64,000 nt of DNA from Streptomyces sp. NBC_01669 (GTDB lineage Bacteria; Actinomycetota; Actinomycetes; Streptomycetales; Streptomycetaceae). Location of the stretch: the NCBI RefSeq assembly GCF_026339735.1, contig NZ_JAPEQG010000001.1, positions 2,666,001-2,730,000 of the forward strand, written 5' to 3'. Of this stretch, positions 1-64,000 are shown piece by piece. A program made the translations under genes and the position numbers. Positions within the stretch are counted from its first letter, which is position 1. Each line of letters starts with the position of its first letter. The notes below the pieces were generated by a model. It was not told the origin of the DNA, ran no database searches, and saw nothing but the letters and a program-made list of their open reading frames with translations.

Positions 1-400
1 GGCCGAGCGTGGCGCCGTCGAGTTCGAGGAGACGGTGGGCGCGGGCAAGGAACTGCAGCGGATCGCCGAACGGGATGGTCCCGGTGTTCTCGTCCTGACC
101 GGTACCCGCGGGCGCGTTCCGGTCGGTGACGCGCATCGAGTCGGGGGCGACGTGCCAGCCGCCGTAGACGCCCCGGCCGGCACGGAAGTTCAGGGTTTCG
201 CCGTCGTCCAGCCCAAGGGTGTAGGCGTCGCTCCCGGCGGCCCTGGGAACCGGCTCGATGACTTCCTCGTAGGCGAACTCTCCGAGCATTTTCGCGAGCA
301 GGCGGGCGGCAGCCCGTTCCCAGACCGTCCGGTTCAGTTCTGGAGTGCTGAGCAGCGCGGGAGACTCCGCTGGTTCATGGCTCGCAGGATTGTTCGGCAC
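1..400 (-). CDS. IucA/IucC family NIS siderophore synthetase, N-terminal part (cut by window edge)
   Basis: Only the first 133 or so codons are present; the gene continues past base 1. The GTG at 400 is preceded by a GAGGAG ribosome binding site 6-7 bases upstream. The translation has the N-terminal helix typical of IucA/IucC synthetases (LNRTVWERAAARLLAKML, then FAYEE) and a later GDPLQFLARAHRLLELDGA stretch. By family, these ATP-dependent enzymes condense citrate or a citryl intermediate with a hydroxamate-bearing amine to build a siderophore in the cytoplasm. It lies 60 bp downstream of the acetyltransferase on the same strand, so it is probably the second synthetase of the cluster (IucC/RhbF-like position). 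The catalytic core is outside the window, so the substrate cannot be judged. Confidence 0.8.
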   Translation of the reverse strand, partial: MPNNPASHEPAESPALLSTPELNRTVWERAAARLLAKMLGEFAYEEVIEPVPRAAGSDAYTLGLDDGETLNFRAGRGVYGGWHVAPDSMRVTDRNAPAGTGQDENTGTIPFGDPLQFLARAHRLLELDGATLG

Positions 401-460
401 GGGGACTCCTCGGGACGGAACCGATGGGCTTCGAGCGGTGTAAGTAATGCAACAGGTCGT

Positions 461-1207
461 TCACAGCTGGGCACGATGGGCTCGGTCGCGGACCATCAGG
501 GCGGCTCGCTTGTCGGGGAGTTCGACTTCCGCGGAGAACCGGAAGCCGGCGCTCAGGAAGGCGGAGACGGAGGGGGTGTTGCGCAGGTCGGGTTCCGCCA
601 CGACGCGTGCGCAGAGAGGACGGTTGTCGAGTACGAGGTCGGAGACGGCCCGGAGCAGGGTGGTGCCGACGCCGCGCCCGCGATTGTTCACGCCGCCGAT
701 GAGGAGGTGGATTCCGGTGTCATGCGGTCGGACGGGATAGTGGCGCGCCAATGGGTCGAGGTCCGCACGATAGATCTCCCAGTAGCTCATGGGAATGCCG
801 GAGAGCACGCCCAGACAGGGGACGCTGCGTCCGTCACCGTCGAGCTGCGGGCGTAGATGGGTGGCGGTGACGGCTTCGGCCCCTGCGAGTTCCCAGAAGG
901 CGGCGACTGCGGGGTCGTTCATCCAACGACTGATCACGGACAGGTCGCGGTCCAGTCGCACGGGGACGAGTTGGAACACTCCAGCGGTCGTGGTGACCGG
1001 TCGCCATTCGGCCGGGTTGTCGAGCAGGTCGGAGGTGCCGGACAGGGCGGTGGCCAGTGGTGTTGCCGGTGTTGTTGCCGGTGTGTCTTCCCCGAACAGC
1101 GCGAGGAACTCGTCGGAGAGCTTCAGGTCCAGGGTGTCCTCCACGCCCGTACCCGCCCGTGAGGCGGGGCCGGTTCCTGCATCGGCGTGCGCATCGTCGG
1201 GAGGCAC
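461..1207 (-). CDS. GNAT N-acetyltransferase, IucB/RhbD-like (siderophore biosynthesis)
   Basis: A 248-residue protein, GTG start with AGGAGA eight bases upstream. After a low-complexity N-terminus of about 75 residues, the C-terminal half shows an IucB-type GNAT domain: WMNDPAVAAFWE, GIPMSYWEIYRADLD, then GIHLLIGGVNNRGRGVG (acetyl-CoA pyrophosphate loop) and RVVAEPDLRN. In aerobactin and rhizobactin-type pathways this enzyme acylates the N-hydroxylated diamine to make the hydroxamate. It sits between two IucA/IucC synthetase genes, as rhbD does in the rhizobactin operon (family knowledge). No N-hydroxylase is visible here; it may lie left of base 1. The exact acyl donor is not decidable from sequence. 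Confidence 0.8.
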   Translation of the reverse strand: MPPDDAHADAGTGPASRAGTGVEDTLDLKLSDEFLALFGEDTPATTPATPLATALSGTSDLLDNPAEWRPVTTTAGVFQLVPVRLDRDLSVISRWMNDPAVAAFWELAGAEAVTATHLRPQLDGDGRSVPCLGVLSGIPMSYWEIYRADLDPLARHYPVRPHDTGIHLLIGGVNNRGRGVGTTLLRAVSDLVLDNRPLCARVVAEPDLRNTPSVSAFLSAGFRFSAEVELPDKRAALMVRDRAHRAQL

Positions 1208-1268
1208 AGTGACGCTCTCCTCTCAGCGGTTCGGGCAGTTCAGTGGTTCAGGCGGTGGTCATGTTCCT

Positions 1269-3164
1269 TCAGGCATACAGGGGGTTGGCGATGGTGACAT
1301 AGACGGACTGAGTGTCGACGGGGCCGACGAGTTCGTCGAGACCGTGCAGTCGGGTCAGCATGTTGGCCTTGCACCGCAGGTGCGGGTTCTGCAGCAGCTG
1401 CGCGGGAAGCGGGGAGCCGAGGCCGGTGACACCGCCGAGGAACCGGCGGAGGCCGGCGATGAGCACTCGTTCATCGGCGAGATGCTCGGCGCCGAAGGCT
1501 CCGATCAGACCGAAGATGTTGTTGATGCCCAGGTAGTAAGCGAAGCGCTCGTCGGTGACCGCATCGGAGACGAAGGTGTCGCTGACGGTTCCGATGCCGG
1601 GGAGCCTCTGCTCAAGTGCTGGGCGATGCGATTCGCGGAAATAGTAGCCCTGGTTGTCCCGATACCGGCCCCCGATGGGCCAGCCGGCGGCGTCGAGCAG
1701 CACCAGCGTGTTCTGCTGGTGGGCTTCCAGGGCGACGCCTGCTGTGGCATCGAGCCACAGCACGGGGCGCACGACCCGGTCGAGGTAGCGCAGGAACCAC
1801 TCGGCGGCGACCGCTCCCTTGGTTCTGCCGGTGGAGGCAGCGAGGCGGAAGACGATGTCGGCGAGGCGCGATTGCATGCCTGGCCGGTCGGACCAGGGGC
1901 GCGGGGAAGTCAGCCCGGCGACGCACACCGCATCGTCGTGCGGGCCGAAGGGGTTGTGACGCAGCATGACATCGAGGCCGGGGACGGGTTCGCCACCCGG
2001 TGTGTCGACGGCGAGCCAGGCCGGGTCGCGAACGACGTCGAAGCCGGGGTGGACGGCATGCCACTGCGCAGCGAGTCCACTGCGGAGCAGCCGGTGGACC
2101 TCCACGCCCCGGTGAAGTTCCTTGCGGAGATTCTCACGACGAGAGTTGGTGATGCGTACGCCGAGGGAGAGCTTGAGCATGACGTCGGCGCCGGACCGAT
2201 GGACGGTACGGACGGAGGAGGTGGGGTGCCAGGGCTCGCCGTGCGGTCCCAGGTCATGGAGAAGACCGGCTTCGAGCAAGGCCGCGACGTCAGGACGGCT
2301 GCCCAGTTCCCGTGCCTGCCAGGGGTGGAGCGGAATCGGTGCCGTGTTGGCGGGGACGTGCAGTCCGTCGGCGTGGGAGGCGACGAGGTCTTCGGCGGGG
2401 ACGGGGCGGCCTCCGTCCGTCCAGGAGGAATCGGTGGCCAGCAAGGAGCGGTCCACAGCCATCCAGTGCAGCGGGAAGGATCCGTGCAACTCCGGTGAGT
2501 AGAGCCGGGATTCGGCCTCGGAGATGCCTTCGCGGCTCTTGGGGCTGGGGTGCAGGGGATGGCCCAGCAAAAGCGACTGCTCGGCGGTGAGGAAGAGGTC
2601 CGAGTCGGCGGGAGGCGCGGGTGCGCGGCGTCGCTCGGCGATGAAACCGGCTGTACGGCGTACGGAGTCGGCGACCCTGGCCACCATGTCGGCGCCTTCG
2701 TTGCGGTCCGCCTCGCGCCCCAGGAGGGCGGCAACGGTGACGGCATCGGCGGTCGGGGCCTCGTCGGGCGCGTGCTCCAGGTTCGGCGGGCCGAAGCGGT
2801 GCCATCCCGTGGCGGACCAATAGAGGGCGGGGACGAGCAGGGCGGTGCCGCTGGCGGGAAGCGGGATGCGGAGAGTGTTCCCGTCGGGTCGGGGCAGATC
2901 GTTCTCGCGGACCCAGCAGCGCAGCAGGTTCTCGACGCCTGATGCGTCTGCCGCCCGGAGCGGGTCCGGGTGGTCGAGAGGATCGGCCGTTCCTGCGCTG
3001 GCAGGGGGTGCCTGCGGAGTACACCGCTCGCCATGGAGGGCTGCCATCTGGCGCGGCACCGTCGTCTGCTCGACTGCCACTCGGCCGACGAGCACGGACT
3101 GGCCTCGTTGCTGGCCGACGGGGGCGCCGTCGGCCTCGGGCGCGGGCGCGGGGGTGGGGTTCAC
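1269..3164 (-). CDS. IucA/IucC family NIS siderophore synthetase
   Basis: A 631-residue protein, about the usual synthetase length plus a Pro/Ala-rich N-terminal extension of some 60 residues that may mean the true start is internal; the GTG at 3164 has only a weak AAAGA upstream. Family landmarks in order: GHPLHPSPKSREG (residues ~220-232), LHPWQ, SSVRTV, LKLSLGVRITNSRREN (ATP/citrate-binding core), HQQNTLVLLD and RYRDNQGYYFRES near the C-terminus. The FhuF-like C-terminal region is present. It follows the aminotransferase by 29 bp and precedes the acetyltransferase by 61 bp, so all are probably co-transcribed. Predicted to ligate one citrate carboxylate to the hydroxamate amine (RhbC/IucA-like position); substrate inferred from neighbours only. 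Confidence 0.85.
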   Translation of the reverse strand: MNPTPAPAPEADGAPVGQQRGQSVLVGRVAVEQTTVPRQMAALHGERCTPQAPPASAGTADPLDHPDPLRAADASGVENLLRCWVRENDLPRPDGNTLRIPLPASGTALLVPALYWSATGWHRFGPPNLEHAPDEAPTADAVTVAALLGREADRNEGADMVARVADSVRRTAGFIAERRRAPAPPADSDLFLTAEQSLLLGHPLHPSPKSREGISEAESRLYSPELHGSFPLHWMAVDRSLLATDSSWTDGGRPVPAEDLVASHADGLHVPANTAPIPLHPWQARELGSRPDVAALLEAGLLHDLGPHGEPWHPTSSVRTVHRSGADVMLKLSLGVRITNSRRENLRKELHRGVEVHRLLRSGLAAQWHAVHPGFDVVRDPAWLAVDTPGGEPVPGLDVMLRHNPFGPHDDAVCVAGLTSPRPWSDRPGMQSRLADIVFRLAASTGRTKGAVAAEWFLRYLDRVVRPVLWLDATAGVALEAHQQNTLVLLDAAGWPIGGRYRDNQGYYFRESHRPALEQRLPGIGTVSDTFVSDAVTDERFAYYLGINNIFGLIGAFGAEHLADERVLIAGLRRFLGGVTGLGSPLPAQLLQNPHLRCKANMLTRLHGLDELVGPVDTQSVYVTIANPLYA

Positions 3165-3193
3165 GGCGGTCTTTCTTGTGAGGGTGTCCGGGG

Positions 3194-4585
3194 TCAGTGG
3201 GTCGACCCGGTCGTGATTCGGCGATGCGGCGAGCGTTCAGCAGCTGCCAGGGCATCGGCGAGGCGGTCGACGACCGCCGTTGCCTGTTCGTCGGTGAGTG
3301 TGAGCGGAGGAAGTAGGCGTACAACGCTGGAGTGGCGTCCGCCGAGTTCGACGATGAGACCGCGCCGGAGGCATTCCTGCTGGACAGCGGCGGCGAGGAC
3401 CGGATCGGACGGTGCCTCGGGGGCGCCTCCGGTACCGCAGGTGAGCGGGGCGGACTCGGGGTCGACGAGTTCGACCCCGATCATCAGCCCCCGTCCGCGG
3501 ACGTCTCCGATGCACGGGTGGTCGGTGGCCAGCGTGCGGAGGCGGGCGAGCATACGGGCGCCGAGCGACGCGGCGTGCTCGGCGAGCCGGTTCTCGCGCA
3601 CATAGGCGAGGGTGGCCGTGCCGGCGGCCATCGCTAGTTGGTTGCCGCGGAATGTGCCGGCGTGGGCGCCCGGTTGCCAGGTGTCCAGTTCGGAGCGGTA
3701 AATGATCACTGCAAGCGGGAGGGAACCACCGATGGCCTTCGAGAGCACCATCACATCAGGGGTGATCCCGCTGTGCTCAACTGCCCAGAAGGCGCCGGTC
3801 CGGCCGACGCCGGTCTGGACCTCGTCGGCGATCAGGGGGATGGATCGGGAGGCGGTGATCTCACGCATCCGGCGCATCCAGCCGTCGGGGGCGGGGTTCA
3901 CGCCGCCCTCCCCCTGCACCGGTTCGAGGATCATTCCGGCCGGCGCGGGTACTCCGCCCTTGGGATCGTCCAGCAAGCTCTCGGTCCACCGGGCGGCGAT
4001 GTCGGCACCGCGTTCGCCACCGATACCGAACGGGCACCGGTACTGCAGCGGGAAGGGGAGTCGGGTCACGCGGACGTCCTCGGCTCCGCCCGAGGCCGCA
4101 AGGGCTCCCGCCGTCATCCCGTGGTAGGCGCCGGTGAAGGCCAGGAGTCCGCTGCGCCCGGTCGCGGCACGGACCAGTTTGAAGGCCGCCTCGACGGCGT
4201 CCGTGCCGGCCGGTCCGCAGAACTGGATGCGGGCGTTGTCGGCGAACTGCCGTGGCAGTGTGGCGAACAGTTCCGTGGTGAAGGCGTCCTTGACCGGGGT
4301 CGCGAGGTCGAGGACATGGAGGGGCGCACCCGAGTCGATGACCTTCTTGATCGCTTCCAGAACCACAGGATGGTTGTGCCCGAGCGCCAGCGTGCCGGCT
4401 CCGGAGAGACAGTCGAGATAGCGCCGTCCGTCCGCACCTTCGATGGTCAGCCCGCGGGCCCGCACCGGCACGATCGGCAATGACCGCGCATAGGTGCGAG
4501 CGGCCGATTCGCGCAGCGACTGGCGGCGCAGGATTCCCTCGTGCACCGCGGGTGGTGCCACCGGAGCTGGTTCGGTCACGGCCAC
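3194..4585 (-). CDS. PLP class III aminotransferase, diaminobutyrate-2-oxoglutarate transaminase-like
   Basis: Start set at GTG 4585, with GGGAGGA nine bases upstream; a longer in-frame start at 4690 lacks this signal. The 463-residue product has a full fold-type I class III aminotransferase: SGAGTLALGHNHP, CGPAGTDAVEAAFKL, TGAYHGMT, IADEVQTGVGRTG and the PLP-lysine motif SKAIGGSLPL. The first gene of a run with two IucA/IucC synthetases and an IucB-like acetyltransferase suggests a RhbA-like role, converting aspartate semialdehyde to 2,4-diaminobutyrate, the precursor of 1,3-diaminopropane. A matching decarboxylase is not in the window. Ornithine or GABA aminotransferase activity cannot be excluded from sequence alone. 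Confidence 0.82.
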   Translation of the reverse strand: MAVTEPAPVAPPAVHEGILRRQSLRESAARTYARSLPIVPVRARGLTIEGADGRRYLDCLSGAGTLALGHNHPVVLEAIKKVIDSGAPLHVLDLATPVKDAFTTELFATLPRQFADNARIQFCGPAGTDAVEAAFKLVRAATGRSGLLAFTGAYHGMTAGALAASGGAEDVRVTRLPFPLQYRCPFGIGGERGADIAARWTESLLDDPKGGVPAPAGMILEPVQGEGGVNPAPDGWMRRMREITASRSIPLIADEVQTGVGRTGAFWAVEHSGITPDVMVLSKAIGGSLPLAVIIYRSELDTWQPGAHAGTFRGNQLAMAAGTATLAYVRENRLAEHAASLGARMLARLRTLATDHPCIGDVRGRGLMIGVELVDPESAPLTCGTGGAPEAPSDPVLAAAVQQECLRRGLIVELGGRHSSVVRLLPPLTLTDEQATAVVDRLADALAAAERSPHRRITTGSTH

Positions 4586-4900
4586 GGCTTCTGGTCCTCC
4601 CGCTGTCACAGTTGCGTTGCACGTCACTACGTTTCCGCAAGGACGGACTGCGGCGATGAACGCTGTCCGTAAGTCCCTCGTACGTACCAACGACGCCGGG
4701 CGCAGGGGATCACGGGTAATCGGAAGATCCTTGCGGAGACGGAACCGTGGACCTGCTGCGTACCGTCCCCACCGGCACCGGCATAGTGGGGGGCCGTGCC
4801 GACACTCCGGGCACCATCACCGGAGTGCATGGCGCGTTCGGAAGAGTGCCCAAATGCACTACAGAAGTGCTGAGTTACGAAGTCCCAGGGGGATCACCGC
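4586..4900. promoter_or_regulatory. Divergent intergenic region, siderophore operon / protease lipoprotein
   Basis: 315 bp with no gene. It must hold promoters for both directions. An inverted repeat with 8-bp arms CACTCCGG/CCGGAGTG and a 9-nt loop lies at 4803-4827. I looked for the 19-bp iron box (TTAGGTTAGGCTNACCTAA type) expected before an iron-regulated operon and saw none; either regulation is different or the box is degenerate. Confidence 0.4.
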
Positions 4901-6124
4901 ATGCGACCGATTCGACCAGTTCTCACCGCACGTCCGGGGAGGAGCGGACGTCGCACGCCCTCCTCCGTGCTCGCTGTGGCCGCGGTCACCGCCGTTCTCG
5001 CACTCACGGCCACTGCCTGCGGGCCGAGCGAGGACGGTGCGAATGCCGAGCCGAGCAACTCCGTCGGGCAGACCTCGGACGACAAGATCACTATTCCGGA
5101 TGATCTGCGGGACCGGCTCAAGGAACACGGAGTCGACCTCGACAAGTGGAAGAACGGCGAGTGGAAGAACTGGGACAAGGACACGTGGCTGCGTGAGGCC
5201 AAGGACTTCATCAACCCGATCATCGAGGGGCTCTGGGACCCCGACCGTATGCGGGATGCCGACAAGGCGCCCGAGCAACCGGTCGACAACGACATCTCGG
5301 GTGACAAGGGTGTGACGGACCCGACGCCCGCGCCGGTCCAGGCCACGAATGTGCAGTCGCCGTACCACGGCAATGCCGCAGAGTCGGGGAAGCTCTTCTT
5401 CGACGGCCCCGAGGGTTCCATGGTCTGCTCCGCAACCGTGGTGAAGGACCCGGCCAATCCCGGAAAGTCCAACATGGTGTGGACCGCCGGACACTGCGTA
5501 CACGCGGGCAAGAAGGGCGGCTGGTACCGCAACATCGCCTTCGTGCCGTCGTACAACAACAGCGGCCTGTCGCTCGCCGATCTGAAGAACGCACCCAAGG
5601 AGAAGATCGCTCCCTATGGCGTGTGGTGGGGGCAGTGGGCGCAGACCTCCGACCAGTGGATCGCCGACGGCGGCCCCACCGGTGGCCAGGGAGCCCCGTA
5701 CGACTTCGCGGTCCTGCATGTGGCCCCGGAGAAGGGGGCGACGGGGAAGTCCCTTGAGGAGACGATCGGTTCGGCGCTGCCCGTCGAGTTCAACGCCCCG
5801 GCCGTGCCGAAGATCGACAACATGACGGCAACCGGATTCCCGGCCGCTCCGCCGTACGACGGCCAGAAGATGCTGCAGTGCAAGGACAAGCCGGGCCGCC
5901 TCTCGCTCACCGAGGCAGACCCGACGATGTACCGCATCGGGTGCTCCATGACCGGCGGCTCCTCCGGCGGTGGCTGGGTCGCGGCGGGCCAGGACGGCAA
6001 GCCCGCACTGGTGTCGAACACGTCCATCGGCCCGGTGACGGCCGGCTGGCTGGCAGGGCCGCGCCTCGGCAGGGAGGCCAAGGGCGTCTACGACGCGGTC
6101 AGCAAGAAGTATGCAGGACAGTAA
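4901..6124 (+). CDS. Secreted trypsin-like serine protease, lipoprotein (copy 1 of tandem pair)
   Basis: 407 residues; ATG preceded by AGGGGGA seven bases upstream. Basic N-terminus, hydrophobic core and lipobox LTATAC (lipidated Cys40) indicate an exported lipoprotein. Residues ~60-125 form a charged helix-rich pro-region with a Trp/Lys-rich motif (KWKNGEWKNWDKDTW). The protease core has WTAGHC (His198), YDFAVLHV (Asp268) and GGSSGGGW (Ser355), the chymotrypsin-fold triad, so it should be active. It is followed by two hairpins and a paralogue with the same architecture. Substrate unknown. Expressed as a single gene judging from the downstream terminators. Confidence 0.88.
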   Translation: MRPIRPVLTARPGRSGRRTPSSVLAVAAVTAVLALTATACGPSEDGANAEPSNSVGQTSDDKITIPDDLRDRLKEHGVDLDKWKNGEWKNWDKDTWLREAKDFINPIIEGLWDPDRMRDADKAPEQPVDNDISGDKGVTDPTPAPVQATNVQSPYHGNAAESGKLFFDGPEGSMVCSATVVKDPANPGKSNMVWTAGHCVHAGKKGGWYRNIAFVPSYNNSGLSLADLKNAPKEKIAPYGVWWGQWAQTSDQWIADGGPTGGQGAPYDFAVLHVAPEKGATGKSLEETIGSALPVEFNAPAVPKIDNMTATGFPAAPPYDGQKMLQCKDKPGRLSLTEADPTMYRIGCSMTGGSSGGGWVAAGQDGKPALVSNTSIGPVTAGWLAGPRLGREAKGVYDAVSKKYAGQ

Positions 6125-6136
6125 CGCGCACGAACT

Positions 6137-6160
6137 GTCACCGGCAGCCTTGCCGGTGAC
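6137..6160 (+). terminator. Hairpin after protease copy 1
   Basis: GTCACCGGCA, 4-nt loop GCCT, TGCCGGTGAC: perfect 10-bp stem 12 bases after the stop codon. No U-run, as usual for Streptomyces terminators. Confidence 0.7.
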
Positions 6161-6198
6161 GGTTGTTCAGGGAACCCTCGGCGCGACAGCAGCCCGTC

Positions 6199-6241
6199 GG
6201 GGGCGCCTGGGGCCGGGCGGTGCCCGGCCCCAGGCGCCCCC
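6199..6241 (+). terminator. Very long perfect hairpin between the two protease genes
   Basis: A 20-bp perfect GC-rich stem (arms 6199-6218 and 6222-6241) closed by a 3-nt loop. Second terminator in series after protease copy 1, insulating copy 2, which must have its own promoter in 6242-6380. Confidence 0.7.
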
Positions 6242-6380
6242 TCATGCGCCGGTGCTCAGTGGCGGAAAGCATCCGCCGGACCGCCCATAGGGTGGGCCTG
6301 CATCTCGGGGTGGCCATCGGTCCAACCCCTAACATGACACGTTCATGGCATTTTCTGAGTGTTTCAGGGGGAAATTTTCC

Positions 6381-7550
6381 ATGCGATCCATACGTCCACT
6401 GCTCGTCGCGACCGGCCTCGTCGCCGCTCTCGCGTTGACGGCCACTGCATGCGGGCCGAGCGAGGACAAGGCGGCCGACAAGCCCGCCGCCGAATCCCCC
6501 GGTGCCAACGGCACCGGCGGCGGCATATCCGCCGATCTGGCCAAGACGCTCAAGAAGCACGGCGTCGACCCGGAGAAGTGGAAGAACGGCGAGTGGAAGA
6601 ACTGGGACAAGGACACGTGGCTGCGTGAGGCCAAGGACTTCGTCAACCCGGTGATCGACGGGCTGTGGAAGCCTGAGCGGATGAAGTCCGCCAAGGACCC
6701 GGCGAAGACGATGGCGGCCAGTGACTTCTCCGGCGACCAGGGCGTCACGGACCCGGAGCCCGCGCCGGTCAAGGCAGCGCCCGAGGACCTCCCGTACCAC
6801 GAGCATGCCGCCCCGGTCGGCAAGGTGTTCTTCGACTCCCCCGAGGGGTCCATGGTCTGCTCGGGCACGGTCGTCAAGGACCCGAAGAACCCGGGCAGGT
6901 CCAACCTGGTGTGGACGGCCGGACACTGTGTTCACGCCGGTTCAAAGGGTGGCTGGTACCGCAACATCGTCTTCGTTCCCGCCTACAACGACAAGGGCAA
7001 GTCCGCCGCCGCGCTGGAGAACGCCCGGCCCGAGGAGATCGCCCCGTACGGCGCGTTCTGGGCCGACTGGGTCACGACCTCCGGTGAGTGGATCGCCAAT
7101 GGCGGCCCCACAGGCGGCGAGGGCGCTCCGTACGACTACTCCGTGCTGCACGTGAAGCCGGAGAACGGCACCAAGTCGCTTGAGGAGACCGTGGGGAACG
7201 CCCTGCCGGTCAACTTCGACGCCCCCGAGATCTCGCAGATCAGCGCCATGGGTGCCTGGGGCTACCCCGCCGCCGCCCCGTACGACGGCCTGATCATGCA
7301 CAAGTGCATCGACCGTCCCGGCCGGCTCTCCATCAGCCCCAGCACCCCGACGATGTATCGCATCGGCTGCACCATGACCGGCGGTTCCTCCGGTGGCGGC
7401 TGGTTCAGTGAGGGCTCCGACGGCAAGCTGGCGCTGGTCTCCAACACCTCCATCGGCCCGGCGACTGCGGGCTGGCTCGCAGGACCCCACCTGGGCCGGG
7501 GCGCGCAGGAGATCTTCACCATGATGAGCGACAAGTTCGCCGGCCGGTAG
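6381..7550 (+). CDS. Secreted trypsin-like serine protease, lipoprotein (copy 2 of tandem pair)
   Basis: 389 residues from ATG 6381, chosen because MRSIRPLLVATGLVAALAL begins a normal lipoprotein signal and AGGGGG lies about ten bases upstream; an upstream ATG at 6345 would add 12 residues before the signal. Lipobox LTATAC puts the lipidated Cys at 24. Same order as copy 1: linker, KWKNGEWKNWDKDTW pro-region, WTAGHC, YDYSVLHV, GGSSGGGW, so the full Ser protease triad is present. The paralogues differ in the linker and signal peptide but share a 66-bp identical DNA block. Followed by a bidirectional terminator shared with hflX. Confidence 0.88.
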   Translation: MRSIRPLLVATGLVAALALTATACGPSEDKAADKPAAESPGANGTGGGISADLAKTLKKHGVDPEKWKNGEWKNWDKDTWLREAKDFVNPVIDGLWKPERMKSAKDPAKTMAASDFSGDQGVTDPEPAPVKAAPEDLPYHEHAAPVGKVFFDSPEGSMVCSGTVVKDPKNPGRSNLVWTAGHCVHAGSKGGWYRNIVFVPAYNDKGKSAAALENARPEEIAPYGAFWADWVTTSGEWIANGGPTGGEGAPYDYSVLHVKPENGTKSLEETVGNALPVNFDAPEISQISAMGAWGYPAAAPYDGLIMHKCIDRPGRLSISPSTPTMYRIGCTMTGGSSGGGWFSEGSDGKLALVSNTSIGPATAGWLAGPHLGRGAQEIFTMMSDKFAGR

Positions 7551-7569
7551 TCACGGTCCGGTGCACGCC

Positions 7570-7608
7570 CGAAGGCCCGCTCCCTCACGACGAGGGGGCG
7601 GGCCTTCG
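7570..7608. terminator. Bidirectional terminator between protease copy 2 and hflX
   Basis: CGAAGGCCCGC / GCGGGCCTTCG arms with an inner CCCTC/GAGGG stem, between two convergent genes. Confidence 0.75.
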
Positions 7609-7628
7609 GTCCGTACTGTGTCGTGCTG

Positions 7629-9149
7629 TCAGTGCGCCACGGGCACGAACGGCGCAAGGTCCGCGGCCAGTTCCTCGTGCACCCGCGCCTTGAGGAGAGT
7701 GCCCTCCGAGGTGTGTTCCTCGGAGATCACTTCGCCGTCGGCGTGTGCCCGGGAGATGAGTCCGCCGTGCGTGTACGGGACGAGTGCCTCGATCTCGACC
7801 GACGGCCGGGGCAGTTCGGCATCGATGAGCGCGAGCAGCTCGTCGATGCCGGCCCCGGTCCGCGCCGAGACGGCGATGGCGTGCTTCTCGTTCCGCAGCA
7901 GACGCTGGAGCACCAGCGGGTCGGTCGCATCCGCCTTGTTGATCACCACGACCTCGGGCACGTCCAGCGCACCCACTTCGCGGATCACTTCGCGCACCGC
8001 GGCGAGCTGCTCCTCGGGTACCGGGTGCGAGCCGTCCACCACGTGCAGGATCAGGTCGGACTCGCCGACCTCCTCCATGGTGGAGCGGAACGCCTCGACG
8101 AGGTGGTGCGGAAGATGCCGAACGAACCCGACGGTGTCGGCCAGGGTGTAGAGCCGGCCGGTCGGCGTCTCGGCCCGGCGCACGGTCGGGTCGAGTGTGG
8201 CGAAGAGTGCGTTCTCCACCAGGACGCCCGCCCCGGTCAGCCGGTTGAGCAGCGACGACTTTCCTGCGTTGGTGTAACCGGCAATGGCGACCGAGGGCAC
8301 CTTGTTGCGCTTGCGCTCCTGCCGCTTGATCTCGCGGCCGGTCTTCATCTCCGCGATCTCCCGGCGCATCTTCGCCATCTTCTCGCGGATCCGGCGCCGG
8401 TCCGTTTCGATCTTGGTCTCACCGGGACCACGGGTGGCCATGCCGCCACCGCCGCTGGAACCGCCGCCGCCCATCTGACGGGAGAGCGACTGCCCCCAAC
8501 CGCGCAGGCGCGGCAGCATGTACTGCATCTGTGCCAGCGAGACCTGTGCCTTGCCCTCTCGGGACTTGGCGTGCTGGGCGAAGATGTCAAGGATCAGAGC
8601 GGTCCTGTCGACCACCTTGACCTTGACCACGTCCTCCAGATGGATCAGCTGGCCGGGGCTGAGCTCACCGTCGCAGACGACGGTGTCGGCTCCTGATTCG
8701 AGGACGATGTCACGCAGCTCCAGCGCCTTGCCCGAGCCGATGTAGGTGGCTGGGTCGGGCTTGTCGCGCCGCTGGAAGACGGCGTCCAGCACCTGAGCAC
8801 CCGCCGTCTCGGCCAGCGCCGCCAGCTCCGCGAGGGAGTTCTCTGCGTCCTGCACGGTCCCCGAGGTCCAGACGCCGACGAGCACCACACGCTCCAGGCG
8901 CAGCTGCCGGTACTCGACCTCGGTGACGTCCTCAAGCTCTGTGGAGAGGCCCGCCACACGCCGTAGCGCCGCACGCTCGGAGCGGTCGAACTGCTCGCCG
9001 TCCCGCTCTCCGTCGATCTCGTGGCTCCAGGCGACGTCCTCTTCCATCAGGGCGTTGGCCCGAAGGCTTTCGGTGAGGCTCTCGGTGACGTTCTCCGTGG
9101 CACTCTGCGCATTCTGCGCGTCCTGGGGAAGGGAAGAAGAGGAGGTCAT
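7629..9149 (-). CDS. hflX: GTPase HflX
   Basis: 506 residues from ATG 9149 (AAGGA upstream at 9153-9157). An acidic N-terminal extension of about 80 residues precedes the HflX glycine-rich domain (YIGSGKALEL, RGPGETKIETDRRR) and the linker coiled coil (REKMAKMRREIAEM). The GTPase domain has G1 GYTNAGKSS (291-299), G3 DTVGF and G4 NKAD. HflX binds the 50S subunit and splits stalled or stressed 70S ribosomes (established for the family; linked to antibiotic and heat stress). It is a single gene, convergent with the protease and followed upstream by a divergent-free 146-bp gap to the M1 peptidase gene. Identification is secure. Confidence 0.95.
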   Translation of the reverse strand: MTSSSSLPQDAQNAQSATENVTESLTESLRANALMEEDVAWSHEIDGERDGEQFDRSERAALRRVAGLSTELEDVTEVEYRQLRLERVVLVGVWTSGTVQDAENSLAELAALAETAGAQVLDAVFQRRDKPDPATYIGSGKALELRDIVLESGADTVVCDGELSPGQLIHLEDVVKVKVVDRTALILDIFAQHAKSREGKAQVSLAQMQYMLPRLRGWGQSLSRQMGGGGSSGGGGMATRGPGETKIETDRRRIREKMAKMRREIAEMKTGREIKRQERKRNKVPSVAIAGYTNAGKSSLLNRLTGAGVLVENALFATLDPTVRRAETPTGRLYTLADTVGFVRHLPHHLVEAFRSTMEEVGESDLILHVVDGSHPVPEEQLAAVREVIREVGALDVPEVVVINKADATDPLVLQRLLRNEKHAIAVSARTGAGIDELLALIDAELPRPSVEIEALVPYTHGGLISRAHADGEVISEEHTSEGTLLKARVHEELAADLAPFVPVAH

Positions 9150-9295
9150 TGGATCCTTACGTCGATGGAAGTCCGTTACGTCAGTCACAACGCGTGACCT
9201 GTCCGGAAGATTCCCGCTCGGGAGAATCTCCCCGGTCCGGCTGCCGCGGCGACCCGTCGATAGTGGCACGGCCCGGACGGCCCCGTCACCCGGGT

Positions 9296-10750
9296 TTACC
9301 GGTGTCCGGCGGGCTGCGTGCTGTGCCAGTCCGGGTGCCCGGGCATCGGCGGGGTCTTCTCGCTGTACAACCAGCCCTCGAAGAATGCGGTCAGGTCGCG
9401 TCCCGCAGTCTCTGACGCCAGCCGGACGAAGTCCGCCGTGGTGGCGGTGGAGTCCCGGTGCTTCCTCACCCAGCGTCGTTCCAGCCGGCCGAACGCGCTC
9501 TTGCCGATCTCTTGTCGCAGCGCGTAGAGGACCAGCGCGCTGCCGTCGTACACCACGGGCCGGAAGAGGCTGATCTTCTGTCCCGGCGAGGGCGCGGAGG
9601 GACGGGCCGGCGGGCCTCCGACTGCGCGCCAGCTGTCGGACAGGGTGTAGGCGTCACGCATCCGGTCCGACAGCGACTTCTTGGCGTGCTCCTCCGCGTA
9701 GCGGGCCTCGTACCAGCTGGCATGTCCTTCGCTGAGCCAGAGATCGGACCAGGCCTGCGGGGAGACGCTGTCGCCGAACCAGTGGTGGGCCAGCTCGTGA
9801 ACCATGAGCGAGTCGACGTACCACTGGGGATATGCCTTGTTGGTGAACAGGGTCCGTTCGAAGAGCGTGAGTGTCTGGGTCTCCAGCTCGAAACCGGTCT
9901 CCGTGTCGGCGACCAGCAGTCCGTACGTCTCGAAGGGGTAGCGGCCGACCTGGCGCTCCATCCACTCCAGCTGTCCGGGCGTCTTCTTGAGCCAGGGCTC
10001 CAGGCGGGCCGCGTCCGCGGCCGGCACCACATCACGAACCGGCAGCCCGTGCGGCCCCGTCCGCTTCCGGACGGTCGAGTGCCCGATGGAGACCTGGGCC
10101 AGTTCGGTGGCCATGGGGTGCTCGGTCCGATACGTCCAGGTGGTCGAGGCACCGTGCCGGACCGTGCCGGCGGGCAGACCGTTGGCCACCACCGTCAGGT
10201 CCTTGGGGGCGGTCACCCGGAAGGTGAAGTAGGCCTTGTCGGAGGGGTGGTCATTGCTGGGGAAGACCCGGTGCGCGGCGTCGGCCTGGTTGGCCATCGC
10301 CAGGCCGTCGGAGGTGCGCAGCCAGCCGCCACTGTCCTGGTCGCCGCTGGGGTCGCTGGTGTGCCGGACGGTGATCCGGAGCGGCACTCCGGCGGGCAGC
10401 GTGCCGAGGGGCTCGACGACAAGGTCCTCGCCCGTGACGGCGAAGTCGGCACGCAGGCCGTTGACCTTGACGGAACGGACGGTGCCGCGGGTGAAGTCGA
10501 GGTTGATCCGGTCCAGCGGCTCGGTGGTCCGCGCGTCGATCGTGGTGACGGCGTCCAGGGGTTTGCTGTTGTTGCCGTGGTAGGTGAATCCGATGTCGTA
10601 CGAGAGGACGTCGTACCCCGGGTTGCCGAGGGTGGGGAAGAGTGAATCCCCGATGCCGAGCGGCATGGGTGAGGGCAGGGTGGCGGCAACGAGGGTGGCC
10701 GATGCGGTGGCCAGCAGGGCAGCCCGCAGGCGGCGGGGGATGAACGGCAT
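9296..10750 (-). CDS. Secreted M1 family zinc metallopeptidase
   Basis: 484 residues with an N-terminal signal peptide (basic MPFIPRRLR then a hydrophobic ALLATASATLVAATL). The zinc site is complete: HELAHHW (His318, Glu319, His322) followed 18 residues later by Glu341 in WLSEGHASWYE, and the N-terminal beta-saddle domain of M1 enzymes precedes it. The usual exopeptidase motif GxMEN is replaced by a region around FELETQTLTLF, typical of the short actinobacterial M1 group. Expected to be an extracellular or membrane-associated aminopeptidase. It has no close operon partner: 99 bp separate it from rshA upstream, so co-transcription with rshA is possible. Confidence 0.9.
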   Translation of the reverse strand: MPFIPRRLRAALLATASATLVAATLPSPMPLGIGDSLFPTLGNPGYDVLSYDIGFTYHGNNSKPLDAVTTIDARTTEPLDRINLDFTRGTVRSVKVNGLRADFAVTGEDLVVEPLGTLPAGVPLRITVRHTSDPSGDQDSGGWLRTSDGLAMANQADAAHRVFPSNDHPSDKAYFTFRVTAPKDLTVVANGLPAGTVRHGASTTWTYRTEHPMATELAQVSIGHSTVRKRTGPHGLPVRDVVPAADAARLEPWLKKTPGQLEWMERQVGRYPFETYGLLVADTETGFELETQTLTLFERTLFTNKAYPQWYVDSLMVHELAHHWFGDSVSPQAWSDLWLSEGHASWYEARYAEEHAKKSLSDRMRDAYTLSDSWRAVGGPPARPSAPSPGQKISLFRPVVYDGSALVLYALRQEIGKSAFGRLERRWVRKHRDSTATTADFVRLASETAGRDLTAFFEGWLYSEKTPPMPGHPDWHSTQPAGHR

Positions 10751-10849
10751 GGACTACGGCTATCAGCGACCCGCGCGGGTACGGGCGCGGCACGCGCCGC
10801 GCCACTCGAACGAGGTCGCCGGGACAGCTGGGCGCCGCGGAGGACTGGT

Positions 10850-13003
10850 TCAGACGGCGGCGGCCGGGTGCTGGGCGCGGTTCACGTCGTACACCCCCGG
10901 TACGTCCCGCATCGCGCGCATCAGTGCGGGCAGTCCGGCTGCGTCCGGGAGCTGCAGGGTGTAGGTGTGCCGAACACGTTGTTCGCTGGGCGGTTCCACG
11001 GTGGCGGAGATGACCGCCGCACCCGCCGACGCGATGGCCTCGGTGAGATCGGCGAGCAGCCCTGGCCGGCCGAAGGACTCGGCGACCAGGGTGACCCGGC
11101 ATTCCGCCGCGTCGCCCCAGCCCACCGTGACGGGCGTCCGGCCCCCTGCCTGCATCCGGGCCACCCCGGGACACTCTCGCCGGTGCACGGTGACGACGCC
11201 GCCGCGCACGGTGAATCCGGTGACGTCGTCGGGCGGTACGGGGGTGCAGCAGCCTGCGAGCCGTACGGTGGCGTCCGGCATGCCCACGACGACGGTCGCG
11301 GCGCGGCGTGCGGCCCGGTTGACTCCGGCGTCCGACAGGTCCGCCGGCTGCCGCTCGGGCCTGCGGCCCGCGGGCTGGCTGCCGTACGTCCCCTGGGCAC
11401 CCTCCGGGTGGGCGTCGAGCCACCGGGTGATGGCGATGCGCGCGGCGGGCGTACGGGCGTGGTCGAGCCAGTCCGGTGAGGGACCGGAGGCGGCGTCCTC
11501 GGCGAGCAGCAGCTGCACGGTGTCCCCGTCGCTGAGCACGGTGGAGAGCGTGGCGAGCCGACCGTTGACCCGGGCCCCGATACAGCTGTGGGCCTCGTCG
11601 CCGTACTGCGCGTAGGCGGCGTCGACGCAACTGGCGCCGGCGGGGAGTCCGAGCGTGCCGCCATCGGTGCGGAAGACCGTGATCTCGCGGTCCTCGGCGA
11701 GGTCGGCGCGGAGGGTGGTCCAGAAGGTGTCCGGGTCGGGGGCGGACTGCTGCCAGGCGAGGAGCCGGGAGAGCCAGCCGGGCCGGGTCGGGTCGGCGCG
11801 CTCGCCGTCCGCGGGTTCGGCCTGCGGCAGCGCGGAGGTGCCGTCCGCGGTGTAGGGGTTGCCGAGGGCGATCACGCCCGCCTCGGCGACCTTGTGCATC
11901 CGATGGGTACGGATGAGGACCTCCGCGACCGCGCCCTCCGCGCCCACGACAGCCGTGTGCAGCGACTGGTACAGGTTGAATTTGGGAGCCGCGATGAAAT
12001 CTTTGAACTCGGAGATCACGGGGGTGAAGCAGGTGTGGAGCTCGCCGAGGACGGCATAGCAGTCGGCGTCCTCGCCGACGAGCACGAGCAGCCGCCCGAA
12101 GTCGGTGCCGCGCAGCTCTCCGCGTTTGATCCTGACGCGGTGCACAGAGACGTAATGTCGGGGCCTGATGAGGACTTCTGCGGGGATGTCGGCGTCCCGC
12201 AGCACGGTTCTGACGTGCTCGGCGATGGCGGAGAGGGGGTCGCCGGTGGCGCCCGGAGAGCCGGATTCCGGTACCGGGGCCGCGGCGATCAGTGCCCGGG
12301 TGTGTGCGTACTCCTCGGGATGGAGGATCGCAAAGACAAGATCCTCCAGCTCGGTCTTGAGTGCCTGCACCCCGAGCCGTTCGGCGAGCGGGATCAGCAC
12401 GTCGCGGGTGACCCTGGCGATCCTCGCCTGTTTCTCCGGGCGCATCACCCCGAGGGTGCGCATGTTGTGCAGCCGGTCGGCAAGCTTGATCGACATGACC
12501 CGGACGTCGTCCCCGGTGGCGACCAGCATCTTGCGGAACGTCTCGGGTTCGGCCGCCGCCCCGTAGTCGACCTTCTCCAGTTTGGTGACGCCGTCGACGA
12601 GGTAGCAGACCTCGTCGCCGAACTGTTCCCGGACCTGATCAAGGGTCACCTCGGTGTCCTCGACCGTGTCGTGGAGCAGCGAAGCGGTCAGTGTCGTGGT
12701 CTCGGCCCCGAGCTCGGCAAGGATCAGCGTGACCGCGAGCGGGTGCGTGATGTAGGGCTCGCCGCTCTTGCGCATCTGCCCCCGGTGGGAGGACTCTGCC
12801 AGGACGTAGGCCTTGTGGAGGATGCTGAGATCGGCGTCCGGGTAGTGGGCCCGGTGGGCCTCGGCGACGTGGCCGATCGCGTCGGGCAGCCGGTCACGGG
12901 AGACCGGTCCGAGCACGGCGACGCGGCCGAGTCTGCGGAGATCGATCCGGGGGCGGCCTCGTCTGCGGATGGGAGCACCTGGGTTGGTGGCCTCTGCGCT
13001 CAT
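10850..13003 (-). CDS. rshA: RelA/SpoT homologue RshA, (p)ppGpp hydrolase with diverged synthetase domain
   Basis: 717 residues from ATG 13003, preceded by GGAGG about eight bases upstream. The HD hydrolase domain is intact: His73, HD 111-112, ED 115-116 and LADRLHNMRT with Asn180. The synthetase domain follows (FKDFIAAPK 333-341, LYQSLHT) but canonical RPKHxxSIxxK is RPRHYVSVHRV, DxxGIRV is DFGRLLV, and ELQIRT is EVLIRT. TGS domain around 470-540, then a Cys-containing C-terminal region (GCCTPVPPDD) and an ACT domain. The gene position next to dapF and hflX matches the second Streptomyces RelA/SpoT gene, rshA, rather than relA (recalled gene order). Predicted to tune (p)ppGpp mostly by hydrolysis. 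Confidence 0.88.
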   Translation of the reverse strand: MSAEATNPGAPIRRRGRPRIDLRRLGRVAVLGPVSRDRLPDAIGHVAEAHRAHYPDADLSILHKAYVLAESSHRGQMRKSGEPYITHPLAVTLILAELGAETTTLTASLLHDTVEDTEVTLDQVREQFGDEVCYLVDGVTKLEKVDYGAAAEPETFRKMLVATGDDVRVMSIKLADRLHNMRTLGVMRPEKQARIARVTRDVLIPLAERLGVQALKTELEDLVFAILHPEEYAHTRALIAAAPVPESGSPGATGDPLSAIAEHVRTVLRDADIPAEVLIRPRHYVSVHRVRIKRGELRGTDFGRLLVLVGEDADCYAVLGELHTCFTPVISEFKDFIAAPKFNLYQSLHTAVVGAEGAVAEVLIRTHRMHKVAEAGVIALGNPYTADGTSALPQAEPADGERADPTRPGWLSRLLAWQQSAPDPDTFWTTLRADLAEDREITVFRTDGGTLGLPAGASCVDAAYAQYGDEAHSCIGARVNGRLATLSTVLSDGDTVQLLLAEDAASGPSPDWLDHARTPAARIAITRWLDAHPEGAQGTYGSQPAGRRPERQPADLSDAGVNRAARRAATVVVGMPDATVRLAGCCTPVPPDDVTGFTVRGGVVTVHRRECPGVARMQAGGRTPVTVGWGDAAECRVTLVAESFGRPGLLADLTEAIASAGAAVISATVEPPSEQRVRHTYTLQLPDAAGLPALMRAMRDVPGVYDVNRAQHPAAAV

Positions 13004-13145
13004 GGGGGCACCTCCGGCAAACGTCGACCGGCGGTGGGGAGGTGCGGACGCGCCTCCGGGCCGGTGCTTGATGCTACCGACCCCACCACGTGGCGGAGTC
13101 CGGCTCTCGCTCAGCGTGAACCGGATCACCCATTCGAGCGAAGCT

Positions 13146-14018
13146 CTAGCTGGTCACCGTTTCGAGCCAGGCCGGATCGATCTTGCCCTCGGCGACGATG
13201 ACAGCGGCTCCCGTCATCTCGATCTCGCCGTCCGGCCGCTCGGTGATCACGAGGGTGCCGCCCGGCAGGTCGACGGTGTACGTGACCGGGGTACCGCTCT
13301 CGGCGGGGTCCGCGCCGTCCCTGCGGGCGGCGGCGACGGCCACGGCGCAGGCGCCGGTGCCACAGGAGCGGGTCTCGCCGGAACCGCGCTCGTGGACCCG
13401 CATCGCCACATGGCGCGGTCCGCGGTCCACGACGAACTCGATGTTGACACCGTCGGGGTAGACAGCGGCAGGGCTGAACGGCGGTACGGAGCGCAGCTCG
13501 CCCGCGTGTGCCAGGTCGTCGACGAAGGCCACCGCGTGCGGGTTGCCCATGTTCACGTTGCGCGCGTCCCAGCTGCGGCCGTCCACGGTGACCGTGACGC
13601 CGTCCTCGGGCAGCAGGGCGCGCCCCATGGAGACCGTGATGTCGCCGCCCTTGGCGAGGTGGACCTTCTTCACGCCGCCGCGGGTCGCGACCGCGAGGTC
13701 GCCCTCGTCGACCAGGTCGGCGCGCTGCAGATAGTGGGCGAAGACCCGCACGCCGTTGCCGCACATCTCGGCGATCGAGCCGTCGGCATTGCGGTAGTCC
13801 ATGAACCACTCGGCGTCGCCCGCCATGGTCCGCGCCTCGGGGTGTGCGGCGGACCGGACGACGTGCAGCAGCCCGTCACCGCCGATACCGGCCCGCCGGT
13901 CGCAGAGCCGGGCGACGACGGATGCGGGCAGGTCGACGGCGTTGTCCGGGTCGGGAACGATCACGAAGTCGTTCTCGGTGCCATGGCCCTTGAGGAAGGC
14001 GATCTGCGAGGTGCTCAC
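13146..14018 (-). CDS. dapF: Diaminopimelate epimerase
   Basis: 290 residues from GTG 14018 (MSTSQIAFLKGHGTEND); no clear Shine-Dalgarno sequence precedes it. Both catalytic cysteines are present: Cys86 in EMCGNGVRVF and Cys219 in SCGTGACAV, with NMGNPHAV and GVNIEFV supporting the two-lobed DapF fold. It interconverts LL- and meso-diaminopimelate for lysine; note that Streptomyces cell walls use LL-DAP. It is upstream of rshA on the same strand with a 142-bp gap, and 104 bp downstream of a small membrane protein gene. Length matches the family. Confidence 0.95.
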   Translation of the reverse strand: MSTSQIAFLKGHGTENDFVIVPDPDNAVDLPASVVARLCDRRAGIGGDGLLHVVRSAAHPEARTMAGDAEWFMDYRNADGSIAEMCGNGVRVFAHYLQRADLVDEGDLAVATRGGVKKVHLAKGGDITVSMGRALLPEDGVTVTVDGRSWDARNVNMGNPHAVAFVDDLAHAGELRSVPPFSPAAVYPDGVNIEFVVDRGPRHVAMRVHERGSGETRSCGTGACAVAVAAARRDGADPAESGTPVTYTVDLPGGTLVITERPDGEIEMTGAAVIVAEGKIDPAWLETVTS

Positions 14019-14122
14019 AGGGCAACTGTACGAGGCCGCGCCGACAGCGGACGAAGCCGGGCCGAACGGTGGACGGCCGCGGCGGGGGCCGGAAGACGGG
14101 CGGGCCGGGCGCGAGCCCGGAC

Positions 14123-14560
14123 TCAGCGCAGTCGCGCCACGCGCCAGATGGCCAGCGCGACCAGTGCGCCGCACACGGCCATGTACAGGGCGATCACGCG
14201 CCAGTCGGGGCGCTCCCCCGAGCCCCGGGGCGGCAGGCCCGGCCAGGTGTGGCCGACACGGCGGGCGGCCATCATCCCCCAACCCGCCGCGCAGCAGCTG
14301 ATCAGCAGACCGAGCATGGCGACGACGGCGCCCCCGTCGCCGAACTCGAAGGCGAGCGGGAAGGCGAACATCAGCGAACCGACCGCGGCAAGCATGACGA
14401 TCGGAGCGAGCTGCCAGATCCTCAGACGGCGCGCGGGCCGCAGCTCGACCTCGACCTCGGGGGTCACCTGGGGCTCGTCGGGCCCGTCAGGGCTCAGGCG
14501 TCCCGCCTCGTGCTGCGCGTCCGGTGCGTCTTGTTCTGTGTCGCGAGGGCCGGCCTCCAT
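14123..14560 (-). CDS. Small membrane protein of unknown function
   Basis: 145 residues from ATG 14560, chosen because GGAGGG lies eight bases upstream; an in-frame GTG at 14617 would add 19 residues but its only purine run abuts the codon. A hydrophilic, acidic N-terminal half is followed by three to four hydrophobic segments (APIVMLAAVGSLMFAFPLAF, AVVAMLGLLISCCAAGWGM, VIALYMAVCGALVALAIW). It lies between miaA and dapF and is probably co-transcribed with both. I do not recognise a family; the position is conserved in Streptomyces as I recall it. Confidence 0.75.
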   Translation of the reverse strand: MEAGPRDTEQDAPDAQHEAGRLSPDGPDEPQVTPEVEVELRPARRLRIWQLAPIVMLAAVGSLMFAFPLAFEFGDGGAVVAMLGLLISCCAAGWGMMAARRVGHTWPGLPPRGSGERPDWRVIALYMAVCGALVALAIWRVARLR

Positions 14561-14667
14561 CGCCACGCGCCCTCCCAACTCGGACTCCACTGGTCGATCG
14601 ATGCTCGATGATGGCACGCTCCCGGTCGCCTTAATGACGGGCAGGGCTTCCCGATGCCATCACGTGA

Positions 14668-15606
14668 TCAGGCTGTAACCGCTCGTTCGACCAACGCCAG
14701 CGCCTGGTGCGGGAGTTCCCCGCGGTGCTCCGCGGCGCCGCTCAGCCACTGAACGCGGGGGTCGCGGCGGAACCAGGAGTCCTGACGCCGCGCGAAGCGT
14801 TTGGTGGCGCGGACCGTCTCGGCGCGTGCCTCGCCCTCCGTGCACTCGTTGGCCAGTGCGGCAAGCACCTGCTGATAGCCGAGCGCACGGGAGGCGGTGC
14901 GCCCCTCACGCAGACCGCGGGCCTCCAGAGTCCGCACCTCGTCCACGAGCCCTGCCTCCCACATCCGGTCGACCCGGAGGGCGATGCGTTCGTCGAGTTC
15001 GGGGCGGGCCACGTCGACGCCGATCTGGACCGCGTCGTAGACCGCTTCGTGACCCGGGAGGTTGGCCGTGAAGGGCTTGCCGGTGATCTCGATGACTTCG
15101 AGGGCCCGGACGATGCGGCGGCCGTTGCTCGGCAGGATGGCGCGGCCCGCCTCGGGGTCTGCGGCGGCGAGCCTGCCGTGCAGTGCTCCTGAGCCGTGAT
15201 CCGCCAGTTCCTGTTCCAGTCTGGCGCGCACGCCGGGGTCCGTGCCGGGGAATTCCAGTGCGTCGATCGCACCCTTCACGTACAGCCCGGAGCCGCCGAC
15301 CAGAACCGGGGTCCGGCCCTCGGCGAGCAGCCGGTCGATCTCGGCGCGGGCCAGCCGCTGGTACTCGGCGACGCTGGCCGTCTCGGTCACGTCCCAGATG
15401 TCCAGCAGTCGGTGGGGTACGGATCCGCGCTCGGCGAGCGTCAGCTTCGCGGTGCCGATATCCATCCCCCGGTAGAGCTGCATGGAGTCGGCATTGACCA
15501 CTTCGCCACCGAGCTGCTGGGCCAGAAATACCCCCAGATCGGACTTACCGGCTGCAGTGGGACCGACGACGGCGATGACCCGCGGTGCGGGAGATGGACT
15601 ACTCAC
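14668..15606 (-). CDS. miaA: tRNA dimethylallyltransferase MiaA
   Basis: 312 residues. P-loop GPTAAGKS (15-22), DSMQLYRGMDIGTAKLT and VGGSGLYVKGAID are family signatures, and SNGRRIVRALEV is the tRNA/DMAPP region. The enzyme adds a dimethylallyl group to N6 of A37 in tRNAs reading UNN codons, which in Streptomyces include tRNA-Leu for the rare developmental TTA codon. MiaB, which adds the methylthio group afterwards, is encoded about 1.7 kb upstream on the same strand but separated by two plus-strand genes and a dioxygenase-like gene. Length is normal. Confidence 0.95.
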   Translation of the reverse strand: MSSPSPAPRVIAVVGPTAAGKSDLGVFLAQQLGGEVVNADSMQLYRGMDIGTAKLTLAERGSVPHRLLDIWDVTETASVAEYQRLARAEIDRLLAEGRTPVLVGGSGLYVKGAIDALEFPGTDPGVRARLEQELADHGSGALHGRLAAADPEAGRAILPSNGRRIVRALEVIEITGKPFTANLPGHEAVYDAVQIGVDVARPELDERIALRVDRMWEAGLVDEVRTLEARGLREGRTASRALGYQQVLAALANECTEGEARAETVRATKRFARRQDSWFRRDPRVQWLSGAAEHRGELPHQALALVERAVTA

Positions 15607-15840
15607 CGCCCCAGTCTCGCAAATCTCCAGACCTCTCCCCGAACGAGTTGCGTGACGGCACGAAGCCGGAGTCGTTTGCTGTTCCGAGGTTTCGCGCGCC
15701 GGTTCGGACCGGCCCCCGTCCGGCAGGCGGTCGGACGACCGAAGGCTCGACGAGGGCTGACGGACGAGAGCCCGAGTGGCGCAACGAGACGCTCCGGGCG
15801 GCGCGGAATTTCGATCGCACGAGTAAAATATGGAGCAAAT
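15607..15840 (+). promoter_or_regulatory. miaA / small-protein divergent promoter region with TAAAAT -10 box
   Basis: TAAAAT at 15824-15829, the most AT-rich hexamer in the area, sits 11 bases before ATG 15841. A transcript starting about 7 bases after it would have a leader of roughly five bases. I see no convincing -35 (GGAATT near 15806 is a poor fit). Confidence 0.45.
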
Positions 15841-16083
15841 ATGGGCTTTTTTTCATGGTTCCGCCGTTCCTCCTCCGGAGCGGTCGAGGCGTCGGCCGAG
15901 GAAGTCGCCGCCCCGCCGACGGACGAGGCTTCCCAGGTCGCCGCGTCGGCCTCGTCCGGGGCGACGGTGGACGAGTCGGTGACGTCCACCGGGTCGGAGT
16001 CCTCCGAGGGCGTGGAGATCCCGAAGCAGCAGTCGGCCGACGAAGCGGCGGACAACGAGACCGGAAAGAACGCCCACACATAG
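15841..16083 (+). CDS. Small acidic protein of unknown function
   Basis: 80 residues; ATG preceded by GGAG seven bases upstream. The N-terminus MGFFSWFRRSSSG is hydrophobic-basic and amphipathic, and the rest is Ala/Ser/Glu/Asp-rich with no predicted fold, so it may be membrane-surface anchored and otherwise disordered. It ends 23 bp before an MT0933-like small protein gene starting with the similar MGFMDSLKAKL, which suggests a two-gene operon. No known domain is recognised. Strong G/C third-position bias supports that it is coding. Confidence 0.72.
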   Translation: MGFFSWFRRSSSGAVEASAEEVAAPPTDEASQVAASASSGATVDESVTSTGSESSEGVEIPKQQSADEAADNETGKNAHT

Positions 16084-16106
16084 TCCCCCAGCAGGGAAGG
16101 TGTCCG

Positions 16107-16346
16107 ATGGGCTTCATGGACAGTCTGAAGGCCAAGCTGAGTCCGGCGAAGGACAAGGTCGGCGGCCTCGCGCAGCAGCACGGGGACAAGATCGACCATG
16201 GGATCGACAAGGCCGCACGGACGGTCGATCAAAAGACAAAAGGCAAGTACAGCGACAAGATCGAGTCCGGCTCGCAGAAGGCCAAGGATGCGATTGACCG
16301 TCTGTCCCACATGGGCGAGGGCGGTACGCCGCCACCGGCTTCCTGA
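16107..16346 (+). CDS. MT0933-like 'antitoxin' family small protein
   Basis: 79 residues, starting at ATG 16107 after GGGAAGG. Sequence is Lys/Asp/Gly-rich and helical, MGFMDSLKAKLSPAKDKV, then the HGDKIDHGIDKAARTVDQKT stretch and KYSDKIESG repeats; this matches the MT0933/Rv0909-like antitoxin family in my memory. In mycobacteria that antitoxin pairs with a toxin gene; here the partner would be the small acidic protein just upstream, which does not resemble a known toxin. The name therefore reflects homology only. Related to CsbD-like stress proteins in composition, which is the main alternative. Followed by a perfect 15-bp terminator hairpin. Confidence 0.78.
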   Translation: MGFMDSLKAKLSPAKDKVGGLAQQHGDKIDHGIDKAARTVDQKTKGKYSDKIESGSQKAKDAIDRLSHMGEGGTPPPAS

Positions 16347-16373
16347 CCTCGGCACCTCGACCTGATCACGGTG

Positions 16374-16407
16374 GACGGCCGTGGAGCGGCATCGCTCCAC
16401 GGCCGTC
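16374..16407. terminator. Convergent terminator, perfect 15-bp stem
   Basis: GACGGCCGTGGAGCG, loop GCAT, CGCTCCACGGCCGTC, between the small-protein operon and the converging dioxygenase-like gene. Confidence 0.8.
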
Positions 16408-16464
16408 ACGTGCGTGCGCCGCCCGAAACTCTCCGAACCGGTCCGAAACCAACAAGATCCGGTC

Positions 16465-17184
16465 TCAGGACCAGGTGGCGACCATGTATCCGACGCCGTA
16501 CGGAGCGTCCTCGTAGAGCAGCCGCCCGCTCAGCCCGGCTCCTTCCGCCGCACCCGCCAGCACCTGCCACGGCGCCCGGCCCGCCACCTTCAGTTCATAC
16601 GCCAGCGACTCGTCCAGCGCGCGCAGCACGGCGAGGTCCGCGGCGCCCAGGGCCCGTGACACCTCCGTGTCGAACGAGAGGGCGCGCTCGTCCAGATAGC
16701 CGGGGGCCTTGACTGTACGGCAGGCGCTGCCGTCGCCCATCACCAGCATGGCCACGCGGCGGGCCCTGGCCGCCAGCTCCCGTCCGGTGCTCGCGCAGAG
16801 CCCGGCTTCGAGCGTCTCCCCCACGCCGAGACCCTCGATCGGCGCGTCCGCCCACTTCGCACGGGCAAGGAGCCACGCGCCGACGGAGAGGGACGGCGGA
16901 AGCGGGCGCTCCGCCGTAGCCCCGGGGGCTCCCCCGAGCCCGAGCCGGACGTCGAGATCGACGCCGAAGCCTTTGAAGGAGCCCGGGGCCCCCTCGGGAT
17001 GCGGCCCCCGGCCATCGGGATCCGCGGGCCCGATCACGATCAGCAGGTCGGGACGGGCCGCGGCGAGCACTCCAAGGGCGTCGATGCACGCGGTCCTCGC
17101 GGCTCGGAGCTCGGGCGCGGCTCCGGCGGCGACCTCGGGTACCAGCACGGGCGGACAGGGGCAGACAGCTGCGGCGACAAGCAT
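16465..17184 (-). CDS. LigB-like (class III extradiol dioxygenase fold) protein lacking metal ligands
   Basis: 239 residues. Overall pattern fits the 'class III extradiol dioxygenase subunit B-like' family: start MLVAAAVCPCPPVLVPEV, LLIVIGPADPDG, SVGAWLLARAKW, RVAMLVMGDGSACR and APYGVGYMVATW at the end. In active members the first motif carries a metal-binding His and the second a SPHG-type His; here these positions read CPCPP and GPADP, and the protein has only one histidine in total. It is therefore probably not an iron dioxygenase. It follows miaB by 111 bp on the same strand, a linkage I recall as common in Streptomyces; its function is unknown. Confidence 0.75.
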   Translation of the reverse strand: MLVAAAVCPCPPVLVPEVAAGAAPELRAARTACIDALGVLAAARPDLLIVIGPADPDGRGPHPEGAPGSFKGFGVDLDVRLGLGGAPGATAERPLPPSLSVGAWLLARAKWADAPIEGLGVGETLEAGLCASTGRELAARARRVAMLVMGDGSACRTVKAPGYLDERALSFDTEVSRALGAADLAVLRALDESLAYELKVAGRAPWQVLAGAAEGAGLSGRLLYEDAPYGVGYMVATWS

Positions 17185-17295
17185 GCTGGGCAGCGTACTG
17201 CGTCAGCCGATTCCGCCTGTTTCCCCGCCCCCTCCGGCCACGGGTCCACGACCCGGCCTACCGGCCGCGGGTCCGTGCCGCCTTCTCCTGCGAGG

Positions 17296-18798
17296 TCAGT
17301 CGCACCCGCAGCCGGGAGCCGCCGCGGGCGGCAGCGGCGCCGGGGCGCCGATGCCGGGCAGCCCCAGCATCACTCCGGCCGGCTTGGCGGCCTCGGCGAC
17401 GGTGCGCCTCTCCCAGGCGTCCCCGGACCGGGTCCGCCTCACGCCGAGCGGCGCGCCCTCGGCGAGCAGGTGGTGCGGGGCGGCGTAGGTGATCTCGACC
17501 GTCACCACATCGCCGGGGCGCACGTCCTCCTCCGGCTTGGTGAAGTGGACCAGACGGTTGTCGGGAGCACGGCCGGAGAGACGGTGTGTGGCGCCGTCCT
17601 TACGGCCCTCGCCCTCAGCGACCATGATCTCCAGGGTGCGGCCGACCTGCTTCTTGTTCTCGTCCCAGGAGATCTCCTCCTGGAGGGCGGACAGGCGCAT
17701 GTACCGCTCCTGGACGACCTCCTTCGGGATCTGCCCCTCCATGTCGGCAGCCGGAGTTCCGGGCCGCTTGGAGTACTGGAAGGTGAAGGCGTTGGCGAAG
17801 CGCGCCTGGCGGACCGCGTGCATGGTCTGCTCGAAGTCCTCCTCCGTCTCGCCGGGGAAGCCCACGATGATGTCGGTGGAGATGGCGGCGTCCGGCATCG
17901 CGGCGCGTACCTTCTCGATGATGCCGAGGAACCGCTCCTGCCGGTACGAGCGCCGCATCGCCTTCAGGATCGTGTCCGAACCCGACTGCATCGGCATGTG
18001 CAGCTGCGGCATGACGTTCGGTGTCTCGGCCATCGCCGCGATCACGTCGTCAGTGAAGTCGCGGGGGTGCGGCGAAGTGAAGCGCACCCGCTCCAGGCCC
18101 TCGATCTTCCCGCAGGCGCGCAGCAGCTTGGAGAAGGCCTCGCGGTCGCCGATGTCGGAGCCGTACGCGTTCACGTTCTGGCCGAGCAGGGTGATCTCGG
18201 AGACTCCCTCGGCGACCAGTGCCTCGATCTCGGCCAGGATGTCGCCGGTGCGACGGTCCTTCTCCTTGCCGCGCAGCGCCGGGACGATGCAGAAGGTGCA
18301 GGTGTTGTTGCAGCCGACGGAGATGGAGACCCACGCGGCGTAGGCGGACTCGCGGCGGGTCGGGAGGGTGGAGGGGAAGGCCTCCAGGGATTCGGCGATC
18401 TCGATCTGCGCCTCCTCCTGGATACGGGCGCGCTCCAGAAGCACCGGCAGCTTGCCGATGTTGTGCGTTCCGAAGACGACGTCGACCCATGGGGCCCGCT
18501 GGACAATCGTGTCGCGGTCCTTCTGCGCCAGACAGCCGCCGACCGCGATCTGCATCCCGGGCCGCTTCGTCTTCATCGGGGCAAGCCGGCCGAGATTGCC
18601 GTAGAGCTTGTTGTCCGCGTTCTCCCGCACCGCGCAGGTGTTGAAGACGACGACATCGGCGTCACCGTCGGCGCCCTCGGGCGCACGTACGTACCCCGCG
18701 CCCTCCAGCAGCCCCGACAGCCGCTCGGAGTCGTGGACGTTCATCTGGCACCCGTAGGTGCGCACCTCGTACGTTTTCAAACCCTCTACCTCGCTCAT
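17296..18798 (-). CDS. miaB: tRNA-2-methylthio-N6-dimethylallyladenosine synthase MiaB
   Basis: 500 residues from ATG 18798 ([20 protein letters not shown]); in-frame upstream starts would add 37 residues, and one GTG at about 18834 has GAGGGG before it, so the start is moderately certain. The auxiliary cluster cysteines are Cys17, Cys55 and Cys89, and the radical SAM motif is C163-x3-C167-x2-C170 ([13 protein letters not shown]). A TRAM domain lies at about 390-460, and the extreme C-terminus is Pro/Ala-rich ending in CGCD. Adds a methylthio group to i6A37 made by MiaA. First gene of a unit with the LigB-like protein. Confidence 0.93.
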
Positions 18799-18896
18799 CT
18801 CGTCCACCAGGGTACGAGGTCGTACGGACACCCCGGGCCCCTCTTCCACAGGACCGGCCCTGGCCATCACGAGGAGTGAGCTGGCAGGATCGCGCC

Positions 18897-19895
18897 ATGC
18901 TCCACGCACTGTCCCGTATCGGCCGCCGACGCACTCTTCAGGGGGGCGCCGCCGTTGCCGTCGTTCTCGGGCTGCTGCTGTGGTGGGTGCTGCCGCTCGG
19001 GGATCCGCCGCCGAGCGGATCGCTGACCTTCAGCACGGGGGTGCGCAGCGGGGTCTACCACCGCTACGGCGAGCGGCTCAGGGGAGCGCTCGCCAAAGAC
19101 CTGCCCAGGGTCTCGATACGGCTGCAGACCAGCGAGGGCTCCCAGCAGAACATCGAGCGGGTGGCGACCGGGAAGGCCGACTTCACCATCGCCACGACCG
19201 ATGCCCTCGCCACATATCTACGGGACGGCAAGGCAGGGGCCGACCGGCTGCGCGGCTGTGTCCGGCTGTACGACGACTACATCCAGCTGGTGGTGCCCCG
19301 GGACTCGGACGTGCAGACCGTCTCGGATCTCGCCGGCAAGCGGATCGGGGTGGGGCAGAAGGGTTCGGGCGTGCGGTTGGTCGCCGACCGGCTGATGACC
19401 GCCGCGGGTCTTGATCCGACGCACGGCATCACCCCGGTCCCGGCCGGGATCGACACGATGCCGACGCAGTTGCAGAACGGTCTTCTCGATGCCTTCTTCT
19501 GGTCCGGCGGGCTGCCGACCACCGCTGTGCAGGAGCTGTCGGACCGCTTCCCGATCAGGCTGGTGCCCCTGGAGGCATCGCTGATCAAGCGGCTGCGGGC
19601 CGGGGGCGACCCCACCCGCTACTACCGCTCGGCCGTGATGCCTGCCGACGCGTACCGCAGCGCCCAGCAGGGATCGGCCATCACGACGGTGGCCGTCGCC
19701 AACGTGCTGGTCACCACGGACCGCACGGATCCGGCGATGACCGAGGCGTTCACCCGGACGGTGATCGACAGCCGGGACCGCATCGGAAGCGAGGTACATG
19801 CGGCGCAGCTGGTGGATCTGCGGACGGCGATCTACACCGATCCGCTGGAGCTGCACGACGGGGCCAGACGCTACTACCGGTCGGTCAAGCCCTGA
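18897..19895 (+). CDS. TAXI family TRAP-type solute-binding protein (orphan)
   Basis: 332 residues from ATG 18897 with AGGATCG upstream; the GTG at 18876 is too close to its purine run. A single N-terminal membrane segment ([18 protein letters not shown], residues ~17-34) has no lipobox, so the protein is probably anchored or secreted. The body fits the TAXI group: [70 protein letters not shown]. No DctQ/DctM membrane genes are nearby, so it cannot be a conventional TRAP importer on its own. It converges with the sensor kinase gene of the glutamate module, 43 bp away. A TAXI protein of Thermus binds glutamate/glutamine (from memory). Confidence 0.85.
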
Positions 19896-19938
19896 CGCAC
19901 TCCGTCGGGGTGCGCCGTCGCGGCACCCGGTACCGGAG

Positions 19939-21333
19939 TCAGTCGCTCGGACCGTTGCGCGGAACCGCCACCGTCACCCGCAGTCCGTGCGGCTCGTGCG
20001 GGGCGTAGGAGAGAGAGCCGCCGCCCGCGGCGAGCAGTGCGTGGGAGATGGAGAGCCCGAGACCGGACCCCTGCACGTTCTGGTGCTGGGCGCTGCGCCA
20101 GAAGCGGTCGCCGATCCGCTCCAGCTCCTCGTCGGTCAGCCCCGGGCCGCGGTCGGCGACGGCCACGGTGACGGTGTCGCGGCCGGCCGCGACGGTGACA
20201 CGGACCTCTTCACCGGCGGGGGTGAACTTGCACGCGTTGTCGATGACGGCGTCGAGGGCGCTGGACAACGCGATGGGGTCCGCCCAGGCTGTCACGGCGG
20301 ATGCCCCGTCGGCCGTCAGCCGTACACCGTTCTCCTCCGCGAACGGGCGCCAGGAAGCCACCCGTTCCGCGGTGAGCGCGCCGATGTCGGTGAGCTGGAG
20401 GTCGGCCGCGGCGTGCTCGGCCAGCGCAAGGTCCAGCAGGTCGTCCAGGACCTGCCCGAGGCGCTTTCCCTCCGTGCGGACGGAGGCGATCTCCTCGTTC
20501 CCCTCGGGAAGTTCGAGGGCGAGGAGCTCGATGCGCAGCAGCAGCGCGGCGAGGGGGTTGCGCAGTTGGTGCGAGGCGTCGGCGACGAAAGCGCGCTGCT
20601 GCTCCAGCACTTCCTCGACGTTGTCGGCCATCTCGTTGAACGAACGGGCCAGGCGTCTGAGTTCCGGTGGACCTCCCGATGCCACCACCCTGGACCGCAT
20701 CCGACCACTGGCGATGTCGTGGGTCGCCGCGTCCAGGGTCTGGACGGGCAGGAGGACCCAGCCGGTGAGCCGGATCGCGGCGCCGACGGCCACCAGCATC
20801 GCGACCACCTCACCGGCCGCGATCAGCAGCCAGCCGCGCAGCGTGTGGGTGCGCATCTCACCGGTGGGCGAGTCGAGGACGACGACGGCGACCACATCGC
20901 CGTCCCGTACGACGGGCGAGGCGACGACGACCCGGCCGCGCTGCCAGGGCCAGACCTGCGGCGGATCATGACTGCGTCGCCCGAGGAGCGCCTCCCTGAA
21001 CGCCTCGCGGCCCGCCCCCACGAAAGGGAGCCGCCAGTCGGCCGGTGCCTTCGCCATGGCGGTGTCGTCGCGGTAGAAGACGCCGGCCCGGATTCCGTAC
21101 ACCGAGTCGTACATCTCCAGCTCCGACTGGAGCACGCGGCGCCGTTCGTCGTTGCTGCCGATCGGTTCCGTGACGAACTGGGCCAGTGCGGCGAAGCGCG
21201 CCGTGTCGTCGATGCGATCGATCACCACGCTCTGCTGCTGGGCGGCGGCCACGCTCACGGCCAGCGGAAAGCCGAGCGCGAGCAGCACGGCCGCCATGAG
21301 GATGATGAGCAGGGGGAGGAGACGGGTACGCAC
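19939..21333 (-). CDS. gluK: Sensor histidine kinase, GluK-like
   Basis: 464 residues; GTG start 15 bp after the response regulator stop. TM1 at ~5-31, extracytoplasmic sensor ~32-165 (holding the SVYGIRAGVFYRDD stretch), TM2 ~168-197, HAMP, then HisKA with phospho-acceptor His255 (DASHQLRNP) and HATPase with N-box DNACKFTPAG, DRGPGLTDEE and GSGLGLSISHALL. All kinase motifs are intact. Located next to gluABCD and divergent from it, as recalled for the glutamate-sensing GluR-GluK system of S. coelicolor, which controls gluABCD and antibiotic production. Naming rests on synteny; the ligand is inferred. Confidence 0.85.
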   Translation of the reverse strand: MRTRLLPLLIILMAAVLLALGFPLAVSVAAAQQQSVVIDRIDDTARFAALAQFVTEPIGSNDERRRVLQSELEMYDSVYGIRAGVFYRDDTAMAKAPADWRLPFVGAGREAFREALLGRRSHDPPQVWPWQRGRVVVASPVVRDGDVVAVVVLDSPTGEMRTHTLRGWLLIAAGEVVAMLVAVGAAIRLTGWVLLPVQTLDAATHDIASGRMRSRVVASGGPPELRRLARSFNEMADNVEEVLEQQRAFVADASHQLRNPLAALLLRIELLALELPEGNEEIASVRTEGKRLGQVLDDLLDLALAEHAAADLQLTDIGALTAERVASWRPFAEENGVRLTADGASAVTAWADPIALSSALDAVIDNACKFTPAGEEVRVTVAAGRDTVTVAVADRGPGLTDEELERIGDRFWRSAQHQNVQGSGLGLSISHALLAAGGGSLSYAPHEPHGLRVTVAVPRNGPSD

Positions 21334-21348
21334 CGGGGCCCTACGCCT

Positions 21349-22041
21349 TTACGCGGACGGGGCGACGAGCCGGTAGCCGACCCCGCGCACGGTCTCGATC
21401 AGTGCGGGCAGCCGCAGCTTGGAACGCAGGGACGCGACATGCACTTCGAGCGTGCGCCCCGTTCCCTCCCAACTCGTGCGCCACACCTCGCTGATGATCT
21501 GCTCCCGGCGGAACACCACACCGGGGCGCTGGGCGAGGAGCGCGAGCAGATCAAACTCCTTGCGGGTGAGCTGGACTTCGGCGCCGTCGACACTGACCCT
21601 GCGGGTCGGCAGCTCGATGTGGACATGACCGAGGCGCAGGGCGGCGACGGGCGTCTGCACCGTGTCCTCCCCGACCGACTTGCGCCTGCTGACGGCATGG
21701 ATACGCGCGAGGAGTTCACCGGTGTCGTACGGCTTGACGACGTAGTCGTCCGCTCCGAGGTTGAGGCCGTGGATCCGCGACCGAACATCGGCCCGCGCGG
21801 TCACCATGATCACGGGGATGGAACAGCGCTTGCGGATCTTCCCGCAGACCTCGTAACCGTCCTGGTCGGGCAGTCCGAGGTCGAGGAGCACGACGCCGAA
21901 GGGCTCTGTGTCCGCCGGCAGCAGGGCCTTCAGGGCCTCCTCGCCGCTGCGTGCGTGCACAACCTGAATGCCGTGCCGGGCGAGCACCGCGGACAGGGCG
22001 GCCGCCACGTGGTTGTCGTCCTCGACGAGCAGCAGCCTCAT
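21349..22041 (-). CDS. gluR: OmpR-family response regulator, GluR-like
   Basis: 230 residues from ATG 22041 (MRLLLVEDDNHVAAALS) with AGGAGGG just upstream; longer starts add an unrelated basic stretch. Receiver domain with phospho-Asp54 (VVLLDLGLP) and Lys103 (DDYVVKPYD); C-terminal winged helix shows RKEFDLLALLAQRPGVVF and RTLEVHVASLRSKLR with VRGVGYRL. It is transcribed with the kinase gene, and its start is 340 bp from the divergent gluA start; the region between holds helically phased CCCGGTAC repeats suited to an OmpR-type dimer. Predicted to control the adjacent glutamate importer. Confidence 0.88.
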   Translation of the reverse strand: MRLLLVEDDNHVAAALSAVLARHGIQVVHARSGEEALKALLPADTEPFGVVLLDLGLPDQDGYEVCGKIRKRCSIPVIMVTARADVRSRIHGLNLGADDYVVKPYDTGELLARIHAVSRRKSVGEDTVQTPVAALRLGHVHIELPTRRVSVDGAEVQLTRKEFDLLALLAQRPGVVFRREQIISEVWRTSWEGTGRTLEVHVASLRSKLRLPALIETVRGVGYRLVAPSA

Positions 22042-22381
22042 GGCCCTCCTCTCTCTCCGCTTTCGCATCGTGGTGCAGGCTTCCCGCACTCCCCGGTGAC
22101 TGTCCATCTTCCCGGTACTTCCCCGTACCGAGGTGTTTCACGTCATCACGTACCAGGGCATCCACTCCGATGACCGGTACGCCAGTCAAGAGCCCACCTA
22201 TTACATCGGGGTTTCCGTTATGCACCCGGTACGCCCCCGGTACCTCTCCCGCCGTCCCGTTCACGCGGAGTGTCCGGTTGCCGCCGGATCGTTATGCTCA
22301 ATTTCCGCTCAGATGTAATGACGGTGGTCGCACTGCGTCACTAAGGTCCTTCCCAACCGAGGAGGACGGAGCAAAAAGCCG
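22042..22381. promoter_or_regulatory. gluR/gluA divergent control region with CCGGTAC repeats
   Basis: 340 bp without a gene. CCCGGTAC occurs twice as direct repeats at 22225-22232 and 22236-22243 (11-bp period, one helical turn). CGGTAC/GTACCG form an inverted repeat at 22113-22130, and another CGGTAC lies at 22175-22180. A strong RBS (GAGGAGGACGGAG) precedes gluA. The tandem 11-bp repeats are typical of OmpR-family operators; assignment to GluR is inference. Confidence 0.5.
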
Positions 22382-23167
22382 ATGAGCGGAGTTTCAGTGA
22401 CCAAGGCCGCCGAGGATGCCGTACCCGCGGCGAACGACCTTGTCGTACTGAGCAACGTCAACAAGCACTTCGGCGCGCTGCATGTGCTCCAGGACATCGA
22501 CCTGACCATCGCACGGGGCGAGGTCGTGGTTGTGATCGGACCTTCCGGGTCCGGAAAGTCCACGCTGTGCCGCACGATCAACCGCTTGGAGACGATCGAC
22601 TCGGGCGCGATATCGATCGACGGCAAGCCGTTGCCCCAGGAGGGCAAGGAGCTGGCCAGGCTGCGTGCCGATGTCGGCATGGTCTTCCAGTCGTTCAATC
22701 TCTTCGCGCACAAGACGGTGCTCGAAAACGTGATGCTGGGGCAGCTCAAGGTCCGCAAAGCGGACAAGACGGCTGCCGAGGAGAAGGCGCGTTCGCTGCT
22801 CGACCGGGTGGGCGTGGCGACGCAGGCCGACAAGTACCCCTCGCAGCTCTCCGGAGGCCAGCAGCAACGTGTGGCCATCGCACGGGCGTTGGCGATGGAC
22901 CCCAAGGTCATGCTCTTCGACGAGCCGACGTCCGCGCTCGACCCGGAGATGATCAATGAGGTGCTGGAAGTCATGCAGCAGCTCGCCCGGGACGGCATGA
23001 CCATGGTCGTCGTCACCCACGAAATGGGCTTCGCGCGCTCGGCGGCGAACCGTGTCGTCTTCATGGCGGACGGGAAGATCGTCGAAGAGGCGGCGCCCGA
23101 CCAGTTCTTCAGCAACCCGCGCAGTGACCGGGCCAAGGACTTCCTTTCGAAGATCCTGCACCACTGA
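22382..23167 (+). CDS. gluA: Glutamate ABC importer ATPase
   Basis: 261 residues. Walker [10 protein letters not shown] (53-61), Q-loop VFQSFNL, signature [10 protein letters not shown] (156-165) and Walker [14 protein letters not shown] with H-loop VVTHEMGF: the complete polar amino-acid importer (PAAT) ATPase. First gene of gluABCD; followed 51 bp later by the binding lipoprotein. It energises high-affinity uptake of glutamate, as shown for the homologous operon in Corynebacterium and Streptomyces. A strong GAGGAGGA ribosome binding site is located upstream of the ATG, and the divergent GluR-GluK pair next door probably senses the same ligand. Confidence 0.93.
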
Positions 23168-23218
23168 TTTCCGGATCAGCTGTTCACTCACATCACGTCA
23201 ACTCTAGGGAAGTTCACC

Positions 23219-24061
23219 ATGCAGCTTCGTAAGGTCACCGCCGCATCGGCCGCCGTGCTCGCGCTCGCCCTCACCGCCACCGCCTGTGGCTCCTCCGACG
23301 ACAAGGGCGGCGACTCGGCCGGCGGCGGCAAGAAGATCAACATCGGCATCAAGATCGACCAGCCCGGTATCGGTCTGAAGACGCCCGACGGCAAGTACAC
23401 CGGTTTCGACGTCGATGTCGCCACGTACATCGCCAAGGAACTCGGTTACGACGCCAAGGACATCACCTTCAAGGAGACGAAGAGCGCCGACCGCGAGACG
23501 GCGATCGAGCGCGGGGACGTCAAGTTCATCGCCGCCTCCTACTCGATCAACGACGAGCGTCTGCAGAAGGTCGACTTCGCCGGCCCGTACCTGCTGGCGC
23601 ACCAGGACATCCTGGTCCGTGCCGACGACGACTCGTTCAAGTCCCCGGCCGACCTGAACAGCAAGAAGCTCTGCTCGGTCGCCGGCTCGACCTCGGCGCA
23701 GAACGTCCATGACAAGCTGGCTCCGAAGGCCCAGCTCCAGGAGTACGGTGGCTACTCGGAGTGCCTCACCGGTCTGGAGAGCAAGGCCGTCGACGCGCTG
23801 ACCACGGACGACAGCATCCTGGCCGGCTTCGCCTCGCAGAAGGACTTCCAGGGGAAGTTCAAGCTGGCCGGCTTCCAGATGAGCAACGAGAACTACGGCA
23901 TCGGCCTGAAGAAGGGCGACGCCGACCTCAAGAAGAAGATCAACGACGCGCTCACCCAGATGGTCTCGGACGGCTCCTGGGACAAGGCGGTGAAGGCCAA
24001 CTTCGGTCCGGCGAACTACAAGAACGAGCCCGCCCCGAAGATCGGCAACATCGTCAAGTGA
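23219..24061 (+). CDS. gluB: Glutamate-binding lipoprotein
   Basis: 280 residues. Signal peptide with lipobox LTATAC (Cys at ~23), then Gly/Lys-rich linker and a periplasmic-binding-protein class 3 fold: INIGIKIDQPGIGLKTPDG, FDVDVATYIAKELGY, ETAIERGDVKFIAASYSI, VDFAGPYLLAHQDILV. It is the extracytoplasmic receptor for the gluABCD importer. The lysine-rich, AAG-heavy codon use suggests strong expression. An RNA hairpin immediately downstream may help keep its message more abundant than the permease part. Polar amino-acid specificity is certain by family; glutamate by synteny and residue pattern. Confidence 0.93.
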   Translation: MQLRKVTAASAAVLALALTATACGSSDDKGGDSAGGGKKINIGIKIDQPGIGLKTPDGKYTGFDVDVATYIAKELGYDAKDITFKETKSADRETAIERGDVKFIAASYSINDERLQKVDFAGPYLLAHQDILVRADDDSFKSPADLNSKKLCSVAGSTSAQNVHDKLAPKAQLQEYGGYSECLTGLESKAVDALTTDDSILAGFASQKDFQGKFKLAGFQMSNENYGIGLKKGDADLKKKINDALTQMVSDGSWDKAVKANFGPANYKNEPAPKIGNIVK

Positions 24062-24075
24062 AGCAGGGCTGACGA

Positions 24076-24104
24076 GGCGCGCCGTCCGTGAACGGCGGCG
24101 CGCC
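24076..24104 (+). terminator. Intra-operon hairpin between gluB and gluC
   Basis: Two GGCGCGCC palindromes at 24076-24083 and 24097-24104 pair around a CCGT/ACGG inner stem, just after the gluB stop. Likely an attenuator or 3' stabiliser rather than a full terminator because gluC has no evident own promoter. Confidence 0.5.
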
Positions 24105-24136
24105 ATGCCCTCCTACACGCGGAAGCGCGGGAGATC

Positions 24137-24802
24137 GTGTTCGACTTTCTTGAAGGTTACGACCTGCTGGGGGCCTTCTGGGTGACGGTGCAACTCGCCG
24201 TCTACTCCGCCCTCGGCTCCCTCATATGGGGAACGCTGCTGGCCGGCATGAAGGTCAGCCCAGTCCCCCTGATGCGCGGTTTCGCCACCGCCTATGTGAA
24301 CGTCATCCGGAACATCCCTCTGACCGTCATCATCGTCTTCTCGTCGCTGGGTCTCTTCCAGACGCTCAACATCCAGCTCGGGGCCAGCGACTTCACGGAC
24401 ATCAACTTCCGGCTCGCGGTGCTCGCGCTGGTCGTCTACACCTCCGCGTTCGTCTGTGAGGCGCTCCGGTCGGGCATCAACACCGTGCCCGTCGGCCAGG
24501 CGGAGGCGGCGCGCGCCCTCGGACTGAGCTTCACGCAGGTGCTGCGTCTGATCATCCTCCCGCAGGCCTTCCGCTCGGTCGTCAACCCGCTGGCCAATGT
24601 TCTGATCGCGCTCACGAAGAACACCACGGTCGCCGCCGCGATCGGCGTGGCCGAAGCCGCATACCTGATGAAGGGCATGATCGAGAAGGAGGCGCAGCTG
24701 ATCCTGATCTCCGCCGTCTTCGCGTTCGGATTCATCTGTCTGACCCTCCCGACCGGCCTGATCCTCGGCTGGGTGAGCAAGAAGGTGGCGGTGAAGCGAT
24801 GA
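24137..24802 (+). CDS. gluC: Glutamate ABC importer permease subunit
   Basis: 221 residues, GTG start with GGGAG four bases upstream. Four to five membrane helices (LGAFWVTVQLAVYSALGSLIWG; VIRNIPLTVIIVFSSLG) and the permease EAA loop (EALRSGINTVPVGQAEAARALG) are present, as in HisM/GlnP proteins. Ends by overlapping the start of gluD by 4 nt (GATGA), so translation is coupled. Forms the membrane pore with gluD. Confidence 0.92.
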   Translation: MFDFLEGYDLLGAFWVTVQLAVYSALGSLIWGTLLAGMKVSPVPLMRGFATAYVNVIRNIPLTVIIVFSSLGLFQTLNIQLGASDFTDINFRLAVLALVVYTSAFVCEALRSGINTVPVGQAEAARALGLSFTQVLRLIILPQAFRSVVNPLANVLIALTKNTTVAAAIGVAEAAYLMKGMIEKEAQLILISAVFAFGFICLTLPTGLILGWVSKKVAVKR

Positions 24803-25698
24803 CTTCCGTCCTCTATGACGCCCAGGGGCCGCGCGCCAAGCAGCGCAACATCGTCTACACGGTCCTGTTCCTGCTCGTCGCCGCTGCCGTCGTGTGGTGG
24901 GTGTACGACGGCCTGGCTGCCAAGCACCAGCTCGACTGGATCAAGTGGAAGCCGTTCTTCACCAGCTCCCAGCCCTGGCAGACCTACATCTGGCCGGGTC
25001 TGCAGAACACCCTGAAGGCAGCGGCGTTCGCCCTGGTCATCGCGCTGCCGCTGGGTGCCCTGTTCGGTATCGGCCGGCTCTCGGACCACCGGTGGGTGCG
25101 GATGCCGGCCGGCGTGGTCGTGGAGTTCTTCCGCGCCATCCCGGTGCTGATCCTGATGATCACTGCGAACGCGGCGTACTCCGAGTACACGACCATCAGC
25201 AGCGACTCCCGCCCGATGTACGCCGTGGTCACGGGTCTGGTGCTGTACAACGCCTCGGTGCTCGCCGAGATCGTGCGGGCCGGGATCCAGTCCCTCCCCA
25301 ACGGACAGACGGACGCGGCCAAGGCGATCGGTATGCGCAAGGGCCAGACCATGCTGTACGTGCTGCTGCCGCAGTCCGTGACGGCCATGCTGCCCGCGAT
25401 CGTCAGCCAGATCGTCGTCATCGTGAAGGACACCGCCCTCGGCGGCGCGGTGCTGACCTTCCCCGAGCTTCTGGCATCGGTCCGTCCGATGAGCGCGAAC
25501 TACGGTGCGAACACCATCGCGTGCTTCACGATCGTCGCTCTGATCTACATCGTGGTGAACTTCGCGCTCACCTCGTTCGCGGGCTGGCTGGAGGGTCGGC
25601 TGCGGCGCGGCAAGAAGAGCACGGGCGCCGCACCCGCCGGTGGTCTGGAGACCATCGGTGCGCCGGCGCTCATCATCGATGACGGACGCGCCGTCTGA
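24799..25698 (+). CDS. gluD: Glutamate ABC importer permease subunit
   Basis: 299 residues starting at the ATG overlapping the gluC stop codon. N-terminal TM (ivytvlfllvaaavvwwvy), then a large extracellular loop, PNTLKAAAFALVIALPLG-type helices and the EAA motif (ivragiqslpngqtdaakaigm). C-terminal tail carries a Lys/Arg cluster. Companion permease of GluC; last gene of the operon. A perfect 26-bp palindrome about 25 bp downstream should end the transcript. Confidence 0.92.
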   Translation: MTSVLYDAQGPRAKQRNIVYTVLFLLVAAAVVWWVYDGLAAKHQLDWIKWKPFFTSSQPWQTYIWPGLQNTLKAAAFALVIALPLGALFGIGRLSDHRWVRMPAGVVVEFFRAIPVLILMITANAAYSEYTTISSDSRPMYAVVTGLVLYNASVLAEIVRAGIQSLPNGQTDAAKAIGMRKGQTMLYVLLPQSVTAMLPAIVSQIVVIVKDTALGGAVLTFPELLASVRPMSANYGANTIACFTIVALIYIVVNFALTSFAGWLEGRLRRGKKSTGAAPAGGLETIGAPALIIDDGRAV

Positions 25699-25723
25699 CG
25701 GTTCGTCGGCAATCTCTGCGCAG

Positions 25724-25749
25724 GGGCGCCGGTGCATGCACCGGCGCCC
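25724..25749 (+). terminator. Perfect 26-bp palindrome after gluD
   Basis: Uninterrupted palindrome, 13-bp arms GGGCGCCGGTGCA / TGCACCGGCGCCC, 26 bp after the gluD stop. Confidence 0.75.
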
Positions 25750-25874
25750 TTCGCCGTGCTCGGGTATCACTTGACGCAAGCACCGGCAGTGGGTTGCATA
25801 CGTTCTGTGATCGCCGACCGAGCCCCCGCTTCCGCTTCCACTCCTCCGACCGCACGGGCCCAGGGAGTCGCGCC

Positions 25875-27491
25875 GTGGACCCGGTGATCGTCGTCGGCGC
25901 CGGGCCCGTCGGCCTGACGCTGTCGCTCGCCCTCGCCGCGCAGGGCGTTCCCTCCGTCGTCCTCGACGAGGATCCGGGGAGGGACGAGACCCGTCCCGCC
26001 CGGACGGTGGTGCTGCGCGAGGACACCGCGGCCCTGGTGGAGCGGCTCGGGTGCAAGACGCTCCGGCACGAGGGCGCCCATTGGACGGGCTGGCGCTCCA
26101 TGCGCCGCAAGCAGCTGGTACGCGAACTGCGCCTCGGCGAGGACTCCCCGCACGGTGATCCGCTCCCGGCCCCGCTCCATCTGCCCCAGCACGCCCTGAT
26201 GCGCGGACTGCGGGCCGCGGTCGCCGGGCAGGAGCTCGTACACATGGCGCCGCTCAGCCGGATCGACACCCTTGAGCAGGATCCGGCAGGGGTCACGGTG
26301 CACACCAGGGAACCCGATTCGACCTGGTGGCGCGGGAGTTACCTGGTCGGCTGCGACGGCGCCAGATCCACCGTCCGCAAGCTCCTGGACATCAGGTTCC
26401 CGGGGCGCACAGCGGTGGAGCGGCACGCCGTCGCCGCGCTGCGCACCGATCTGCCCTGGCCAGGCGAGGCCGTGCTGCACCGGCTGCCGCCGTGGCGCAC
26501 CGGGGGCGCCGAGGTCACCGCGCGCCCGCTGCCGGACGGTGCGTGGCGGCTGGACTGGCTCCTCCCGCCACGCGGCGAGCTCGTCACCCCCGACGCCCTG
26601 ATCACCCGGGTGCGGGACACTCTCGCGGGCTGGTGCGGCGGCGAGACCCCGCCGTACGAACTGCTGGACACGGGCGTGTACACGCTGCATCACCGGCTGG
26701 CCCGGCGCTGGCGGGTCCAGCGGGCGTTCCTTGCCGGGGACGCCGCCCATCTGCTCGGTGCACTCGGTACGCAGGGGCTCGACGAAGGGCTGCGGGACGC
26801 CGAGAACCTGGCCTGGAAGCTGGCGCAGGCCTGGCATCACGGAGCCTCCGACGTGCTGCTCGACAGCTACCAGGCGGAGCGCCGGGCCGCGGTCGCCTCC
26901 CGGCTGCGCGCGGCGGACCAGTCGCTGCCGATACTGCGCGGCGGCGGAGGACTGCGGACCATCGTCCCAGGGAGCGCACGGGGGCACGATTCACTGCTGG
27001 CCGACGGTCACCTGGGGTGCGGCCCACTGGGTGCGCCCCCCTCGTACTCGCACTCTCCCCTTGCGCCTGCGTACGTGGAGGCGCACACATCGGTGGCTAC
27101 GCCCCCGGGCACGCCGGTCGACGATGTACGGGTGACGGCGCCCGACGGCACGACCGTACGGCTGCGCGAGCGGCTGGGGCGGGGCCGTCTGCTGGTCGTG
27201 CTGGTCGCTCCGGGGACCGGGGTGTGGGACCGGCGCCACTGGTTGACCGCGGGCGTGATGCCCCGGCTCGTCGAGACGGTCGACGCCCTGCCGATGAGGG
27301 GGGAGCTGCTGGTGACCGAGGCCTACCCGGGTGCCCCGGCCCATACCGTGCTGCTGATCAGGCCGGACGGGAATCTGGTGGCATCGTTCGGCGGGGTCCG
27401 GCCCGCGGAAATTTTCGAGGCGGCGGACGCGGTGCGCGGCGGTGCGCCACGTGCCTCCGTACGCTCCGACCGGACCGCGGACATCAATTGA
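25875..27491 (+). CDS. FAD-dependent aromatic monooxygenase (PheA/TfdB type)
   Basis: 538 residues from GTG 25875 with CAGGGAG eight bases before it; upstream in-frame starts lack the family's first residues. Dinucleotide-binding VIVVGAGPVGLTLSLALAAQG at the N-terminus, DG motif YLVGCDGARSTVRK, and GD motif FLAGDAAHLLGALGTQG, then a C-terminal thioredoxin-like domain (~420-538). This fits flavoprotein hydroxylases of aromatic substrates. Stands alone between gluD and the cysteine dioxygenase gene. No gene neighbours reveal the substrate; a secondary-metabolism or aromatic catabolic role are both possible. Confidence 0.85.
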   Translation: MDPVIVVGAGPVGLTLSLALAAQGVPSVVLDEDPGRDETRPARTVVLREDTAALVERLGCKTLRHEGAHWTGWRSMRRKQLVRELRLGEDSPHGDPLPAPLHLPQHALMRGLRAAVAGQELVHMAPLSRIDTLEQDPAGVTVHTREPDSTWWRGSYLVGCDGARSTVRKLLDIRFPGRTAVERHAVAALRTDLPWPGEAVLHRLPPWRTGGAEVTARPLPDGAWRLDWLLPPRGELVTPDALITRVRDTLAGWCGGETPPYELLDTGVYTLHHRLARRWRVQRAFLAGDAAHLLGALGTQGLDEGLRDAENLAWKLAQAWHHGASDVLLDSYQAERRAAVASRLRAADQSLPILRGGGGLRTIVPGSARGHDSLLADGHLGCGPLGAPPSYSHSPLAPAYVEAHTSVATPPGTPVDDVRVTAPDGTTVRLRERLGRGRLLVVLVAPGTGVWDRRHWLTAGVMPRLVETVDALPMRGELLVTEAYPGAPAHTVLLIRPDGNLVASFGGVRPAEIFEAADAVRGGAPRASVRSDRTADIN

Positions 27492-27684
27492 CCCCCACGG
27501 GCAGCACATGGTGTACTCCGAAATGTGACCGACACCGATGTGCACCTGTGGCGGAGGGTCCATATGGACCTCGTCCGCTATGCGGGCTGCGTGTGTCGCC
27601 CGTCCTGCTGAATCGCCTCTCCCTGCCGCGGCGCGCGCTCTGTCGCACGCCGGGCATCACTCGCGAACTCTCAGGACGGTCCCT

Positions 27685-28236
27685 GTGTCTGCCTCTCCCC
27701 CACCTTCTGTACGCACACCTTCTGCCGGCCCGGACTCCGCTGCCGGTCCCACGGCTGCGGAACTGCTCGACTTCGTCCGTCGTACGGCGGCGGACGCCGG
27801 TCTGATCGCCTCGCTCCCCCTCGATCCCGAGGGCCGTACCTGGATCCGGCTCGACGGACCCGGCGGCAGCGAGGCCTGGCTGATCGGCTGGCCGCCGCGC
27901 ACCGGCACCGGCTGGCACGACCACGCCGACTCGATCGGCGCCTTCACCACCGCGGCCGGCACGCTCAGGGAGCATTCACTCGCGGCCAGGCTGCCCGCCA
28001 CCGGCTGGAAAACCCTCGAACTGGCCGAGGGTGTCGACCGGCCCCGGCGGTTGACGGCCGGCCGGGGCAGGGCGTTCGGCCGGCACCATGTGCACGAGGT
28101 GCTGAACGAATCCGGCACCGAGCACGCGGTCTCGGTGCATGCGTACTATCCGCCGCTGCCGCAGATCAGGCGCTACAGCCGTACCGGTGCGCTACTCCGT
28201 CTCGAGCACATCGAACGCCCGGAGGACTGGCAGTGA
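27685..28236 (+). CDS. Cysteine dioxygenase family protein
   Basis: 183 residues from GTG 27685 (AGGACGG upstream). Cupin metal ligands are visible: H78 and H80 in GWHDHADSIGAF and H134/135/137 in FGRHHVHEVLN, the three-His iron site of thiol dioxygenases. No eukaryotic Cys-Tyr cross-link Cys is evident, as usual in bacterial enzymes. Converts cysteine to cysteine sulfinate in the cytoplasm (family role); 3-mercaptopropionate dioxygenase is the alternative. Overlaps the rhodanese gene by 4 nt, so the two are translationally coupled and probably handle sulfur released from cysteine. Confidence 0.88.
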   Translation: MSASPPPSVRTPSAGPDSAAGPTAAELLDFVRRTAADAGLIASLPLDPEGRTWIRLDGPGGSEAWLIGWPPRTGTGWHDHADSIGAFTTAAGTLREHSLAARLPATGWKTLELAEGVDRPRRLTAGRGRAFGRHHVHEVLNESGTEHAVSVHAYYPPLPQIRRYSRTGALLRLEHIERPEDWQ

Positions 28237-28640
28237 GCGACGGGCGCAACAACGGTGCGGCGCGGGTGGGGATCGACGAAATGCTGGAGCGGGTCCGGGC
28301 CGGGTACGACCGCATCGGCCCGCACGAGGCGATCGCCGCCGCAGCGGACGGCGCCCTGCTGGTGGACATCCGCTACGCGGCGCTGCGCGAGCGGGACGGG
28401 CTGATTCCGGGGGCGCTGGTCGTCGAGCGCAATGAGCTGGAGTGGCGGCTCGACCCGCAGGGCAGCCATCGCGCGCCGGAGGCGGTCAGCCACGATCTGC
28501 AGGTGGTGGTGGTCTGCAACGAGGGGTACGCGTCGAGTCTCGCGGTCGCGTCCCTGAGGCAGCTGGGGCTGCACCGGGCGACGGATCTGATCGGCGGGTT
28601 CCAGGCCTGGCGGGCGGCGGGCCTACCGGTCGGCGCCTGA
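28233..28640 (+). CDS. Rhodanese-like sulfurtransferase
   Basis: 135 residues; GTG overlaps the upstream stop (GTGA). Single rhodanese domain: LLVDIRYAALRERDGLIPGALVV near the start and active-site Cys95 in VVVVCNEGYASSLAVASLRQLG. The active-site loop CNEGYAS differs from the common CxxGxRS, keeping size six. Likely transfers sulfane sulfur (thiosulfate or persulfide). Coupled to the cysteine dioxygenase, so a sulfite/thiosulfate detoxification or recycling role is inferred. Ends the operon; a terminator hairpin starts one base after the stop. Confidence 0.85.
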   Translation: MSDGRNNGAARVGIDEMLERVRAGYDRIGPHEAIAAAADGALLVDIRYAALRERDGLIPGALVVERNELEWRLDPQGSHRAPEAVSHDLQVVVVCNEGYASSLAVASLRQLGLHRATDLIGGFQAWRAAGLPVGA

Positions 28641-28692
28641 CCGGTGGCGGGCCCGGCCGCGCTGCGCCCTGCGCTGTTCCGCCCGCCACCGG
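28641..28692. terminator. Convergent terminator, 12-bp stem
   Basis: CCGGTGGCGGGC (28641-28652) pairs with GCCCGCCACCGG (28681-28692) between rhodanese and FtsX-type genes. Confidence 0.6.
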
Positions 28693-28701
28693 CCGGCGGT
28701 G

Positions 28702-31263
28702 TCACTGCCTGGACGTCGCCACCTCCACCGGGCTGACCTTGAGTGCCAGCCGGCCGGGCAGCGTCGAGGCGACGAGTGCCAGCAGTGCGGCTGCGCCCAC
28801 CACCGTCGCGTACACCGACGGCAGGACGGTGGGCGCCGCACTGCCGGTCATGCCGATGCTGAAGGCGGTCAGCACGGCGAGGGCGATGCCGGTGCCGACG
28901 ACGGCGGCGATCAGCAGAACCGACAGGGCTTCGATACGGAGCATCCGCAGAACCTGGCGTCGAGTGGCACCGGCCAGCCGGAGCATGGCGAACTCCCGGA
29001 TCCGCTCGGACACCGACATGGCGAGCGTGTTGACGACCGCGATCGCGGTGAAGGCGAGGACCAGGCCCATGGCCAGATAGTTGACCTCTGCGTTCTGCTG
29101 CTGCCGGTCCGCCTGGAGCCGGTCGGCGGTGGCAGGGGCGAGCACGGCGATGCCTGGGAACTTCTGCAGTGCGGCGGCGAGCCGACTGCGGTCGCTGTCT
29201 CCGGCGACCAGGACCGTGGCGGCGAGGGGGTTGTCCATGTGACGGGCGACCAGATCGTGGGGCAGGGTCAGATCGCCGAAACCGAGGCCGCGGGTGTAGA
29301 CCGCGGCGACGGTGAGGGTGGTGGGTGTGCCGTCGCCGAGGTGCACTTTCAGCTCGCTGCCGGCGTGCAGCCCCAGCTGTTCGGCGGCGAGTTCACTGAT
29401 CGCGGCGGTGCCGGGACGGGCGGCGAAACCGGCGAGCGAGCCGCTGGTCACCTCGGGGTCCCAGGTGTGGGCGAGGCCGGCCTGGGTGACGCCCTGAGCC
29501 GTGAACTTCTCGAGGCCGACCCTGACCGTGGTCCGTACGACCTCGGTGACGGCCGTCACGCCCTGCGTCCTGCGCACGGTCTCGGCGGCGGCGGACGGGA
29601 CTCCGGGCCCCTGGGAGGAGAGGACCCAAGTGGCACGGGTTCCTTCGCGGGCCTGGGCGCGGGCGGCGTCACCGAGGGTCGGCTGGACGAAGAGAACCGT
29701 GCAGGTCATCGCGATGAGAAGAGTGAGCGGGGTGACGACGGCGGCCATCCGGGTGGAGTTTCCACGGATGTTCGCGGTGGCCAGCGTGCCCCCGGAACCG
29801 GCAGGCCGGAGCGGACCCGCGAGCAGTGCCGCCGCCACCTTGACAAGAATCGGTCCGAGCAGCGAAACGGCCGTGGCCAGTACCACGACGGCCAGGAAGG
29901 TGACGGGGGTCGAGGCCGCCTCGGTGCGCAGGCTGCCGAGTACGGCGACGAGCGCTCCGCCGCCCGCGAGCAGCACCAGACCTGCGGCGATCCGGACCGC
30001 GGCCGGCCGCTCGCGCTCAACGGTGGACTCGGCCATGGCCTCGGCAGGGCGGATACGGGCGATCCTGCGACCGGAGATCCTGGCGGCTGCCCAGGCGCCG
30101 AGGAGGGTGACGGCGAGGGCGGCGAAGACCGGGAAGATGCCCGCGGTGCGTTCGAGCGACGGTGGGATCGCACCCATGTCGATGAATCGACTGTGGAGCC
30201 AGCCGGCGAGCGGCAGTCCGGCGAGCGAGCCCAGCACGCCGGCCACGGCCCCGACGACCAGCGCCTCACGCCCGAGAAGACGGCGGACCTGGCGCGGTGT
30301 GGCGGCGATGGCGCGCAGCAGGGCCAGTTCTCGGTGGCGCTGCTGGATGGAGAGCGCAAAGGTGCCGACGACCACGAGGATCGCGACGAGGAGTGAGGTA
30401 CCACCCATCGCACCGCCCATGGAAACGAGCTTGATCCTGGCGCCCGCGGCATCCAGGAACTCGACGGGGCCGCGGTCGTCTCCTGTGGAGACCTGCGCGG
30501 TGGTGCCCCCGAGCGCCTGCTCCACCTGCCGCTTCAGCCGGTCGAGGTCCGTGCCCGGCGCGGGCACCACACCGAGGGCGGTGACCTGGCCGGGACGGGC
30601 GGAGAGGCGGGCGGCCTCGGCACCGGAGAAGAAGAGGGAGGTCTGCTGCCGGAGGTCGCCGCGGTGGGCCGGGGCCGCGACACCGCTGATGCGGTACGGG
30701 CGGGGAGCGCCGGTGGACTGCACGGTGAGCCGGTCTCCGGGCTTCAGGCCGGTCCGCTCGGCGAGACTCCGGTCGATCACCACGTCTTCTGCGGAGACGG
30801 GGGGACGGCCTGCGGTGAGAGCGAAGGGAGTGAGGGAGGCGGAGGCCCAGGAGTGTCCGTACGAGGGCGTGGAGGATGTGGCGGGCTTGCCGGTGGACCG
30901 GGCAACGGGCACGGCGAGGAAGGTGAGTTCGGGGACCACCTCGCGTACACCGTCCACGTTCCGGATCCGGTCCGCAGTGGCTGCGGGGAGCCAGGCGCGC
31001 TCAGCGACGGGTTTCGCCTTGTGCTTGACCTTCGTCTTCCCGTTGCCCTTGTGCTTGACGGTGGTCCGGTGGACATTCTGGTCGGCGGAGACGATGAGCG
31101 GAGCCGCGGCATAGCGCTCGGTCTCGATCCGTCCGCGCAGGCCGGTCTCCAGGAGCGTGCCGCAGGCGGTGACAAGGGCAGCGGCGCACATCAGAGCCAG
31201 CAGGGCGCCGAGGAACCCGCCCTTTCGGTCTCGGATCGTCTGCAGGGCGTAGCGCAGCATCAT
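28702..31263 (-). CDS. FtsX-type ABC transporter permease
   Basis: 853 residues starting at ATG 31263 (ATGATG), overlapping the regulator stop by 4 nt. Ten or so membrane helices in two FtsX modules: TM near 16-34, a large extracellular MacB-like periplasmic core domain (about 40-260), helices around 280-480, a second core domain and four C-terminal helices. VLRMLRIEALSVLLIAAVVGTGIAL marks the second FtsX region. In most actinobacterial operons an ATPase gene accompanies this permease; none is found here, and the adjacent genes are a regulator and a rhodanese. Likely an export or lipid-handling permease using an ATPase encoded elsewhere. Confidence 0.85.
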   Translation of the reverse strand: MMLRYALQTIRDRKGGFLGALLALMCAAALVTACGTLLETGLRGRIETERYAAAPLIVSADQNVHRTTVKHKGNGKTKVKHKAKPVAERAWLPAATADRIRNVDGVREVVPELTFLAVPVARSTGKPATSSTPSYGHSWASASLTPFALTAGRPPVSAEDVVIDRSLAERTGLKPGDRLTVQSTGAPRPYRISGVAAPAHRGDLRQQTSLFFSGAEAARLSARPGQVTALGVVPAPGTDLDRLKRQVEQALGGTTAQVSTGDDRGPVEFLDAAGARIKLVSMGGAMGGTSLLVAILVVVGTFALSIQQRHRELALLRAIAATPRQVRRLLGREALVVGAVAGVLGSLAGLPLAGWLHSRFIDMGAIPPSLERTAGIFPVFAALAVTLLGAWAAARISGRRIARIRPAEAMAESTVERERPAAVRIAAGLVLLAGGGALVAVLGSLRTEAASTPVTFLAVVVLATAVSLLGPILVKVAAALLAGPLRPAGSGGTLATANIRGNSTRMAAVVTPLTLLIAMTCTVLFVQPTLGDAARAQAREGTRATWVLSSQGPGVPSAAAETVRRTQGVTAVTEVVRTTVRVGLEKFTAQGVTQAGLAHTWDPEVTSGSLAGFAARPGTAAISELAAEQLGLHAGSELKVHLGDGTPTTLTVAAVYTRGLGFGDLTLPHDLVARHMDNPLAATVLVAGDSDRSRLAAALQKFPGIAVLAPATADRLQADRQQQNAEVNYLAMGLVLAFTAIAVVNTLAMSVSERIREFAMLRLAGATRRQVLRMLRIEALSVLLIAAVVGTGIALAVLTAFSIGMTGSAAPTVLPSVYATVVGAAALLALVASTLPGRLALKVSPVEVATSRQ

Positions 31264-31871
31264 GATGCGTCCGTCTCTCTCGTGTGGTTGTCGGCCGCAA
31301 AGGGCGGGGCCGGGAAGGCGAGCAGCCGGGTGTGGACCGTGCGGGCGCCTGACGGAGTGTCGGCGTCGGACCGCTTGTAGCGGTTCATGAGCGCGATGTA
31401 CTCCTCGAAGAACGCGCGGAGTTCGGGGAGCGTGAGCCGGATGGCGCCGCGCGAGTACGGGAACGCGTCGGCCCACTCGCCCCGTTCGCCGCTGTCGCGC
31501 TGAAGCTGCTCGAAGAGAGCGAGGTCGGCGGCGTATGCGTGGCGGTTCAGTTCGTCCATGGCGAGCCGCACCTCGGGGCTCTGGCGGGACCGGGGCGGGA
31601 AGCGTCGGTCGCCGGGAACGGCCCGCCACCACCTCGCCCGACGCCCGTCCGGCTCTTCGGCCGGGATGTCCTCCACGAAGCCGTACCTGGCCAGTTCACG
31701 CAGGTGGTAGCTGGTGGCCCCGGTGTTCAGCCCGAGGGCGCGGGCAAGGATCGCGGACGTCGCGGGGCCGTGCAGGGTGAGGTGCTGAAGGATCTGCTGC
31801 CGCCTCGGCTGTGCGAGCGCTCCGAGAGCGGCCAGCTCTGTGATGTCGGTGCCACCGGACTTCTCTGCCAT
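31260..31871 (-). CDS. ArsR-like winged-helix transcriptional regulator
   Basis: 203 residues. N-terminal winged helix: LAQPRRQQILQHLTLHGPATSAILARALGLNTGATSYHLRELARYGFVED, with a helical C-terminal half (LNRHAYAADLALFEQLQR) that probably mediates dimerisation. Its stop overlaps the permease start (ATGA), indicating translational coupling, so it likely regulates the permease and its own promoter. A palindrome CTGTGCACAG lies 16 bp upstream of its ATG, a plausible operator. Effector not predictable. Confidence 0.85.
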   Translation of the reverse strand: MAEKSGGTDITELAALGALAQPRRQQILQHLTLHGPATSAILARALGLNTGATSYHLRELARYGFVEDIPAEEPDGRRARWWRAVPGDRRFPPRSRQSPEVRLAMDELNRHAYAADLALFEQLQRDSGERGEWADAFPYSRGAIRLTLPELRAFFEEYIALMNRYKRSDADTPSGARTVHTRLLAFPAPPFAADNHTRETDAS

Positions 31872-31886
31872 GCGTCACACACTGCT

Positions 31887-31896
31887 CTGTGCACAG
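31887..31896. promoter_or_regulatory. Palindrome upstream of ArsR-like regulator
   Basis: CTGTGCACAG, 10-bp perfect palindrome 16 bp before the regulator start, in the 219-bp divergent gap to the hypothetical gene at 32091. Confidence 0.35.
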
Positions 31897-32090
31897 ATAC
31901 CTGGGCACTGGAGCGCGTCGGCGTCTTCGTACGGGGGTTTTCCCCCGGCAGTTGCTGTCCTGACTCCCCTCGGAACCGACCGGGATCCGACCCGACACGC
32001 ACCCGAATGGCCCACCCCGGTGGAGCGCATTCACCACAAGGCAGACATTCAACTCATACAAGGGACCGATATGACGGAGATGCCACGCAG

Positions 32091-32729
32091 ATGCCGACCG
32101 CCACTCTCACCCCCGACCAGCTCGACCATCAGGCCGCCCGCCTCCATGACACGGACGCCTGGCAGCAGATCGTCACGGGCTGGGACATCACCATCCCCGA
32201 ACCGGTACGTTCCGCCTCAGCCGGCTCCATGCCGCACCCGGCGGACCGGCATCCGGCCGACTGGCGCGATCTGCTGTCCGTGCCCGTCGATCAGCTGATC
32301 GCCGACTCGGTCCGCTCCGTGCCCCCGGCCGCCCCGCGTGAGCGCCCCCTCCCCGGGCGCCTCGGCGCAATCCTCCCCGATCGGTTCCACAGCTGGCGCC
32401 GCATCGGGCAGCCCGAACTGCGGCCCTCCACCCATCTCGCCTACGCGCGGCAGATCCTGACCGAGTGGGGCTGGCAGAACACCCCGTACCGGCTGCGGAA
32501 CGCCCGCGGCGCCCGGTGCGTCTGCGGCGCCCTTCTCACCGCACACCGCCTGGGCTACGGCTCCCTCGACACCGTGGACCGGGCCGGCGCCTGGATCGTC
32601 GCCGAGCTTCGCTCGCAGGGCTGGACCGACCTGATCGGCCCCTGGAACCGACACCCAGGCCGCACCGCGGCGGATGCTGTGGCCCTGCTCGACGCCACCA
32701 TTCGCCGCGCCTCACATGCCGGACAGTGA
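32091..32729 (+). CDS. Conserved hypothetical protein (DUF6197-like?)
   Basis: 212 residues, ATG 32091 with CGGAGA about ten bases upstream. Contains SWRRIGQPELRPSTHLAYARQILTEWGWQN and a Cys-containing CVCGALLTAHRLGYGS segment, then a C-terminal AVALLDATIRRAS helix. It resembles the DUF6197 group in general outline, but this is a weak match from memory. No enzyme motif or membrane segment. Good codon bias and position immediately before recX-recA support a real gene. Confidence 0.6.
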   Translation: MPTATLTPDQLDHQAARLHDTDAWQQIVTGWDITIPEPVRSASAGSMPHPADRHPADWRDLLSVPVDQLIADSVRSVPPAAPRERPLPGRLGAILPDRFHSWRRIGQPELRPSTHLAYARQILTEWGWQNTPYRLRNARGARCVCGALLTAHRLGYGSLDTVDRAGAWIVAELRSQGWTDLIGPWNRHPGRTAADAVALLDATIRRASHAGQ

Positions 32730-32874
32730 CCTCCGCGCCTCCCCCGACCCGCAACAACCTCAGCGTGCACACCGTCACCGTGCGTGCCCCCCGCGCGCAA
32801 CGCCCGCGCCGTGTACATCCGTTGCGTGCACACCCCCTGTGCACACATCCCCGCACATACCGACAGGGACGCCG

Positions 32875-33597
32875 TCAGAACGGCTCGTCCAGGCCTTCCG
32901 TGTCCTCGCCCTCTGCTTCGAGTGCCTGGCGCACCACTCGCAGGGCCATCCCCTCCCCGTACCCCTTGCGCGCGAGCATGCCCGCAAGGCGGCGCAGCCG
33001 CTTGTCGCGGTCCAGTCCGCGAGTGGAGCGGAGTTTGCGCGCGACAAGCTCGCGGGCCGTCTCCTCCTCCTGCTCGGAGTCGAGCTGCCCGACGGCCTCG
33101 TCGATCACCGTCGAGTCCACCCCCTTGGTGCGCAGCTCCCGGACGAGAGCGCGGCGGGCCAGCCCCCGGCCGTGGTGCCGGGACTCCACCCAGGCGTCCG
33201 CGAACGCCGCGTCGTCGATCAGTCCGACGTCCTCGAAACGCGACAGCACCTCTTCGGCTGCCTCGTCCGGGATCTCCCGCTTACGCAACGCATCCGCAAG
33301 CTGCTTGCGGGTGCGCGGAGTCCCGGTGAGCAGCCGCAGACAGATGTTGCGCGCCTGCTCGACCGGGTCTCGCGGCTCCCCCTTCTCGGCCCTCGACGAG
33401 GAAGGGGAGCCGCTGATCCTGGAGCGGGAGCGGGCACGACGGCCCGCACCCTCGCCGAATCCGCCGCCCGAGCCGGTGCCGTAACCGGCCTCCGGTCCGT
33501 ATGCGGACTCGGACGCGGAATCGTCCGTGCGCCCGGCGGCTCCTGGGCCGGGACCGGCGCCGACGGCGCTGTCCGGCCACTCCGTACGACGCGTCAC
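32875..33597 (-). CDS. recX: RecA regulator RecX
   Basis: 240 residues. N-terminal disordered acidic/Gly-rich region followed by the three-helix RecX repeats: DPVEQARNICLRLLTGTPRTRKQLADAL, EVLSRFEDVGLIDDAAFADAWVESRHHGRGLARRAL, RKLRSTRGLDRDKRLRRLAGML. It inhibits or modulates RecA filaments. Its ATG is 3 bp after the recA stop, so both are co-transcribed, the usual actinobacterial arrangement. The N-terminal ~90 residues exceed typical E. coli RecX but are common in Streptomyces. Confidence 0.93.
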   Translation of the reverse strand: MTRRTEWPDSAVGAGPGPGAAGRTDDSASESAYGPEAGYGTGSGGGFGEGAGRRARSRSRISGSPSSSRAEKGEPRDPVEQARNICLRLLTGTPRTRKQLADALRKREIPDEAAEEVLSRFEDVGLIDDAAFADAWVESRHHGRGLARRALVRELRTKGVDSTVIDEAVGQLDSEQEEETARELVARKLRSTRGLDRDKRLRRLAGMLARKGYGEGMALRVVRQALEAEGEDTEGLDEPF

Positions 33598-33600
33598 GGT

Positions 33601-34731
33601 CTAGCTCTTGGCCGCCGCAGCCTTGGCCGGCTTGGCCTTGCCGGCCGGAGCGGGCACCGACTTCGCGCCGTCGGCCGGAGCCGCAGCGCCGCCCGCCGCG
33701 TCCGCACCGGGCTCGGCACTCAGAGCCGCTTCCGGCCTGATGCCGATGCCCAGCTTTTCGAGAATCTTCTTCTCGATCTCATTGGCGAGGTCGGGGTTGT
33801 CCTTGAGGAAGTTACGGGCGTTCTCCTTGCCCTGGCCGAGCTGGTCGCCCTCGTACGTGTACCAGGCGCCCGCCTTGCGCACGAAGCCGTGCTCCACGCC
33901 CATGTCGATCAGACCGCCCTCGCGGCTGATGCCCTGGCCGTAGAGGATGTCGAACTCGGCCTGCTTGAACGGCGGCGCGACCTTGTTCTTGACGACCTTG
34001 ACGCGGGTGCGGTTACCGACCGCGTCGGTGCCGTCCTTCAGCGTCTCGATGCGGCGGATGTCGAGGCGCACCGATGCGTAGAACTTCAGCGCCCGGCCAC
34101 CGGTCGTGGTCTCCGGGGAGCCGAACATCACACCGATCTTCTCGCGGAGCTGGTTGATGAAGATCGCGGTGGTCTTGGACTGGTTGAGCGCGCTGGTGAT
34201 CTTGCGGAGCGCCTGGCTCATCAGACGGGCCTGCAGACCCACGTGCGAGTCACCCATCTCACCCTCGATCTCCGCGCGCGGCACGAGCGCCGCGACGGAG
34301 TCGATGACGATCAGGTCGAGAGCGCCCGAGCGGACCAGCATGTCCACGATCTCGAGCGCCTGCTCACCGTTGTCCGGCTGGGACAGGATGAGGTTGTCGA
34401 TGTCGACGCCGAGCTTCTTCGCGTACTCGGGGTCGAGGGCGTGCTCCGCGTCGATGAAGGCCACCGAGCCGCCGAGCCGCTGCGCATTCGCCACCGCGTG
34501 CAGCGTCAGCGTCGTCTTGCCGGAGGACTCCGGCCCGTAGACCTCCACCACACGGCCGCGCGGCAGTCCGCCGACGCCGAGGGCGACGTCGAGTGCGGTC
34601 GACCCGGTGGGGATCACCTCGATGGGCTCGTTCGGCCGCTCACCGAGGCGCATCACCGCGCCCTTGCCGAATTGCCGTTCAATCTGTGCGAGTGCGGCGT
34701 CCAGCGCCTTCTCGCGGTCGGTTCCTGCCAT
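33601..34731 (-). CDS. recA: RecA recombinase
   Basis: 376 residues from ATG 34731 with GGTGGA upstream. Walker A GPESSGKT (66-73), [15 protein letters not shown] (Walker B), the DNA-binding L1/L2 loops ([22 protein letters not shown]) and [14 protein letters not shown]. The C-terminal tail is Ala/Pro/Lys-rich, longer than in E. coli and typical of Streptomyces. Central enzyme of homologous recombination and SOS response. A LexA-type element overlaps its promoter; recX follows in the same operon. Confidence 0.97.
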
Positions 34732-34871
34732 GGGTTCCACCCGATTTGCTTGAGTCGATCGCTTCACGTCAAAGACGCTAACCCCTGCCACTGACAATGG
34801 GCCTCGACGTCCTCCCGGCCTGTGGACAACTCCACGGTCGGGCCCGGGAAAACCCGGCCGGAATCCCATGA

Positions 34872-34897
34872 GAATGGATGTTCGATTTCAGTGTCAA
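34872..34897 (-). promoter_or_regulatory. recA promoter with SOS (LexA) box
   Basis: On the minus strand TTGACA (34897-34892) is the -35, and GAACATCCATTC (34883-34872) fits the actinobacterial LexA/Cheo-type box GAAC-N4-GTTC with one mismatch, overlapping the spacer and -10. It lies about 141 bp before recA. I recall the same dodecamer in the S. lividans recA promoter. Confidence 0.75.
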
Positions 34898-34998
34898 GCG
34901 CACCGCGCCGGACCGGCCCGCCCCCAGAGTAGCGCCTTAGCATCACGCATTTGGGGAGTCAAGGAGACGTGGTCGACCTCATGCTAGATTCCGGCCAC

Positions 34999-35907
34999 AT
35001 GGGGACATCACCGGCAGAAAGTGTGGCCCTGGTCGCCGGCGCCACGCGCGGTGCGGGCCGAGGCATCGCCGTTCAGCTGGGAGCGGTCGGAGCGACTGTC
35101 TACATGACGGGGCGGACGACCGGGACCCAACGGTCGGAGATGAACCGTCCGGAGACCGTCGAGGAGACCGCGGCTCTCGTGGACGAGGCGGGCGGCCACG
35201 GGATCCCGGTGCGGGTGGACCATCTCGTGCCCTCGGAGGTCTGCGCACTCGTGGCGCGCATCCGGCGGGACCACGGCTGCCTGCACGTTCTCGTGAACGA
35301 CATCTGGGGAGCGGAGATCGAGTGGGGCAAATCGGTCTGGGAGTCCTCCCTGGACACCGGCCTGCACACCCTGCGCCTTGCCGTCGACACCCACGCCATC
35401 ACCAGCCACTACGCGCTTCCGCTCCTCATCGAGCAACCAGGGGGTCTGGTCGTCGAGGTGACCGACGGAACCGGCGAGTACAACGCCGCCACCTACCGGG
35501 TCTCCTTCTTCTACGACCTGGCCAAGGCATCGGTGAACCGGATGGCGTTCGCCCTGGCGCACGAACTGAAGCCGCACGGTGCGACCGCCGTGTCACTCAC
35601 GCCCGGCTGGCTGCGCTCCGAGGCCATGCTCGATGCCTACGGCGTCACCGAGGCGAACTGGCGCGACGCGATCGCCCGCGCGCCGCATTTCGCCATCTCC
35701 GAGAGTCCCGCATTCGTCGGCAGGGCCGTGGCCGCGCTCGCGCAGGACCCGGAGGTCGCACGCTGGAACGGACAGTCGTTGTCCAGCGGGCAGTTGGCGC
35801 AGGTCTACGGCTTCACCGACCTCGACGGCAGCCGCCCCGACGCCTGGAGGTACGTCCCCGAGGTCCAGGACGCGGGCCTGCCGGCCGACGTGACGGGCTA
35901 TCGCTGA
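34999..35907 (+). CDS. Short-chain dehydrogenase/reductase
   Basis: 302 residues from ATG 34999. The hexamer TAGATT (34985-34990) lies just upstream, suggesting a leaderless transcript. N-terminal ALVAGATRGAGRGIA (nucleotide-binding), a catalytic segment with YDLAKASVNRMA (YxxxK, here Tyr and Lys) and PGWLRSEAMLDAYGV. The SDR is slightly long (C-terminal extension of about 50 residues). Substrate unknown; it stands between recA and an AI-2E family gene, divergent from recA. Confidence 0.85.
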   Translation: MGTSPAESVALVAGATRGAGRGIAVQLGAVGATVYMTGRTTGTQRSEMNRPETVEETAALVDEAGGHGIPVRVDHLVPSEVCALVARIRRDHGCLHVLVNDIWGAEIEWGKSVWESSLDTGLHTLRLAVDTHAITSHYALPLLIEQPGGLVVEVTDGTGEYNAATYRVSFFYDLAKASVNRMAFALAHELKPHGATAVSLTPGWLRSEAMLDAYGVTEANWRDAIARAPHFAISESPAFVGRAVAALAQDPEVARWNGQSLSSGQLAQVYGFTDLDGSRPDAWRYVPEVQDAGLPADVTGYR

Positions 35908-35990
35908 GCCCACCCGCGGACCGCACCCGAACGCCCCCGCACCGCACGCGCCACACAACCTGCCGGACCGCCTGCCGTCCGGTTGCCGAT

Positions 35991-37265
35991 TCAGACCCGC
36001 GGACCCGGGACGTTCGGCCGCTCGGCATCCGCGTCACCGTCGTTCCCCGGAGCCTTGGTCGTCACGCGCCGCAGCCGTGAGAGCACCGACTCCCCGCGCC
36101 GCCACAGATGCCGGCCGTGCACCCGTGGGTCGTCCGTCACGTCGTAGCGCCTCACATAGGCACCGAGGAACGCCTGCAGCGTGGCGACGGCCGGGATCGC
36201 GATGAGCGCGCCCACGGCGCCCATCAGAGCCGTACCGGCGATGACCGAGCCGAAGGCGACCGCCGGATGGATGTCCACGGTCTTCGAGGTGAGCTTGGGC
36301 TGCAGCACATAGTTCTCGAACTGCTGGTAGATCACGACGAATCCGAGCACCCACAGGGCGTACCAGGGGTCGACGGTGAACGCGATCAGCATCGGCAGGG
36401 CGCCTGCCAGATACGTACCGATCGTGGGAATGAACTGCGAGACGAGACCGACCCAGACCGCGAGCGCCGGGGCGTACGGCACACCGAGGATCACCAGCAG
36501 GATGTAGTGCGCGATCCCGGAGATGAGCGCCATCAGTCCGCGCGAGTAGAGATAACCGCCGGTCTTGTCGACCGCGATCTCCCAGGCCCTCAGCACTTCG
36601 GCCTGCCGGGTGGGCGGCAGCACGGAGCACAGGGCGCGGCGCAGCCGGGGACCGTCGGCCGCGAAGTAGAACGAGAACAGGAAGATCGTCAGCAGCCGGA
36701 AGAGCCCGCCGAGCACGGTGGTCGAGACATCGAGCACACCGGTCGCGCTGTTCTGGACGTACTTCTGCAGCCAGTCGGAGTGCAGCAGGCTGTCCTGAAC
36801 CTCGACCCGGGAGAGATCGGTGCGGAAATTCTGGTTGATCCAGTTGATCACCGAGTCGAGGTATTTGGGGAACTCATCGACCATGTCGACGATCTGGCCC
36901 GCGAGCATCGAGCCGAGCAGCACGACGAACCCGGCGCCGGCGACCAGCACCACGAGGAAGACCAGGAAGGTGGCCAGACCGCGGCGCATGCCGCGCGCCG
37001 ACATCCGGCTCACCGCAGGCTCTATCGCGAGCGCCAGGAAGAAGGCGATCAGGATATTGATCAACAGCCCGATGAGCTGGTCGAACGCCCAACTGCCGAG
37101 CCGGAAGCAGGCGTAGAGCGCCAGGGCGAGAACCATGGCTCGCGGCAGCCACGCGGGCATTCGGGCCGACCCACTGCCGGAAGGCGGGGCCGTCGGTGGC
37201 GCGGCCGGCGGGACGGGCGGGGTCCGGGGCGGCTGGGTCTGGGCTGTCTCGTCTGTCGGTGCCAC
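35991..37265 (-). CDS. AI-2E family membrane protein
   Basis: 424 residues, GTG start. Pro-rich cytoplasmic N-terminus, then the eight-helix AI-2E/PerM profile: LLINILIAFFLALAIEPAVSRM, LATFLVFLVVLVAGAGFVVLLG, and the diagnostic PTIGTYLAGALPMLIAF and NYVLQPKLTSKTVDIHPAVAFG. C-terminal basic tail. Many members export small molecules or act as Na+/H+ antiporters, and the AI-2 link is by name only. Single gene between an SDR (convergent) and DUF3046. Confidence 0.88.
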   Translation of the reverse strand: MAPTDETAQTQPPRTPPVPPAAPPTAPPSGSGSARMPAWLPRAMVLALALYACFRLGSWAFDQLIGLLINILIAFFLALAIEPAVSRMSARGMRRGLATFLVFLVVLVAGAGFVVLLGSMLAGQIVDMVDEFPKYLDSVINWINQNFRTDLSRVEVQDSLLHSDWLQKYVQNSATGVLDVSTTVLGGLFRLLTIFLFSFYFAADGPRLRRALCSVLPPTRQAEVLRAWEIAVDKTGGYLYSRGLMALISGIAHYILLVILGVPYAPALAVWVGLVSQFIPTIGTYLAGALPMLIAFTVDPWYALWVLGFVVIYQQFENYVLQPKLTSKTVDIHPAVAFGSVIAGTALMGAVGALIAIPAVATLQAFLGAYVRRYDVTDDPRVHGRHLWRRGESVLSRLRRVTTKAPGNDGDADAERPNVPGPRV

Positions 37266-37346
37266 GCATCCAGTCTCGCCTACGGCTGTGGCAGCCGGCC
37301 GCCCACCCCGGGAACAGCCGAGGTCCGGCGATGGGCGGGCACGGCG

Positions 37347-37541
37347 TCAGCGTTTGTCGGCGGGAATGCCGACCGCCGTGCAGACACCGCGCCAGACGTC
37401 CTTCGCTTCCCAGCCGTCGGCCAGCGCCTGGTGCACCGTACGCCCGCCGAGCTCGGCCATCACATGATCGCGCGCAAAGGAGTCGGCGTACCCCGCACCG
37501 AAGTGGTCCGCCATCCGTTCCCAGAAAATCGTCAACCGCAT
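37347..37541 (-). CDS. DUF3046 protein
   Basis: 64 residues: MRLTIFWERMADHFG, then VMAELGGRTVHQALADGWE and VWRGVCTAVGIPADKR, the full-length actinobacterial DUF3046 family, usually linked to recA/recX. The hexamer GATACT lies 6 bp before the ATG, fitting leaderless expression. Function unknown. Confidence 0.85.
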   Translation of the reverse strand: MRLTIFWERMADHFGAGYADSFARDHVMAELGGRTVHQALADGWEAKDVWRGVCTAVGIPADKR

Positions 37542-37620
37542 GACTTCAGTATCCCGCCCCTGAGAGTGCAGCCGGGCCGCTACGCCTCGTCGAGAGCGCT
37601 TACCGGCCTACGGTCGGTCC

Positions 37621-38535
37621 ATGGCCGGAACAGGAGCAAGCCCCCTCAAGCGTGCCGAGCAGTTCATCTGGCTCACGGCCCGCGTCCTCGAACAGCGGCG
37701 GTTCGCCCATCACTTCCTGGGCGGGAGCGCGGACTCGGTGGAGACCGCGCTCGCCGCATATCTCAATGAGGACGGCGGATACGGTCACGCACTCGAACCG
37801 GATCTGCGGGGCCCCGTCAGCCAGCCGCTGCACACGGCCCATGCGCTCAGTGTCCTGGACTCCATCGGGCGCTGCAGCGGCCTGCGGGTGGAGCGGATCT
37901 GCCGCTTCCTGACCGATGTGTCGGCCAAGGAGGGGGCGCTGCCCGCGCTCCTCCCCTCGCAGCGCGGCTATCCGGCCGCCCCGTTCATCCCGATCGTCGA
38001 CGACCCTGCGGCCCAGTTGCTGGCCACCGGCCCCGTCGTCGGACTGCTGCACCGCAACGCGGTGTGGCACGCCTGGCTGTTCCGGGCCACGGACTTCTGC
38101 TGGGCAGCGGTCGACGCGCTGGAGAAGTCGCATCCGTACGAGATCGAAGCCGCGGTCGCCTTCCTCGACGGTGCTCCGGACCGGGCACGGGCGGAGGCCG
38201 CGGCGGACCGCCTCGGGCGGCTGGTACGGGAACAGCGGCTGGCCGTACTGGATCCGGAGCGGCGTGCGGAGTACCCGGTGGCGGCCGGCTACGCACCGGG
38301 CGAGCAGCATTTCCCGTACGACTACGCCCGCACTCCCGAATCGCTCGCCCGCAGCTGGTTCACCGACGAAGAGCTGGAACGCTCGCTCGACCATCTGGCG
38401 GCGGAGCAGCAGGCGGACGGCGGCTGGCCGGTGAACTGGCGGCAGTGGGCACCGGGCACCGCCCTGGAAGGCCGCCCCCTGGTGACGCTGAAGGCGCTGC
38501 TGACGCTGCGGGCCCACGGCCGCAGCGTCGGCTGA
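37621..38535 (+). CDS. Prenyltransferase/squalene-oxidase-repeat (alpha-alpha toroid) protein
   Basis: 304 residues starting at ATG 37621; TACGGT six bases upstream suggests a leaderless message. Helical repeats with DGGYGHALEPDLRGP, HAWLFRATDFCWAAVDALE and AEQQADGGWPVNWRQWAPG are typical of alpha-alpha toroid (prenyltransferase-like) proteins; the QW-like DGGWP motif is visible. No DxDD cyclase motif or zinc site is seen, so catalytic activity is doubtful. Known in Streptomyces near recA as a conserved gene of unknown role (recalled). Confidence 0.75.
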   Translation: MAGTGASPLKRAEQFIWLTARVLEQRRFAHHFLGGSADSVETALAAYLNEDGGYGHALEPDLRGPVSQPLHTAHALSVLDSIGRCSGLRVERICRFLTDVSAKEGALPALLPSQRGYPAAPFIPIVDDPAAQLLATGPVVGLLHRNAVWHAWLFRATDFCWAAVDALEKSHPYEIEAAVAFLDGAPDRARAEAAADRLGRLVREQRLAVLDPERRAEYPVAAGYAPGEQHFPYDYARTPESLARSWFTDEELERSLDHLAAEQQADGGWPVNWRQWAPGTALEGRPLVTLKALLTLRAHGRSVG

Positions 38536-38936
38536 GACCGGGCGGCGCGGTCTCTTCCGACGCCGTCGTCATGCGGCGGACGCGCCGTCGGGCCCCGGGA
38601 GGTGGAGCCGTGCGACAGCAGGGCAGCGCCACAGTGGCTGCGGGGACCGGGGCGCGACGGACGGAATTCGAGGAGTACGTCGTCCGGGCAGCTCAGTCCG
38701 GACGGCAGCCCGCGCACCCGCGCCGCCCGCAGGATCTCCAGGGCCGTGCGGGACGCCTCCGGGGCCGCTGCCATGGCACGGCGGCACCCCTCGCCTCGAC
38801 ACCACAGGCCCGGGTCGGCCGAGCCCGGAGTGCTGCGGGGCGCCCCGGCCTTCGCCCATGTGGCGGCCGGCGTCCCCGCCGCTGGTCACGACCGGGTGGT
38901 CGATCGTGCACCGAGGCAGCGCCGACGACGGACGGA
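38536..38936. other. Intergenic region, no convincing gene
   Basis: About 400 bp between the toroid protein and the azlD terminator. A minus-strand stretch ending near 38774 (MAAAPEASRTALEILRAARV) has coding-like start and helix character, but the frame then runs antisense into the toroid gene and loses all family character. Possibly a decayed gene. Confidence 0.35.
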
Positions 38937-38971
38937 GCCAGGGGCTCGGCTCGGTGGGCCGAGCCCCTGGC
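38937..38971 (-). terminator. Terminator of azlCD operon
   Basis: GCCAGGGGCTCGGC / GCCGAGCCCCTGGC, 14-bp perfect stem with a 7-nt loop, about 40 bp after the azlD stop. Confidence 0.7.
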
Positions 38972-39012
38972 ACGTTGCCTGTCCGAGCACACTGTCTGCC
39001 CGGCCAGGTTGT

Positions 39013-39318
39013 CTATCCGAGCGCGCGCACCCCGGCCGTGACGACGACGGCAGCTCCCACGACCACCAGGAAGGGTGCGCGCAGTACCAGGGCGAGTGCG
39101 GCGGCAGCGAGCCCCGCACCCCGGGCGTCGAGCACCAGCTGCTGTCCGTTCCCGAAGGTCTGCTGCGCCGTGAGGGCCGCCAGGAGCGCCACCGGCAGGA
39201 GCGCGGCAAGACGCTGCACGAGCGGGCGTTCCAGTGCCCCTGCGGGGACCAGCAGTCCCAGCAGCTTCGCGAGGTAGCAGCCGACGGCGGTGAGAGCGAT
39301 CGCTATCCATACGTTCAT
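39013..39318 (-). CDS. azlD: Branched-chain amino acid exporter small subunit AzlD
   Basis: 101 residues, four membrane helices (VWIAIALTAVGCYLAKLLGLLV; LLPVALLAALTAQQTFG; LVLRAPFLVVVGAAVVVTAG). Matches the AzlD subunit that partners AzlC. Starts in the last codons of azlC with an ATGA overlap, so the stoichiometric pair is translationally coupled. Last gene of the operon. Confidence 0.85.
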   Translation of the reverse strand: MNVWIAIALTAVGCYLAKLLGLLVPAGALERPLVQRLAALLPVALLAALTAQQTFGNGQQLVLDARGAGLAAAALALVLRAPFLVVVGAAVVVTAGVRALG

Positions 39319-40112
39319 CGGGCGTCCTCCGCCGTGGTCGCGTCCTTGGCCGGTCTCTCACTGGCCGGTGCCTTCCTGCGTCCCATCAGGAAGAGGACGG
39401 CAGGTGCGGCGAGCGCGGCGAGCAGCACGGGTACACCCGCGGGCAGCATGGGCAGCGCCCCCAGGACAAGCAGGACGGCGAGAGCGGCCGTGATGCGTTC
39501 CGTGGTGCTCTTCAGCATCGGAGCGAGCAGGGCGAGGAAGACGGCGGGGCTTGCCGCGTCCAGCCCCCAGGCGTCGGTGTCGCCGAGCGCCTCGGCGCCC
39601 AGCGCCCCCAGCAGTGTGGTCAGGTTCCACAGCACGTACAGGGTGAGTCCGGTGACGGTGAAGCCGATCCGTGCGGCCCGCCGGGTGGGCTGCGGCAGCG
39701 TCACCGCGGTCGTCTCGTCGATGACCCAGTGGGCGGCGAGCGGTCGCACGGCGCGCGGGAGGGCGAGCAGCTGTGACAGCCGCAGACCGTAGAAGGCGTT
39801 GCGTACGCCGAGGAAGAAAGCACCGGCGGCGGCGGTGTACGGGTTTCCGCCTGCGGCAAGGGCGCCCACCAGCGCGAACTGCGAGGCGCCGGTGAACACG
39901 AGGAGGCTGAGCGCGCAGGTCTGGAGCAGGCTCAGGCCGGAGCCCGCCGAGGTGACACCGAAGGCGAAGCCGGAGAGGCCCACCGCGATACCGACGCCGA
40001 GCGCGTCGCGGATGACGGCCGCGTCCGGCTTCGCCTCGCCGACGGCGGGAATGCCGTCGGCGGTCTCGGATGTCTCGCCGAGTCTCTCTGAGGATGCTGT
40101 CTGTTCTGGCAC
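39315..40112 (-). CDS. azlC: Branched-chain amino acid exporter large subunit AzlC
   Basis: 265 residues from GTG 40112, ten bp after the AraC-like gene. AzlC signature LVFTGASQFALVGALAAGG, FFLGVRNAFYGLRLSQLL and VIDETTAVTLPQPTRRA are visible; about seven membrane helices. With AzlD it exports branched-chain amino acids or analogues (family knowledge from Bacillus). The upstream regulator likely controls it. Confidence 0.88.
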   Translation of the reverse strand: MPEQTASSERLGETSETADGIPAVGEAKPDAAVIRDALGVGIAVGLSGFAFGVTSAGSGLSLLQTCALSLLVFTGASQFALVGALAAGGNPYTAAAGAFFLGVRNAFYGLRLSQLLALPRAVRPLAAHWVIDETTAVTLPQPTRRAARIGFTVTGLTLYVLWNLTTLLGALGAEALGDTDAWGLDAASPAVFLALLAPMLKSTTERITAALAVLLVLGALPMLPAGVPVLLAALAAPAVLFLMGRRKAPASERPAKDATTAEDAR

Positions 40113-40122
40113 GTCCGGAACG

Positions 40123-41016
40123 CTACGCGGACGAATCAGGACCGGTCTTGTACGTTTTTGCGCGTTCGCGCTGGTAGGCGCCGGGCGGCACCCCCACGAT
40201 CCGGGTGAAATGACGGTTGAGGTGCGGCTGATCGGTGAAGCCGACCTCTGCCGCCGCGTCCGCCGGCGCGATGCCCGCATCGAGCATCCGCCGCGCACGC
40301 CGCACCCGGGCATCGGTGAGCCAGGTGTGCGGCGGCATCCCGTACTGCTTCTTGAACGCACGCAGCAGGGCGAAGGGGCTGGTGCCGAGCTCGGCGGCCA
40401 ACGTCTCCAGTGTCGGCGGCCCGGCCATACGGCTCTCCAGCACCGCGCGCGCCCGCTCCGCGTCCCGGGCGCCCGCCGACCGGGGAGCACGGGCGGGCAG
40501 CACGCTGCCGTGGCGGCTGAGCAGCCGCGCGACCATGATCCGCAGCATGCTGTCGGCGGCGAGAGCATTGCCCTCCTCGGCCGCCCGGTGCACCTCGCCG
40601 ATGAGCCGGGCCGCCTCCGGGTCCAGGACGCTGGTCTCGGCGAAGCCGACCGTGCCGCGCAGCCGCGTCGTATCGGCCGCGATGTCGTTGATCACCTGCG
40701 CGGACGGGTACAGCGTGGCGTACACCCAGCCTTCGGGGGCCCCGGCCCGGGCGGTGTGCGGCACCTCCGGATTGATCATGACGACGGTGCCGGGACCCGC
40801 GTGCACGGTGCCGCCGGGCAGCCCGACGTCCTCGATGCCCCGGGTGATGGTGCCGAAGACATAGCCCTCGTGGCTGTGGCGCGGGAAGGTGTGGCGGACG
40901 TACCGGGCGCGCAGAAGATCGAGGTCGGGCAGTTCCGCGTACTGCCAGTACCTCGCCCACTCCCCCGCAGCCGAAGCCGAATCCGGGGCCGTCCCCGCGA
41001 CCGATGGTGCCGCCAT
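40123..41016 (-). CDS. AraC family transcriptional regulator
   Basis: 297 residues. N-terminal cupin sensor (YVRHTFPRHSHEGYVFGTI, PEVPHTARAG) and a C-terminal double HTH: LETLAAELGTSPFALLRAFKKQYGMPPHTWLTDARVRRAR and AAAEVGFTDQPHLNRHFTRIVGVPPGAYQRER. Such proteins typically regulate adjacent exporters; here azlC starts 11 bp downstream on the same strand. No Shine-Dalgarno sequence precedes the ATG (only GGG), so it may be leaderless. The ligand may be an amino acid. Confidence 0.9.
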   Translation of the reverse strand: MAAPSVAGTAPDSASAAGEWARYWQYAELPDLDLLRARYVRHTFPRHSHEGYVFGTITRGIEDVGLPGGTVHAGPGTVVMINPEVPHTARAGAPEGWVYATLYPSAQVINDIAADTTRLRGTVGFAETSVLDPEAARLIGEVHRAAEEGNALAADSMLRIMVARLLSRHGSVLPARAPRSAGARDAERARAVLESRMAGPPTLETLAAELGTSPFALLRAFKKQYGMPPHTWLTDARVRRARRMLDAGIAPADAAAEVGFTDQPHLNRHFTRIVGVPPGAYQRERAKTYKTGPDSSA

Positions 41017-41050
41017 ACCCGGAATTCTCGCAGGTACCGGCCGTGGTCAG

Positions 41051-41120
41051 CGTCCGGTACCTGCCGTCCTCACCCTCCGGTACCGACCCTCGTCACCCTT
41101 TGGAACCGACCCTTGTCACC
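41051..41120 (+). repeat. Three imperfect ~23-bp tandem repeats upstream of lhr
   Basis: Units at 41051-41074, 41075-41097 and 41098-41120 share CCGGTAC/GGAACC-like cores followed by a GTCACC-type end. They lie 36 bp before the lhr ATG, in the lhr-AraC divergent gap. Could be an operator array or a remnant duplication. Confidence 0.5.
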
Positions 41121-41156
41121 TCCGGCCTCAGTCCGTTGTCAGTGGTCGGGTGCACG

Positions 41157-45821
<4,665 letters not shown>

Positions 45822-45908
45822 CCCCGCAGCACACCTCGGCCCGCACAGCCCCGCACGCACCCCCGATTCCCGCCCGCATGCCCACCCCGCACCGCGCATC
45901 ATGGAGGT

Positions 45909-46709
45909 ATGCCCGAAGGAGATACCGTCCTGCAGACCGCCGAGCGTCTGCACAGCGCGCTGGCCGGTCAGGCCCTGACCCACTCCGACCTGCGCGTCCC
46001 CCGCTTCGCCACCGCGGACCTCACGGGCCGGGCCGTCCTCGACGTCACCCCGCGCGGCAAGCATCTCCTCACCCGGATCGAGGGTGGCCTCACCCTGCAC
46101 AGCCATCTGGGAATGGACGGCGCCTGGCGCCTCTACGCTCCGCGCGAGCGCTGGCGCGGCGGCCCGGGCCACCAGATCCGCGCGGTCCTCTCCACCGCCC
46201 ACCACACCGCGGTCGGCTACCGGCTCCCCGTTCTCGAACTCCTCCGTACGGCCGACGAGGAGAAGGCGGTCGGCCACCTCGGGCCCGATCTGCTGGGACC
46301 CGGCTGGGACCCCGACACTGCCCTGCGCAACCTGCTGGCCGACCCCGGGCGCCCCCTCGGCGAAGCCCTCCTCGACCAGCGCAACCTGGCCGGCATCGGC
46401 AACATCTACAAGGCCGAGCTCTGCTTCCTCGCGCGTGCCACCCCCTGGCTCCCCGTCGGTGAGCTGCCCGCCTCCACCGCCGCCCGTCTGGTCACCACGG
46501 CCAAGCAGCTCCTCGAAGCCAACCGCAACCGCACGGTCCGCACGACCACCCGAGCACAGCCCAACGGCTACGGCCCCCGTGAGCGTCTCTGGGTCTACGG
46601 CAGGACACACCGCCCGTGTCTGCGCTGCGGCACCCCCATTCGCGCGACGGAACAGGACAACCGCCCCGCCTACTGGTGTCCCCGCTGCCAGTCAGGCCCC
46701 ACACCCTAG
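45909..46709 (+). CDS. nei2: Nei-family DNA glycosylase/AP lyase (Nei2)
   Basis: 266 residues. Catalytic N-terminus PEGDTVLQTAERL (Pro2, Glu3 after Met removal), HLGMDGAWRLY and the DNA-binding LAGIGNIYKAELCF H2TH region, then a C-terminal zinc finger with CLRCGTPIRAT and YWCPRCQ. This is the Nei2/endonuclease VIII group for oxidised pyrimidines. Located right after lhr; the pairing of helicase and glycosylase is reminiscent of a repair operon. Identification as Nei rather than Fpg rests on PEGD. Confidence 0.92.
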   Translation: MPEGDTVLQTAERLHSALAGQALTHSDLRVPRFATADLTGRAVLDVTPRGKHLLTRIEGGLTLHSHLGMDGAWRLYAPRERWRGGPGHQIRAVLSTAHHTAVGYRLPVLELLRTADEEKAVGHLGPDLLGPGWDPDTALRNLLADPGRPLGEALLDQRNLAGIGNIYKAELCFLARATPWLPVGELPASTAARLVTTAKQLLEANRNRTVRTTTRAQPNGYGPRERLWVYGRTHRPCLRCGTPIRATEQDNRPAYWCPRCQSGPTP

Positions 46710-46739
46710 TTGACGCATCGTCAGATCCAGTCGTACGGT
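46710..46739 (+). promoter_or_regulatory. Promoter of the SDR gene, leaderless
   Basis: TTGACG (46710-46715), 18-bp spacer, TACGGT (46734-46739), then 6 bp to ATG 46746; the first A of the ATG would be the transcription start. Confidence 0.6.
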
Positions 46740-46745
46740 CCGGAC

Positions 46746-47510
46746 ATGCCTGTCACCGCGTACGACCTCACCGGCCGATCCGCGTTCGTCACCGGAGCGG
46801 CCGGTGGCATCGGCCGAGCCTGCGCCGTCCTGCTCGCGGAGGCGGGAGCCACCGTCCACTGCGCGGACCTCGACGAGAAGGGCCTCCTGGAGACCCGGGA
46901 GATGATCACTGCCGCAGGTGGCGAAGCCCACACCCATCCCCTCGATGTCACCGACCGCAGTCGACTCAGGAGCGCGGTCGCCGCAGCGGGTGAGGTCGAC
47001 ATCCTGGCCGCCGTCGCCGGAATCATGCATACGAGCAGCGTTCTGGAGACGGCTGACGAGGACCTCGACCGCGTCATGGCCGTCAATTTCAAGGGGGTTC
47101 TGTACGCCTGCCAGGAGGTCGCCCGCAGCATGATCGGGCGCGGCGCACCCGGCTCGCTGATCACCATGGCCTCGGGCGCGGTCGACGCCTCAGGTCCGGG
47201 ACTTCTCTGCTACAGCGCGGCCAAGGCAGCAGTCGTCCAGCTGACCAGGACCCTGGCGACCGAGCTGGGTCCTCAGGGCATCCGCGTCAATGCCGTCGCT
47301 CCCGGCTGGATCCGTACGCCGATGACCGCCCGCCACGACGCAGAGCAGCAGCACCGGGCCGAGGGCGCGATGGTACGGATATCCCCGCTCGGCCGGGTGG
47401 GTGAGCCCGAGGACGTCGCCCACACGGTCCTGCATCTCGCATCCGATGCTTCGGCCTTCATGACGGGTCAGATTCTCCGTCCGAACGGCGGCGTCGCCAT
47501 GCCCTGGTAG
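46746..47510 (+). CDS. Short-chain dehydrogenase/reductase (classical)
   Basis: 254 residues from ATG 46746. GxxxGxG as TGAAGGIG, active-site Ser/Tyr/Lys region with YSAAKAAVVQLTRTLATELG, and PGWIRTPMT and LILRPNGG-like ends; matches classical SDRs of the FabG/BDH type. The promoter sits immediately upstream with no leader. Its C-terminal end overlaps a converging small membrane protein gene by 53 nt. Substrate undefined. Confidence 0.87.
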   Translation: MPVTAYDLTGRSAFVTGAAGGIGRACAVLLAEAGATVHCADLDEKGLLETREMITAAGGEAHTHPLDVTDRSRLRSAVAAAGEVDILAAVAGIMHTSSVLETADEDLDRVMAVNFKGVLYACQEVARSMIGRGAPGSLITMASGAVDASGPGLLCYSAAKAAVVQLTRTLATELGPQGIRVNAVAPGWIRTPMTARHDAEQQHRAEGAMVRISPLGRVGEPEDVAHTVLHLASDASAFMTGQILRPNGGVAMPW

Positions 47511-47772
47511 TACGCCATGCCGTCTCGACACCGCGCACCCCGGCCACGCACCACGCGCCCGCGGCGGCACCGATCGTCTCCGCACGGGCCCTGATCGTTC
47601 CCGTGGACCGGGCGCTCGCGGCCACATGGACGGGCAGGAGGCTGAGCCCCCATCCGCCCGCCGTCACCGCGCCCTCGACCAGCCCGGCATGCTCCGGCTG
47701 AAGGACCAGCCGGAGCACGGCCCACCACCACACCCCGCCGAGAACGAGCGCGGGCACCCATCTCCGTACCAT
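47458..47772 (-). CDS. Small membrane protein (hypothetical)
   Basis: 104 residues with two hydrophobic segments (RWVPALVLGGVWWWAVLRLVL; AVTAGGWGLSLLPVHVAAS) and a basic C-terminus. The last ~18 codons overlap the SDR end on the opposite strand. The N-terminal part has proper codon bias, so it is likely a real gene; the overlap makes the C-terminus odd. No family recognised. Confidence 0.5.
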   Translation of the reverse strand: MVRRWVPALVLGGVWWWAVLRLVLQPEHAGLVEGAVTAGGWGLSLLPVHVAASARSTGTIRARAETIGAAAGAWCVAGVRGVETAWRTTRAWRRRRSDGESDPS

Positions 47773-48140
47773 GGCTGCCTCCTCCGGCCGAACCTAGTCC
47801 GGCCCGATCGCCCAGCGGGAGGGCGCACCGGCGCAGTACCGGCGCGCATGTCCGGGGCGGACACCGTTACGCGCTCTCCGTCTGGCTCGTCCAGTCGTGT
47901 TGCCGCAGGTTCACGGCCCGAGCTGCGCATGGAACAGCACCCCGGAACCGATACCGCTGAGGCACTGCGCGATCTCGGTGACCGTGGTGTTCCTCTCTGC
48001 AGTCTCGCCCGGGACCACCGTAGCCGCATCCAGAACCTCCGGTACGGCCTCCGGGTCCCCAGGGTGAACGATCGGCCGGCCGCTCCGACTGCCCCGATGC
48101 ACGCCGCACGTCATGCTGCGATCACGCACCGTCCACCTCT

Positions 48141-48272
48141 GTCGGCCGTACCGCGACTGCATCGGCCACGAAGCAGACCGCGTTCAAGCGAGGCTGCGCC
48201 CCGGTGCCGAAGAGCAGCTACTTCTACGAAGTGGATGAGCTGAAGCGGTGCTTCGGACGAAGGGCGTCCTGA
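48141..48272 (+). pseudogene. 5'-truncated gene relic
   Basis: In-frame codons after 48024 contain no ATG/GTG/TTG start until a GTG inside the tail, but the 3' part reads TKQTAFKRGCAPVPKSSYF then YEVDELKRCFGRRAS and a stop at 48270, with strong G/C third-position bias. It looks like the tail of a lost gene. I cannot name the family. The rest of 47773-48396 shows no gene. Confidence 0.4.
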
Positions 48273-48330
48273 GAACACACGCTTCGTTGACCGGCGCGCG
48301 AGCGAGTCCCTGGCGGCGGCGTCCGCACAC

Positions 48331-48377
48331 ACCAGAGCCCCGGCCACCCCCGTGAAGGGGCCGACCGGGGCTCTGGT
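48331..48377 (-). terminator. clgR terminator
   Basis: ACCAGAGCCCCGG / CCGGGGCTCTGGT, 13-bp stem, loop containing CCCC/GGGG, ending 20 bp after the clgR stop. Confidence 0.7.
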
Positions 48378-48396
48378 TCACACCGGACCGCGCGGG

Positions 48397-48780
48397 TCAG
48401 GCGGCGACGACATCCACCGCTTCCGCGGGTGCCTTGATCGTCACCCTTCCCGTCGGCACACCTGCCACCGACGTCACGGAGACGGAATTGAGCATCGGGC
48501 GTACCGGCACTGGCACCGGATCGCTGGCTGCTGCCGACTCGGCCAGCTCAGCCAGCGACAGCTCATCGCTCACTTCACGCATGAGCTCGGACATCCGTAC
48601 GTCAAGCGCGTCGCAAATGGCGGAGAGCAGCTCGGAGGATGCCTCCTTCTGCCCCCGCTCCACCTCGGAGAGATAGCCGAGCGAGACTCGGGCGGACGAG
48701 GAGACTTCGCGCAGAGTACGGCCTTGGCGCTGGCGCTGCCGACGCAGCACGTCACCAAGCAGGCGACGGAGCAGAATCAT
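48397..48780 (-). CDS. clgR: ClgR, HTH activator of Clp protease genes
   Basis: 127 residues from ATG 48780 with GGAGGG seven bases upstream. XRE-type HTH in the first 60 residues ([41 protein letters not shown]), then a linker and a C-terminus ending in VDVVAA. ClgR activates clpP1, clpC, lon and others, and is itself degraded by Clp proteases; the hydrophobic Ala-Ala end fits that degron logic. Next to cinA and pgsA as in other actinobacteria. Confidence 0.9.
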
Positions 48781-48889
48781 CGGTGGCTCCCTCCTCGGAC
48801 CGCGTAGCCGCATCCTTCACGCCCCACCGTACCGCCTCGCGCTGCGGCCGTGCGGGGAGCGATGTCGTGTTCACTCAGGGCTGCAAACA

Positions 48890-49399
48890 TCAATTCCCCC
48901 CGTTCTGTTCCGTATCCTGTGCGCTCGCATTGTCGTCGAGTTCTCCGGAGAGCAGTTCAAGCAGGCTCCGTACGCTCTCTCTACGGATGTCCGCCCGCTC
49001 ACCGTTCAACCGCAGCGCGGCCACTTTCTCCGCGCCGCCCGGCCCCGCCACGGCGAGATAGACGGTTCCGACCGGCTTTCCGTCCTGCGCATCGGGTCCC
49101 GCGACGCCGGTGGTCGCCACTCCCCAGTCTGCACCGAGAATCCGTCGGACACCGATCGCCATCTGCCGGGCGACCTCGGGATCCACGGCACCGCGCGCTG
49201 CCAGCAGGGCCCCGTCCACGGCAAGCACATCCCGCTTCAGGGGCGTCGCGTACGCCGTCACGGACCCGCGGAAGGAGCGCGAGGCACCGGGTACGGAGGT
49301 GAGCTCCGCCGCAACCAGGCCGCCGGTCAGCGACTCGGCGACGGCGAGGGTCTCCCCTCGCCGCACGAGCTGCTGCAGCACCCGGGCCGCGGCAGTCAC
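48890..49399 (-). CDS. cinA: CinA C-terminal-type nicotinamide-nucleotide amidohydrolase
   Basis: 169 residues from GTG 49399 (GTGACT), GGAGG eight bases upstream, overlapping the pgsA stop (GTGA). Contains the CinA C-terminal domain only: AVAESLTGGLVAAELTSVPGASRSFRGSVTAY, GVATTGVAGPDAQDGKPVGTVYLAVA. The N-terminal MoeA-like domain of full CinA is absent, as in many actinobacteria. Likely PncC activity, recycling NMN to NaMN. Part of a rimO-pgsA-cinA chain with 4-nt overlaps. Confidence 0.9.
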   Translation of the reverse strand: MTAAARVLQQLVRRGETLAVAESLTGGLVAAELTSVPGASRSFRGSVTAYATPLKRDVLAVDGALLAARGAVDPEVARQMAIGVRRILGADWGVATTGVAGPDAQDGKPVGTVYLAVAGPGGAEKVAALRLNGERADIRRESVRSLLELLSGELDDNASAQDTEQNGGN

Positions 49400-50100
49400 C
49401 GCTCGGCCTCCGCCGGGCCACGGACCCCGGACGCCTCGGCAGCCGCCGCTGCGGCCCGTTCGGCCGCCAGACCCTGGCGCCGCAGCACGACGGCCTGACG
49501 CACGTAGTCGAGTCCGGTGACGACCGTCAGCACGACGGCCACCGCCATCACCCAGAAGCGCAGTGTGGCGAGCGGGCCGGTCAGCGCCAGGACGTACATC
49601 CCGACGGCTGTCCCCTGTGCCAGCGTCTTCATCTTCCCGCCGCGACTGGCCGGGATCACCGCATGCCGGATCACCCAGAACCGCATCAGCGTGATGCCGA
49701 TCTCGCGGAAGAGGATCACTCCGGTGACCCACCACGGCAGATCACCGAGGTACGACAGGCAGATCAGCGCGGCCCCCATGATCGCCTTGTCGGCGATCGG
49801 GTCGGCGATCTTCCCGAAGTCGGTGACCAGGTTGTACGTACGCGCCAGATGACCGTCGAAGAGGTCGGTGATCATGGCGATGGCGAACGCCGCCCAGGCG
49901 AAGGACCGCCAGGCGGGGTCGTAGCCGCCGTTGTGAAGCAGCAGCACGACGAAACCCGGTACCAGCAGCAGCCGCGCCATGGTGAGGAAATTGGCGATGT
50001 TCCACAGGCTGGCCTGGTTGACGGCCGCAGCGCCCAGCTTGCCGCCACGGACCGGCTTCGCGCCGGAACCGCCTGGCGCGGATGCCGGGACTCCCGTCAT
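49396..50100 (-). CDS. pgsA: CDP-diacylglycerol-glycerol-3-phosphate 3-phosphatidyltransferase
   Basis: 234 residues from ATG 50100, overlapping rimO's stop (ATGA). CDP-alcohol phosphotransferase motif DxxDGxxAR-x8-GxxxDxxxD is present as [26 protein letters not shown]. Seven membrane-spanning segments in total. Makes phosphatidylglycerophosphate from CDP-DAG, first committed step to PG/cardiolipin. Located in the rimO-pgsA-cinA chain. Confidence 0.93.
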
Positions 50101-51575
50101 CTGGCTGCCTCCGAAAGCTCGGAACACTCAGCCACCAGGTCCACTCCTTCGGTGCCCACCACCTTTGCCTCGACCATACGGCCCGGCACCAGACCCTCGC
50201 GTGCGGTGAAGAGCACCTGGCCGTCCGTTTCGGGTGCCTGGTGCGCAGCACGCCCCACCGCGCGCGGCTCGTCCTCGGTGGGGTCGACGGACTCGACCAG
50301 CACCTGCAGGGACTCCCCGAGCCGCTCCTCGGCGCGCTGCGAGGTCAGCTCCTCGGCCAGCTGTGAGATGTGCGCGAGCCGCTCCGCGATGACGTCGGGG
50401 TCCAGCTTGTTGTCGTAACCGACGGCCTCGGTGCCCTCCTCGTCGGAATAACCGAAGACGCCGATCGCGTCGAGCCGCGCGCCTGTGAGGAAGCGTTCCA
50501 GCTCGGCGAGGTCCGCCTCGGTCTCCCCGGGGAAGCCCACGATGAAGTTCGACCGCGCACCGGCCTGCGGCGCCTTGCTCCGGATGGTCTCCAGGAGCTC
50601 CAGGAAGCGGTCGGTGTCACCGAAGCGGCGCATCGCCCGCAGCACACCGGGGGCGGAGTGCTGGAAGGAGAGGTCGAAGTACGGGGCGACCTTCGGCGTC
50701 GAGGTCAGTACGTCGATCAGACCGGGCCGCATTTCGGCGGGCTGCAGGTAGCTGACCCGGATCCGCTCGATCCCGTCGACGTCGGCGAGCTCAGGCAGCA
50801 GTGTCTCCAGCAGCCGGATGTCGCCGAGGTCCTTGCCGTACGAGGTGTTGTTCTCGGAGACCAGCATGACCTCCTTGACGCCCTGCTCGGCCAGCCAGCG
50901 GGTCTCCTGCAGCACGTCCGAGGGGCGCCGCGAGATGAAGGAACCGCGGAAGGACGGAATGGCGCAGAACGAGCAGCGGCGGTCGCAGCCGGAGGCGAGC
51001 TTCACCGAGGCGACCGGGCTGGTGCCCAGCCGGCGGCGCAGCGGGGCGCGCGGCCCGGAGACCGGAGCGACCCCGTCGGGGAGGTCCGCGGGGGCCGGGG
51101 CGGCTTCCTGCGCGTGTCCGGGCAGCGCGACGGCGGCGTCCTGCCGCTCGGCCGGGCTGATCGGCAGCAGCTTGCGCCGGTCACGCGGGGTGTGGGAAGC
51201 GTGGATGCCCCCGTTGAGGATGGTCTGGAGGCGGTCGGAGATATCGGCGTAGTCGTCGAATCCGAGGACTCCGTCGGCTTCCGGCAGGGCTTCGGCAAGG
51301 TCCTTGCCGTAGCGCTCGGCCATGCAGCCGACGGCGACCACGGCCTGGGTCCGGCCGTGGTCCTTCAGATCGTTGGCTTCGAGGAGTGCGTCGACGGAGT
51401 CCTTCTTGGCGGCCTCGACGAACCCACAGGTGTTGACGACGGCGACATCCGCGTCGGAGGCATCCTCGACGAGCTCCCAGCCGTCCGCTGCCAAGCGGCC
51501 TGCGAGCTCCTCCGAGTCCACCTCGTTACGGGCGCAGCCAAGAGTGACAAGGGCGACGGTACGGCGTTCGGGCAT
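50097..51575 (-). CDS. rimO: Ribosomal protein S12 methylthiotransferase RimO
   Basis: 492 residues from ATG 51575. N-terminal UPF0004 cysteines C14, C50, C84 ([22 protein letters not shown]), radical SAM C197-x3-C201-x2-C204 ([13 protein letters not shown]), and a TRAM domain at the C-terminus ([31 protein letters not shown]). Methylthiolates Asp88 of ribosomal protein S12. A Pro/Ala insertion (~140-185) exists between the two Fe-S domains. Distinguished from MiaB by TLGCARN and by S12-type motifs. Confidence 0.92.
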
Positions 51576-51698
51576 GGGCTCAAGACTACTTTGTCCTGGC
51601 ACTGGCCCCGCCGAGCAGGGTTCCCCTGTGACAGCGAGTAACAACGGGTCGAGCGCCCGGCTGGACGGCCGGGCGCTCGTGTCACAACGTGCTGTCGG

Positions 51699-52496
51699 TC
51701 AGCCGACCTCGGGGTCGCCCTTCGTGTACGTGAGCCGTTCGACCTGACCCGGCTTGAACTTGTCCTCGACCTTCTTGCCGTTGACGAAGAGCTCGATCGA
51801 ACCGGCGTCCCCGAGGACGAGGTCGACGCGCTCCTTGTCCTGGAAGGTCTTGGACTCGCCCTTCTGCAGCAGACCGTCGAAGAGCATCCGCCCGTTGTGG
51901 TCCTTGGCGGAGATCCAGCTCTTGCCCGCGGTGGCGCTGAGCTTGACCGTCACCTTGTCCCGCGGGGCCGCCGCGATGGCGCTGTCGGAGGGTACGGGCT
52001 TGGGGTCGGTGGTCTTCTTGGTGGGCTTGGGACTGGTCGTGTTGGGTGTCGAGCCCTCCGCGACCCGGGTGGTCGTACCGCCGTCGTCGCCACCCTTGAA
52101 GAAGGTGAAGCCGACGAAGCCGATGACGACGACGATCGCCGCGACCATGGCCGCGGTCCAGTTCGGCCGACGGGGATCGGAACGGATCCGTTCGGCTTCG
52201 AACAGCGGCGCCGCCGGTGTGGGCGCGGGACGGCCGCCGTGCTCGCCGTCGTACTGCGAAACCAGCGGTTCCGGATCGATGCCGACGGCACGCGCCAACG
52301 TACCGATATGGCCGCGGGCGTACACGTCGCCGCCGCAGCGGGTGAAGTCGTCCTCTTCGATCGCGTGCACGATGGGGATGCGCACCCGGGTGGACGAGCT
52401 GACCTCTTCGACCGTGAGACCTGCGGCGATTCGAGCCTGCTGGAGCACTCGACCGATCGAAGGCCGGTCGTCTTCGGGGGAGTTGCCGATGGACAC
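51699..52496 (-). CDS. RodZ-like protein, HTH + TM + DUF4115
   Basis: 265 residues, GTG start. XRE-type HTH_25 at the N-terminus (IGRVLQQARIAAGLTVEEVSSSTRVR, ... DVYARGHIGTLARAVGID), a single TM (MVAAIVVVIGFVGFTFF), Thr/Pro-rich linker, and a C-terminal RodZ-type beta domain (KLSATAGKSWISAKDHNGRM, KERVDLVLGDAGSIELFVNG). It is placed between rimO and ftsK. Bacillus/E. coli RodZ supports MreB; a role in sporulation or wall growth is inferred. Confidence 0.85.
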   Translation of the reverse strand: MSIGNSPEDDRPSIGRVLQQARIAAGLTVEEVSSSTRVRIPIVHAIEEDDFTRCGGDVYARGHIGTLARAVGIDPEPLVSQYDGEHGGRPAPTPAAPLFEAERIRSDPRRPNWTAAMVAAIVVVIGFVGFTFFKGGDDGGTTTRVAEGSTPNTTSPKPTKKTTDPKPVPSDSAIAAAPRDKVTVKLSATAGKSWISAKDHNGRMLFDGLLQKGESKTFQDKERVDLVLGDAGSIELFVNGKKVEDKFKPGQVERLTYTKGDPEVG

Positions 52497-52700
52497 GGGG
52501 GCGCCTTTCGAGCGTGAGCCACCTGCTGGGTGTTCAGTCTAGGGGTGGTACGAAAGGGTGGGGCAACCGGGAGGGAGGACTTTGTACGCCATCAGATTCG
52601 AACACTGTCCTATTCACCGGACCGCCCCGTGGAAGTACATTCTGCTGTCCCTCCAGTCAAATTGACGTACGACCCGACGAAACGGTTGCTCTTCCCACCC

Positions 52701-55463
52701 TTACGAAGCGGTTTCCCCGCGGATCTGGGCCAACACCCCGTCCAGCTCGTCCGGTTTCACCATGACGTCACGCGCTTTGGACCCCTCGCTCGGTCCGACG
52801 ATGTTGCGCGACTCCATCAGGTCCATCAGCCGGCCTGCCTTGGCGAAGCCGACCCGCAGCTTGCGCTGGAGCATCGAGGTGGACCCGAACTGGGTGGAGA
52901 CGACCAGTTCGGCTGCCTGACAGAGCAGATCGAGGTCGTCGCCGATGTCCTCGTCGATCTCCTTCTTCTTGGCGGAGCCGACCACCACGTCCTCGCGGAA
53001 GACCGGCGCCATCTGATCCTTGCAGTGCTGGACGATGGCCGCGACCTCGCCCTCGGTGACGAAGGCGCCCTGCATGCGGGTGGGCTTGTTGGCACCCATC
53101 GGTAGGAACAGTCCGTCACCCTTTCCGATGAGCTTCTCGGCGCCGGGTTGGTCCAGGATCACGCGGCTGTCCGCGAGCGACGAGGTCGCGAAGGCGAGCC
53201 GGGAGGGCACGTTCGCCTTGATCAGACCGGTGACGACGTCGACCGAGGGCCGCTGGGTCGCGAGCACCAGGTGGATACCGGCGGCGCGCGCCAGCTGGGT
53301 GATGCGGACGATGGCGTCCTCGACGTCACGTGGAGCGACCATCATCAGGTCGGCGAGCTCGTCGACGATCACCAGGAGATACGGGTACGGCGAGAGCTCG
53401 CGCTCGCTGCCTTCCGGCGGCTTGACCTTGCCGTTGCGCACGGCCTGGTTGAAGTCGTCGATGTGCCGGTAACCGAACGCGGCGAGGTCGTCGTACCGGA
53501 GGTCCATCTCCCGTACGACCCATTGCAGAGCCTCGGCGGCTCGCTTCGGGTTGGTGATGATCGGCGTGATCAGGTGCGGGATGCCCTCGTAGGCGGTCAG
53601 TTCGACGCGCTTGGGGTCGACCAGCACCATCCGCACGTCGTCCGGGGTCGCCCGCACCATGACCGACGTGATCAGGCAGTTGATGCAGGACGACTTGCCG
53701 GAACCGGTCGCACCGGCCACCAGCACGTGCGGCATCTTCGCGAGGTTGGCCATCACATAGCCGCCCTCGACGTCCTTGCCGAGCGCGACCAGCATCGGGT
53801 GGTCGTCCTCGGCCGCGTCCGCGAGGCGCAGCACATCGCCGAGGTTGACCATCTCCCGGTCGGTGTTGGGGATCTCGATGCCGACGGCGGACTTCCCCGG
53901 GATCGGCGAGATGATCCGGACGTCGGGGCTGGCGACGGCGTACGCGATGTTCTTGGCCAGCGCGGTGATCCGCTCGACCTTCACGGCCGGGCCGAGCTCC
54001 ACCTCGTACCGCGTCACCGTCGGTCCGCGGGTGAAGCCGGTGACGGCGGCGTCGACCTTGAACTCGGTGAAGACGTTGGTCAGGGAGGCGACGATCGCGT
54101 CGTTGGCAGCACTCCGGGTCTTGCCCGGACCGCCGCGTTCCAGCAGATCGAGCGAGGGCAGCGCGTACGTGATGTCTCCGGAGAGCTGCAACTGCTCGGC
54201 GCGGGCCGGCAGAGGCTGGGACTGCGACGGATCGGGGGCGGGCTTCGTCAGATCGGGTACGCCGCCGGAGGTCACCGCGCCCTTCCCCGCCCCGGTGCCC
54301 GACTCGGCCTCACGGGCACCGGGCACCGGGGTTCCCGAGCGCTCGCGGTCACGCTCGACGGAGACGCCCTGGGTGAGGTCGGCGACGACCGCCGAGGGCG
54401 GCATGCCGTTGAGCACCGCGCCGTCGAGCGCCGCGGCCGCGGCCGCGGCGACATCCACCGCGTCCATGGTGCGGTTCATCGCGGGTTGCACGGACGGCCT
54501 GCGCGGCCTGCGGCGCTTGGAGAGTGCCTCGGCCTCCGCCTCCTCGGGGGCGTACACCTCGGGCGCCTCGGAACGGCGTACGGACGAGCGCCGCGAGCGG
54601 GCGGGAAGCGCCTCGCGCCACTGCTCGTCGTACCGCTCGTCGTCGCTCTCGCCCTCCGCCTCGGGGTCGTACACCGGGTCGACGATCCCCAGCTTGGAGC
54701 CGAGCAGCCGCAGCCGCTGCGGAATCGCGTTCACCGGGGTCGCGGTGACGACGAGCAGACCGAAGACAGTGAGAAGAAGGAGCAGCGGCACGGCGAGGAC
54801 CTCGCCCATGGTGAAGACCAGCGGCTTGGAGGCGGCCCAGCCGATGAGTCCCCCGGCGTCCTGCATCGCCTCGGTGCCGTCCCCGCGGCCGGGCGAACCG
54901 CACGCGATGTGGACCTGCCCGAGCACGCCGATGACCAGGGCGGAGAGCCCGATGACGATGCGGCCGTTGGCCTCGGGCTTCTCGGGGTAGAGGATCAGCC
55001 GTACGGCGATGGCGCCGAGCAGTATGGGTACGAGCAGATCGAGGCGCCCGAAGGCACCGGTGACGAGCATCTCGACGAGGTCGCCGACGGGACCCCGCAG
55101 ATTCGACCAGGTGCCCGCGGCCACGACCAGCGCGAGACCGAGCAGCAGCAGCGCGACGCCGTCCTTGCGATGTGCGGGATCGAGTCCCTTGGCACCGCGC
55201 CCTATACCGCGGAACATGGCACCGACGGCGTGGGCCGCACCGAGCCAGACGGCGCGCACCAGCCGGTACACACCCCCGGTGGGAGACGGTGCGGGCCTGG
55301 GCGCAGCCGCCTTCTTCGCCACCGCCTTCTTGGCCGGAGCCTTCTTCGCGGGTGCGGTCTTCTTCGCGGGCGCGGCTTTCTTCGCCGGGCCCCCGGTACG
55401 GCCGGAACGCTTCGCGGTGCCCGCCGTGCCCTGGGAACCCTTGCCGGACGTACGTGAGGCCAT
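52701..55463 (-). CDS. ftsK: DNA translocase FtsK
   Basis: 920 residues from ATG 55463. N-terminal Lys/Ala-rich low-complexity tail (residues 27-52, AKKAAPAKK-type repeats), four membrane helices (~105-240), disordered acidic/Arg linker, and the motor: AGATGSGKSS (Walker A 583-592), LLVIVDELADLMM (Walker B) and the gamma DNA-orienting domain. Pumps chromosomes during septation; in Streptomyces it supports sporulation. Preceded by a 204-bp gap upstream of the RodZ-like gene. Confidence 0.95.
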   Translation of the reverse strand: MASRTSGKGSQGTAGTAKRSGRTGGPAKKAAPAKKTAPAKKAPAKKAVAKKAAAPRPAPSPTGGVYRLVRAVWLGAAHAVGAMFRGIGRGAKGLDPAHRKDGVALLLLGLALVVAAGTWSNLRGPVGDLVEMLVTGAFGRLDLLVPILLGAIAVRLILYPEKPEANGRIVIGLSALVIGVLGQVHIACGSPGRGDGTEAMQDAGGLIGWAASKPLVFTMGEVLAVPLLLLLTVFGLLVVTATPVNAIPQRLRLLGSKLGIVDPVYDPEAEGESDDERYDEQWREALPARSRRSSVRRSEAPEVYAPEEAEAEALSKRRRPRRPSVQPAMNRTMDAVDVAAAAAAALDGAVLNGMPPSAVVADLTQGVSVERDRERSGTPVPGAREAESGTGAGKGAVTSGGVPDLTKPAPDPSQSQPLPARAEQLQLSGDITYALPSLDLLERGGPGKTRSAANDAIVASLTNVFTEFKVDAAVTGFTRGPTVTRYEVELGPAVKVERITALAKNIAYAVASPDVRIISPIPGKSAVGIEIPNTDREMVNLGDVLRLADAAEDDHPMLVALGKDVEGGYVMANLAKMPHVLVAGATGSGKSSCINCLITSVMVRATPDDVRMVLVDPKRVELTAYEGIPHLITPIITNPKRAAEALQWVVREMDLRYDDLAAFGYRHIDDFNQAVRNGKVKPPEGSERELSPYPYLLVIVDELADLMMVAPRDVEDAIVRITQLARAAGIHLVLATQRPSVDVVTGLIKANVPSRLAFATSSLADSRVILDQPGAEKLIGKGDGLFLPMGANKPTRMQGAFVTEGEVAAIVQHCKDQMAPVFREDVVVGSAKKKEIDEDIGDDLDLLCQAAELVVSTQFGSTSMLQRKLRVGFAKAGRLMDLMESRNIVGPSEGSKARDVMVKPDELDGVLAQIRGETAS

Positions 55464-55631
55464 GGTGCCGAGGTTACCGGTGTTGGCCGCCGCGAACACG
55501 TGCCCCTCTTGGTTCACCCAACCGTGTCGCCCTGCAGAGGCCGGAAACTGACGTGCCCTCACCAGGGGCGGATCGAGCGGCCGTCCCCGAACCCGGTTCC
55601 CGGCCGGGGGCGGGTTCGGTGAGCGGCGGCG

Positions 55632-56309
55632 TTACGAGGGAAGCGCGGCCGTGCCGCTTCCGGTGCCGGGCTCCAGCGCATCGAGCGCGCGCCGCAGTCC
55701 GGTCAGTTTCCGTTCGAGATGGGCCGCGGTGGCCACCGCGGCGGCGTCCGCCGACTCGTCGTCGAGCTGCTTGGAGAGCGCCTCCGCCTGCTCCTCGACG
55801 GCCGCGAGGCGCGCCGAGAGCTCGGCCAGCAGTCCGGCGGGCTCCTTCTCCTGGTCGGCGCCGGGGTGGCCGCCACCCTCCAGCTGCAGTCGCAACAGCG
55901 CCGCCTGCTCACGCAACTGGCAGTTCTTCATGTACAGCTCGACGAAGACCGAGACCTTGGCGCGCAGCACCCAGGGATCGAACGGCTTCGAGATGTAGTC
56001 CACCGCGCCGGCCGCGTAACCCCGGAAGGTGTGATGCGGACCATGGTTGATCGCGGTGAGGAAGATGATCGGGATGTCCCGGGTCCGCTCCCGCCGCTTG
56101 ATGTGCGCGGCGGTCTCGAAACCGTCCATGCCCGGCATCTGGACGTCCAGCAGAATGACCGCGAAATCGTCCGTGAGCAGCGCTTTGAGCGCTTCCTCCC
56201 CTGACGATGCCCGTACCAGCGTCTGATCGAGCGCAGAGAGGATGGCCTCCAGCGCCAGCAGATTCTCCGGCCGGTCATCGACCAGGAGGATCTTGGCCTT
56301 CTGCACCAT
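55632..56309 (-). CDS. osaB: OsaB-like response regulator (coiled-coil C-terminus)
   Basis: 225 residues from ATG 56309 with GAGGAGG upstream. Receiver domain with phospho-Asp55 (VILLDVQMPGMDGF) and SKPFDP; no DNA-binding domain. C-terminal region ~130-215 is a coiled-coil (AALLRLQLEGG, LLAELSARLAAVEEQAEALSKQLDDE). Matches the osmoadaptation regulator OsaB (recalled), whose output is protein interaction. A terminator separates it from osaA upstream. Confidence 0.85.
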   Translation of the reverse strand: MVQKAKILLVDDRPENLLALEAILSALDQTLVRASSGEEALKALLTDDFAVILLDVQMPGMDGFETAAHIKRRERTRDIPIIFLTAINHGPHHTFRGYAAGAVDYISKPFDPWVLRAKVSVFVELYMKNCQLREQAALLRLQLEGGGHPGADQEKEPAGLLAELSARLAAVEEQAEALSKQLDDESADAAAVATAAHLERKLTGLRRALDALEPGTGSGTAALPS

Positions 56310-56455
56310 GGCCCGTCCTCCTCGCCCCGGAATTGCACCGGGCGCCGCCCCAGGGGACGACTCCCTTGCGCCGTCCGTCCTTGTGCCGGTCATGGTAGCC
56401 GCACCCCGCCCGTCACCACACCCTGTCACCGCGATGTCACTGTGCACGTACCGGA

Positions 56456-56495
56456 AACGCGGTGGGAGACCAGAAGGTTCCCCGCCCACCGCGTT
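56456..56495 (-). terminator. osaA terminator
   Basis: AACGCGGTGGG / CCCACCGCGTT, 11-bp stem, located between osaA stop and osaB start; osaB thus likely has its own promoter or is expressed by read-through. Confidence 0.55.
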
Positions 56496-56553
56496 CTCAC
56501 ACCCCTTCGAGCACAGTCGATCAGGAACTTATCGGGATTCGCTCCAGAGGTGA

Positions 56554-61983
<5,430 letters not shown>

Positions 61984-62384
61984 GGACTGTCCGCCTTTTG
62001 TGCGCGTTTCTGATCCCCGCGCCGCCACGCCAGACTCCACCGTGTCCCTCCCGCAGGGGTTGACCGTATCGCTCGGGCCTTGCCTGGGATCTTGCCCAGT
62101 TCCACATTGGCTCACCGCCACAGTCCACCGTCGACGGGTGACCATGCGGACGTCAAATCGTTGAAAGCTACCAGGCCGGAACTGATCGAGGTGGAACCTC
62201 CAACGGTTGTCCCACATCCCTCCGTTGGGAAGACCACACTTGTCCGACCGGACATCGTTTCCTGGTCGCGCTTGCCCGAAGTCGGCCCTCGTGTACCCGA
62301 TACCGAGAGCGAGCGTCTAGCCTGGCAAGCGAATCGAAGCGGCGAGAAACGGGCACAGGACTCGGGGAAGCGGCGAGACACCAT
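61984..62384. promoter_or_regulatory. osaA/osaC divergent control region
   Basis: 401 bp with no gene. GGGTAC reads on the minus strand at 62298-62293, the -10 form of sigma-B-type promoters, but no GNNT -35 sits 14-16 bp upstream, so sigma-B control is unsupported. A Shine-Dalgarno-like GGGGAG lies just before the alternative osaC start. Confidence 0.4.
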
Positions 62385-64000
62385 ATGGGGAGTGCTGTGA
62401 TCACCGCGCGCGCGGCTGCCACCTTCGACCCGGTCGGGCGCTCCGTCGCGACCGCCCGCGCCTTTGTCCGTGACACCCTGCAGGGGTGGGGGTACACCGA
62501 CATCGTCGACGACGCGGTCGTGCTCACCAGCGAGCTCGTGACCAATGCCGTGGTGCATGCGGGCACCGCCGCCGACGTGCTGTGCCTGCGTACGGAACTC
62601 GGTGTCCGGGTCGAGGTCTCCGATCACTACCCGGAGCGGGAGATCCCGCTCCAGAGCACCCGACTCGACTTCGGCAGCCCCGATCGTGAGGGTGGCCGCG
62701 GTCTGCTGCTCTGCGCGGCACTCGCTTCCCGGTGGGGTGTCGAGTACACCCCGGCGCACAAACAGGTCTGGTTCCAGCTCGACCTTCCCGAGCGCCCGGT
62801 GGGCATCCGTTCCGCGGGCCCCCTGCTCCCCATCGACCTCCTCCCGGTCGCGGACGAGCGCGTCCGGGTCGCCGTCGTACAGATCGATCACTCCGGTTCC
62901 ATCGCCGGGTGGAACGACGACGCCGCGTTCCTCTTCGGGCACACCGCGGAACAGGTCACCGGCAAACAACTCACCGACTTCACCGCCTGGCCGCAGACCC
63001 CCGGCACCAGCACCGGAATCGCCGACGCGCTCCAGCTCTCCCGCTGGGAAGGCAGTTACGGCATCCGGGGCGCCGACGGCCGCACCATCCCCGTGTACGC
63101 CTCCCACCTCAGAGTCCGCGACACCCAGGGCGAACCGTCCACGGTCTGTCTTCTGGTCCGCGACCACGAACGTGCCGTGCTCCAGTCACCGGTGCGCGCC
63201 CCGGTCACCGACGCAGGCTCCGAGAGTCGTAAGACGGACCCCTTCGAGGTGTTCATCGGCTCCCCCGCCCCCGACGACCTCGACGGGCTGCTCCAGCGCA
63301 CCGTCGAACGGGCCCGCGACATGCTCGACGCGGATTCGGCCTTCCTGCTGCTGGCCACCGATGACGAGACCGAGCTGGAGGTCCGGGCCACGACCGGCCT
63401 CCCGTCCGCCCGTCAGCGCTTCGCCCGCGTCCCCGTGGAAGCAGGCACGGGTCGGTACGGCTCCGCCCGGATGCCGGCCGTGCACGAAGACCTCACGGTC
63501 GTCCCCGGCGCCGTGCCGCTGCTCAGCGACACCGGTATGCGCTCCGTCGTGACCGTCCCGCTGAAGGTCGAAGGACGCCTCACGGGGTCGCTGGGCGTCG
63601 CGGCGGAATCGCCCGGCCGGTATACCAACGAGGAGGCCCTGCGCCTCCAGTTCGCCGCGGACCGTATCGCTCTCGCCGTCGAATCGGCCCGCCTCGGCGA
63701 ACTGGAACGACTCCGCCGCGGTTCGCTGTCCTTCCTCGTCGAGGCGTCCGACCTCCTCGCCGGCACCCTCGACCGGGACCAGACCCTTGCCCTGATGGCC
63801 CAGATGACGGTCCCCACCCTGGCCACCTGGTGCGCCGTCTACACGATCGCCGACCAGTCCTCGGAGCCGTACCTCTCGTACGTGCTCCACGAGGACGAGG
63901 AGCTCATCGACGGTCTCAAGGCCCTGCTCTCCAAGATCTCCCCGCCGGACCCCGTGCCGACCCCTGGCGCCCGCGTCTGGGCCGCCCCCTCCGCGGCGGC
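62385..64000 (+). CDS. osaC: OsaC, RsbW-like kinase/PAS/GAF regulator, N-terminal part (cut by window edge)
   Basis: First 538 codons of a longer gene, open to the window edge. Start taken at ATG 62385 (MGSAVITARAAATFD); GTG 62397 with GGGGAG four bases upstream is an alternative. RsbW-like HATPase (residues ~25-150, ELVTNAVVHAG N-box, EGGRGLLLCAALASRWG), PAS (~165-275, VVQIDHSGSIAGWNDDAAFLFG), GAF (~300-445), and the start of a second GAF. In S. coelicolor OsaC controls sigma-B after osmotic stress (recalled). The expected C-terminal phosphatase is beyond the window. Confidence 0.85.
   Translation, partial: MGSAVITARAAATFDPVGRSVATARAFVRDTLQGWGYTDIVDDAVVLTSELVTNAVVHAGTAADVLCLRTELGVRVEVSDHYPEREIPLQSTRLDFGSPDREGGRGLLLCAALASRWGVEYTPAHKQVWFQLDLPERPVGIRSAGPLLPIDLLPVADERVRVAVVQIDHSGSIAGWNDDAAFLFGHTAEQVTGKQLTDFTAWPQTPGTSTGIADALQLSRWEGSYGIRGADGRTIPVYASHLRVRDTQGEPSTVCLLVRDHERAVLQSPVRAPVTDAGSESRKTDPFEVFIGSPAPDDLDGLLQRTVERARDMLDADSAFLLLATDDETELEVRATTGLPSARQRFARVPVEAGTGRYGSARMPAVHEDLTVVPGAVPLLSDTGMRSVVTVPLKVEGRLTGSLGVAAESPGRYTNEEALRLQFAADRIALAVESARLGELERLRRGSLSFLVEASDLLAGTLDRDQTLALMAQMTVPTLATWCAVYTIADQSSEPYLSYVLHEDEELIDGLKALLSKISPPDPVPTPGARVWAAPSAA

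Follow-up and report, generated by a model that had tools for sequence, protein, structure and literature searches.

Where between gluR and gluA does the response regulator GluR bind, and does the same kind of operator serve the transporter operon and the regulator's own gene? The locus lies in a window of 64,000 nucleotides from Streptomyces sp. NBC_01669, the whole stretch of DNA that was analysed. On the minus strand, gluR (21349..22041, with the start at 22041 picked by homology) encodes an OmpR-family response regulator of 230 aa with Response_reg and Trans_reg_C domains, and gluK (19939..21333) a sensor histidine kinase with HAMP, HisKA and HATPase_c domains. The plus strand carries gluA for the ABC transporter ATPase (22382..23167, ABC_tran), gluB for a solute-binding protein of family 3 (23219..24061, SBP_bac_3), and gluC and gluD for the permeases (24137..25698, i.e., 24137-24802 and 24799-25698, with BPD_transp_1 in both). 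By reading frames and domain search, gluR-gluK is divergent from gluA, gluB and the two permease genes in the GluR-GluK/gluABCD arrangement, and the domains confirm the setting given in an earlier note on this DNA, that of a region flanked by the gene of an OmpR-family regulator and, divergent from it, an operon for an amino-acid ABC transporter. Among the best 80 of at least 593 matching stretches, the gluR relatives are equal in length and lie beside gluA in 80/80 kept loci; in the same 80/80 Streptomyces loci gluA is divergent from gluR. The gluR-gluA coding stretches group with Streptomyces in a tree, the nearest relative (L004) having 93% identity. NCBIfam gave nothing above cut-offs for GluR, GluK, GluA and GluB and only the general model TIGR01726 for the permeases, so that the gene names rest on synteny.

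The counterparts in Streptomyces coelicolor are presumably SCO5778-5779 (GluR-GluK) and SCO5774-5777 (gluABCD), and in both modules the genes for an OmpR-type regulator and a kinase run divergently from a glutamate-type ABC operon of four genes. Passages of two reviews (PMC9739842, PMC10345050) present the module as known in S. coelicolor, with glutamate sensing by GluK, glutamate uptake, and regulation of gluABCD by GluR via a motif upstream of gluA. The module itself is already known and its operators are of an ordinary kind. A literature search with the locus tags or with CTCAGATG and Streptomyces listed no paper on this promoter beyond these reviews and transcriptome papers.

The earlier note had placed an operator, likely for GluR, on a pair of CCCGGTAC words accompanied by CGGTAC and its inverted form. 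All of these words are present where they were placed, with CCCGGTAC at 22225-22232 and 22236-22243 in the stated 11-bp period, CGGTAC at 22113 and 22175, and GTACCG at 22125-22130; a third copy of CCCGGTAC at 22111 had been left uncounted. They are also frequent locally. The window holds 11 copies of CCCGGTAC (1.86 expected) and 67 of CGGTAC (19.7 expected from dinucleotide shuffles, about threefold over-represented), and such frequent local words can mimic phased operators. Positional conservation was scored within +/-3 bases of the place set by the gluR -35, which was possible in 79/80 relatives (L071 has no gluR -35 and was left out), and the gluA-proximal 190 bases were aligned across the fetched loci besides. 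This cross-species comparison, named beforehand as one that could refute the proposal, was survived by the first CCCGGTAC and failed by the second and by the outlying copies: exact CCCGGTAC at 22225 is kept in 29/79 relatives, while the second at 22236 is found in 0/79 and CCGGTA at 22237 in 2/79. The conserved partner of the 22225 copy is CCGTTA at 22215 (66/79), with CCGGTA or CCGATA at 22226 in 69/79. The copies of CGGTAC at 22175 and 22113 and of GTACCG at 22125, which had been counted as operator parts, recur in 1/79 relatives each and are treated as incidental.

It is extremely improbable that the CCCGGTAC doublet at 22225 and 22236 is the GluR dimer site for gluA. Its period is exactly 11 bp and it is the sole such doublet in the genome, where CCCGGTAC pairs with 2-4 bases between them occur 3 times in 10.8 Mb. 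However, the second half-site is absent from all scored relatives, and on this conservation the doublet was rejected as an operator; its distance to gluA varies from genus to genus, and a different repeat described below, box B, fits a GluR site for gluA better. The second CCCGGTAC (22236..22243, plus strand) is a third unit in the 11-bp register that exists in this genome only. The OmpR-type layout therefore holds in part: 11-bp direct repeats are present, one of them including the first CCCGGTAC, and the second CCCGGTAC is not the conserved partner.

A conserved element of 20 bp, box A (TTCCGTTATGCACCCGGTAC, 22213..22232, listed without a strand), has the first CCCGGTAC as its downstream half, and in it CCGTTA (22215-22220) and CCGGTA (22226-22231) form an 11-bp direct repeat. 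The two half-sites are thus about 11 bp apart on one strand, as in an OmpR-type operator. Conservation was counted in 101 distinct Streptomyces intergenics, the window included, after dropping L094 (identical to L070) and L110 and L111 (the same loci as L130 and L129); L113 and L114, from another family, were counted apart. A putative gluR -35, CTTGAC (22185..22190, minus strand; GTCAAG on the plus strand), is found by the script's rule in 99/101 of them. In 96/101, box A matches 11 or more of the 13 consensus letters and the gluR -35 is present; of these 96, box A starts 29 bp from the TTGAC-like -35 in 59 and 30 bp from it in 37. The remaining five comprise three with the same distance of 29 or 30 and lower box A scores, and two without a box A or -35 match by the script's rule. 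The exact degenerate box A pattern occurs in 60/81 Streptomyces genomes with at most two matches in any, and a reversed-pattern control in 0/81; the genome under study has one exact copy and one more match at 2 mismatches.

The element extends beyond the genus. A family search gave a match in 129/150 genomes, from which 40 further loci were picked, 36 from 13 other Streptomycetaceae genera and 4 from Streptomyces. In 27 of these, 29-31 bp separate the half-site core of box A from GTCAA, and in 3 (L200, L201, L214) the distance is 19 bp, one helical turn less. The remaining 10 have no such core in that register, and 7 of them have no GTCAA either. Its second half-site is degenerate in genera g105 and g113. 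Box A is taken as part of the gluR promoter because of its fixed distance of 29 or 30 bp to the gluR -35 and because it is kept where no gluA is adjacent; the promoter is itself assigned from sequence, and box A would be its upstream element. The repeat flagged in the earlier note thus keeps a constant distance to the gluR promoter and not to gluA. A reading in which box A is no regulator site at all and instead belongs to an extended or second gluR promoter, as an UP-like or alternative sigma element, could draw on the fixed distance to the putative -35 and on the joint loss of both in 7 of the 40 further loci, yet a bound dimer accounts better for the 11-bp direct repeat and for the displacement by one turn to 19 bp, and we regard it as improbable. 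Box A most likely serves GluR autoregulation, or else is the site of another regulator.

The best candidate for the GluR operator of gluABCD, as judged from sequence, is box B, CTCAATT-N4-CTCAGAT (22297..22314, plus strand), which falls outside the coordinates flagged in the earlier note. It is an 11-bp direct repeat, and its core CTCA-N7-CTCA is present in 101/101 Streptomyces intergenics, with half-sites about 10-11 bp apart on one strand as in an OmpR-type operator. Box B abuts a putative gluA -35, ATGACG (22318..22323, plus strand), which is followed by a putative -10, TAAGGT (22342..22347, plus strand; TAnnnT within +/-1 base in 101/101). Counted from the start of the second half-site, TGAC stands 11 bases on in 92/101 intergenics (AGAC in the other 9), and all 101 have a TAnnnT hexamer 33-35 bases on. 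The predicted start of gluA transcription would lie near 22354. A generic scan for sigma-70 promoters and terminators in 22000-22450 found none, and Rfam at gathering score found no RNA family in 18000-27000. PhoB/PhoP-type operators of OmpR-family regulators consist of 11-bp direct repeats, with a site directly next to the -35 of the promoter under activation, and the PhoP half-site is GTTCACC. Boxes A and B resemble them in the 11-bp direct repeats and in the one site, box B, that abuts a putative -35, and differ from PhoP in their half-sites, CTCARAT and CCGTTA/CCGGTA. The GluR binding motif reportedly given in the primary paper, Li et al. 2017 in J Bacteriol, may be box B, box A or both, and box A might be described there as an element of the gluR promoter, so that box B is not claimed as unpublished.

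Gene losses in nature set the two boxes apart. Among the 40 further loci, box B is present in 33/33 with an adjacent gluA and in 0/7 without, and 5 of the 7 fetched loci that have gluR and no adjacent gluA keep box A (L187, L188, L189, L213 and L216) in the absence of box B. No exact box B pattern was found beside the other gluA-like genes of these five. The other two of the 7 (L205, L206) have neither box, and L207 has the gluR -35 and no box A. The opposite loss is seen at two gluR paralogs without gluA (L120, L121), where box B is kept and box A is absent. In a distant genus of another family (L113, L114), a GluR of 55-56% identity stands beside a divergent gluA with CTCAAGT-N4-CTCAAAC. By eye, the reading frame beside gluR in L187, L188 and L213 resembles an FAD-binding protein.

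The model that we slightly favour has two separate OmpR-type operators, box B for activation of gluABCD by phosphorylated GluR and box A for gluR, most likely in GluR autoregulation. It is built on the sequence of the boxes, on their spacing and conservation, and on their having been lost separately, and from these we infer binding, promoters and direction of control. Glutamate would activate GluK; phosphorylated GluR would then bind box B at the edge of the -35 and recruit polymerase to gluA, and GluR would also control its own promoter through box A, in a direction that the sequence does not predict. Two testable operators thereby replace a mis-paired repeat, and the GluR regulon and autoregulation become testable with short probes, even if the interest beyond Streptomyces nitrogen regulation is limited.

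The binder of box A is the weakest link of this model because the half-sites of box A are unlike those of box B, although CGTTATG at the edge of box B (22290..22296, plus strand, in conserved alignment columns) resembles the first half of box A. That CCGTTA and CCGGTA differ from CTCARAT argues against GluR reading both boxes. The loci with neither box (L205, L206), the -35 lacking a box A in L207, and the five loci with box A whose other gluA-like genes have no exact box B beside them also count against the model. It is a plausible though less probable reading that box B alone is the GluR operator and that another regulator bound at box A sets gluRK expression, as the half-sites differ and box A is absent from distant and paralogous GluR loci that have box B. 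Other inputs to the locus do exist, since gluABCD is reported to be stimulated by glucose (PMC4848846) and transcription of SCO5776-5777 to be raised in an argR mutant (PMC3293853). However, for a regulator of many targets one would expect more sites than the single exact box A here and the at most two in any of 81 genomes, and the locus yielded no gene for another regulator.

The two-operator model could be completed, if only tentatively, by GluR reading operators that differ in sequence on the two sides of the intergenic region: CTCARAT repeats in front of the transporter operon and, for gluR itself, CCGTTA/CCGGTA repeats. The composite half-site CGTTATG-CTCA at the upstream edge of box B might be the link, its first part being kept in box A and its second in the inner repeat of box B; the two proposals are doubtful together. 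The protein side bears on box B. TLEVHVASLR[SA]KL is found in the recognition-helix region of 6/7 compared GluR proteins with box B nearby (the exception, L120, has TLHVHVASLRTKL), and SLEVHV[GA][SA]IR[RK]K in 4/4 compared GluR proteins without box B. The GluR of the distant genus, beside box B and gluA, has a nearly identical recognition helix. This split fits with GluR recognizing box B, although relatedness alone could give an equal split. Three GluR proteins (L113, L114 and L121) have nearly the same recognition helix, yet no box A, which speaks against GluR as the binder of box A.

Within Streptomyces the distance between the boxes falls largely into two classes, with 81-84 bp in 64 and 91-94 bp in 28 of 96 intergenics and 75, 108, 119 and 192 bp once each. 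On a tree built from 81 loci, 5 changes are required to explain the longer class, which hinted at a rule of helical phase. Distances of 48 to 164 bp in other genera and of 243 bp in one further Streptomyces are too wide a range outside the Streptomyces set, and a general phase rule was dropped. The GlnR-like words GAAAC-N6-GTAAT were noted by eye only on the minus strand near 22200, in a stretch that varies in the alignment. An imperfect inverted repeat, TCCGGT-N4-GCCGGA (22273..22288, unstranded), lies upstream of box B and appears in relatives as TCCGAT-N4-ATCGGA. In column counts over 81 loci, columns -31/-24 hold GC in 34 and AT in 33, giving 67 complementary loci against a shuffle mean of 36; this covariation may be one clade split, and the other five column pairs are not clearly above shuffles.

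Elsewhere in the genomes, the exact relaxed box B pattern occurs in 79/81 Streptomyces genomes, but a reversed control also gives scattered matches, so that a match far from glu genes is not taken as a target. The genome under study has two more box B-like sites at 1 mismatch (L158, L159), with no glu gene there by tblastn. In other genomes CTCAGATGTGACTCAAGT recurs (L153 and L154 were read); it lies just past a stop codon, next to a terminator-like repeat, and was left aside. In L153, L154 and L160, a CTCAGAT/CTCAAGT repeat lies 3' of a stop codon with a GC-rich inverted repeat behind it and is probably unrelated. Two loci that lack a neighbouring gluR (L151, minus strand near 3098; L234, plus strand at 1501) have box B upstream of genes for solute-binding proteins, which hints at a GluR regulon that acts in trans.
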